A stretch of 35,280 nt of DNA from positions 1 to 35,280 of IMG/VR virus record IMGVR_UViG_3300043419_000158, one strand, 5' to 3'. The notes beneath the pieces were generated by a model, which saw only the letters and a list, made by a program, of their open reading frames with translations, had not been told where the DNA came from and searched no databases. Source of the DNA: a virus. Shown piece after piece: positions 1 to 35,280 of the stretch (its first letter is position 1; every line of letters starts with the position of its first letter). A program made the translations under genes and the position numbers.

Positions 1-375
1 TGTTGCTTGAGTTGTATCTACTGATAATACTAAATGATACCAAGCTGATGGGTCACGAAATACTTGAGTTGTTGCTCTGTAATCTACAGACCATCCTCCA
101 ACATTTAAAGTATCAGTAAGATTAAAATAAAATGAAAACCAACCAGAATCGTTATTTGCACTTCTAGCACTAAATATATATTGAGCATTTGAGCCACCTA
201 ATGCCCCTCTTTTTACCCATCCAGACCAAGTAAATGTTCTTTGATTTGTTGTGCTAGCAGGAGTTCTATTTAAATAAGCAGAAGCACTAGACCGAAAGCG
301 TAGGGAGTTGGTTAGGTTATATGCACCACCTTGACCAGATGCACCGATAAGTGGTTGAGAGTTAATAATGCTCAT
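1..375 (-). CDS. Receptor-binding tail protein, LamG-like N-terminal part (runs off left edge)
   Basis: The reading frame opens at an ATG at 375 and stays open to base 1, giving 125 residues. The start shares one base with the stop of the HNH gene before it (TAATG). The residues look like the first half of a concanavalin/LamG-type lectin domain: a short phage tail-type N-terminus (MSIINSQPLIG), then TFTWSGWVKRG and a later AWYHLVLSVDTTQAT segment. Such proteins normally continue with a strand ending NG.EVTAF and then FDGYLTEVNFIDGQALTPSSFGE. That continuation is found at the right edge of the window (33254-35280), so I take the two pieces as one gene of about 810 residues. Likely role: distal tail fibre or spike that binds a host surface glycan. 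The role is inferred from the fold; the split is seen directly. Confidence 0.85.
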   Translation of the reverse strand, partial: MSIINSQPLIGASGQGGAYNLTNSLRFRSSASAYLNRTPASTTNQRTFTWSGWVKRGALGGSNAQYIFSARSANNDSGWFSFYFNLTDTLNVGGWSVDYRATTQVFRDPSAWYHLVLSVDTTQAT

Positions 376-996
376 TATGCAGCCCTTCCAAACAAAGCCT
401 CAACAGGATTCCATTTTAACTTGTAGATTCTTGATCTGACTGTGTAGTAATTTACTCCAAGTTCTTCAGCCCACGCTGATAATGCTTGGGTTTTGTTGTT
501 TGCAGTTACCATAAAGTTCCTAGTAGTATTTCTAGCTTGTTCTTTTGCAGTTGCCCATTTACAGTTTGATGGCTCATAATTTCCATTAACATCAATTCTT
601 TCTAGACTCATACCATCAGGTCTTTTACCCATGTCATTGTAGAAATTATTGAAATCATGCCATTTTTTACAAACTATTATTCCTCTACCGCCATACATAT
701 TATAAAACTGTTGAGATTGGTCATAACATCTTCTTTTCATAGCAACCCATATTTTCCATTCTGGAGTCCATGATTTACCATGTTTTTTATTTAAATTACC
801 AAAATGTTCTTTATTAAGGCATCCACAAGATTTAGTATGACCACTTCTTAAATCATATCCAACTACTATCTTTTTATTTCCACAATCACATTGGCAAAGC
901 CATAAAGCCTTACCAACATGGTTAATACCATCTCTGGCTAAGACAGTTAATCTGCCATATTTATTTCCAAGAATATCTACTGGTTTTACCATTATG
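373..996. repeat. 7-bp direct repeat CATTATG bounding the HNH insertion
   Basis: CATTATG occurs at 373-379 and 990-996 (CATAATG on the coding strand). Removing the 617 bp from one copy to the other would join the tail-fibre stop directly to the receptor-binding start as a single TAATG. It may be a trace of insertion, or simply the coupling signal used twice. Confidence 0.5.
375..992 (-). CDS. HNH homing endonuclease (AP2/HNH type)
   Basis: About 205 residues from the ATG at 992, which overlaps the tail-fibre stop as TAATG; a start at 1019 is possible but would overlap that gene by 28 nt. The N-terminus has a zinc-ribbon-like part with CQCDCGN and SCGCL. The middle carries the typical motif run of phage HNH/AP2 endonucleases: YGGRGI, VCKKWHDFNNFYNDMG, RPDGMSLERIDVNG and YEPSNCKWAT. 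The C-terminal 45 residues look like a helix-turn-helix DNA-binding tail. Such enzymes cut an allele lacking the gene and spread by repair. The gene sits between two late genes with a TAATG at both ends and a 7-bp direct repeat (CATTATG at 373-379 and 990-996), so it looks like a clean insertion that keeps translational coupling. Family assignment is confident; activity is not shown. Confidence 0.85.
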   Translation of the reverse strand: MVKPVDILGNKYGRLTVLARDGINHVGKALWLCQCDCGNKKIVVGYDLRSGHTKSCGCLNKEHFGNLNKKHGKSWTPEWKIWVAMKRRCYDQSQQFYNMYGGRGIIVCKKWHDFNNFYNDMGKRPDGMSLERIDVNGNYEPSNCKWATAKEQARNTTRNFMVTANNKTQALSAWAEELGVNYYTVRSRIYKLKWNPVEALFGRAA

Positions 997-1933
997 AATA
1001 ATTGGCTGTAAATACGCAATGAATTGATCCTGTTGTTCTAACAATATAATCTATACGATCAATTGCGTTAGGACTTGTACTGAGTGTAGGTGCTGTGCCA
1101 CCGATAAAATCGTACTGTGAGCCATACGCTAGAGTCCTAGAGCCTGTACCATCTTGCACTATAAAAATAGAACCAGACTGACCGGCAGTTAGGTTGCTAG
1201 GATTGGCTAGTGTGCGATTGCCACCAAGAGTAACAGAAAAGTTATTTGCCAATGCAAAGTCTGGAGTAATAGTAGCTCCATCTGTTAGTGTAGAAATTGA
1301 TCCACGCTGTGCAGCAGTAAACGACTGTGCAGAATTTAGTACAGCAATATTAGCACCAGACAAACTTGTAAATCCTTGAATATCTGCATCCCAAGATGCT
1401 GCTGTAGTTCCAGAAGTTAAAATGCAAGTAAGCACTACTGTATATGTTGGTAATACTGTTGCTACTAAATTGCTTCCAGACGAGTTAACAGTAATATTGC
1501 CTGTAGAGTTATTATGAATTTCAAATCTTTGTCCTGCTGTTAATGTAGAGGCAACAGGTAAAACTACAGTTTGTGTAGTTGTTCCAGTAAAGAACTGTAA
1601 ACAATTGCTAGAAACAGTCAGGGTTGTTGTTCCTGCTGCTGTAGCTGTTGTTGTGTATCCATTGGTAGCAATAGAGGCTGCTGCTAAAGAAGAAGCACCT
1701 GTACCACCATCTGCTACTGCTAGATCGGTAATGCCTGTAATAGACCCACCTGTGATCTTAGGTGCAGTCATGGTATATGTGCCATCACGAATACCATCTC
1801 CGCAGTCTCGGATCTGCGCCATCATATCGCGCATAGTATCGTTTACTGCTGATGGGAGCATCCCCTCTGGCGCACCATCTGGAGGTGATGCTGTGTTATT
1901 AGCAGGGGTTAGTGAGTATTTTGTATATGCCAT
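992..1933 (-). CDS. Tail fibre / phage collar-type protein
   Basis: 313 residues; ATG at 1933 with AAGGA six bases upstream. The N-terminus (AYTKYSLTPANNTASPPDGA, then PEGMLPSAVNDTMRDMMAQI) is a very common start of short tail fibres in podoviruses, in which PPDGAPEG and AVNDTMRDMMAQIRD are near-invariant. The rest is rich in Thr, Ser, Gly and Ala with alternating hydrophobic residues, as expected for beta-structured trimeric fibres. It includes VVLPVASTLTAGQRFEIHNNSTGNI- and SLTAGQSGSIF-like strands typical of fibre shafts and heads. It lies at the distal end of the tail-gene series, just before the receptor-binding gene from which the HNH gene now separates it. No enzymatic motif is seen. 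Function is inferred from N-terminal similarity and position. Confidence 0.85.
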   Translation of the reverse strand: MAYTKYSLTPANNTASPPDGAPEGMLPSAVNDTMRDMMAQIRDCGDGIRDGTYTMTAPKITGGSITGITDLAVADGGTGASSLAAASIATNGYTTTATAAGTTTLTVSSNCLQFFTGTTTQTVVLPVASTLTAGQRFEIHNNSTGNITVNSSGSNLVATVLPTYTVVLTCILTSGTTAASWDADIQGFTSLSGANIAVLNSAQSFTAAQRGSISTLTDGATITPDFALANNFSVTLGGNRTLANPSNLTAGQSGSIFIVQDGTGSRTLAYGSQYDFIGGTAPTLSTSPNAIDRIDYIVRTTGSIHCVFTANYS

Positions 1934-1945
1934 GATTTTCCTTAA

Positions 1946-3829
1946 TTACTCTGTTATTCCAAATGCAGCACCATAACCAAGGTTAAGTGCTTTCCGTTGC
2001 AATTCTTTACTAATTGGTTCTATGTTTGTTGTAGATGCCTTAGACATCAATCGTGCTGCTAATTTAGGGTCTAGCATAGAATCAACAAGCAACTCTCTTA
2101 TTTGGTCATCTGTACCATTGTAAAGCCAATTAAATGGTGATACCACCTTGTTTATTGCTGCCGGTACTTCTCCAAACATCTGTTTGCCAATGATTCCACC
2201 GATAACATTAGCTGTAGAAAGATTCTTAAATGTGTCTGATCCTGGCACTCTGCCTGATTTGTTTAGAACACCAGAATCTAAGTCTCGACCAACTCGTTCT
2301 ATAATCTTTACTTGCATCTGAGACATATCTGTCTCTTTTGCTGCTGCTCGGATAGCTCTAACAAAGTTAGGTTGAGAGATCATAAACTGACCAACATTAA
2401 TTGGATCAGGAATTGTAGAAAGAACTTTACCTCTAAAGCCTTGGGCTGCTTCTACTTTCTCAATATTTTTGCTTCTCTGAGAATAGACTCTTAGATAGTC
2501 TTTATATCCAGGCGCAGATGAATCAATTACATCATCTACAGAACGAATTACTTTTTCTAGTTGTCCTTTTGCTTGGCTGTATGCAGAACCTTCTTTATCC
2601 AAAAGTCCTTGTGCTGCTGCTCGTAGATCTTTGCGAACCTCATAAAGAGATCCAACTGTATCTGCTCTGTTTACAGAGTTTTTGGCAAAGTTCATAGCAT
2701 TTATAACTGTAGATCGCTTACCAGCATCAGAAGCCAAAATGTCATCAATTTGTTTGTTAACTACTAATGATATAGCCGACTGTATTTGTTGTGGTGTCTG
2801 TGTTGATGCAGCAAACGCAGACTCACGCATTGGCGCAGTAGCAGCTTCTCTGTTAGCAACAGCAATGTTAACCGCATCTTGGTCTTTAGCCAATCTGTCA
2901 ATAATAGCCATTCTTGCTTTATTAGCCTCAGATGCTTGTGCAACAAACTTACCTGTAACATCCAATGCGCGAATAGGTGTTTCTGCTGAGATTAAGCCTA
3001 CATCTCTGCTTGCTTGTGCTGTTGTAGGTGTGTAACCAGGTACTTGTGGCTGAAACTCTTGCATACGAGTAATAGCAGTTTCTGGTTTATTAGCTAACTG
3101 TCGTAATACATTGCCTGTAATTACTTCTCTGCCAGCCTCTGTAAATGGGCGAACAGTCTCTCGAATTGCTCTGCCTGCTGCTGGAATAGCTGTAGCACTT
3201 GTGCTAGGAGCTACCATGCCACCCAACATTGCCAAGCCTAATTGACCGCCTGCGCCAACATCTGCATATTCTCTACCAGCAGCCGATGCACCAGCACCAC
3301 CTACCGCAGCAGATGTTTGTAGAGGTAAGTTCTCAGTAAAGAACTTTTGTACAGCAGATGGTTGTGTCAATGCTGTTTTACCAGCTTGGTATGCTCTTTG
3401 AACCAATGCAGCAGGAGCAGCAACACCAGATACAGCAGAAGTAATATCCTGTATTACTTTTTCACCTTTGGTCTCTGCTTCTGGCAATCCTACTTGTGTC
3501 ATGCCTTTTTGTATAACTTGGCTAGGCATTTGTAATTTAGGAATTTCTGTTCCAGTTATTTTGCCAACACCACCACTAATTAAATTAATAAGCGTATTAA
3601 GTGCATCACCAGCAATAAGCGGTAATCCTGCTGCACCAGTTATTGCTGCTCTAGCAGTTAAACCTCTTTGGCGATTAAATTCTTCTAATAAATCTTTTGA
3701 TTCGCCTTTAGTTGTTGGCTCTGCAAAATAGCCTTCCATTAGCTTTTGTGCTTGATCTGGTGTAGTTCCTTCTGGAACTTCAAACCTAGCTATTCTGCCA
3801 TCAGGTAATTCAAATCTTGCTATTGGCAT
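1946..3829 (-). CDS. Putative internal virion / DNA-ejection protein (PDGRIARFEVPEGTT N-terminus)
   Basis: I place the start at the ATG at 3829 (627 residues): the stop of the gene before is at 3831 and an AGGAAGA ribosome site lies just ahead. An in-frame start at 3850 would cut into that gene. The first 40 residues (MPIARFELPDGRIARFEVPE followed by GTTPDQAQKLME) form a small domain common at the N-terminus of large phage virion and prophage proteins. A Gly/Ala-rich stretch (about residues 60-210) has hydrophobic helices that could insert in membranes, followed by a long, probably helical Ala/Lys/Arg/Glu-rich part. Together with its place among tail genes, this suggests a protein ejected with the DNA, as in P22 or T7. 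I cannot name a family for the whole protein. Confidence 0.6.
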   Translation of the reverse strand: MPIARFELPDGRIARFEVPEGTTPDQAQKLMEGYFAEPTTKGESKDLLEEFNRQRGLTARAAITGAAGLPLIAGDALNTLINLISGGVGKITGTEIPKLQMPSQVIQKGMTQVGLPEAETKGEKVIQDITSAVSGVAAPAALVQRAYQAGKTALTQPSAVQKFFTENLPLQTSAAVGGAGASAAGREYADVGAGGQLGLAMLGGMVAPSTSATAIPAAGRAIRETVRPFTEAGREVITGNVLRQLANKPETAITRMQEFQPQVPGYTPTTAQASRDVGLISAETPIRALDVTGKFVAQASEANKARMAIIDRLAKDQDAVNIAVANREAATAPMRESAFAASTQTPQQIQSAISLVVNKQIDDILASDAGKRSTVINAMNFAKNSVNRADTVGSLYEVRKDLRAAAQGLLDKEGSAYSQAKGQLEKVIRSVDDVIDSSAPGYKDYLRVYSQRSKNIEKVEAAQGFRGKVLSTIPDPINVGQFMISQPNFVRAIRAAAKETDMSQMQVKIIERVGRDLDSGVLNKSGRVPGSDTFKNLSTANVIGGIIGKQMFGEVPAAINKVVSPFNWLYNGTDDQIRELLVDSMLDPKLAARLMSKASTTNIEPISKELQRKALNLGYGAAFGITE

Positions 3830-3830
3830 T

Positions 3831-4991
3831 TTATCTTCCTGTGGTTTCAAAACCTAAAAATTTAATTCCTTTTGCTGATGGAATACCTAAATCTGCTGCT
3901 TTTGGTTTAGTTTTTTCTGCAACTTCTGGTGGTTTTTTAATGTCCAATCCTTCAAATGGGTCATAAATAACATTTTTTGGATTAGCATTTTGACGAATTG
4001 CAGCATCTGAATAGAATGTTTTTAATGTTTCAAATTGAGCTTTTTGGCTATTAATCAATGCACCAGCAGCTTGGTCAAACTTATTGCGTTGATCTGTTGT
4101 AAGTCTTGTTCCCTCTAAGGCTTTATTATATTGTGCCCTAATTGATTCTGGAATACCTCTAGCTTGTTCAGCAGAAGCATATTCTCCTTCTCTAACTGTA
4201 GATCCTGGATCAAGAATTTTCATATATCCAAAGATTTTTGACATATCTCCTGGTGCTGTATCAGGAGCAGAAACAATCTTACGATAAGCCTGCGATATTT
4301 CTACATAAGGTTTTGCTTGACCTAAAAAAGATGTTCTTAATTTATCATCTTCAGCAGAACTTTCAGATGCTAACTTTGTTTTTGGTAAATATTTGACAAT
4401 GTTAAGGTTGTCATCCATAAAAGCAATAGTATTACCAAGATCAACTTGTTTAAATTGTTTTTGTCCTGCTTTTGCTATTGATGCTTGTAGCTCTAAAAAC
4501 TTTAATGGATCTTGTCCAATAGCTTCTGGAATTATTGCTTCTTGCAATTTAGCATAATCAATAACTTTTTTAGGAGCTAATGGCATTGTTAATGCACTAA
4601 CAGTTTGTGGTGTTGGAATTTCACCTGTTTCTGTAGGAACAAGACCAAACTGAGGAACTTCTTTTGTAGCACCTTGAATAGCTGCTTGTAGTCTTTGTTG
4701 AGCATCTTGTTTTCTTTTGTACTCACTCAACTGAGAACCAATCAACATTTGCTTTAGCGTTCTGTCAAATGATTGGTTATATCCTTCCATGCCTGCGCCT
4801 AATGCGCTACCAAATAACTGTCCTGTGCTAATAGGCTCTCTTGTTCTGCCAGACTGTGCTAGTAAAGCAATAGCAGAATTTAACAAGGCTTGTTGTCCTG
4901 CATTGGACTGTATACGCTGTTGCTCGGCAGGACTAAGAATTTGCGAATAGTCTTGTTGCTGACCGAATAAGGTAGATAGATCAATTGCCAT
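3831..4991 (-). CDS. Virion-associated protein, unknown function (possible internal virion protein)
   Basis: 386 residues; ATG at 4991 after AGGATAAAAC. The N-terminus (LSTLFGQQQDYSQILSPAEQ) and the following segment ISTGQLFGSALGAGMEGYNQ look like proteins often seen beside tail and ejection genes in metagenomic podoviruses. It is predicted helical and rich in Gln, Lys and Ala. No signal peptide or clear membrane span is seen, and no catalytic motif. The C-terminal third is Lys/Pro-rich. It lies one base ahead of the next late gene and three bases behind the Ala-rich protein, so it belongs to the same transcript. The virion role is inferred from position alone. Confidence 0.55.
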   Translation of the reverse strand: MAIDLSTLFGQQQDYSQILSPAEQQRIQSNAGQQALLNSAIALLAQSGRTREPISTGQLFGSALGAGMEGYNQSFDRTLKQMLIGSQLSEYKRKQDAQQRLQAAIQGATKEVPQFGLVPTETGEIPTPQTVSALTMPLAPKKVIDYAKLQEAIIPEAIGQDPLKFLELQASIAKAGQKQFKQVDLGNTIAFMDDNLNIVKYLPKTKLASESSAEDDKLRTSFLGQAKPYVEISQAYRKIVSAPDTAPGDMSKIFGYMKILDPGSTVREGEYASAEQARGIPESIRAQYNKALEGTRLTTDQRNKFDQAAGALINSQKAQFETLKTFYSDAAIRQNANPKNVIYDPFEGLDIKKPPEVAEKTKPKAADLGIPSAKGIKFLGFETTGR

Positions 4992-4994
4992 GTT

Positions 4995-5696
4995 TTATCC
5001 TAGTAAAGAATTTGGATTTCTTGGTTTTTGTAAAGCCAATAAGTTGTATAAACCTGAGTAATCAACTGCGCCTTGAGGCATTTGTTGTCTACCGCCCATC
5101 TGCATTTGTGGATAGGCTTGTGCTTGTTGTTGCTGACCACCACCTAATAAACCACTAGCAGATCTAATTCCTTGAATAGCTTGCATTGGTGATATTTTTG
5201 TAGGTGCAGCTTTTGCTGCTGCTGCAATCTCTGCATCTAACGCAGCCATTTCTGTAGGCAATGTAGTAGCAGGCACATAATTACCGCCAGGAGATAAAAC
5301 AACTTCTGATGAATAATCAACTATTGGTGCGCCACCAGCTGTTGCGCCAACTGTTCCACCAAGCGTTGCTGTTCCTACTGGCAATCCTGTATTTGCTGCA
5401 CCGACCATGCCTGCTGTAGTTGCACCTTCTGCTAATGCTGCTGCCTCTAACGCTGCTGCTGCTTCGGCTGATGCTGCTGCTGCTGATCCTGCTGCTGCTG
5501 CCTCTGCTGTGGTTGCGCCTGCTAGAACTGCTGCATCTGCTGCTGCTGTATAGGCTGCTGCACCGGCTGCTGTCAATCCAACAGTAACCCATCCACCAGG
5601 TATTTCTCTGTTAACAAAAGTATCTACTTCTGATAAACCTTTGCCTATGGGTTGTACAACAGCTTTTTCAACTTGTTCTACGACTCCACCACACAT
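4995..5696 (-). CDS. Ala-rich small virion-type protein starting MCGG
   Basis: 233 residues; ATG at 5696 with AAAGGA seven bases upstream. The protein begins MCGG, then has a very long Ala/Glu/Thr-rich stretch (about residues 37-100) with a strong GCT/GCA-type codon run that shows in the DNA as CTG-like repeats near 5440-5540. A Gln/Met/Gly-rich segment near residues 185-210 is followed by a C-terminus ending PRNPNSLLG. The low-complexity helical region could cross or line a membrane, as in ejected proteins. MCG starts and such composition recur among podovirus core or tail proteins, but I cannot name a family. It is tightly packed between a GNAT acetyltransferase gene and the next virion gene. 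Confidence 0.55.
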   Translation of the reverse strand: MCGGVVEQVEKAVVQPIGKGLSEVDTFVNREIPGGWVTVGLTAAGAAAYTAAADAAVLAGATTAEAAAAGSAAAASAEAAAALEAAALAEGATTAGMVGAANTGLPVGTATLGGTVGATAGGAPIVDYSSEVVLSPGGNYVPATTLPTEMAALDAEIAAAAKAAPTKISPMQAIQGIRSASGLLGGGQQQQAQAYPQMQMGGRQQMPQGAVDYSGLYNLLALQKPRNPNSLLG

Positions 5697-5698
5697 AA

Positions 5699-6082
5699 TT
5701 AATCCTTTAAGTGTTTGACTGTATTAAAGCCAACAGTTTTATAACCTAGTCTCTCATAAAACTGTCTGGTTTTATCCATGTCTACTGCTGTTGTTTGTCC
5801 TAAATGCAAATCATCTGCACCCATATCTTTAGCCCATGTTTCTAGTGATTTTACTAGTTTAAGTGCCACTCTACTACCTCGATACTCAGGCAATACAAAG
5901 AACCCTAGATCGCTGACTCTTTTACGATTACTAAAGAAATACTCATGGGCTAGACCAGATATAAACCCAACAATTCTGTTGTGTTCTATTGCGATAAATC
6001 CGACTGCATTAGGATTCTTAAATAAATGTAGAATCTTGTGCTTTTCTGGTGTTGCGTATGAAAATTCTGCCTCGGCTACCAT
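5699..6082 (-). CDS. GNAT-family N-acetyltransferase; N-terminus and start uncertain
   Basis: At least 127 residues from the ATG at 6082. The GNAT core is clear: a strand VGFIAIEHNRIVGFISGLA, the acetyl-CoA-binding loop region LGFFVLPEYRGSRVALKLVK, and a C-terminal helix-strand (DKTRQFYERLGYKTVGFN) typical of the fold. The frame stays open upstream of 6082 for about 20 codons with a convincing GNAT first strand and helix (IIEKLTLHRLEEFFELVTK). The domain probably starts near 6139, where the preceding stop reads TGATAATAG and no ATG, GTG or TTG is present. Either a rare start is used or an ATG was lost. The gene sits among tail genes, so it may modify a virion protein or a host factor; the substrate is unknown. 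Confidence 0.75.
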   Translation of the reverse strand: MVAEAEFSYATPEKHKILHLFKNPNAVGFIAIEHNRIVGFISGLAHEYFFSNRKRVSDLGFFVLPEYRGSRVALKLVKSLETWAKDMGADDLHLGQTTAVDMDKTRQFYERLGYKTVGFNTVKHLKD

Positions 6083-6138
6083 CTTGGTAACCAGTTCAAA
6101 AAACTCCTCTAAACGATGTAGGGTTAGTTTTTCTATTA

Positions 6139-7053
6139 TCAGAAGAATCCACCACCTAATAATCCACCGAGTGCTGCACCGCCTAATGCGCCATAACCAG
6201 CACCGATTGATGGGAACGCTTGACCTAGTGCATAACCGCCTAGACCACCAGCAAGACCGCCACCAAGGATTCCTGCACCACGATTTTGGTAGGTAGGAGC
6301 ATTTGTAGTTTGTGTGCCATAACTTCCTAATGGAGTGCCATAGACCGATGACAGATAGCCTTGGAGTTGTTGATAGGGCAACTGTTGTCCGAACTGATAA
6401 CGAGCCAATTGCTCTTGTAGAGGTTGGGCAGCGATTGCCTCTTGCTGTGCGCCAACTTGGGCTAATGTCTGAGAAGGTAGGAATTGCTGACTGTAGAACT
6501 GAGGTGCTAAACCAGCTAACTGAGCCTGTTGTAACTGAGCCTGTTGCTGTAGCCCTCTTTCCTGTTGATACTGAGATCCAGCAATATTGGCTGTAATATC
6601 CCCTAGAGACCGCCCATAAGCCTCTGTAGCCGTTCCTAATGCTCGTTCCATAGATCCACTACCCAAACGACCAGACTTGCTGTAAAGGCTCGATATGCCA
6701 GGTAATACAGATTGGCTAAATTGTTGGGTTAGTGGGCGAGTAGCAGCCTCCATCATGGCTTGTTGGTAGGGGTTTGCATTTAAGAAACCACCAGCAGCCG
6801 TTTGTCCGACCTGACCCAAAGATGATGTATAAGCCTGTTGAGCCTGTTGTAGAACAGGACTCTGTTGGCGAGCAATAGCCTCTTGTTGGGCAATTGCCTC
6901 AGTAGTCGCAGCCGATGGGCTTACATAGGTTTGACCAGGAAAAAACTCTGGTTGCTGACCTGTAAGAAATAGACTCTGCGCCCTTTGCAAACCTTGGGTA
7001 AGGTAGGGCAATAGTGCTGGATCTACTGACGAGGTTTGGGTAGTTGTTGCCAT
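6139..7053 (-). CDS. Gln/Gly-rich virion protein, unknown function
   Basis: 304 residues; ATG at 7053 after AGGATAAAACT. It begins with a Thr/Ser stretch followed by DPALLPYLTQGLQRAQSLF, then LTGQQPEFFPGQTYVSPSAA, a pattern I have seen in conserved phage proteins encoded beside tail genes. The middle (residues 60-230) is a Gln/Ala-rich helical region. The C-terminal 50 residues are strongly Gly/Ala-rich (GAGILGGGLAGGLGGYALGQ) and look like a glycine-zipper membrane segment, similar in kind to ejection or internal virion proteins. Four bases separate it from the small protein before it. No enzyme motif is seen. Role is inferred from composition and place. Confidence 0.6.
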   Translation of the reverse strand: MATTTQTSSVDPALLPYLTQGLQRAQSLFLTGQQPEFFPGQTYVSPSAATTEAIAQQEAIARQQSPVLQQAQQAYTSSLGQVGQTAAGGFLNANPYQQAMMEAATRPLTQQFSQSVLPGISSLYSKSGRLGSGSMERALGTATEAYGRSLGDITANIAGSQYQQERGLQQQAQLQQAQLAGLAPQFYSQQFLPSQTLAQVGAQQEAIAAQPLQEQLARYQFGQQLPYQQLQGYLSSVYGTPLGSYGTQTTNAPTYQNRGAGILGGGLAGGLGGYALGQAFPSIGAGYGALGGAALGGLLGGGFF

Positions 7054-7057
7054 AGTT

Positions 7058-7363
7058 TTATCCTACGATGATGTATTGAAAGTTAAGGTCTGAATGACCT
7101 GTGTTTCTGTGCGTAATTGTTGCTGAACCGCTTGTTTGTGCAGAAATGTATAAATGTGCCATTTCTGCTGCTGCATGACTAGAAGTTGGTGTAAAAAGAA
7201 TGACTGAATCTTTGCCAATTCTGGCATCTGTAAGTGTTGTAGTTGCAGACGATTGTGTTAATGTAATTAAACCAGTATTGTTGGTTTTGCCATTCATAAT
7301 CCCATTGACTACCTCTGCTACACCCCTAGGATCGCTACCAAATGTGGGTAAAGCTCTAAACAT
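7058..7363 (-). CDS. Small conserved virion-type protein (GSDPRGVAEVVNGIMNGKTNN)
   Basis: 101 residues; its ATG shares a base with the previous stop (TAATG at 7363). The first part contains PTFGSDPRGVAEVVNGIMNG, a motif widespread in small phage proteins next to tail genes. The rest is beta-rich (TTTLTDARIGKDSVILFTPT, then LYISAQTSGSATITH and YIIVG). This pattern suggests a small beta-sandwich such as a fibre or decoration protein. It is translationally coupled to the gp10-like tail protein, so it is probably made in similar amounts. Family is recognised only from memory of similar sequences; function is unknown. Confidence 0.65.
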   Translation of the reverse strand: MFRALPTFGSDPRGVAEVVNGIMNGKTNNTGLITLTQSSATTTLTDARIGKDSVILFTPTSSHAAAEMAHLYISAQTSGSATITHRNTGHSDLNFQYIIVG

Positions 7364-8802
7364 TATCTAGTTCCTAGTGGGTTTAAATCTATATCTATTC
7401 CTACTGCTGATGTCCAATTACCTGTAGGGGTTAATTGTAGACGATGATACCGCCCAATACCACGCACAGCCACTCTATTTTCGCTATCTGCTGCGGTCTG
7501 AGAACCAAATACTGTGGACTCTGATAAAAGCCTACGAGATAGCAAAGCAACGCTACCAGATCCATCATCTACGATGGGTTTAACCATTGTTATAGATGAG
7601 GTAGATCCTGGCACTTCTATATCACCTGTTTCTATGTAAGCTGTAGCGTTAGCACCAGAGAAGGTAACAATCTTTGCACCATCCACACCGGCTAACTGTA
7701 ATCTGCCACCAAGCCAAAGTCGGCTATCAAAGGTGGTCAAAATGGTGTCTAGGTTTCCATAGACATCCATACCTTCTAAAGTAACGGCAGGGGTAGATGT
7801 AGATGCAATTCTGTCTACAGTAGTTGTTCCGCTAGTCCAACGCTGAGTCTGATAATTGTAGATTAACAAACTATCCGCAGTAGCTGAACTATTAGAGGCA
7901 TATGCCCAAATAATTAACTTCTTTGTTGGGTCTACTGCAGCAGACATAAGGTATAAAGTACCTTCATCTACATTATCAAAAAAGAACCTGTTTACTTTTT
8001 CGTTACCAATTGGAACTACATTTTGTCCATCGCAAGCATAGAAACCATCATCGCCTAAGAAGAATGTTGTACCGCCATACTGAATAATTGAGTTAGCTTC
8101 ATAGCATCCTAAGTTTCTGCTGATGTTGTCAAACTGAAATACTAACGGACTACCAACATAAGACATACGATGAATAGAACGATCCATTAATATCAGACCA
8201 AACTCACCACCTGTAACACCGACTACAGATCCACCATCGGGAATATCTTGGAAGTCTGCTTGGGTTGTTGCTGATGCTGTCCAAGAGGACTCGTCTCCCA
8301 ACGCTGACCATTGCACTCTGTTTTGATAACTAGATTGATAGCCTGATACTACAAAGTCTCGCACTACTGTTACATATCTTGCTTCTGGTGCATCTGCTGC
8401 TAGGTTTGCAAATAAAGAAGAACTATTTAAGTTAAATCCCTGTAATTTATCAAAGCCATTAGCTGCAACAATTACATTACCAAATTGCGTAAATCTAAAA
8501 CGCTGATCGGTAGGAGTTGTATAGTTTCCTGATTTGGACACATTGTTTAAATTTAATGTTCCAGAATCTAACTTAAATAACTTTGTAGAGCCACCAGCAA
8601 ATACACTAGTAGCTCCTGCTGTTGTTTTGCCTGCAACAACATTGTTTAGGTTCTCAGATGCTGAGTTTGAGTAATTTACTACTGTAGGCAAAGCACCATA
8701 CCCAACAAGTTTAGAGTAAACATTCTCTGCTCGTCTTAGACCATTAGTAATACCTGGCTGATCTGGAGTCCACTCCCCGAAATTTATTCTACTTATTGCC
8801 AT
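7363..8802 (-). CDS. Tail stabilisation / nozzle protein, P22 gp10-like
   Basis: 479 residues; ATG at 8802 with GCGGAAA upstream, overlapping the preceding gene by 10 nt. Start ISRINFGEWTPDQPGITNGL and the later repeats of short strands ending in FTQFGNVIVAANG, VVRDFVVSGY, RVQWSALGDESSW, GEFGLILMDRSIHRM and DDGFYACDGQ fit the beta-propeller-like phage stabilisation proteins (P22 gp10, T7 gp12 type). These form the nozzle below the portal and adaptor. The DESSW/QADFQDIPDGGSVVGV stretch is especially typical. Length matches that family. Position between the adaptor-side genes and the ejection proteins agrees. Confident for the role, less so for the exact family. Confidence 0.85.
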   Translation of the reverse strand: MAISRINFGEWTPDQPGITNGLRRAENVYSKLVGYGALPTVVNYSNSASENLNNVVAGKTTAGATSVFAGGSTKLFKLDSGTLNLNNVSKSGNYTTPTDQRFRFTQFGNVIVAANGFDKLQGFNLNSSSLFANLAADAPEARYVTVVRDFVVSGYQSSYQNRVQWSALGDESSWTASATTQADFQDIPDGGSVVGVTGGEFGLILMDRSIHRMSYVGSPLVFQFDNISRNLGCYEANSIIQYGGTTFFLGDDGFYACDGQNVVPIGNEKVNRFFFDNVDEGTLYLMSAAVDPTKKLIIWAYASNSSATADSLLIYNYQTQRWTSGTTTVDRIASTSTPAVTLEGMDVYGNLDTILTTFDSRLWLGGRLQLAGVDGAKIVTFSGANATAYIETGDIEVPGSTSSITMVKPIVDDGSGSVALLSRRLLSESTVFGSQTAADSENRVAVRGIGRYHRLQLTPTGNWTSAVGIDIDLNPLGTR

Positions 8803-9746
8803 TGTAAGTTTCCGCTAGATATTTGTGTCCAAGTAGTCGATGATGCTGATTGTGCTGTCCACGACTCTGATCCTGCTGTCTCTGCTGTCCATGTTGTATT
8901 GTTTGCTGATGTGGCTGTCCAAGATTCTGATCCTACTGTTTCGTCTGACCAATTATCGCCTAAGACATTACCACTTGCTACTACTGAGGCATTTGCTGTA
9001 ATAACTGCATTAGCAGAGTAAATTGCTCGTGCCTGTGCATCTACATACGCATTGGCAATTATGATTGCTTCGCCAGAATACTGAACTCCACCAAGAGCTG
9101 TTACAGTTGCTGTGCCTGTTATTTCTGCAACAGATGTTCTAACCCGAATAGCCTCAGACTCTGCACTTGCATTGCCTGTAATTGTCGCATCACTTGTTCT
9201 AATTCGAATACCTGTGCTTTCAACGCTTGCTTGTGCATTGATAACAGCAGCTCCCACCAGTATTGCACTTCCTGTTGCATCAACTGTTGCTGTTCCATTT
9301 ATTATTCCTTCGCCTACCAATACTCTAATAGCTTCTGCTATTACTGAGGCATTGGCTGTTATGTCTGCCGATGATGTACGGATAGCAGATCCACTAGCGA
9401 CTACTGTTGCATCTGCGCTTATGTCTGCACTAGCACTTCTTGTTCTTTGTCCTTCTGCAAAAACAGATGCCTCTGCTGTAACGATTGCTTCGCCTGTGCG
9501 TTGGCGAACACCATCCGCACTTACTGTTGCGTTTGCTGTAATAGATGCAGATGGGAACTTAACACACAGAGTAGTCCATACAGGATCGTCAAAAGAGATA
9601 TTTAGTTGATCTAGATTCCCTAAAGAATCCATATCCTCTAATCTCCAATCACCGCATACTTCGTCTGTTTCCCAAGTATGATCGAATGAGTATGGTACTT
9701 GCTCTAAAGTCCCGAACTGATCTAACTGTTCGAGAGTTAATGCCAT
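8793..9746 (-). CDS. Repeat protein: ten 20-residue repeats then six Trp at 10-residue spacing
   Basis: 317 residues; start overlaps the preceding stop (TAATG). After about 66 residues of an acidic, Trp-containing head, the protein has ten repeats of exactly 20 residues (about 66-260) with the pattern A-x-I-T-A-x-A-x-V-x-A. The I/V plus T/N pair falls at 69, 89, 109, and so on to 249, without one insertion or deletion. The tail then switches to a 10-residue period with Trp at 266, 276, 286, 296, 306 and 316. This is what a beta-solenoid or trimeric fibre shaft followed by an aromatic-rich tip would look like. It sits between the virion protein 9746-10132 and the gp10-like nozzle, so a tail or head-fibre role is likely. 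No known fold is proven; the regularity is seen directly. Confidence 0.8.
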   Translation of the reverse strand: MALTLEQLDQFGTLEQVPYSFDHTWETDEVCGDWRLEDMDSLGNLDQLNISFDDPVWTTLCVKFPSASITANATVSADGVRQRTGEAIVTAEASVFAEGQRTRSASADISADATVVASGSAIRTSSADITANASVIAEAIRVLVGEGIINGTATVDATGSAILVGAAVINAQASVESTGIRIRTSDATITGNASAESEAIRVRTSVAEITGTATVTALGGVQYSGEAIIIANAYVDAQARAIYSANAVITANASVVASGNVLGDNWSDETVGSESWTATSANNTTWTAETAGSESWTAQSASSTTWTQISSGNLQWQ

Positions 9747-10132
9747 TAAGCTAAGGTAACTGAGAGGCTACCAGATGCAATCTTAAATATGTCTCCTGTA
9801 TCAATAGCCTTAGATGTTGTTAAAGGTGTGTGATACAAAAGATTGCCCGATGTCAACGCATCTAAGATACCGATATGGCTAATTGTTCCCCAAGAGCTTG
9901 TGGCTTGGTCAAAAGTAATGTCTGCACTCGTAACGCTTGCACCATTAGAAGGTGCGCCAAAAGTAGCAGATTTACGAGCATAAGACCCACCAGTACACTC
10001 TGTGCCTGAATTAGCATCTGTAGGATCGCTTGTATAAAGACCTACATAGACTGTAGCTGGAGAAGTAAAGGTTGTTGCTCGTAGAGTCGCATTAATTAGT
10101 GCGTTCTCTAGGTAGTTTGACATTTCAGCCAT
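9746..10132 (-). CDS. Conserved virion protein (SNYLENALIN... VYVGLYTSDP)
   Basis: 128 residues; ATG at 10132 after AAGGAAAAAAC (a second ATG at residue 4 is possible). The pattern SNYLENALINATLRATTFTS followed by VYVGLYTSDPTDANSGTEC, GGSYAR and, further on, WGTISHIGILDA is that of a small phage protein family (gp80-like) found across many podo- and siphoviruses. Members are usually annotated as virion or tail-fibre-like. The fold is expected to be all beta. It is coupled to the repeat protein by TAATG, which suggests the two work together. I am sure of the family resemblance and unsure of the exact place in the particle. Confidence 0.75.
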   Translation of the reverse strand: MAEMSNYLENALINATLRATTFTSPATVYVGLYTSDPTDANSGTECTGGSYARKSATFGAPSNGASVTSADITFDQATSSWGTISHIGILDALTSGNLLYHTPLTTSKAIDTGDIFKIASGSLSVTLA

Positions 10133-10141
10133 GTTTTTTCC

Positions 10142-10762
10142 TTATCGTGAAGTAACTCTCATTTGTAATGGAACACCAGAATAATCACCATTCTGATCTG
10201 CATTGGATATGTTTGTTATTGCTCTGTCATACAGGCTTACCCATGTCTGACTTCTAGCATCGTTTATTAGATATGGCTCTGCCTCTAAAAGAGATGCGTA
10301 GAGGAGAGCATCTGGATAATTAGCAAGAAATACATTGCTTGCATTACCAGTAGACAATACAGTAGGTTTAGCATAGTAAAGTATCTCCAATGTATAGGCT
10401 GTGTCTGGCTTTGGTGCTAATACAAATTCTGACTTAATAATTGTGTATGTTGTAGGTCTGCCAACTTCATCTGCCGGTGCATCTCTACTAAAAGCACTAG
10501 GAGACATATAGGTTAATGGTGTTCTTGGCGATCCTTGTACATTTAAGTCTCGTACCTCTAGAAAGTCTGTTGGTAACGCTACCTTTGCATCATTACCTAC
10601 TGTTGGTGCAGTAGCAGATTGCAGCATCTGCCTAGTGCGTAATTCTCTTGCCATACGCATTTCTGCAAAACTAATAAAGTCTGGAATGACCGATGTTAAG
10701 TCAGACCTACCTAAGTAGTTTGCTACCGATGTTTTTAGATCGGAATAGTTGGTATAAGCCAT
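10142..10762 (-). CDS. Head-tail adaptor protein (P22 gp4 / SU10 adaptor-like)
   Basis: 206 residues; ATG at 10762 after AAGAGAGATAT. The N-terminus (MAYTNYSDLKTSVANYLGRS and then LTSVIPDFISFAEMRMAREL) is typical of phage adaptor proteins that form the ring under the portal. The next segments ALPTDFLEVRDLNVQ, RPTTYTIIKSEFVLAPKPD and LEILYYAKPTVLS are the usual beta part. The C-terminal helix region (FLANYPDALLYASLLEAEPY) is also conserved. Length fits the family. It follows capsid genes and precedes tail genes, as expected. Confidence 0.88.
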   Translation of the reverse strand: MAYTNYSDLKTSVANYLGRSDLTSVIPDFISFAEMRMARELRTRQMLQSATAPTVGNDAKVALPTDFLEVRDLNVQGSPRTPLTYMSPSAFSRDAPADEVGRPTTYTIIKSEFVLAPKPDTAYTLEILYYAKPTVLSTGNASNVFLANYPDALLYASLLEAEPYLINDARSQTWVSLYDRAITNISNADQNGDYSGVPLQMRVTSR

Positions 10763-10771
10763 ATATCTCTC

Positions 10772-11407
10772 TTAATCTTTTGGTATTTCGACATTGTGCC
10801 ATCCATAGACATACTGACCAATATGCTTAATTCCTTTTGATAAATCATGGTCTACCCAAGTGTCTATGCCTGAGTCTCTTGCCTTGATGCAGAAGTAAAT
10901 ATCTTCACCAAGCAACTTATTATTCTTTAACTGCTCAAAGTAAAAGTATGGCTTTTCCATCTTCTCAAAGATGCTTGTCTTTATCAACATTATCCCACAG
11001 CCAATACCATCTACTACTTCTATTCCTTCTTTTGCATTTGAGTAAACAGGCAAAAAGATGACTGAGCCATCCTCGTTGATCTGTATGTTCCTAGCTGTAG
11101 GAGATACAGGTTCTGCTCGTGTTGTCGCATTTACTCCAATGATCTCTTTTTTATGAGATAGTAGGATTTTTAAGGTGTCCTTTGGAAACCTCATGTCTGC
11201 ATCGATAAAAAGCATATAGTCTGCTTTTATATCTATTGCGCTTTGCACCAGGCTATTTCTCTGATCGAATATCAGAGTTCCTTGTGCTGTAAATAAATCT
11301 ATATCGTAATTAGTCGTTTTAACTGTATAGGTAAGCATTGCCATCATATCAAAGGCTGTTGCTACCTCCATCTGACCCCTTGCAGGGATACAAACTGCTA
11401 TTCTCAT
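10772..11407 (-). CDS. Glycosyltransferase, GT-A fold (GT2-like), within the capsid genes
   Basis: 211 residues; start overlaps the previous stop as ATGA. The protein begins with the nucleotide-sugar binding strand RIAVCIPARGQ, then QRNSLVQSAI and YMLFIDADMRFP. D69-A-D71 is the metal-binding DXD motif, and LGEDIYFC (E168, D169) with HDLSKGIKHIG in the C-terminal part fits acceptor/catalytic features. It would transfer a sugar from a nucleotide sugar to an unknown acceptor in the cytoplasm. It sits between the major capsid protein cluster and the adaptor. Virion glycosylation is therefore one possibility, with host surface or DNA modification as alternatives. No signal peptide or membrane span is seen. 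Confidence 0.85.
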   Translation of the reverse strand: MRIAVCIPARGQMEVATAFDMMAMLTYTVKTTNYDIDLFTAQGTLIFDQRNSLVQSAIDIKADYMLFIDADMRFPKDTLKILLSHKKEIIGVNATTRAEPVSPTARNIQINEDGSVIFLPVYSNAKEGIEVVDGIGCGIMLIKTSIFEKMEKPYFYFEQLKNNKLLGEDIYFCIKARDSGIDTWVDHDLSKGIKHIGQYVYGWHNVEIPKD

Positions 11408-11748
11408 ACCTGACCCCCTCTGGTTCTAAAGACCTTGTTATCAGGGTCATTTAGCCACTTCTTGAGGGCATTTTGATCGGTAATGTAATAACCTCTCATA
11501 ATCCCCTTTTCGTTGAGCATTTCAATAATCTCTAGGGGTAATGATGCTATCTTGTTCTTTGGATCGTAGGGATCATCTCCCCATCCTGTCTTTCCACTAC
11601 GCTGATTGTATTGAGCCTGTGTGTGGTCAATAAAATCTGTTAAGTCTGTTTCTGTCTTGATAATAAGACCACCTTCGCCATCTGCGTAGGCTGTTTTTAC
11701 TACTCCGTTTACTACACCTAAGTTACCTCGTTTACCGAGTTCTGACAT
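11404..11748 (-). CDS. Conserved protein next to the capsid gene, unknown function
   Basis: 114 residues; ATG at 11748 with AGGAG five bases upstream, the best ribosome site of this group. The sequence has LIIKTETDLTDFIDHTQAQY, a Gly/Asp/Pro-rich loop (GKTGWGDDPYDPKNKIASLP) and a helical C-terminus ending DPDNKVFRTRGGQV. I recognise the type from capsid loci of related phages, where it follows the major capsid gene, but no function is known. The tight coupling to the glycosyltransferase (ATGA) and position after the capsid stem-loop suggest a structural or assembly role. Confidence 0.6.
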   Translation of the reverse strand: MSELGKRGNLGVVNGVVKTAYADGEGGLIIKTETDLTDFIDHTQAQYNQRSGKTGWGDDPYDPKNKIASLPLEIIEMLNEKGIMRGYYITDQNALKKWLNDPDNKVFRTRGGQV

Positions 11749-11763
11749 AAAAACTCCTAGAAA

Positions 11764-11786
11764 GGGGGCAGGTTTTGCCCACCCCC
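11764..11786 (-). terminator. Strong stem-loop after the major capsid gene (partial terminator or mRNA end)
   Basis: On the minus strand GGGGGTGGGC-AAAA-CCTGCCCCC folds into a nine-pair stem (two G-U pairs) with a five-base loop. Only TTT follows, then CTAGGAG, the ribosome site of the next gene. It sits 26 bp behind the capsid stop. It probably lets part of the transcripts end or protects the capsid mRNA. Confidence 0.6.
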
Positions 11787-11811
11787 TATTCTACATCTTA
11801 TCTAGATTTTA

Positions 11812-12756
11812 TCAAGACAAGTCAAACACACCGCCATGAGCAGCTTCGTTGCGAACTTCCAATGTCAACTCAGCCAAGATTTGTTTCTTCTCAGCATCGC
11901 CAACTTTAGCAATGTCGTTGGTCTGGAATGGGCGCAGATATGCTAATGCTGCATATTCTGGGTCAAGGATCAACGCATCACGAGTACGCATAAAGCGATT
12001 AGGAACGATCTGCAATACACCAAAGTCGGACTGATACAAATCAGCACCGGCTAGGATTGTTGCTTGACCATTCGTAGGCACTTGATAACGCTGTGCTGCC
12101 AAGCCTGTGAAGCCTGATACAACTTGCTTCTGTGCAGGGCTAACAAACAGAGTCGATGGTGTGCCACCGCTTTCAAATACTTCTTTGATTACAGTTTTGA
12201 GCAATGTCTCTGTAAATGTACGAGTTGTACCATCTGTACGAGTAGAAACACCAATGGTTGTTGGGTCTACACCAGTTACCGATGTGCCGTTAACAGAAGT
12301 ATTGGTCTTGATGTAAGACAAGAGTGAACCCATCTTACGAGCATTACCTGTAGAGGCTGCTGTCTGACCTTGATTAGCTGTGATGATTGTCTCAATATCA
12401 CGCTTGATCTCAGACGAGGCTTTAGCCAATTGGTATGCCATCTCAGACTTACGACCAGCAAGGTCAGAAGCCAAGAGAGTACCAGAAACCATAACTGTCT
12501 TACCAACGATCTGGGTGTAGTTACCGAGACGAGTTGTTGGGGTGATAGAGGCTTCTGTTGCGCTTGCACCTTCAACTAGAGCGTTAGCTGTAGTAGCTGA
12601 TGCGAGTGCATCTGTTTGCCACTCATGGTAGACAGAAGTAGCTTTTGTCTTACCAATGGATGACATGATTGGGGTGTCGGTTGGGCTGATGTCATAGATA
12701 ACATCTGTTAAGTCCTCACGAGCACCAATAGCTGTGTGGCGATCATATGCTGCCAT
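11812..12756 (-). CDS. Major capsid protein, SU10 type (DUF5309-like)
   Basis: 314 residues; ATG at 12756 after AAAGGAAATTTATT. The start (AAYDRHTAIGAREDLTDVIY, then DISPTDTPIMSSIGKTKATS and VYHEWQTDALA) is characteristic of the HK97-fold capsid family of Escherichia phage SU10 and relatives. Further landmarks are RLGNYTQIVGKTVMVSGT, EIKRDIETIITANQGQ and the C-terminal ALAYLRPFQTNDIAKVGDAE with KKQILAELTLEVRNEAAHG. The gene follows scaffold and portal in the usual order and is followed by a strong stem-loop. DNA here is more G+C-rich than most of the window, in line with a highly expressed gene. Confidence 0.92.
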   Translation of the reverse strand: MAAYDRHTAIGAREDLTDVIYDISPTDTPIMSSIGKTKATSVYHEWQTDALASATTANALVEGASATEASITPTTRLGNYTQIVGKTVMVSGTLLASDLAGRKSEMAYQLAKASSEIKRDIETIITANQGQTAASTGNARKMGSLLSYIKTNTSVNGTSVTGVDPTTIGVSTRTDGTTRTFTETLLKTVIKEVFESGGTPSTLFVSPAQKQVVSGFTGLAAQRYQVPTNGQATILAGADLYQSDFGVLQIVPNRFMRTRDALILDPEYAALAYLRPFQTNDIAKVGDAEKKQILAELTLEVRNEAAHGGVFDLS

Positions 12757-12768
12757 AATAAATTTCCT

Positions 12769-13740
12769 TTATAAAAATCGTTCAAATAAGCGAACAGCAT
12801 CCTTTTTATTGCCAGATTGGCGTAATACTGCTCGATCCTTTTTTACTGATTCCATCTCAGAGCTTTGAGGGTTGGAAGTGCCAGGTCTGATAGTCTTTGG
12901 CGCATTGGCTACTTTCTTTGTCGTAGCACCTTTATTTGCCATTAACTTCTCATACTGCATTGCTTTGTAAAGTGTTTGCACAGCACGACTGTCATAGACT
13001 TGAGACAACTCTTGGTCAGAGAAACCGATAGATTTAGCATAGTTCCGTATATCCCTACGGACTACTTCTGCCTTAACCTCATCCTTAAACTCAGGGATGG
13101 CTTCTACTAACTTCTGTTGCTCTGCTTGGATATGCTTTTGTAGAAGTGCTTGTTGGTGAGTCTGCTGTTCTTGTTGAACACGCTGTCTCTCCATCTGCAC
13201 CGCTTGTAATTGCTTATCCTTCTCAACTTTCTCTGCCATTGCAACTGCGTAAGCAATAGGATCTTCTGCCTTTAATGCCGACAGATCTTCGTTCCCATTT
13301 TGCTGTTGTAGCAATTGTTCAATGACTTGGAGTCGTTGAGCATAAGTTTCACGAGTCTTTGCTGCTTCCTCAATCTTTATTCTCTCCGCTTCTACAGCCT
13401 TGCGTTGCTCTGCTAAAGATTGGGTCTTTTTCTGATAATCCGCAGTCCTACTGTAGCCATTTAAAAGTTCATCAAGGCTAACCTCCAACTCCTCACCATT
13501 AGCTTTCACTCGGTATTTGGGAGATTCCTCTATAACTTCTTCTTGACTCTCAGCTTCTTCCGCACTTACATCTTGCTCCTCGAACTCAGGTTCAGCAGAA
13601 TATTCTTGCTGTTCCTCTGCACTAGCTTCTGGTTGGGCTTTCGCCTCCTCGGCTTGTGGTTCAAGAAAAGACATAAAAGCGTTAGCTGCACCACTAACAG
13701 AATTGTCTACACTCCCTTGTGGGTTGGTGTTTTCACTCAT
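12769..13740 (-). CDS. Capsid scaffolding protein
   Basis: 323 residues; ATG at 13740 after AAGGTGAAAAA. Composition is typical of phage scaffolds: an acidic Glu/Ala/Gln-rich N-terminal third (residues 25-75), a YRVKANGEELEVSLDELLNG-type segment (about 76-95), then a long Gln/Glu/Lys coiled coil (about 100-230), and a basic C-terminus expected to bind capsid subunits. It lies between portal and capsid genes. The YRVKANGEE.EV..DELL motif is common in scaffold proteins of podoviruses. Sure on role from order and composition. Confidence 0.88.
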   Translation of the reverse strand: MSENTNPQGSVDNSVSGAANAFMSFLEPQAEEAKAQPEASAEEQQEYSAEPEFEEQDVSAEEAESQEEVIEESPKYRVKANGEELEVSLDELLNGYSRTADYQKKTQSLAEQRKAVEAERIKIEEAAKTRETYAQRLQVIEQLLQQQNGNEDLSALKAEDPIAYAVAMAEKVEKDKQLQAVQMERQRVQQEQQTHQQALLQKHIQAEQQKLVEAIPEFKDEVKAEVVRRDIRNYAKSIGFSDQELSQVYDSRAVQTLYKAMQYEKLMANKGATTKKVANAPKTIRPGTSNPQSSEMESVKKDRAVLRQSGNKKDAVRLFERFL

Positions 13741-13759
13741 TTTTTCACCTTACAGGTTG

Positions 13760-13990
13760 TTAAAAAAACTTGATTCTCTTTTTCTCGATTTCGCCATCGT
13801 GTGCGATTGATCGGATAGAGGCTTCAAAATCTTCTATGGCTCGGAGTTTGACTAGGGCTTTTTCTCTGCCCTCTACATCATCCTCGTTAGAGCCAAATAT
13901 ATATGATTTATATACTTCCTTTTGAGTCTCTAATAACTCAATAAAGAACTCGTCTTGTAGTAGGGTAACTGCCCTATCTATTTTGCTCAT
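13760..13990 (-). CDS. Small unknown protein between portal and scaffold
   Basis: 76 residues; start overlaps the portal stop as ATGA. Predicted largely helical and charged (KEVYKSYIFGSNEDDVEGRE, then KALVKLRAIEDFEASIRSIA). No membrane span or motif. Its fixed place between portal and scaffold, with translational coupling to the portal, suggests an assembly helper, but I cannot assign a function. Confidence 0.6.
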   Translation of the reverse strand: MSKIDRAVTLLQDEFFIELLETQKEVYKSYIFGSNEDDVEGREKALVKLRAIEDFEASIRSIAHDGEIEKKRIKFF

Positions 13991-15999
13991 CCAGGTATCC
14001 TGACATCACCAGTTAATTTAGCACCAACTTGGGCTGCTTTCAACTGAGCTTCTGCTTGGAACTCTGCTGTCTTGAGTTCTAGGTTAGCTGCTGCCTTCTC
14101 TCTTTCGAGTTGGATAGAGGCTTGTGCTTTTGCTTTAGCGATTTCGATGTCGTTTAGAGCTTTAGCACGATCTACTTCGATCTGTGCTTGTGTCTGTGCC
14201 ATTAGCGCATCCATCGCTGGATTAGGCATTGGCTGTTGTGGCTGTGGCTGAGATAGTTGTTGATCTAGCTCTGGTGGAATCTCTTTAAAGAACTCCATCG
14301 AGTCTTTGTATCCTGCTGCCTCGATAAACTTACCGAGTGTATTGCGATACTGACCAACAGTTACTAACGGATTAGCAAAGCCTTGGGTTGACAAGATTTG
14401 CTCTTGTTTCTGCATGACCATTGCTGCCATAGCCATCTTCTGATCTTGGCTACCTGTTCCTAGACCAACATTGACTGTTACATCGTAGTTGTTCTTCCAC
14501 TCTCTAGGATCAATTGAGACATACTTGCCTCTGAGTCGGATGACTCTTGGCTTGTCCTGATACTTTAGGAGTAGATGGAAAATGCCACTAAATAAGTCTT
14601 TTACACCTGTGTCGGCAAAGATTCTAGCAATCATCTCTATACGACCAGAGCCTGCTTGTTGCATCGCTGCAATCGCTGTGGCTGTGGTGTTTTGTAGAAT
14701 GTTAGGATCTATACCTTGGCTTGTAGATGTAACACCTGAACGCTTCTGCAATACCTGATCCATGTAATCCAACATGGGGAAGGATTGCGATGCTGTTGGT
14801 GGTACAGATAAAGGTTGAACTGCACCTTGAGACTTAATACGCACTACACCACCAGGCGCAGAGGTTAATAAATCGTCTAGGTTTACTTGTCCATCTAGTG
14901 CAGTAACCCTAGGCATATTGGTCAAATATAGATTGTCTAGGATCTGGCGAGTAATTGTAGACTTGATAAGTTGGATGTCCATTGCTCTGTCTGCCAAGCT
15001 CTGACCAAAGAACTTGTGTGGCATAGGAATAGGACAAATACTAGCAAAAGGAATGTGATCTGCTTCTTCGTTATCGATGATCTGATCGCCTGCGTAGGTT
15101 ACTTTACGCAACTCAGCGATACCATCACCATCAAAGTCTGTGCGGATATAGCACTCAAACACTTCTACTTCTTGCATCGTAAAGTCTAATGTCTGTGTCT
15201 CGTCTGGCATCTCTCCCTGACTAAACCTTGCTACTCTCTCAGGAGTATAGGTAAGGTCATTGTAAGAAGGCATCTTGTCTACTTCATCTTTAGGATAGCC
15301 AAGTGCAATTAAATCGCTTCTTGTCTTAACTGTGCGATGTGCTACAAAACGAGCATTTTTGATTGACTTGTCTCGCTTGGCAATCAAGAACTCCTCTGGA
15401 GGAACATTCTCTACACAAACACGACCTACTTCTTTTTTCTTACGAATAACGACATTGTAGGAAAGAATTGGCATACCCATAGGGTCTATACCTACTTCCT
15501 CTGTGTCTTGGCTGATTAGTTCCATCTCGCCATCAGCAAACAGAAGTGTTAGTTCTTCTGCGTTCAATCCCTTGTATTCTTCTTTGGTTGGTTCTTCTGC
15601 TTCTTCCCACCAATACTTAACAATTCCATTCTTTTGTAGAAGTGCATCTTTCATCCAATCGTGTAGGATGATGACACCATCGTTGTCGTTAAAGAACACA
15701 TAGTTTGTGAGTTCTGTTGCTTGCTTGGCTAGTTCTTCGTCTCCAGGCATCCTTGGCTCAAAGCGACCCAATTCGTCTGATCCGGCAAAGATACGCATCA
15801 ACTGAGGTAAAGCACCATCGACTACTTCGGCTACTTCGCCTGTAACAATCTTACTACGACCTTCTACTTCATTACCATAGTCGTACCGATTGTAGTAGTT
15901 GATTGCCTTGGTTCTCTGCTCGACTGTCTCAGTCTCTACATAGCCAATAGAATCCTCTATCTCCGCTTCGAGAATGACTTTTAATTTTTGCTCATCCAT
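13987..15999 (-). CDS. Portal protein
   Basis: 670 residues; ATG at 15999 directly after the terminase stop. The sequence (YGNEVEGRSKIVTGEVAEVV, DGALPQLMRIFAGSDELGRF, then VIILHDWMKDALLQKNGIVK) matches the large portal proteins of SU10-like and P22-like podoviruses, which form the twelve-subunit ring at the DNA entry vertex. Later markers are ENVPPEEFLIAKRDKSIKNA, HIPFASICPIPMPHKFFGQS with LADRAMDIQLIKSTI, and GIDPNILQNTTATAIAAMQQ. The C-terminal part (about 560-665) is an Ala/Gln/Lys/Glu coiled coil, as in the P22 barrel. Length and order agree. Confidence 0.92.
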   Translation of the reverse strand: MDEQKLKVILEAEIEDSIGYVETETVEQRTKAINYYNRYDYGNEVEGRSKIVTGEVAEVVDGALPQLMRIFAGSDELGRFEPRMPGDEELAKQATELTNYVFFNDNDGVIILHDWMKDALLQKNGIVKYWWEEAEEPTKEEYKGLNAEELTLLFADGEMELISQDTEEVGIDPMGMPILSYNVVIRKKKEVGRVCVENVPPEEFLIAKRDKSIKNARFVAHRTVKTRSDLIALGYPKDEVDKMPSYNDLTYTPERVARFSQGEMPDETQTLDFTMQEVEVFECYIRTDFDGDGIAELRKVTYAGDQIIDNEEADHIPFASICPIPMPHKFFGQSLADRAMDIQLIKSTITRQILDNLYLTNMPRVTALDGQVNLDDLLTSAPGGVVRIKSQGAVQPLSVPPTASQSFPMLDYMDQVLQKRSGVTSTSQGIDPNILQNTTATAIAAMQQAGSGRIEMIARIFADTGVKDLFSGIFHLLLKYQDKPRVIRLRGKYVSIDPREWKNNYDVTVNVGLGTGSQDQKMAMAAMVMQKQEQILSTQGFANPLVTVGQYRNTLGKFIEAAGYKDSMEFFKEIPPELDQQLSQPQPQQPMPNPAMDALMAQTQAQIEVDRAKALNDIEIAKAKAQASIQLEREKAAANLELKTAEFQAEAQLKAAQVGAKLTGDVRIPG

Positions 16000-17286
16000 T
16001 TATACGATCCATGAAGTTTTAACTGTTATTGGCTGATCCCAAGTATTGTTCTGTTCCATACCTACTGCTAAATACCTAAAGGCATCGCTTCCATGACTTG
16101 CCCAATCATGCAAAGGTTTAGCAAAGAACACATTTTGTTTCTCGTTAAACTCTCGCCTATAGTTTCTTAGGCAGTCTAGCCCTTGCTTTATATGTGGCAT
16201 ATTAAACCAACATCTCGGTAATAGTCTGCGAACAGCCTGTATGCCATCGTCTACAGAAAGTCTTGGCAGAACCCTGACATCTAATCCTGATTCTCTCAAC
16301 ACTTCCAATCTGCTTTTGCCTGTTCCTAGTTCTCTTACTTCTACATCGTGTGGTAGGAGTTGCTCTGCTTTTTCCCACTTGTTATCTTTTAGCCAGTTGA
16401 CATACCAATCTAGTCCTTGACCATGATTCTCTACATAATCTAAGAGTCTGACTTCTTGTCCTGTAACTTGTGCGACCCATAGCGCAGTCGAATCACCAAT
16501 ACCCAAATCCCAAGATACATAAGTCCTACAGAGATCATCTCTTGTAATCTCGCAAAGCCTACCTTTTTCTTCCAACTCATTAATCAGTTTTCCGTAATAG
16601 CTTCCCTCCACAGCAGCAGAGAATGAACACTCAAACTCCTGATTGTACTTATCCTCGCCCATCTCCTTCTTGGCAGCCCATAACTCTTTCTCATCTAAGA
16701 GTTTGGTTTCGCTTGCCTTGAACTGTAGAGCAGCCCATCCTTCTTCTTTACTAGCCCTGTCAAACAGTTCCTTGAAGTGGTTATTGCCCTTCGGAGTGCC
16801 GATAAATAAACACGACCCTTTTCTATCTGCAAGAGCCGGTCTTAGGATCTCGTTCCATATTTTTGGGTTTTGATCCCCTATCTCATCTAAAATAGCAAAA
16901 TCAAAATATTGACCCCTAAGTGAGTCTGGGTTATCCGATCCGTAAAGTTGGATTCTTCTTCCGTAAAAATCTACTCTTAATTCCGCAATATTAACTGTTG
17001 CCTCTAGCGGTCTTACAAATTCTAAAAGGTAATCCCAAGCTACTCTCTTTGCCTGGCTATATGTCGGTGCAATATACGCATACCTAGGGTTAGGCTTGTC
17101 GTTCTCCATTGCTGCCTTTATCAGCGCATTTAGAGCCTGTACTGTCTTGCCCATCCTACGATGTGCTACTACGACAACAAAACGATTGTTGTCTAATGCC
17201 TCGTGTATCTGTAACTGAGGTTCTCTAGGCTTGTAGGGGATGACTACTCGTTTTACTTCGTCATCTGCGTACTCTACTTCTCCCAA
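16000..17286 (-). CDS. terL: Terminase large subunit
   Basis: 428 residues from a TTG at 17286; no ATG is available before the conserved region, and the start overlaps the small-subunit gene by 13 nt. ATPase: Walker A AHRRMGKT (41-48), Walker B FAILDE (130-135) and coupling motif FIGTPKGNNH (161-170). Nuclease: SWDLGIGDST (D260, D265) and the C-terminal DWASHGSDAFRY (D394, D401). It pumps DNA into the prohead through the portal and cuts the concatemer. Length is at the short end of the family but all motifs are present. If the genome is circularly permuted, as the two window ends suggest, headful cutting is expected. Confidence 0.95.
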   Translation of the reverse strand: MGEVEYADDEVKRVVIPYKPREPQLQIHEALDNNRFVVVVAHRRMGKTVQALNALIKAAMENDKPNPRYAYIAPTYSQAKRVAWDYLLEFVRPLEATVNIAELRVDFYGRRIQLYGSDNPDSLRGQYFDFAILDEIGDQNPKIWNEILRPALADRKGSCLFIGTPKGNNHFKELFDRASKEEGWAALQFKASETKLLDEKELWAAKKEMGEDKYNQEFECSFSAAVEGSYYGKLINELEEKGRLCEITRDDLCRTYVSWDLGIGDSTALWVAQVTGQEVRLLDYVENHGQGLDWYVNWLKDNKWEKAEQLLPHDVEVRELGTGKSRLEVLRESGLDVRVLPRLSVDDGIQAVRRLLPRCWFNMPHIKQGLDCLRNYRREFNEKQNVFFAKPLHDWASHGSDAFRYLAVGMEQNNTWDQPITVKTSWIV

Positions 17287-17573
17287 GCGACCACCATCTT
17301 AAATATCTCGCCATCCGAGCCAGTAATATTGTTCTCGATTGGCAGTAGTCTGCCATAGATCTTATAGAACTCGCCTTGGTTCTTGGAGTCTGACTTAGCC
17401 CAATTGACCATGCCTTCTACTCCACCTAAGTCCTCGAAAGCACGAATAATGTTTTCTTTTGCCACTCTAGGGATCTTGTTTGTAGCTCCCTTTGGTCTAC
17501 CAGCACCTGCTCGTAGTCCACCATGAGATGATTTTTCTGTCTCTAAATTATCAAGTTCTGTAGCGTTTTCCAT
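17274..17573 (-). CDS. terS: Terminase small subunit
   Basis: 99 residues; ATG at 17573 with AGGGA five bases ahead. The segment GGLRAGAGRPKGATNKIPRV followed by AKENIIRAFEDLGGVEGMVN is the usual N-terminal DNA-binding part of phage small terminases (GRPKGATNK motif). The C-terminus (QGEFYKIYGRLLPIENNITG) is also typical. It recognises the packaging site and stimulates the large subunit. It is the first gene downstream of a 105-bp intergenic segment with divergent signals. Confidence 0.88.
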   Translation of the reverse strand: MENATELDNLETEKSSHGGLRAGAGRPKGATNKIPRVAKENIIRAFEDLGGVEGMVNWAKSDSKNQGEFYKIYGRLLPIENNITGSDGEIFKMVVAWEK

Positions 17574-17678
17574 TCCATTCCCTATGGGTTGATGGTTGAT
17601 GATGTTGCTATTCTACAACAGATTTGTAATATACAAATGTAGAACTTTATGGTATTCTACAAATGTAAAGGGGGGGTT
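17574..17678 (+). promoter_or_regulatory. Promoter and operator-like repeats ahead of the plus-strand small gene
   Basis: TACAAATGTA occurs twice (17632-17641, 17658-17667) and TACAA-N5-TTGTA once (17614-17628). TTCTACAAAT is at 17655-17664. Candidate elements are TTGTAA (17624) with TATGGT (17648), spacer 18, or TATACA (17630) with TATTCT (17653), spacer 17; both are four-of-six matches. The operator-like repeats overlap these elements, so the gene may be controlled by the phage repressor. Confidence 0.5.
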
Positions 17679-17834
17679 ATGAAACAGTTAAAAATTATCC
17701 AACAGTCTCAATCTAATCTACAACTTGAGTTTAATAAGGAACTCTTAAAATCTGATGAAGATGAATTTATAGCATTTCTACAAGATTCTATTAAATTGCT
17801 TGAGTCTCAACTACTATCAATCGAGCAATCCTAG
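17679..17834 (+). CDS. Small protein on the opposite strand within the late operon (moron-like)
   Basis: 51 residues from the ATG at 17679, after a GGGGGGG stretch that serves as ribosome site. The protein (MKQLKIIQQSQSNLQLEFNK, later EFIAFLQDSIKLLESQL) is helical, acidic at its C-terminus and has no membrane span. It runs against all surrounding late genes, overlaps the 3' end of the 474-residue gene by 18 nt, and has its own promoter-like region with repressor-type repeats. That is the arrangement of a moron: a gene with private control inside a late operon. Function unknown; an anti-host or regulatory role is possible but not shown. Confidence 0.6.
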   Translation: MKQLKIIQQSQSNLQLEFNKELLKSDEDEFIAFLQDSIKLLESQLLSIEQS

Positions 17835-19241
17835 TTTCTTTTGTTGATCTATGTACTTGTAATAGTTTTCTATTACATTTTCATCTACAAGTTCTGAAAC
17901 ACCAGATTTTCTTTTTTCTAATGCGCCCAGAACCATATTTCTGACATTTCCTCTTTTGCCTGCAAATTCATCAGATAAGAGTCCAAATGTCTTTGGCATT
18001 AATACTTCTACAGGAACATTTAATCCCATAGAACCAAGATAATCAGCAGTAAAGTCTGTTGAATATGTTGGGTTTGCAGATGGTTTTAAGTGCATCCCAC
18101 CTTCACCAGTTCTTAATATGGTATTACCCACATAACCCTTTGGTAAACCAAGCAACGCAGGATCTGTAATTGCATTTGTAATATCTTCTTGGTTGAATTG
18201 TAGATACTCTTGGTTTGCCTTTAAAGACATCCTATCGGCAAGTGCTTTTCTTAACTCTCCGGCAGTTGAATCAATACCCTCGCCTGTGTAGAGTTGCATA
18301 CGACCTTCTTCTGACATTATGCCTTTAAAGTTTTTGAATGGTTGAGTTATAACCCTATCCTCACCAACACCTTTAGCAATTTTAAATTCTCTAATACTTT
18401 TATCTATATCTTTAATAAATGTTTTACTTGGATTTTTTGCATCAATTAAACTCAGATATATTTCTGTTGGCATCACAGAAAAGTTTTCTGCTCCAGAACC
18501 CATTGTTGTTGGCAAATGAATAATATTTCCAGTTCCACCAGCTTCAATGTTTTCTTGCCTTGCTGCTATGTCTCTATCTCTAATTCTTTTGGCAATTTCT
18601 AAGTTTGATGCTCCACCAATATTTTGTTCTATATGCTTAATGTCTCTTGCGTAATCTTGACCGCCATGAGTAACAACTTCTCTAGCTAATGGCTCATCTG
18701 AAATTGATTTTACTTTTACATTTCTACTTGTGCTATCCCAAGGCATAATCATTATGCTTGAGTCTTTTAAATCTTCTATTTTTACTGGCTTTTTTTCTGC
18801 CAATCCACCAATATTTTCTCTTTCAAACCTTGTGCCGACTAATGGATTTCTTTTTAGTGGCGTGTCTGGCAAATATATAGAGGGCATCATTCCTTGCCTA
18901 ATCATATAATTTTCTATTGCCATGCCCGCTTGTGGTGCTAGTGCTTTTGCTCCTGCTACTGCTGCTGGTGCTGCAAATGGTGTTGCCATTCCAAGGTAAG
19001 ATAAAGGCTCACCCTGTTGATAACCTTGTAGATACGCTGCTTGTTTAGGATCTAGCACAGACATATTTTGTCTTGCCGGAAGTCCATAAGCTGCCTCTGC
19101 CATTCCCTGTTGCTGTGGCAATGTAGGTGCGCCCAACAATCCACTAAATGCTGTAGGGTTTACTAATGCCCTTGCTGCCCTTGTAGGGATATCTAACAAG
19201 CCTTGTAACCTGGCTTGCGCCATGTCTAGTAGGCTTGCCAT
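17817..19241 (-). CDS. Large unknown protein upstream of the terminase genes
   Basis: 474 residues; ATG at 19241 with AAAGGATAAAT ahead. The first 120 residues are Ala/Gln/Pro-rich (SLLDMAQARLQGLLDIPTRA; later PLSYLGMATPFAAPAAVAGA), a type of N-terminus seen in proteins packaged with or ejected beside DNA in related phages. The remainder (about 130-474) is a mixed, ordered region with DSSIMIMPWDSTSRNVKVKS, NFSVMPTEIYLSLIDAKNPS and DYLGSMGLNVPVEVLMPKTF. I do not recognise a catalytic motif. It could be a modular polyvalent-type protein that acts in the newly infected cell, but this is only a guess from its layout. The DNA is more AT-rich than the terminase genes next to it. Confidence 0.55.
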   Translation of the reverse strand: MASLLDMAQARLQGLLDIPTRAARALVNPTAFSGLLGAPTLPQQQGMAEAAYGLPARQNMSVLDPKQAAYLQGYQQGEPLSYLGMATPFAAPAAVAGAKALAPQAGMAIENYMIRQGMMPSIYLPDTPLKRNPLVGTRFERENIGGLAEKKPVKIEDLKDSSIMIMPWDSTSRNVKVKSISDEPLAREVVTHGGQDYARDIKHIEQNIGGASNLEIAKRIRDRDIAARQENIEAGGTGNIIHLPTTMGSGAENFSVMPTEIYLSLIDAKNPSKTFIKDIDKSIREFKIAKGVGEDRVITQPFKNFKGIMSEEGRMQLYTGEGIDSTAGELRKALADRMSLKANQEYLQFNQEDITNAITDPALLGLPKGYVGNTILRTGEGGMHLKPSANPTYSTDFTADYLGSMGLNVPVEVLMPKTFGLLSDEFAGKRGNVRNMVLGALEKRKSGVSELVDENVIENYYKYIDQQKKLGLLD

Positions 19242-19243
19242 AT

Positions 19244-19771
19244 TTATCCTTTTACGAGTACGACCTTCATGCTATCTACCATCCTAGGTAGGATTGTTAG
19301 CATTTGATCTGATATATTCATTTCTTCCGCTAGTTTGCTTTTTACCAACTGTAGTTCTTTTACAACAAACTTATCTTTCCATCCTAGATACCAATGCCAA
19401 TCTGTATAGTAGAGCCAACTGTTTTCGTTAAATGCTCTGACATGGGTTGGGTCTTGCCAAGCTCCTAGGCTTAGATCGTATGGCACTTGTATGTGGAACT
19501 CTCCACCTTCTACAAGTAGATCCTTGCAGTTTGTCATTGCCTTTACTAAGTCTGGGATATGCTCTAAAACATCGTTTGCTGTAATGCTGTCAAACATTCC
19601 TTGTTCTACTTTTATCTCTCCAAATCGTGTAGAGATTGTTTCTTCCCAAGGAACTTTTGTAATATCTAGTACCCAATCAGGGTTCTTGATTGCTTGTATA
19701 TCTGCGTTTAGACAGTCCTGTCGGAAGTCTTTTCCGCTACCTAAATTCAAGTGCCTTGGATATGAACTCAT
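19244..19771 (-). CDS. Class I SAM-dependent methyltransferase
   Basis: 175 residues; ATG at 19771, overlapping the acetyltransferase gene by 35 nt, needed to keep the start of the fold. SAM motif I is LNLGSG (8-13), followed by D24 (NADI) and D36 (WVLDIT), and ANDVLEHIPD (65-74) with GGEFHIQVP (89-97), all in the order of a Rossmann methyltransferase. This subtype (NLGSG, VLEHI, VPYD) is commonly found in sugar or glycan loci and as a phage accessory gene. It lies directly behind an O-acetyltransferase gene. The substrate is not readable from sequence. Confidence 0.82.
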   Translation of the reverse strand: MSSYPRHLNLGSGKDFRQDCLNADIQAIKNPDWVLDITKVPWEETISTRFGEIKVEQGMFDSITANDVLEHIPDLVKAMTNCKDLLVEGGEFHIQVPYDLSLGAWQDPTHVRAFNENSWLYYTDWHWYLGWKDKFVVKELQLVKSKLAEEMNISDQMLTILPRMVDSMKVVLVKG

Positions 19772-20252
19772 CTATGTTTTCTGAACAAAGTAAAGGTATA
19801 AGTTCTTGGATTCTATCATCTGGTAGATCCCACCAGGCACTTTTGTTTAATTGCTCGATCTGTTGATCTGTAAAGCGTTTCTTAATTATCTTGGCTGGAT
19901 TGCCTGCAACTACGCAATAATCAGGAACATCCTTATGCACTACTGCTTTAGCTGCTACTACTGCTCCGTTACCGATCTTGACTCCAGACATAATGGTGCA
20001 TTGAGAGCCTAGCCATACATCGTTGCCGATGTGTATATCGCCCTTAGTGCTTGGGTGTCCTTGCCCATGCCACTTGAATGTGTCTTGGTTTATGTGTCCG
20101 AATGGGTAGGTTGTTACCCAATCTGTTCTGTGATTGCCACCAAGGAATATCTCTACATTGTCTGCGATGCTACAGAAAGATCCTACATGGAGCTTTGATC
20201 CTTCTCCCCAACTACGAATGATTAAGTTCTCTAGTCCGTAGCTATATCTCAC
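19737..20252 (-). CDS. Hexapeptide-repeat acetyltransferase, CatB / XAT type
   Basis: About 171 residues from a GTG at 20252 that overlaps the previous stop as GTGA; a GTG one codon earlier (20255) is also possible. Left-handed beta-helix hexapeptide repeats are visible (KLHVGSFCSIADNVEIFLGG; GDIHIGNDVWLGSQCTIMSG, then VKIGNGAVVAAKAVVHKDVP). The probable catalytic His follows in GGNHRTDWVTTYPF, and VVAGNPAKIIKKRF is the usual C-terminal motif. In phages this family more often modifies sugars than drugs. With the methyltransferase and glycosyltransferases it forms a glycan-decoration set. Confidence 0.88.
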   Translation of the reverse strand: MRYSYGLENLIIRSWGEGSKLHVGSFCSIADNVEIFLGGNHRTDWVTTYPFGHINQDTFKWHGQGHPSTKGDIHIGNDVWLGSQCTIMSGVKIGNGAVVAAKAVVHKDVPDYCVVAGNPAKIIKKRFTDQQIEQLNKSAWWDLPDDRIQELIPLLCSENIDEFISKALEFR

Positions 20253-20536
20253 CACTTAACCTTGTCAGCCCAATACGCTGCACTCATCTTACCTTTGGCG
20301 ATGTTGCTTGCATGACGAGCCTTAAATGATTTCTGTCTTGCTTTGCCTGCCTCGGTCTTAGGATTAGCACCTGCGCCACTTACACCTTGCTGACCAAATC
20401 GTATTGTTTTAACCTTATCACCCTCTTTTGCCACGACTACATGGCTTTTAGTAGGGTGGTTTGGTGTTCTTTTAGGCGAATTAAATCCGCTAACACCCAT
20501 TCTTTCTATGATGCCTGCTGCCTCTCGGACTTTCAC
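20249..20536 (-). CDS. DUF6321-like small basic protein
   Basis: 95 residues from a GTG at 20536, overlapping the preceding stop as GTGA. KVREAAGIIERMGVSGFNSP, then KTIRFGQQGVSGAGANP and ARQKSFKARHASNIAKGKMS and AAYWADKVKW are highly conserved among phages of aquatic bacteria. The C-terminal half is strongly basic and may bind nucleic acid. Function unknown. Third of a chain of four genes coupled by four-base overlaps (TTGA, ATGA, GTGA, GTGA). Confidence 0.75.
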   Translation of the reverse strand: MKVREAAGIIERMGVSGFNSPKRTPNHPTKSHVVVAKEGDKVKTIRFGQQGVSGAGANPKTEAGKARQKSFKARHASNIAKGKMSAAYWADKVKW

Positions 20537-20694
20537 TTGCTATACCGAGCCGACTTACCAGCAGAACTTAACGCAATGGCGATGGCTTGGCGAGGATTCT
20601 TAACGACCTTCTTGGACTTACCAGAGTGCAGTTTGCCCTCTTTGTACTCGCCCATGACTTTGCCGATCTTCTTCTGTGCCTTGGTCATCTTCAT
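20533..20694 (-). CDS. DUF6496-like small basic protein
   Basis: 53 residues; ATG at 20694 overlaps the previous stop as ATGA. KIGKVMGEYKEGKLHSGKSK and VVKNPRQAIAIALSSAGKSA are characteristic of this small phage/bacterial family (KVM.E.K.GKL.SG, VKN..QAIAIALS). Strongly basic. No known function; its constant pairing with the DUF6321-like gene suggests they act together. Confidence 0.78.
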   Translation of the reverse strand: MKMTKAQKKIGKVMGEYKEGKLHSGKSKKVVKNPRQAIAIALSSAGKSARYSK

Positions 20695-20849
20695 TTTTTA
20701 GCCTTTAGTGGTTTAGCTGTCTTTGCTGCTTGCTTGAAAGCCTTGGCTGTTGGTGCGCCTTTTGCACCAGGTTTACGCATCTTCTCGCCTGATCCCTCAG
20801 CTATCCTTTTTCGCTTTGCTGCGATATTGCTGTAGAGACCCTGTTTCAA
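20691..20849 (-). CDS. Small basic protein (KQGLYSNIAAKRKRIAEGSGE type)
   Basis: 52 residues from a TTG at 20849, whose overlap with the previous stop (TTGA) decides the start; a longer reading to 20897 would run deep into the Cys-rich gene. KQGLYSNIAAKRKRI followed by GSGEKMRKPGAKGAPTAKAF is a widespread small phage protein of unknown function. Highly charged, Lys/Arg/Ala-rich tail (QAAKTAKPLKAKK), possibly nucleic-acid binding. Confidence 0.72.
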   Translation of the reverse strand: MKQGLYSNIAAKRKRIAEGSGEKMRKPGAKGAPTAKAFKQAAKTAKPLKAKK

Positions 20850-21217
20850 TCTTCTTCCCCTTCGTATTCTTCTTCTTCTGCGCCCATAGCTTCCCAAGCC
20901 ATACAGCCTCGTTCACCTTTGCAGACAAAATCGAATATTTCGCAATGACCCATATCTTTAGGAACACCGCACTTGCTCATTTCTTCGCCTGTTTCGTAGT
21001 ATTCACAGGCTTTACATTTGCCTTCGCCATCCTTACGATCACCATATTCGGCTGTTAGGACTGCTTTTTTCATGTTGCCTTTGTTAATATCGGCATCCAT
21101 TGTAGATAATGGGCATGATTCTGTATCGGATTCTAGGAGACCGCCTTCTTTTTTCTCAGCCATCTTGGGTTCTTTACCCAACAGACCGATCATAATGGAC
21201 ATACCCTTCTTTTCCAT
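20846..21217 (-). CDS. Cys-rich acidic protein, HiPIP- or zinc-site-like
   Basis: 123 residues; ATG at 21217 after AGGGTGAG (other ATGs follow at residues 6 and 9). The core KCKACEYYETGEEMSKCGVP, then GHCEIFDFVCKGERGCMAWE, has six Cys in a regular pattern that could hold an iron-sulfur cluster or zinc. The pattern of KC..C.YY and a later G.C..W partly recalls high-potential iron-sulfur proteins. The C-terminus is almost purely Glu/Asp. Similar proteins occur in phages beside the small basic ones that follow here. The cofactor is not proven. Confidence 0.55.
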   Translation of the reverse strand: MEKKGMSIMIGLLGKEPKMAEKKEGGLLESDTESCPLSTMDADINKGNMKKAVLTAEYGDRKDGEGKCKACEYYETGEEMSKCGVPKDMGHCEIFDFVCKGERGCMAWEAMGAEEEEYEGEED

Positions 21218-21246
21218 AGCTCACCCTAGTGTAGAAACAGCAAATT

Positions 21247-21264
21247 TTGGGTGCAATTACCCAA
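21247..21264 (-). other. Perfect six-pair stem-loop at the predicted transcription start
   Basis: Minus strand TTGGGT-AATTGC-ACCCAA begins five bases past the -10 element, so it would be the very first structure of the transcript. It may stabilise the 5' end or be a protein-binding palindrome. Not followed by a T-run, so not a good terminator. Confidence 0.5.
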
Positions 21265-21268
21265 GAAA

Positions 21269-21297
21269 ATTATACAAGTGTTTTTTACTTTTGTGAA
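21269..21297 (-). promoter_or_regulatory. Sigma-70-type promoter TTCACA-N17-TATAAT for the small-basic/terminase operon
   Basis: Minus strand: TTCACA (21297-21292), 17-bp spacer, TATAAT (21274-21269), five of six and six of six matches. It overlaps the 3' end of the glycosyltransferase gene and points to the Cys-rich gene and all downstream late genes. Best single promoter match I found in the window. Confidence 0.7.
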
Positions 21298-22010
21298 GTA
21301 AACCATCGTTGATGGAGTTCTGGCATATTTGCTTTTATCCATGTCTCTGCTTCTTGTTGGTTTTTGCCATGATCCATACCGATGGTCTGACTTCCGACAT
21401 GGTGGACATAAGACCGGCTGACATAGTTTTTGTATCCGTTTGCTTTGATTTCTAGACATTGGATGTCATCCGAATACCAGTTGATAGGCTTGTAGTCTAC
21501 CCACTTGTCCTTGTGAATATAACCGAATAGAGGAGAAATAATTTCTGTGGGAATTATTTTTCTTTCTTCTACATATCGGATGCCTTCTCTTTCTTTGAAG
21601 GCTCGGATGTTTTGGTATCCACGAACATAGTCCGACTTAGCCGATACCCAAGCAGTATCCTCTGGCAAAAGTTCTACATCTGCCATCAACAATTCATAAG
21701 AACTAGGGGTTAATACTATGTCATCGTTTGCCACGATTACTTCGTCAAACATAGAGTAGGCAAGACTGACAATATGGTTGTAAGAATCGCCAAAGTTATC
21801 CCCAATGTTTTGGACATTGATGGTTTTATGCCTAGGAAGCCTTAGATCGCTTCCAGAGACGAAAACAGCAACATCCTGTGGCACATACTGGTCTATGCTT
21901 GCTAACAGCACAGGGAGGCATTTAGCAGTCTTAGTGGCTATTACGATTGGTACATCTCTCACAGACGAATCTTTCGTTAATCCCATGATTGTAGATTTCG
22001 AAAATCCCAT
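21285..22010 (-). CDS. Glycosyltransferase, GT-A type
   Basis: 241 residues if it starts at 22010; an ATG at 21986 gives 233 and a shorter overlap with the Q-like gene. PIVIATKTAKCLPVLLASID is the first strand and helix; FDEVIVANDDIVLTP (D96, D97) stands where GT-A enzymes bind metal and sugar nucleotide. NWYSDDIQCLEIKANGYKNY plus SRSYVHHVGSQTIG is typical of the catalytic/acceptor end in GT2-like proteins. No membrane span. It differs from the other glycosyltransferase at 10772. It likely acts with the acetyl- and methyltransferase on a host or virion glycan. Confidence 0.8.
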   Translation of the reverse strand: MGFSKSTIMGLTKDSSVRDVPIVIATKTAKCLPVLLASIDQYVPQDVAVFVSGSDLRLPRHKTINVQNIGDNFGDSYNHIVSLAYSMFDEVIVANDDIVLTPSSYELLMADVELLPEDTAWVSAKSDYVRGYQNIRAFKEREGIRYVEERKIIPTEIISPLFGYIHKDKWVDYKPINWYSDDIQCLEIKANGYKNYVSRSYVHHVGSQTIGMDHGKNQQEAETWIKANMPELHQRWFTSQK

Positions 22011-22423
22011 TCTCGGTTGTCTTTTTCTCCTGACACCTTGAGCAGATCCGCATAGTCTTTAGATTTGGCTTTCTTATCGAGTTGGTCTTGGAGTCGTTTT
22101 TTTGCATTGGTTAAATCTGTCTCTAGCCTTGTTGTTGATTTTCTTAGGTGGTGGGCTAGTTGATTCTGACTAGCATATGGATGGCTCACATAACGAGCTT
22201 TTAATACTTTTCTGAGTTCTTGGGGTAAACCCTTAATTGCTTGTTCTATTGCTTCCCCATCTTGATGGTCTGGCTCGTAGTGTGGTTCTTCAGGTGCGTA
22301 AAGATTGCCGAGTTCTGGTATATAGTTTTTCTCAAACGATCTACAAGTTGAGTCAGGCTGAGGCACTACAGTTCCCCAAGAAACATACCAAGCCCAATTT
22401 CTAAGACGATCTTCTAGACCCAT
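21977..22423 (-). CDS. Q-like late regulator / sigma-70 region 4-like HTH protein
   Basis: 148 residues from the ATG at 22423 (AAGGA six bases upstream). The start LEDRLRNWAWYVSWGTVVPQ resembles the N-terminus of phage antitermination Q-type proteins (RLENWG.W). IEQAIKGLPQELRKVLKARY followed by VSHPYASQNQLAHHLRKSTT is a helix-turn-helix like that of sigma region 4, and the C-terminal part is a charged helix (AKKRLQDQLDKKAKSKDYAD). As first gene of the long late operon, directly behind a promoter-like sequence, it fits a late transcription activator or antiterminator. Family call is from motif style, not an alignment. Confidence 0.7.
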   Translation of the reverse strand: MGLEDRLRNWAWYVSWGTVVPQPDSTCRSFEKNYIPELGNLYAPEEPHYEPDHQDGEAIEQAIKGLPQELRKVLKARYVSHPYASQNQLAHHLRKSTTRLETDLTNAKKRLQDQLDKKAKSKDYADLLKVSGEKDNREWDFRNLQSWD

Positions 22424-22451
22424 CAATAATCCTTAATTATATGATTGTATA

Positions 22452-22481
22452 ATTGTAATCAAATTTTCTGTATTATTTCAA
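22452..22481 (-). promoter_or_regulatory. Minus-strand promoter TTGAAA-N18-TACAAT ahead of the Q-like gene
   Basis: TTGAAA (22481-22476) and TACAAT (22457-22452), spacer 18. It lies in the 83-bp gap between the Q-like gene and the plus-strand phosphoesterase gene, so the gap is a divergent promoter region. On the other strand an ACTTGTAGAG copy of the operator-like half-site sits just before the phosphoesterase start. Confidence 0.6.
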
Positions 22482-22506
22482 TATCTTAACTACTTGTAGA
22501 GATGAA

Positions 22507-23529
22507 ATGAAAAACCAATTTGGGTTTTACCTAACAGACCAACAGTTTGCAGATAAATGGAAAGAGTTTCCTAGTCCAACTCTTATGGCAAACGAGATTA
22601 AGATGAGTCCTAGGTCAGTACAGAATAGGAGAAGGTCTGTAGAAATAAGATTAGGTGTAAAACTAGAAACCCTAGTAGATTTAAGAGCAGAGCATAATAA
22701 AAACCAAAAAGAACTACGCATTGCTAGATTAAAAGAAGAAAACGAAAACCGAATAGAGCAAGCACCAATCTCAGTTAGAAGGGGTACAGCACTTGATAAA
22801 GGTCGTATTATTGTTTTTAGCGATGCCCATTTTTATCCTGATGACACTACTACTGCTTATAAAGCACTTCTTAAATTTATTGAATATTTCAAGCCGAATA
22901 TTATTGTTAACAATGGCGATTCTTTTGATGGGGGCAGCATTAGTCGTTTTCCTCGCATCGGTTGGGATAAAAAACCTAGCGTACAAGAGGAGCTTGAGGC
23001 TAATAAACTCTACCTGGGCGAGATTGAAAAGATAAGACCAGCAGGATCTAGGCTTATCTGGTGTCTTGGTAATCACGATGCTCGATTTGAGACTATGCTT
23101 GCTGCACAAGCCTCTGCCTATGAGGGTGTACAAGGGTTCTCGCTAAAAGACCACTTCCCTTTATGGGAAAATTGTTGGAGTTTTTGGGTTAACGAGGACA
23201 CAGTTATTAAGCATCGGTTTAAGGGTGGGCGATACGCAGGCTATAACAACGCTGTAGCAGCCCAAACAAACATCATTACAGGTCATACCCATGTTTTAGC
23301 TTGTCAGCCCATTACAGGTTATTCTAAGACGATTTGGGGGGTTCAGACAGGCACATTAGCCGAGCCTAATAATATGCAGTTTGCAGACTACACCGAGGAT
23401 TCTCCGAAAGATTGGCGGTCTGGCTTTGTTATGCTGTCTTGGGATGAGGGTCGTATGCTTATGCCAGAGATGATCCAAGTATATGGAGAGGATCGTGTCG
23501 AATTTAGAGGAGAGATTCTAAAGGTATGA
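22507..23529 (+). CDS. Calcineurin-like metallophosphoesterase with N-terminal HTH-like region
   Basis: 340 residues. The first 90 residues are helical with MANEIKMSPRSVQNRRRSVE, which looks like an HTH, then a charged linker. The enzyme domain carries every metal motif: SDAHF (D106, H108), NNGDSFD (D138), LGNHD (187-191), H236 and GHTH (259-262). It would hydrolyse a phosphoester or phosphodiester; phage relatives with the same HTH-plus-phosphatase layout are common and of unknown substrate. It is coupled by ATGA to a SprT-like gene and transcribed away from the late operon. Confidence 0.9.
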   Translation: MKNQFGFYLTDQQFADKWKEFPSPTLMANEIKMSPRSVQNRRRSVEIRLGVKLETLVDLRAEHNKNQKELRIARLKEENENRIEQAPISVRRGTALDKGRIIVFSDAHFYPDDTTTAYKALLKFIEYFKPNIIVNNGDSFDGGSISRFPRIGWDKKPSVQEELEANKLYLGEIEKIRPAGSRLIWCLGNHDARFETMLAAQASAYEGVQGFSLKDHFPLWENCWSFWVNEDTVIKHRFKGGRYAGYNNAVAAQTNIITGHTHVLACQPITGYSKTIWGVQTGTLAEPNNMQFADYTEDSPKDWRSGFVMLSWDEGRMLMPEMIQVYGEDRVEFRGEILKV

Positions 23530-23879
23530 AACTAACCTCCACTATCCTAAAGAATATCTACAATATGCTTGTGGTGTGTGAGCCTTTCGATAAGTGGAAT
23601 ATGCCTTTAGCAGCACAGATCAAATTTATAGTTAATGCAGATCCCGATGTAATGGGAACTTATATGTATGATGATGGAGAGAAGTGGGAACATACCATTA
23701 CTATCTCTACTGCTAGGTGTGGTTTTTTAGAGACAGTTATTAGGACTATGGCTCACGAGATGATCCATATGAGCTTTTATCGTAGGAAGGGTAATAAGTG
23801 GGCGCAACATGGTAAAGAGTTTCGTTCTCGTTGTTTTCGTGTGGGACAAGAACTAGGGCTAGATCCCCTAGAGTTATAA
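23526..23879 (+). CDS. SprT-like zinc metallopeptidase
   Basis: 117 residues; ATG overlaps the phosphoesterase stop (ATGA). The zinc motif AHEMIH (H77, E78, H81) and the distal WAQHGKEF (H95) match SprT/Spartan proteins, which cut proteins stuck to DNA. Only the core is present; the C-terminal zinc ribbon of bacterial SprT is absent. The 3' end overlaps the convergent DUF1364-like gene by six bases. A role in clearing DNA-protein crosslinks or a host target is inferred. Confidence 0.82.
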   Translation: MKLTSTILKNIYNMLVVCEPFDKWNMPLAAQIKFIVNADPDVMGTYMYDDGEKWEHTITISTARCGFLETVIRTMAHEMIHMSFYRRKGNKWAQHGKEFRSRCFRVGQELGLDPLEL

Positions 23880-24164
23880 CTTTACTACAACAAGTCCTCG
23901 TTCAAAAAGTTCACCAATGGTAGCTCGGTGCGCTTGTTCCCACATCTCAATCCTTGCGACTTTTGTAAGTGTGCTAGATGTATCGGCTTCCGCATGGCAG
24001 CGAAAACAGAGGCTGGCAATGCGAAAATCGGATGACTTAAGTCCACGACCTTTGCCATCTCGTAACTGGTTGGAATGTGCAGCCACGACAGTTCCATCTT
24101 CTATTCCACAATGTTGACATGGTAATAGTCTAGCGATTTCTAGCAGTTTTTTGTTTCTATACAT
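23874..24164 (-). CDS. DUF1364/YbcO-like HNH-type nuclease
   Basis: 96 residues; ATG at 24164, overlapping the 53-residue gene before it by eight bases. LLPCQHCGIEDGTVVAAHSN, then GKGRGLKSSDFRIASLCFRC and HAEADTSSTL form a zinc-holding ββα-like site (CxxC, AHS, LCxxCH) of the type in lambdoid YbcO/DUF1364 proteins, structure-specific nucleases of the ninR-like region. It ends the leftward early operon, matching that position in lambdoid phages. Confidence 0.8.
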   Translation of the reverse strand: MYRNKKLLEIARLLPCQHCGIEDGTVVAAHSNQLRDGKGRGLKSSDFRIASLCFRCHAEADTSSTLTKVARIEMWEQAHRATIGELFERGLVVVKL

Positions 24165-24318
24165 TTACCGCTTTGGTATAGGCTTGGATGCGTTTAGCGA
24201 CAACGACCAGTTCCTCTGATGCCAATAGTGCTTGTTTGTATTGGTTCTTCAACATACTGTCGTGATACTCTCGTTCTAGTTTTTTTAGTCTTAGCACTAA
24301 TTCTGCATAATCAATCAT
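24157..24318 (-). CDS. Small helical protein, early operon
   Basis: 53 residues; ATG at 24318 overlaps the previous stop as TAATG. Predicted one long charged helix (AELVLRLKKLEREYHDSMLK, then QALLASEELVVVAKRIQAYT). Unknown function. The coupling and good coding character make it a real gene. Confidence 0.6.
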   Translation of the reverse strand: MIDYAELVLRLKKLEREYHDSMLKNQYKQALLASEELVVVAKRIQAYTKAVNV

Positions 24319-24473
24319 TAATGGTTTCCTTCTAGTCCTGTTTTTTTATCTAATTCTGCTCTGAGCATAGCATTTTCTTCTCTTGTTTTCTTTAGCAACT
24401 GAGATAAATGATGTGCTGTTTTTAGCATTTCTTTATACCTATTTAGGTATAAATTGTAATTTGTAGAGTCCAC
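24318..24473 (-). CDS. Small coiled-coil protein, GTG start
   Basis: 51 residues from a GTG at 24473 that overlaps the previous stop as TAGTG; an ATG at residue 15 is the alternative. DSTNYNLYLNRYKEMLKTAH then LSQLLKKTREENAMLRAELD is a leucine-zipper-like helix. Unknown function, possibly a regulator or oligomeriser. Confidence 0.5.
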   Translation of the reverse strand: MDSTNYNLYLNRYKEMLKTAHHLSQLLKKTREENAMLRAELDKKTGLEGNH

Positions 24474-24556
24474 TATTTTGTACCAATCTTTATAGAAATG
24501 TATACTATGAGAAACACAATTAATGCCCAGATGTAGACAAAGTCGCTATCGAGCAT
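24473..24556 (-). CDS. 27-residue single-span membrane peptide
   Basis: MLDSDFVYIWALIVFLIVYI then SIKIGTK: one hydrophobic helix and a basic end. ATG at 24556 overlaps the previous gene by 11 bases and its stop overlaps the next start (TAGTG), so it is part of the coupled chain. Short, hence moderate confidence. Confidence 0.5.
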   Translation of the reverse strand: MLDSDFVYIWALIVFLIVYISIKIGTK

Positions 24557-24872
24557 GATTATCTACAGATCGGTTAGTAGCCTCTAAACTGCGCCATATC
24601 TCGACTTTGAGTTGTGCAGCAGTCAGCATCCATTTAATCTTTTCCTCGCACTCCACAGCCTCTTTTAAGCCCTCTAGTAGCCCGATATACTCTGGGTCTG
24701 CATACGCATCTACTTCTGCTGCTGCGACAGACTTAGCCGATGACTTAGACATCAGAATACTACGCTTAGACTTTAAGAAGTTTTCTAAGTAGATTCTGTT
24801 TGCCTTGGCTTTAGCAAAATCTCCCGAATACTTCATTATGTACTCTACTGCTTTTGTTGGATCTATATCCAT
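24546..24872 (-). CDS. Conserved early protein, unknown function
   Basis: 108 residues from the ATG at 24872, preceded by AAGGGAG at nine bases; an ATG at 24881 is too close to that site. DIDPTKAVEYIMKYSGDFAK, LENFLKSKRSILMSK, DPEYIGLLEGLKEAVECEEK and IKWMLTAAQLKVEIWRSLEA are strongly conserved in phages of aquatic bacteria near replication and recombination genes. All-helical. No known role; position suggests DNA metabolism. Confidence 0.7.
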   Translation of the reverse strand: MDIDPTKAVEYIMKYSGDFAKAKANRIYLENFLKSKRSILMSKSSAKSVAAAEVDAYADPEYIGLLEGLKEAVECEEKIKWMLTAAQLKVEIWRSLEATNRSVDNHAR

Positions 24873-25066
24873 TTTCCCCATTCTCCCTTGTTACCTTTTT
24901 GCCATTGGTCTGCAAATAGATTTAGTAATTGGCTATCGATTTGGTGTTTCGATAGATATTCCCTAAACTTCTGCAAACCCCAAGCTGCTCTCCACTTACA
25001 GAGTTGCCGTACTGCCGATCTTTGCCGAAAGTCTGGCTCTGAACTGGGCAAAAGATTCTCCTGCAT
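24863..25066 (-). CDS. Small Trp/Arg-rich early protein
   Basis: 67 residues if read from the ATG at 25066, which overlaps the replication-type gene by 71 nt; a TTG at 25051 is another choice, and no start exists after that gene's stop. FRQRSAVRQLCKWRAAWGLQ and KFREYLSKHQIDSQLLNLFA look like a helical nucleic-acid binding or adaptor protein. The long overlap is unusual, but the sequence has good protein character. Confidence 0.5.
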   Translation of the reverse strand: MQENLLPSSEPDFRQRSAVRQLCKWRAAWGLQKFREYLSKHQIDSQLLNLFADQWQKGNKGEWGKWI

Positions 25067-25376
25067 ATGGGTTTAATCCTAACTCTCTGCCTTTGGCTAA
25101 AGTAAGTTCATCGCTTGCATACCAAGGTAAAGGAGGTCTTTTATTCTCTTTCTGCTCGATAACAAGCTCATCCTCAAATCTTTCCTGATTTAACCAAGTA
25201 GATGCATGAGGAATAAACTCCCAATCAGTTCCTTTTGCTGACCAATACTTACGATGCTCTACTATTGCCTCTAGCGCCTTTTGTTGGTTGTCTAGGCTTA
25301 GTTTTTCCCACGATCTTTTTGCTGTTAGCTTTCCTACTTTTCTTGGATATTGCGACCAAAAGTTCTCGAATTTCAT
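24996..25376 (-). CDS. Replication protein, phage O / helicase-loader-like C-terminal domain
   Basis: 126 residues; ATG at 25376 after AAGGGAAA. FWSQYPRKVGKLTAKRSWEK, then KYWSAKGTDWEFIPHASTWL and NQERFEDEL form a domain that recurs at the C-terminus of many phage replication initiators, where it likely contacts helicase or primosome. Here it stands alone, without the usual N-terminal winged helix. PLPWYASDELTLAKGRELGL continues the pattern. It is the only replication-type protein I see in the window. Confidence 0.68.
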   Translation of the reverse strand: MKFENFWSQYPRKVGKLTAKRSWEKLSLDNQQKALEAIVEHRKYWSAKGTDWEFIPHASTWLNQERFEDELVIEQKENKRPPLPWYASDELTLAKGRELGLNPYAGESFAQFRARLSAKIGSTATL

Positions 25377-25530
25377 TTTCCCTTTTCCCTTTCATGTTTT
25401 CTATTGCCTTCACCAACATACTTTCTAAACCATGTTGCAACAACATCTTATGACCCTGACTATCAAATACTACCTCTACATTAGCAGAGCCATCTATGTT
25501 TTCTCTAATCCGTTTGATCTGTATCAGCAT
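25249..25530 (-). CDS. Small early protein with a long overlap into the replication gene
   Basis: 93 residues. The first 50 (MLIQIKRIRENIDGSANVEV, then VVFDSQGHKMLLQHGLESML) look like a compact conserved phage protein with a beta-strand pair and a helix. The last 42 (from ENEIRELL) lie in another frame over the start of the replication gene and are Lys/Ser-rich, as if a stop near 25376 had been lost. The start overlaps the gene before it by 26 nt. Function unknown. Confidence 0.5.
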   Translation of the reverse strand: MLIQIKRIRENIDGSANVEVVFDSQGHKMLLQHGLESMLVKAIENMKGKRENEIRELLVAISKKSRKANSKKIVGKTKPRQPTKGARGNSRAS

Positions 25531-25771
25531 CTATCCACACCTTTATGTTTTGATTAAAGTCTGCTTTCATAAGAACTGGCTTATTTAAGCAATCTAGCAT
25601 TTTATACAAAGTCTGTTTTACTTCTTCTTTATCTTCTCCCATTACACCAACACCTCTTGCTGTGTACAGATAAGGCTCATGGTTCTTATCGTAAAAGACC
25701 TCGCACACCTCAACCCAAGGCTCTCCATCGTTCTCGTCTGAAAAGTCTACCACTCTATGATTCCAATGCAT
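25505..25771 (-). CDS. Conserved early protein (MHWNHRVVDF type)
   Basis: 88 residues; ATG at 25771 overlaps the previous stop as TAATG. MHWNHRVVDFSDENDGEPWV then EVCEVFYDKNHEPYLYTARG and KQTLYKMLDCLNKPVLMKAD match a small family found in early operons of many phages. The fold seems alpha/beta; acidic. No known function. Confidence 0.68.
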   Translation of the reverse strand: MHWNHRVVDFSDENDGEPWVEVCEVFYDKNHEPYLYTARGVGVMGEDKEEVKQTLYKMLDCLNKPVLMKADFNQNIKVWIDADTDQTD

Positions 25772-25917
25772 TATTTACTCGCCAAGATGTAAAGACCAAC
25801 ATTACTAAACGCATACCCTGTATATACAACTGCCATAGGCATATTCCCTTTTAGGGCTTGTTCACACCCAATATAGGCATAGATTAAGCCTGTAACGATA
25901 ATTAGCCAAGCACTCAT
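25771..25917 (-). CDS. 48-residue protein with two membrane helices
   Basis: MSAWLIIVTGLIYAYIGCEQ, then LKGNMPMAVVYTGYAFSNVG and LYILASK: two hydrophobic helices separated by a short polar loop. A common small phage early protein of unknown function. Starts as ATGA with the gene before and ends as TAATG with the one after. Confidence 0.65.
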   Translation of the reverse strand: MSAWLIIVTGLIYAYIGCEQALKGNMPMAVVYTGYAFSNVGLYILASK

Positions 25918-25979
25918 TTTTTTCTCAACGCTATATGCTTTTGTAAGATATGCCAGAACTCAGATTTTATTACTTTCAT
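25914..25979 (-). CDS. 21-residue leader peptide, first gene of the leftward early operon
   Basis: MKVIKSEFWHILQKHIALRK then K; ATG at 25979 with AGGGGAAAAA directly ahead and an ATGA overlap to the next gene. The strong ribosome site and coupling support translation. It could be a true small protein or a leader that sets translation of the chain. Confidence 0.45.
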   Translation of the reverse strand: MKVIKSEFWHILQKHIALRKK

Positions 25980-26012
25980 TTTTTCCCCTAAAGTGCATGA
26001 AACTTTAATAAT

Positions 26013-26041
26013 CTTATACGAGTTCTACAAATAAGTCCTAA
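26013..26041 (-). promoter_or_regulatory. Leftward early promoter TTAGGA-N17-TATAAG with TTCTACAAAT in the spacer
   Basis: Minus strand TTAGGA (26041-26036), 17-bp spacer, TATAAG (26018-26013). The operator-like TTCTACAAAT (26023-26032) lies fully within the spacer. It would start transcription of the chain from 25979 to 23874 and be closed by a repressor bound there. Confidence 0.55.
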
Positions 26042-26290
26042 GTATTTTCCCTAATGTGTCGTATTTGTTCCATTAACAACCTTTAGGTAGTGTTTATATA
26101 ACAATATACAACTTGTAGGTAAATATTTAAATAACTATACATCTCGTACATATTTTATATATATCAATCCTAACTTGTATAAAAAAGTAGCTTTTGTATA
26201 TATTTTGACAATACTCTCCTTTAGGTGATATGCCTTATCAACCTGATCCATCTGTTACCAGACTAATCCTTCCTAAGATAATGTTCAATC

Positions 26291-26326
26291 ATTTGTAGAC
26301 TTATATATCACCCTTGATCTACAAAT
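26291..26326. repeat. 9-bp perfect inverted repeat ATTTGTAGA-N18-TCTACAAAT
   Basis: Arms at 26291-26299 and 26318-26326 are exact complements. They share the TCTACAAAT core of the operator-like sites at three promoters, so this may be a two-site operator rather than a hairpin. Confidence 0.6.
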
Positions 26327-26346
26327 TTGTGCAGTACCCATTTAAG

Positions 26347-26560
26347 TCTGCGAGGCTTGCCATCCTAGTAGTGAGCCTATCTTTTCTTCCACGCTGCCGA
26401 TATAAGCACTTAATTTCGCTTGGAGTGCGAACGCAGAAAACAAAAAACCCTTAAAGGATGTTCTGAGTTCGAACCCTTTAGAAAAATGTGCTTGCATAAA
26501 CACTTTGCTAAAGCCTCAAAACACCCATTAAGGGCATCTTCCACAGGGTTCGAATCTGCG
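26347..26560. other. Block of nested inverted repeats: structured RNA or replication origin candidate
   Basis: TCTGCG (26347-26352) pairs with CGCAGA (26432-26437) and encloses two hairpins: AGGCT/AGCCT (26353-26357, 26374-26378) and GCACT/AGTGC (26406-26410, 26424-26428). A further TCTGCG (26555-26560) could pair with the same CGCAGA. Between them TAAAGG..GTTC/GAAC-CCTTTA (26452-26480) makes a ten-pair stem, and TTCGAACCCT (26468-26477) is the exact complement of AGGGTTCGAA (26545-26554). Two related units (26441-26476 and 26517-26556) both end in GTTCGAA. No gene reads through it. Strand unknown. Confidence 0.5.
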
Positions 26561-26609
26561 ATAAGTAAATTATAAACCAAAACTTTCAAACTCTCAAACT
26601 TCTGAAAGT

Positions 26610-26921
26610 TTAGAACTCAAACTCTTTGTAGTCATACCTCCCATTTTCTTTTTTGTACCAGCCGAAAACCAAGACACGCCAGTTTGACCTTAAAACTTCT
26701 GGCAACATAGGCGATTCGCTTATTTTTTTTATCCGAGTAGACATATTGCTTTTGGAAGTAAGTTGGATGGCAACAGTCTCTCCGTTTCCAATAGCCAATA
26801 TGTCGAATATGCCAAACAAATCTTTTTTTCGTTTGGTAAAAGCGTTGTACGATTCCACGACATCGCATTGATAGCCTCTTTCGGTCATTAGCGCAATGGT
26901 GCGCTGATTAAGACTAGCCAA
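26610..26921 (-). CDS. PD-(D/E)XK / VRR-NUC-like protein
   Basis: About 103 residues if it begins at the TTG at 26921 (eight-base overlap with the repressor stop); ATG at 26888 gives 92. QRTIALMTERGYQCDVVESY, KDLFGIFDILAIGNGETVAI then QLTSKSNMSTRIKKI fits the nuclease-type core: D in IFDILAI and a Q-x-T where active enzymes carry E-x-K. This variation is common in a phage subfamily and may mean altered or lost catalysis. It is co-transcribed with the repressor. Confidence 0.62.
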   Translation of the reverse strand: MASLNQRTIALMTERGYQCDVVESYNAFTKRKKDLFGIFDILAIGNGETVAIQLTSKSNMSTRIKKISESPMLPEVLRSNWRVLVFGWYKKENGRYDYKEFEF

Positions 26922-27111
26922 GATCTTCTGCTGTAATCTTGCCCTCAGAAGCCTCAATAATGGCTTTGTGGTGCTTTTGTGGGATGCTGTTACGCATTGA
27001 CCAGGCATAGACAGTTACATACTTCATGCCGAGCTTGTCTGCTATATCTTTGTAGCTGCCAAATACTTCTAGCAATTTATCAAAGTGTTGTGTTTTTACA
27101 ACAGTATCCAT
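26914..27111 (-). CDS. Cro/CI-like HTH repressor
   Basis: 65 residues; ATG at 27111 with AAAAGGAGAAG ahead, a strong ribosome site. LLEVFGSYKDIADKLGMKYV then TVYAWSMRNSIPQKHHKAII is a helix-turn-helix of the Cro/YdaS kind (about residues 18-47). Small size, no dimerisation or RecA-cleavage domain, so it is a Cro-type rather than a full CI. It lies divergent from the recombination operon with repeated TCTACAAATC sites between. These are its likely operators. Confidence 0.8.
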   Translation of the reverse strand: MDTVVKTQHFDKLLEVFGSYKDIADKLGMKYVTVYAWSMRNSIPQKHHKAIIEASEGKITAEDLG

Positions 27112-27263
27112 ATCTTCTCCTTTTGTAGATCTTTGATTCTAGCCTAATTCTGTAGAAATGTAGATATTAGGGTTTGTCCTAGTATAAATATTCTACAAAT
27201 CTCTACAAATCGTGTATAGTTTCTACATAAGCAATGTTGCTTATTTCTTGTGAAAGGGAAAAA
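27112..27263. promoter_or_regulatory. Divergent early promoter/operator region
   Basis: Plus strand: TCTACA (27192-27197), 17-bp spacer, TATAGT (27215-27220), toward the gene at 27264. The tandem ten-mer TCTACAAATC-TCTACAAATC (27192-27211) covers the -35 and spacer. Minus strand: TTGTAG-N16-TATACT is available for the repressor. Further half-sites TGTAGAAATGTAGA (about 27151-27164) and TTCTACAT (27221-27228) lie near. A repressor bound here would shut both operons. Confidence 0.6.
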
Positions 27264-27353
27264 ATGAAGAACTGGCACATGGTAGTAATTGGAATCTTAT
27301 TGATTATCTTTGCTCAAATTATGTGGTACGCAACAGAAAAGGGGATTGTATGA
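27264..27353 (+). CDS. 29-residue single-span membrane peptide, first gene of rightward operon
   Basis: MKNWHMVVIGILLIIFAQIM then WYATEKGIV: a hydrophobic helix near residues 6-22. ATG at 27264 after AAAGGG; stop overlaps the next start as ATGA. Real by ribosome site and coupling; function unknown. Confidence 0.55.
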   Translation: MKNWHMVVIGILLIIFAQIMWYATEKGIV

Positions 27354-27619
27354 ATAACGAATTTTTGCCTGACTTTGAGAGCAGACCTTGTTTTAACGAA
27401 CAAGAGTATTTATGGGAGAACTACATGAAGAAAGGTGCTGACTTAGATGTACTTGATGTAGATAACTTTGTAGAGTATCTTGGTAAGGCAGTAGAAAGTA
27501 AGAAAGGTGCTGAGAAGTGGGAGTTGTATCGCCAATACGCAGAGAAAGGTGATTGGCATAACTTTGGTCGTGCAGTTTATTTTTTAGTCCACGATCATAT
27601 TGAAGATGAGTTGCTATGA
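27350..27619 (+). CDS. Small acidic early protein, unknown function
   Basis: 89 residues from the ATG at 27350 (ATGA overlap); a GTG at 27323 would only overlap the leader peptide. NNEFLPDFESRPCFNEQEYL, then NFVEYLGKAVESKKGAEKWE and WHNFGRAVYFLVHDHIEDEL: alpha-helical, acidic, no motif known to me. Next gene starts as ATGA. Confidence 0.6.
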   Translation: MNNEFLPDFESRPCFNEQEYLWENYMKKGADLDVLDVDNFVEYLGKAVESKKGAEKWELYRQYAEKGDWHNFGRAVYFLVHDHIEDELL

Positions 27620-27816
27620 ATAAAGAACTTTTTTTACATTTAACTTGTTTTATTAAAGAATCAAACCCAAGCAAAGAGGATTATTTGTTACAAAAAGAAA
27701 TTCAAATTGCTAAACAAAAATATAGAGATTCAATAAAAGCAAAATATTTTTGTTGTTATAAAGCAGATTTATTTTTAGTGAAAGAAATTTTAAAGAAAAG
27801 GGGAATGTATGAGTAA
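27616..27816 (+). CDS. Lys-rich early protein, very AT-rich gene
   Basis: 66 residues; ATGA overlap at its start and an eight-base overlap with the annealing protein gene. NKELFLHLTCFIKESNPSKE, then QKEIQIAKQKYRDSIKAKYF: Lys/Ile/Phe-rich, and the DNA is more AT-rich than its neighbours, which suggests later acquisition. No family recognised. Confidence 0.55.
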   Translation: MNKELFLHLTCFIKESNPSKEDYLLQKEIQIAKQKYRDSIKAKYFCCYKADLFLVKEILKKRGMYE

Positions 27817-28345
27817 ATATTTAGAACTGCGTAATGTAGATGTATCGGACAAGGTAGAGAAGAAAAATGGTTTATCTTATCTGTCTTGGGCATGGGCTGT
27901 AGACACATTGTTACAACGAGATCCACAAGCTACTTGGAGTTATGGCACTCCTGTAGCGTTTGGTGAAACTGTAATGGTATTTTGCACAGTCAATGCATTT
28001 GGTAAGTCTATGACCGCACAGTTGCCGGTAATGGATTACAGAAACAAAGCCATCGCTAATCCAGATGCGTTCTCTGTTAATACAGCTATGCAGCGTTGTC
28101 TAGCGAAAGCAATTGCTCTACATGGTCTTGGATTGTCTCTTTATGTCGGAGAAGATTTATGGGATGATATAGAGATAGACTCTACAAGTCTTGTAGAAAA
28201 GATTGCTAAGTCTGCTGATCTTGTAGAACTCAAGGTTAATTTTGCCTCTGCGTACAAAGAAGTTGCTAAAGACAAAGAGGCTTTGAAAAAGGTGAACGAT
28301 GCCAAAGAAAAGAGAAAGGCAGAATTAAGTGAGACTAGCCAATGA
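27809..28345 (+). CDS. ssDNA annealing protein, Sak3 / DUF1071 type
   Basis: 178 residues; ATG at 27809 after AAGGGGAATGT. KNGLSYLSWAWAVDTLLQRD then ATWSYGTPVAFGETVMVFCT and LPVMDYRNKAIANPDAFSVN, TAMQRCLAKAIALHGLGLSL, YVGEDL are the hallmark of the DUF1071 family, assigned to the Sak3 annealing proteins of the Rad52 group. The C-terminus is a charged helix. With the YqaJ-type exonuclease downstream it makes a two-part recombinase (annealer plus 5'-3' exonuclease), as Red beta/exo in lambda. Confidence 0.85.
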   Translation: MSKYLELRNVDVSDKVEKKNGLSYLSWAWAVDTLLQRDPQATWSYGTPVAFGETVMVFCTVNAFGKSMTAQLPVMDYRNKAIANPDAFSVNTAMQRCLAKAIALHGLGLSLYVGEDLWDDIEIDSTSLVEKIAKSADLVELKVNFASAYKEVAKDKEALKKVNDAKEKRKAELSETSQ

Positions 28346-28529
28346 ACAGCCAGATAATGTATGCCTTGAGTGTGGAGACAAATGGGGTATCCACAGACTC
28401 AAGAGTTCAGAGAGCCATCGTGTATGGGTAGACCAATGCGATGTATGTTTAAAACTCACAGCCGTAGCAGATGCCTCGGAATATGGATATATGAAGGATG
28501 GATGGGATGGAGAAAAAGTGGTGTCATAG
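28329..28529 (+). CDS. Small zinc-finger-like protein
   Basis: 66 residues from a GTG at 28329, overlapping the annealer gene by 17 bases. NVCLECGDKWGI and QCDVCLKLTAV give two C-x2-C knuckles about 24 residues apart, a zinc ribbon common in small phage early proteins (NEQPDNVC..CG, CDVC....AV). Possible DNA-binding or inhibitor role. Confidence 0.62.
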   Translation: MRLANEQPDNVCLECGDKWGIHRLKSSESHRVWVDQCDVCLKLTAVADASEYGYMKDGWDGEKVVS

Positions 28530-28656
28530 TTGTCAAGTTTTTCGACAAAAAGATGGTTTTAAGTTGGTAAAGACAGGAAACAGAAACAAGCCTGTAATGC
28601 GCTGGAAATGTGAATTTTGTTTAAAAAGGGAATCGGAGAGAAAATATGGCAAATAA
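28507..28656 (+). CDS. Small zinc-ribbon protein (CHSC / CEFC)
   Basis: 49 residues from the ATG at 28507 (an in-frame ATG lies three codons earlier), overlapping the previous gene by 23 bases. MEKKWCHSCQVFRQKDGFKL, then RWKCEFCLKRESERKYGK: two CxxC pairs, basic C-terminus. Probable zinc-binding, perhaps nucleic-acid binding. Second such protein in a row. Confidence 0.58.
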   Translation: MEKKWCHSCQVFRQKDGFKLVKTGNRNKPVMRWKCEFCLKRESERKYGK

Positions 28657-28900
28657 ATTTTTTGAAAGAGCTAGAAAAGTAGCAAGGGATATAGACGATG
28701 GGGTTTATATCTACACCCCAAGCAGCACAGATATTACGATTAGATGGCGCAAACTGTATGGCTATGTGCCTGCAAGTGAGCAAGCAAAGTATCAAAAGAA
28801 ATGGGCAGAGTTCAGGGCATTAACCACCAGAACTTTGGAAAATGTACAAGCACCAGAAGTGCCAGGAGTCGTGCAATGGAAAAAGTGGCAAAAAGTTTAG
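28646..28900 (+). CDS. Unknown early protein
   Basis: 84 residues; ATG at 28646 after GGAGAGAAAAT. ANKFFERARKVARDIDDGVY then ITIRWRKLYGYVPASEQAKY and QKKWAEFRALTTRTLENVQA: mixed alpha, basic, Trp-rich end (PGVVQWKKWQKV). No family recognised; good coding character and overlap with neighbours. Confidence 0.6.
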   Translation: MANKFFERARKVARDIDDGVYIYTPSSTDITIRWRKLYGYVPASEQAKYQKKWAEFRALTTRTLENVQAPEVPGVVQWKKWQKV

Positions 28901-28992
28901 TAACAATAGGTATTTACATTTTCTTACCTTTTGCGATAATTAAACAATCTTGGGAATTAGCGAATACCTGGATCGAGGAAATTATTAAATGA
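28876..28992 (+). CDS. 38-residue single-span membrane protein
   Basis: MEKVAKSLVTIGIYIFLPFA then IIKQSWELANTWIEEIIK: one membrane helix with an amphipathic tail. ATG at 28876 overlaps the previous gene by 25 bases; stop overlaps the next start as ATGA. Small phage proteins of this look are frequent in early operons; function unknown. Confidence 0.55.
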   Translation: MEKVAKSLVTIGIYIFLPFAIIKQSWELANTWIEEIIK

Positions 28993-29213
28993 GAAACAAG
29001 CATTGTATGGATGCGTTCTACAAGACCCTAAAGGAGATAGATATTCCTTCTGGTCAGTCTATGATCTGTGAGCATTTTTTTGCTTGTGGATGGGATGCAG
29101 CCATCGATGCTTTGTCTATCGCATACCAAAGGCAATTTGAAGAAGATGGAGTCGATACTCAGCTTATTAGGAGAGAACCGCAAGAGCCACCATCAGACGA
29201 TGACAAGGAGTGA
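28989..29213 (+). CDS. Unknown early protein
   Basis: 74 residues; ATGA overlap at its start. RNKHCMDAFYKTLKEIDIPS, then CEHFFACGWDAAIDALSIAY, and an acidic tail (PQEPPSDDDKE). FFACGWDAA is a pattern repeated in many small phage proteins of unknown role. Alpha-helical. Confidence 0.6.
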   Translation: MRNKHCMDAFYKTLKEIDIPSGQSMICEHFFACGWDAAIDALSIAYQRQFEEDGVDTQLIRREPQEPPSDDDKE

Positions 29214-29403
29214 TTGGTATCCTGTATGCTTTATAAAGAAAGACTACCAAGCATGGAAGTATTATCAGAGGTGGGCTAGCGAGGTATGTAGTGTGTGCGA
29301 TGATTGCACAGACGAGTATCAGAAGAAGATGAAGAAAGAAAACAGATGTTTTATGGGGGAATGTATGGAGCTATCTAGCAATAGTCGTAAATATGCAAAA
29401 TGA
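29200..29403 (+). CDS. Small Cys-rich early protein
   Basis: 67 residues from the ATG at 29200, overlapping the previous gene by 14 bases (the frame is open further back but only as the shadow of that gene). SDWYPVCFIKKDYQAWKYYQ then VCSVCDDCTDEYQKKMKKEN and RCFMGECMEL: six Cys that could hold zinc. Function unknown. Confidence 0.55.
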   Translation: MTRSDWYPVCFIKKDYQAWKYYQRWASEVCSVCDDCTDEYQKKMKKENRCFMGECMELSSNSRKYAK

Positions 29404-29563
29404 ACCAGTTTCTCAGGCTATTATGGTTGTTCGTGAAGTAGAGCCATATAAGTTTGATATACAAATAGAAGGATCTGATTTATCCTTAGAGGTGTCTCAG
29501 ATCATGGTGAAGTTCTTAAACGATTGTTTAGAACAGATCCACAGAGATACAAAACTGCATTAA
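29393..29563 (+). CDS. Unknown early protein
   Basis: 56 residues; ATG at 29393 overlaps the previous gene by 11 bases. MVVREVEPYKFDIQIEGSDL then EVSQIMVKFLNDCLEQIHRD: a beta pair followed by an amphipathic helix. No family recognised. Confidence 0.5.
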   Translation: MQNEPVSQAIMVVREVEPYKFDIQIEGSDLSLEVSQIMVKFLNDCLEQIHRDTKLH

Positions 29564-29583
29564 GTGAATAGGGGAATGGGAAA

Positions 29584-30240
29584 ATGGAACAAAGAACAGA
29601 AGAATGGCATCTTGCTCGTCTTGGAAAAGTAACCGCTAGTCGTGTTGGTGATGTTTTAGCCAAGATCAAAACAGGCGAATCTGCATCTCGTAAGAACTAC
29701 AAGATGGAACTGGTCGTTCAACGACTGACAGGACAGCCACAAGAGTCTTTTACTAATGCTGCAATGGAATGGGGTACTGCCACAGAGCCACAGGCTAGGA
29801 TGGCATACGAGGCTCATACAGGCACTTTCGTAAAGGAGGAAGGGTTCGTAGACCATCCCACGATAGAAGGCTTTGGATGCTCTCCTGATGGGCTTGTAGG
29901 AACAACTATAAATAGCGAGCAAAATTCCGCTTTTATGGTAAGTGGTTTAATTGAGATTAAATGTCCTAATACCGCAACGCATATCGAGACAGTATTGGAG
30001 AACAAAGCTCCAAGTAAATACATCCCACAAATGCAATGTCAGATGGCAGTTACAGGTGCTAAATGGTGCGACTTTGTATCGTTTGATCCTAGAGTTCCAG
30101 AGGATTTGCAGTTGTTAGTAGTGCGAGTCGAGAGGGATCAGGAGTATATCGACTCAATGGAAGTAGAAGTAAAGCAGTTTTTAAGCGAGGTCTTAGACCT
30201 ATTTAACCAATTGAAAGCGAGGCAGTTATGTACGAAATGA
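29584..30240 (+). CDS. YqaJ-type / lambda-exonuclease-like recombination nuclease
   Basis: 218 residues; ATG at 29584 after GGGGAATGGG. EQRTEEWHLARLGKVTASRV is the usual start of YqaJ-family nucleases. Catalytic residues of the PD-(D/E)XK core: EWGTATEP (E62, E68), SPDGLVG (D102) and IEIKCP (E124, K126), followed by IPQMQCQMAVTGAKWCDFV. It degrades one strand of dsDNA ends so that the Sak3-like protein can anneal; both genes are in one operon. Full-length, all key residues present. Confidence 0.92.
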   Translation: MEQRTEEWHLARLGKVTASRVGDVLAKIKTGESASRKNYKMELVVQRLTGQPQESFTNAAMEWGTATEPQARMAYEAHTGTFVKEEGFVDHPTIEGFGCSPDGLVGTTINSEQNSAFMVSGLIEIKCPNTATHIETVLENKAPSKYIPQMQCQMAVTGAKWCDFVSFDPRVPEDLQLLVVRVERDQEYIDSMEVEVKQFLSEVLDLFNQLKARQLCTK

Positions 30241-30482
30241 AAGATGGTAGTTTTAGCCTATTTAAGAATGACAAGAAGCTCACAGAGAAACACCCTGATT
30301 ACAAGGGGTCAATCAAGATTAATGGAGTTGAGCATTGGTTTGATGCCTGGTTAAAAGAAGGCAAGAAGGGGAAGTTTTTATCTGGGAGGATTGGCGATCC
30401 TAAGAAACAAGGATTTACTCCCAAGGGAATGGATGAGATGCCAAAAGATAGTGGCATTAAAGATGACGATATACCTTTTTAG
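30228..30482 (+). CDS. Small protein with an SSB-like C-terminal tip (DDDIPF)
   Basis: 84 residues from the ATG at 30228 (GAGG five bases before); an ATG at 30237 overlaps the exonuclease stop as ATGA and is the alternative. DGSFSLFKNDKKLTEKHPDY, then KGSIKINGVEHWFDAWLKEG resembles a common phage beta-sheet protein, and the last residues KDDDIPF match the tip of bacterial SSB (DDDIPF), the docking tail for recombination and repair proteins. It may be the phage SSB or a mimic that recruits host partners. The tail match is seen; the function is inferred. Confidence 0.7.
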   Translation: MYEMKDGSFSLFKNDKKLTEKHPDYKGSIKINGVEHWFDAWLKEGKKGKFLSGRIGDPKKQGFTPKGMDEMPKDSGIKDDDIPF

Positions 30483-30492
30483 GGATAAAATT

Positions 30493-30627
30493 ATGAAAAA
30501 GATTGCTATAGGATTGTTAACATATTTGTTAATAGGTAGTGCATATGCTTGTCAGACCACTACAATTATTAGTGGCGATAAGATTATAGTTTGTACTGTT
30601 TGTGGCAGTTTAATTAGTTGTATGTAA
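30493..30627 (+). CDS. Small secreted Cys-containing protein with signal peptide
   Basis: 44 residues; KKIAIGLLTYLLIGSAYA is a good signal sequence with cleavage after AYA, leaving a peptide with four Cys (CQTTTIISGDKIIVCTVCGS). AYAC is not a strong lipobox, so a periplasmic peptide is more likely than a lipoprotein. Similar exported peptides recur in phages and may affect the envelope. Last gene before a structured gap. Confidence 0.6.
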   Translation: MKKIAIGLLTYLLIGSAYACQTTTIISGDKIIVCTVCGSLISCM

Positions 30628-30711
30628 CCCCCCGATGAGATCGGCATCAGTAAGCGCAATGCTTACACCCTTCACAAGGAGTGCCACCCCCCTACCGATT
30701 AGGGTGGCTTT
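30628..30711 (+). promoter_or_regulatory. Tandem stem-loops in the gap before the PD-(D/E)XK gene
   Basis: GTAAGC-GCAAT-GCTTAC (30650-30666) and GCCAC-CCC-CCTA-CCGAT-TAGG-GTGGC (30683-30708) are clear hairpins. The second is followed by TTT and the ATG at 30712; its 3' arm contains AGGGTGG, the likely ribosome site. It may weakly terminate transcription or hold back translation of the nuclease. Confidence 0.5.
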
Positions 30712-31131
30712 ATGACCTTCCAAACAGACCTACAGAGGGGTTTAGAGATAGAGGAAAGGGTCTTGGCTATCCTACGCAAGAAATACCCTTGTGCGACCCT
30801 TGTAAACGCTTTTAAGGGGTACGATATATGGATACCAGAGATAGATAAGGCTGTAGAGGTGAAGTTTGACCCGATGAGCCAACGAACAGGCAATATCGTT
30901 GTAGAGATAGAGATGTATGGGAAGGACTCAGGGCTAATGGCTACCCAAGCTGATTACTGGGTTTTTTACGATGGACAAATGTTTGTCATCATGCCGGTCA
31001 AGCACATATTTAAGTGCATCTTCCTAAGCAAACTACAGTATGTAGAATTTATAGGGGAGGGAGATAGTCAGATCAAAAAGGCTTTCTTAGTAGATAAGAA
31101 TACCTTGTTTAAGTACGGAAAGATCCTATGA
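30712..31131 (+). CDS. PD-(D/E)XK nuclease (resolvase-like)
   Basis: 139 residues. KGYDIWIPEIDKAVEVKFDP gives the D38 and E49-x-K51 core, an N-terminal Glu-rich helix (RGLEIEERVLAIL) and TQADYWVFYDGQ the usual later helix/strand of this fold. It may resolve recombination intermediates or cut branched DNA. It ends the rightward operon and overlaps the lysozyme gene by six bases, tail to tail. Confidence 0.8.
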   Translation: MTFQTDLQRGLEIEERVLAILRKKYPCATLVNAFKGYDIWIPEIDKAVEVKFDPMSQRTGNIVVEIEMYGKDSGLMATQADYWVFYDGQMFVIMPVKHIFKCIFLSKLQYVEFIGEGDSQIKKAFLVDKNTLFKYGKIL

Positions 31132-31599
31132 TAGGTACAAAGCCATTTCGTCTTTGCGCCTATTTGTAAGCCCTTTTAATTCTTTACCACCGGCTTTATT
31201 CCACTTTAGAAACTCCTCGGCAGCAGACTCAAACTCACCCCGATTGTGTTTCATCCGAAGGGTAGAATTTTGGAGATTACCGAGTCCAACATTGAAGGCG
31301 AAAGACACAAGTGCGCCAAACCGACCAGGAGTAAGCCCACTAGGACATAATCGTTGAACTCCGCTTTCAAACCGCGCCAAATCTTTAGCAAGAATTTCAT
31401 CTACTTCCCCCATTGTTAAGACTCGATCCCATCCGCTAGGGATAGGTAAAGTTTTTCGTTCTGCTAGTGGCACTTTAGCATGACTAGGATCTATAACATG
31501 ACCTACACCAACAGTCCAAAGTAATGCAGGGCATTGGTAAGGTCTTTGTTTTACACCCTCGTGGTGCTTAATCATCTCAATTACTTTATGGTCAATCAC
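31126..31599 (-). CDS. GH24 lysozyme (endolysin), E-C-T triad
   Basis: 157 residues from a GTG at 31599 overlapping the holin stop as GTGA. A TTG at 31647 would add 16 residues but lies deep in the holin gene and has no ribosome site. KHHEGVKQRPYQCPALLWTV then GVGH gives E14, C23 and T29, the spacing of the E-(8)-D/C-(5)-T lysozyme triad, with Cys in place of Asp as in phage P1 Lyz. SFAFNVGLGNLQNSTLR and GLTNRRKDEMALYL are the usual GH24 landmarks. No signal peptide on this start, so it needs the holin to reach the wall. Confidence 0.88.
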   Translation of the reverse strand: MIDHKVIEMIKHHEGVKQRPYQCPALLWTVGVGHVIDPSHAKVPLAERKTLPIPSGWDRVLTMGEVDEILAKDLARFESGVQRLCPSGLTPGRFGALVSFAFNVGLGNLQNSTLRMKHNRGEFESAAEEFLKWNKAGGKELKGLTNRRKDEMALYLS

Positions 31600-32078
31600 T
31601 TTTTGAAAGCCTGTGTACCAAACCAAAATGAAACAACAGATGCCCAAATAATTTGAGTTTCGTTATCCCATAAGAGATTGAGAGCTACATCGAATGGCAC
31701 ATCTTTGTGATAGGCAAACCAGAAGCCAAATACTTCTACAAAGGCAAACATAAGGAATAAACCATATGTTATTGCTGGTCTAACCATCGCCCTAGCATTA
31801 GTTACCCATTGTGCAGCACCCTTACCGATTTCTATATCGTGTGCGTACAAGGATTGTCTTTCTTGTACTTGGGTTTGCATAGCAACTTGCTCGGTTCTTA
31901 TTTCTTCTACACGAGCTTGTGCAGCGTAACCTTTTTCTAACAACTCCATCTCTCTTTCGGTCTGGAGTCTAGCAAGTTCTAGTTCGTGTTTCTTGTCTGA
32001 TTTGTCTTGGAAGAATCCTAATAGACTAGGTAACCCACCAGTAAGGAATGAAATAAGTGTAGTGAATAAAGTAATCAT
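31596..32078 (-). CDS. Holin, 3-TM GTA type
   Basis: 160 residues; ATG at 32078 overlaps the previous stop as ATGA. One hydrophobic helix at the N-terminus (residues 2-23), a long charged coiled coil (about 24-85), and two more near 97-118 and 138-155. MVRPAITYGLFLMFAFVEVF and SVVSFWFGTQAF match the GTA_holin_3TM pattern (ARP near the second span, FWFG.R at the end). It would form holes in the inner membrane and time lysis. The lysozyme follows at once. Confidence 0.8.
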   Translation of the reverse strand: MITLFTTLISFLTGGLPSLLGFFQDKSDKKHELELARLQTEREMELLEKGYAAQARVEEIRTEQVAMQTQVQERQSLYAHDIEIGKGAAQWVTNARAMVRPAITYGLFLMFAFVEVFGFWFAYHKDVPFDVALNLLWDNETQIIWASVVSFWFGTQAFKK

Positions 32079-32524
32079 TTAATGCCCCAAGTTAAATACC
32101 AAGCGATGACCGCAGCCAACGCATAACACATCCACATAACTCGCCTAACTTCTGCCAAATCTTTCCTAAATTCATTTTCTATTTCCTTCTCTTGTTTTTC
32201 AATCTTGAGTTTAATAGCCTCTACTTCTGACCATCGTTTTTGACCATGATGTTTAACAAAGTCTTTCTTGACCTGTTCTTCTTTTATTCTTATATCTTCT
32301 TGTTTTTGCCATTGGATCATGGCTCGTTTGAAATACTGCTCTTTTAGGACTTCTGCTTCTCTTATCTGCCTTCTGCGTTCTAAAGCTTTCTGTTGTGCTA
32401 CCGAGGCTGCTTCTTTTTGGACATCCTCGATAGATGCACCAATAGCCTTGCCTGCCTCTTTGCCTGTCTTTACGCTTTCGCTAAATGACTTTGCACCCTC
32501 TAAAAACCCAAATTGATCGGACAT
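32075..32524 (-). CDS. Coiled-coil protein with C-terminal membrane anchor, lysis cluster
   Basis: 149 residues. Long Glu/Lys/Gln helix (about 40-125), then a hydrophobic end (WMCYALAAVIAWYLTWGI) as tail anchor. The order is the reverse of an inner-membrane spanin (N-terminal anchor), so I do not call it that. It lies directly before the holin (ATGA) and may help control lysis or be an envelope protein. Confidence 0.6.
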   Translation of the reverse strand: MSDQFGFLEGAKSFSESVKTGKEAGKAIGASIEDVQKEAASVAQQKALERRRQIREAEVLKEQYFKRAMIQWQKQEDIRIKEEQVKKDFVKHHGQKRWSEVEAIKLKIEKQEKEIENEFRKDLAEVRRVMWMCYALAAVIAWYLTWGIK

Positions 32525-32535
32525 AGTTCATAGGC

Positions 32536-32703
32536 TTAATTTAATTTCAAAACAAGAGTAAGCAGAATAGCAATAATAAATCCAGCAGAACCTATTAGGA
32601 TCTGTTCTAAGCGTTTTAGCCTAGCATTTATACCTGTATAGCGTTCAGCACAGACAGCCTCGTGAGCAGACAAGGCTGCCTCGTTTTTATCTATTGTTGC
32701 CAT
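32536..32703 (-). CDS. 55-residue membrane protein (HEAVCAERY type), lysis cluster
   Basis: ATIDKNEAALSAHEAVCAER, then RLKRLEQILIGSAGFIIAIL and LTLVLKLN: short soluble part with HEAVCAERY and a C-terminal membrane helix. ATG at 32703 overlaps the previous stop as TAATG. Small phage proteins with this motif are widespread in lysis and tail regions; perhaps a holin-like or antiholin partner. Confidence 0.65.
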   Translation of the reverse strand: MATIDKNEAALSAHEAVCAERYTGINARLKRLEQILIGSAGFIIAILLTLVLKLN

Positions 32704-33245
32704 TATTTATCCGATGGAAAAGACATATCCAAAGCAATCAGTTGTTCTACAGTTGTAACCGCAGAGATGCTTGCTTCCAACTCGGTAGCCTTAGCTACTA
32801 CGCTTGCACGATATGTAGCTACATCACTAGGAATATCTACATTGCGTTCTGTTTTACGGATTACCATCCAATCAGTCTGAGCAAGAATAGTTCCAGCAGT
32901 AGTCTTTACTTGAGAGATAAAGTTAGACTTTAATCCTTTTGTTACTAATCTCTCTGTGCTATCGACCATTGCTGGCTTTCCATCTACTACACCTAATACT
33001 TTGACATACATAGGATTACCATCTTGGTCTACTTCTAATTTATCCTCTAGTGCTTTAGGATTGTTGATGTCTCCACTCCAGTAAAAGCGATCATCTGCTC
33101 TAACAGGATCAGCTTCCCATACTAGACCGATAGCTTCTTTATCTTCTTCTGAAGCCAAGCGAATCCAGTTAGCAGGGTATTGAATGTCATTGTGTGTAAA
33201 GGGTGTATCCAGTTGGATAGTCTTTGTTCCTAGTTTAAAAGGCAT
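32703..33245 (-). CDS. Tail-fibre assembly-like protein
   Basis: 180 residues. PFKLGTKTIQLDTPFTHNDI then QYPANWIRLASEEDKEAIGL and the C-terminal TDWMVIRKTERNVDIPSDVA, TYRASVVAKATELEASI are typical of proteins coded right after receptor-binding genes; the last part matches tail-fibre assembly chaperones (DW..IR..E....P.....YR). It begins nine bases behind the receptor-binding gene. Likely helps the fibre trimer form. Confidence 0.72.
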   Translation of the reverse strand: MPFKLGTKTIQLDTPFTHNDIQYPANWIRLASEEDKEAIGLVWEADPVRADDRFYWSGDINNPKALEDKLEVDQDGNPMYVKVLGVVDGKPAMVDSTERLVTKGLKSNFISQVKTTAGTILAQTDWMVIRKTERNVDIPSDVATYRASVVAKATELEASISAVTTVEQLIALDMSFPSDK

Positions 33246-33253
33246 AATAGTTC

Positions 33254-35280
33254 CTATCTTGCGTTAGCGTATTTAAAGGGGTTTTCGGCAAATGCCATGT
33301 AGATGTAGGTAAAACTTGATGAATTGCCAAAGTTATTGGAATTTCGTTGTTTAAAACCATTCGATAAAATGTCTATTGAACCCGGAGCAGATACGGCTTC
33401 TGCACCGCTTGTATTAGGTTGTAATAAAGCATCTGCAACATTATATGTATTGCGTTTTGCATCATAAATTGCCCAACCATCTATGCCATTTGCTTTTTTG
33501 TAAAGAACAAACGCTGGTCTAAATCCTGTATATATAAAAGTGCCATCAGCAGAATCATTCCCTGTGTATGAGCCAAATGCAGAGTATCCAGCGACTTGTG
33601 CAAAGCAGTAGGCTACATAAGTATTAGCGCTGGCGTTAACATCTACAGAAGTTCCAATACTAAATACAGTTGATGTTGGGGATGTATTGTTCCATGCAGC
33701 ACTTTCAGCAGTTGATGCGCTTGTTTCATCAAGCCTTAGTCTATTTGTATTTCCAATTGAAATGTGATAAACATACCAATTGCCAGTATTACTTCTGCGC
33801 TTAACAATATACATAGATGGTGCTACACCCAAGCCATGCCCAACTGTTGATGCGTTTGTTCCATTACCTGTATAAGTAACAATACTAAATCCAGCAGTTG
33901 TATTAGCACTTACTGTAGATGTAATAGTACCTGCTGTGTTGGTTACGGCTGTTGCGTTTGATGCTCGCCATTGCCAGCCAACATAAGATGAGCCATTAGC
34001 ATTTACATCACCATCAGTTCCAACAGTAAACCCATTTGAATTAAATGCAGTTAATATCTGTGTGTAACTAGATTCTGCATCTGTTGCATTTGATGTTAAT
34101 TGTTTTGATGTTCCTGTAATTGCATTTGTGAGCCAATGATAAGTTGCAGAACTTCTATTTTTTAACCATACAAAATCAGGTTGCATAGAACCGCTATTAG
34201 TTACTGCCAAAGAACTTCCAGTTCCAGTATAAGTAGTAGCATTAAAATACTTATTCGCTGTTGTAGCCGCAGTAGCACCAATCGTAGGAGTAGGTAAGTT
34301 AAATGTGTTTAATCTTACAAAGCCTGTTGGTGGGGTGTAGGTGAATGGTTGTTGTCCGAAGTTTGCAGAGGATGTTTGGTTATATTCTTGAATCCAAGGA
34401 AACAATGTTCCACTTACATTGGTATAAGCTGGATTTGTTTGGGTTGCTGGATTTCCTGAATTAAACCAAGTTCCATTTCTACCCCAATAAATTCTAGAAT
34501 TATCAAGGTCTAATGCAACCATAATAATATCATTTGCACTTCCTGTTACTCCATAAACTGATGATGCTGTTCCGCTATTATATGTTTTAAAATCGTATGG
34601 ATAATAAGCCCAAGTAGATGAACCAACCCCTGTTGGCATTACTGAATTATTATTTTGACTTTGAGAAGCCCATCCAATAAGTGAAAATGGATTTGCTGTT
34701 GTGGAAGTAATTTTATATTCGTAATACCATTTACCACTAGAAACACCAATTGTTCCTCTAGAACCTAGTTCAGTATTAGATGGTGCGTTCCAAGATAAAT
34801 TAGCATTTATAAGAGTAAGTGTTGAATCTAAAGGATTTAACACACAATAATTAGCCGCAGTAGCACTTGTCAGCGTAGGCACATCGGTCATACTGTCATA
34901 AGTAGAGCCTGATGTAATGCTGATATTGTTTGTAGTCCAGTAATTACTATTGCCTGAGAAGTCTTTTCCTAGTCCAGCATTAGATGATGTAGTCAGAGCA
35001 GAGTTATCTGTGAAAGGCAGATAGAATCCATTAGTGCCGTATGTTCCTGTGTATTTCTTAGGAATCCATACACCTGTGGTTGCGGATGTTTCACCGAATG
35101 AGGATGGGGTTAGGGCTTGACCATCAATGAAGTTTACTTCTGTTAGGTAGCCATCAAAGTTAAAAGTAGAAGAATAACCAATAACAGAGCCATGTGAATG
35201 GGCGGCAGAACTTGAATTTACTGGGTAATCAAAGTTTTGTGTTGGGTTATTTGTTGTCGAAAATGCGGTTACTTCAGAAC
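33254..35280 (-). CDS. Receptor-binding tail protein, LamG C-terminal part plus SPRY and repeat domains (runs off right edge)
   Basis: Open from the right edge; the internal ATG at 34891 is not its start, as the same frame runs on for 129 codons to 35278. FDGYLTEVNFIDGQALTPSS, VWIPKKYTGTYGTNGFYLPF then NYWTTNNIS finish the LamG-type domain begun at 375-1. Next comes a SPRY-like domain (SSGKWYYEYKITSTTANPFS to LDNSRIYWGRNGTWF), then two to three related modules (YTGNGTNASTVGHGLGVAPS, MYIVKRRSNTGNWYVYH; TYVAYCFAQVAGYSAFGSYT). The end is YMAFAENPFKYANAR. This set is typical of large host-binding spikes of marine and freshwater phages. The next gene is assembly-like. Confidence 0.88.
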   Translation of the reverse strand, partial: SEVTAFSTTNNPTQNFDYPVNSSSAAHSHGSVIGYSSTFNFDGYLTEVNFIDGQALTPSSFGETSATTGVWIPKKYTGTYGTNGFYLPFTDNSALTTSSNAGLGKDFSGNSNYWTTNNISITSGSTYDSMTDVPTLTSATAANYCVLNPLDSTLTLINANLSWNAPSNTELGSRGTIGVSSGKWYYEYKITSTTANPFSLIGWASQSQNNNSVMPTGVGSSTWAYYPYDFKTYNSGTASSVYGVTGSANDIIMVALDLDNSRIYWGRNGTWFNSGNPATQTNPAYTNVSGTLFPWIQEYNQTSSANFGQQPFTYTPPTGFVRLNTFNLPTPTIGATAATTANKYFNATTYTGTGSSLAVTNSGSMQPDFVWLKNRSSATYHWLTNAITGTSKQLTSNATDAESSYTQILTAFNSNGFTVGTDGDVNANGSSYVGWQWRASNATAVTNTAGTITSTVSANTTAGFSIVTYTGNGTNASTVGHGLGVAPSMYIVKRRSNTGNWYVYHISIGNTNRLRLDETSASTAESAAWNNTSPTSTVFSIGTSVDVNASANTYVAYCFAQVAGYSAFGSYTGNDSADGTFIYTGFRPAFVLYKKANGIDGWAIYDAKRNTYNVADALLQPNTSGAEAVSAPGSIDILSNGFKQRNSNNFGNSSSFTYIYMAFAENPFKYANAR

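Follow-up and report, generated by a model that had tools for sequence, protein, structure and literature searches.

The window analyzed here is a 35.3-kb IMG/VR phage contig. It carries genes for a podovirus-like portal (phrog_1216), a terminase and an endolysin, as well as a Sak-type annealing protein, an exonuclease and a replication initiation protein. An 838-nt gap without genes lies between two minus-strand open reading frames, p132 (26610–27008) and p88 (25505–25771). The initial annotation described nested inverted repeats at 26347–26560, inside this gap, and suggested either a new structured RNA or an origin. Its statement that no gene accounts for this interval was confirmed, and all of the words it quoted were found in place: TCTGCG at 26347–26352 and 26555–26560, CGCAGA at 26432–26437, TTCGAACCCT at 26468–26477 and AGGGTTCGAA at 26545–26554. 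ARAGORN detected no tRNA in the window, nor was a tRNA match obtained with Rfam. The product of p132 had no Pfam match at E 0.01; by eye, its motif FDILAIGNGETVAIQLTSK resembles a PD-(D/E)XK nuclease.

The repeats had been read on the plus strand as more structure than expected by chance. On that strand the fold of 26347–26560 is unexceptional (z = −1.2, with 24 of 200 shuffles equally good), and it is the minus strand that departs from chance (z = −2.7; 3 of 200 shuffles), although the decisive and very strong evidence is comparative. In the core alignment described below, G-U cells outnumber A-C cells by 79 to 22 (35 to 5 once the noisier columns are dropped), which indicates that the minus strand is the functional one. 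The RNA-coding strand is thus the opposite of the one first considered. The original range covers about half of the element, which continues for ∼140 nt more, down to 26206, and spans ∼360 bases on the minus strand, from about 26562 to 26206. The features are as follows, all on the minus strand.

26569–26597, minus strand: predicted σ70-like promoter, TTGAGA-17-TATAAT (11/12 by sequence match), located some 10 nt ahead of the 5′ module.
26206–26562, minus strand: whole RNA element (5′ module and core), its 5′ end placed from the promoter and its 3′ end from a conserved block.
26555–26560, minus strand: putative P1 5′ strand, CGCAGA, partner of 26432–26437 (weakly supported).
26545–26554, minus strand: A strand of the 5′ pseudoknot (TTCGAACCCT), from A-A′ pairing and the swap test.
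26515–26535, minus strand: B strand of the 5′ pseudoknot (GCCCTTAATGGGTGTTTTGAG), from B-B′ pairing in relatives.
26476–26513, minus strand: internal hairpin C (CTTTAG...CTAAAG), between B and A′, as predicted from the minus-strand fold only.
26468–26476, minus strand: A′ strand (GGGTTCGAA), adjoining B′, from A-A′ pairing in relatives.
26447–26467, minus strand: B′ strand (CTCAGAACATCCTTTAAGGGT), from B-B′ pairing in relatives.
26438–26447, minus strand: terminator-like U-run right after B′, from the letters of the window and relatives.
26432–26437, minus strand: putative P1 3′ strand, TCTGCG (weakly supported).
26206–26430, minus strand: conserved core, helices H1–H8 with pseudoknots K1 and K2, from covariance model R1 and pair counts.
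26331–26351, minus strand: hairpin H4 with invariant loop TTAAATGG, 100% paired in 56 of 56 copies.
26307–26312, minus strand: K2 5′ strand, GGTGAT, in the H5 loop, from pair counts.
26224–26229, minus strand: K2 3′ strand, ATCACC, from pair counts.

Relatives were gathered by three motif scans of IMG/VR and with the covariance model R1, which scores 168 bits over 26261–26430 of the window. The core is ∼225 nt long and contains at least two pseudoknots. An alignment (A2) of 56 core copies, mutually less than about 90% identical, was used to evaluate 35 hand-placed pairs. The helices were positioned by eye on the same sequences and are somewhat favored in such counts; 95.0% of the cells pair, compared with 31%–44% in slid controls, and changes on both sides were observed for 28 pairs in 402 cells. 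The covariation score was 0.566 against 0.180 for shuffled alignments, none of 500 shuffles reaching it; shuffle tests are inflated by relatedness, yet pairing still collapses in the slid control, in which relatedness is retained. A blind search by mutual information placed most of the hand-placed pairs at the top and added contacts that had not been proposed, namely 11-18 (A-U 25, G-C 14, C-G 9, U-A 6), 167-178, 34-52 and 30-54. RNAalifold recovered five helices (K1, H2, H3, H4 and H7).

Individual elements of the core vary in a compensatory manner. K1 joins the loop of H1 to a downstream strand (7–10 with 42–45), and all four of its pairs change on both sides, as do all six pairs of the H4 stem. 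K2 is formed between the H5 loop (GGUGA) and the 3′ end of the RNA (UCACC), its fifth pair being A-U in 44 copies, G-C in eight, C-G in one and misread in three. The base of H8 is GAC/GUC in 22 copies, CAU/AUG in 22 and GAU/AUC in 11. The shape of the core is established by this covariation, and the covarying helices are those of a structured noncoding RNA. The covariance search in related phages that the initial annotation had proposed thus revealed both conservation and covariation, in strong support of its "possible new structured RNA." That the inverted repeats arose by chance is refuted by the covariation and has a negligible probability. Protein coding of the core was also rejected, as overlapping reading frames are not shared among relatives, the biggest set comprising 12 loci and lying on the opposite strand. 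Small hypothetical proteins, probably spurious, are annotated across the RNA on the opposite strand in MW202674.1 and at locus L002 (4922–5292).

Upstream of the core, the 5′ module (26560–26432) is fast-evolving and found in most members. A B-B′ helix of 21–25 bp that leads straight into a U-run was observed in about 40 of 51 copies, and in about 40 of 51 the A-A′ helix is interleaved with it in the order A-B-A′-B′, with A′ abutting B′ (the gap is mostly 0). At least six perfect A-A′ pairs were observed in 78% of 40 members but in 8% when partners were swapped between copies; the B-B′ score reported beside this test was 45 against 22. The pairing of TTCGAACCCT with AGGGTTCGAA and the local stem, previously described as two exclusive folds, therefore correspond to A′/A and to interleaved helices of a single pseudoknot. 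The 91-nt unit closed by 26347 and 26432 can form in only seven of 57 relatives, and the strand at 26347 pairs within H4 in 56 of 56 copies; a plus-strand RNA and the 91-nt unit were therefore rejected as not conserved. The competing pairing of 26555 with 26432 (P1, CGCAGA/UCUGCG) may plausibly enclose the pseudoknot in the window, but it is weakly supported among relatives, where the swap test was not significant. The T-arm-like GTTCGAA was not retained either. A strands occur in 21 different sequences, so that the helix is kept and the sequence is not, with no conserved T-arm signature; together with the negative ARAGORN and Rfam searches, this led us to reject a tRNA or T-arm identity. Ten to 15 representatives (e.g., L135, L139, L163 and L169) have no 5′ module, which leaves the core as the conserved unit. 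A circular genome, assembled with overlapping ends, has two strain variants with a near-identical core and different 5′ modules. An exact TATAAT lies upstream in 12 of 40 relatives (2.3 expected).

At least about 150 different IMG/VR records contain the core at more than 100 bits with R1. Among the genomes checked whole, carrier contigs reach 67 kb and R1 finds a single copy in each; a 98-kb contig (L191) also carries a copy. A BLAST search of INPHARED returned one phage, MW202674.1 from Manatee Spring, with 74.8% identity over 99 nt. No family of Rfam 15 matches at gathering or relaxed thresholds, no match was found in plasmids, and no description of the RNA was found in the open-licence full-text literature. 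In a bacterial genome collection the motif scan yielded three chance matches only, and R1 gave no match in the genomes concerned; R1 also found nothing in 369 bacterial genomes of one class, which, with no positive control, is weak evidence. Comparison of loci around the p132 gene indicated that 26203–26594 is present or absent as a block, and in one case (L027) the core is 100% identical while p132 is only 76% identical. The minus strand from 26562 to 26206 is almost certainly one copy of a new family of structured phage RNA, hereafter called type I.

The type I RNA shares the strand of its neighbors. The nearest upstream open reading frame is co-directional with the RNA in 110 of 116 loci and the downstream one in 118 of 121. 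Small HTH/Cro-like genes or p132 lie upstream, p88 and the replication initiation protein lie downstream, and the genes for the annealing protein, exonuclease and SSB are divergent. The site is usually between a Cro-like gene and the replication genes; larger phages instead carry this core ahead of a ParB-like/helicase block that is unrelated. A conserved block, AACAACACATAGGGAAAACACCTA, is seen 3′ of the core and ahead of the next gene at many loci (e.g., L096 and L099) and might serve the replication genes as an operator or promoter.

Close relatives with the same flanking genes carry other RNAs in this gap. The first, type II, is a second undescribed, structured-looking RNA of about 390 nt, found in 20 IMG/VR stretches (e.g., L012, 4465–4850) and carried in this slot by L004, L005, L007, L012, L013, L023 and L032. 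Its 5′ architecture is similar to that of type I, with a TATAAT box and a pseudoknot-like segment that closes with a U-run; compensatory changes are visible (GCGUUAAAUGCUGCACGC / GCGCUAAAUGCUGUGCGC). The second is Betaproteobacteria-1 (RF02932), which follows p132 in L008 (4411–4532), L021, L025 and L028–L031, scores 83–107 bits at the sister loci (gathering score 49.4 bits) and is sometimes followed by an HNH endonuclease gene in the same slot. Its presence in sister phages hints that the host is perhaps a betaproteobacterium. In L031 a type-I-like 5′ module is joined to Betaproteobacteria-1, and in L008 and L011 the end of this HNH gene lies in the 3′ end of the type I RNA.

In more distant relatives (L033–L046) the slot contains small elements of a two-hairpin or terminator-pseudoknot type. 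In L033, L034, L039 and L041–L046 an RNA-like element of about 65–75 nt lies within 90 nt of the end of p132, with a −10-like box on one side and the replication gene on the other, and has the layout GGACAGGCUAG-hairpin-CGAAAAG-hairpin-CUGCCAAGUCC; by eye, its hairpins covary. A similar GGCUAGAGG-hairpin-AGCGAG motif is present in the type II RNA and L051. In L035–L038 and L040 a terminator-like stem with interleaved pairing (A-B-A′-B′-like) stands alone after p132, with no RNA core. Across the loci compared, none of the slot-adjacent genes goes with a single RNA type only, and a dedicated protein partner encoded next door is therefore less likely. Perhaps these unrelated RNAs (type I, type II, Betaproteobacteria-1 and the two-hairpin RNAs) interchange within a constant gene neighborhood, each providing a different specificity for a single control system made of RNA only, for example in antitermination or phage-phage immunity, a reading that we consider rather unlikely.

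The most likely function, which we propose tentatively from sequence and position, is that of a promoter-proximal leader of the early replication transcript, acting in cis on transcription. RNA polymerase would start at the predicted promoter (26597–26569), the 5′ module would be the first part to fold, into a pseudoknotted terminator-like element, after which the core would aid read-through into the replication genes. Overall, this would amount to an RNA-only antitermination or attenuation switch where lambda has nutR-tR1, which lies after cro and before the replication genes. This reading is favored because the RNA occupies that position and begins at a promoter-like sequence, because its 5′ module resembles a terminator within a pseudoknot, and because the small slot RNAs of distant relatives lie almost directly before the replication gene. 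It is further supported by the co-directional neighbors, with Cro/HTH-like genes upstream and the replication initiation protein downstream, and by the recurrence of the core before the ParB-like/helicase block. On the other hand, the nut sites of lambda and the put sites of HK022 are present in both early operons, whereas only one copy per genome was found here with R1, which detects this family and not unrelated RNAs. The core is also far larger than known antiterminator RNAs, and the terminator-like stem is upstream, not downstream, of it.

Nearly as likely, and still short of an even chance, is a stable trans-acting phage RNA like GOLLD, ROOL or Betaproteobacteria-1. Such an RNA would be made early from its own promoter and would target a host process by itself, as an oligomer or together with a host protein, and location in the early operon would merely provide early expression. 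The predicted promoter, the very elaborate core with many invariant nucleotides and several pseudoknots, and the single copy per genome are consistent with this. So are the conserved 3′ part and variable 5′ part, as in GOLLD (PMC12286853), and the presence in the same slot of RF02932, which Rfam classes as an sRNA. Evidence against it comes from the same strand and place before two unrelated replication modules, and from the at least ten representatives that lack the 5′ module and have no obvious promoter of their own.

The origin suggested by the initial annotation, or a transcript processed into a primer near an origin, appears improbable. The RNA is always directly before replication genes, and the cumulative GC-skew minimum of the window is at about 27.0 kb; however, this minimum coincides with the switch of gene direction, and in four larger RNA-bearing phages the skew extrema are away from the RNA, so that GC skew provides no support beyond gene orientation. 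Slightly less probable again is a self-splicing or self-cleaving ribozyme or mobile RNA moving between phages, perhaps with HNH genes, as presence or absence as a block, the identical core beside a diverged p132 and the HNH genes next to Betaproteobacteria-1 might suggest, since the RNA lies between genes with no exon-like flanks, matches no Rfam intron or ribozyme and occurs once per genome.

Large structured RNAs that combine invariant nucleotides with several pseudoknots usually perform demanding tasks such as catalysis, polymerase or ribosome binding, or scaffolding, and to our knowledge few are known from phages. The type I RNA is widespread, absent from Rfam 15 and described by a covariation-proven model, and an orphan Rfam RNA is found at the same locus; the function of any one occupant of the slot would inform the others. 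Betaproteobacteria-1 resembles it in being a structured RNA of unknown function in the same slot after p132 but differs in sequence and fold: the RF02932 model matched neither the window nor any of 18 type I loci, and R1 did not match RF02932 loci. GOLLD and ROOL, whose Rfam models do not match, are likewise large, pseudoknotted, phage-encoded and of unknown function. In GOLLD the 3′ part is conserved and the 5′ part less so (PMC12286853), a pattern shared by type I, which is half the size of GOLLD and ROOL or less and adjoins replication genes rather than tRNA islands. Analogous to HK022 put and lambda nutR-tR1, the type I RNA lies after cro and before replication genes, beside a terminator-like stem, but it is much larger, more elaborate and present in one copy only.
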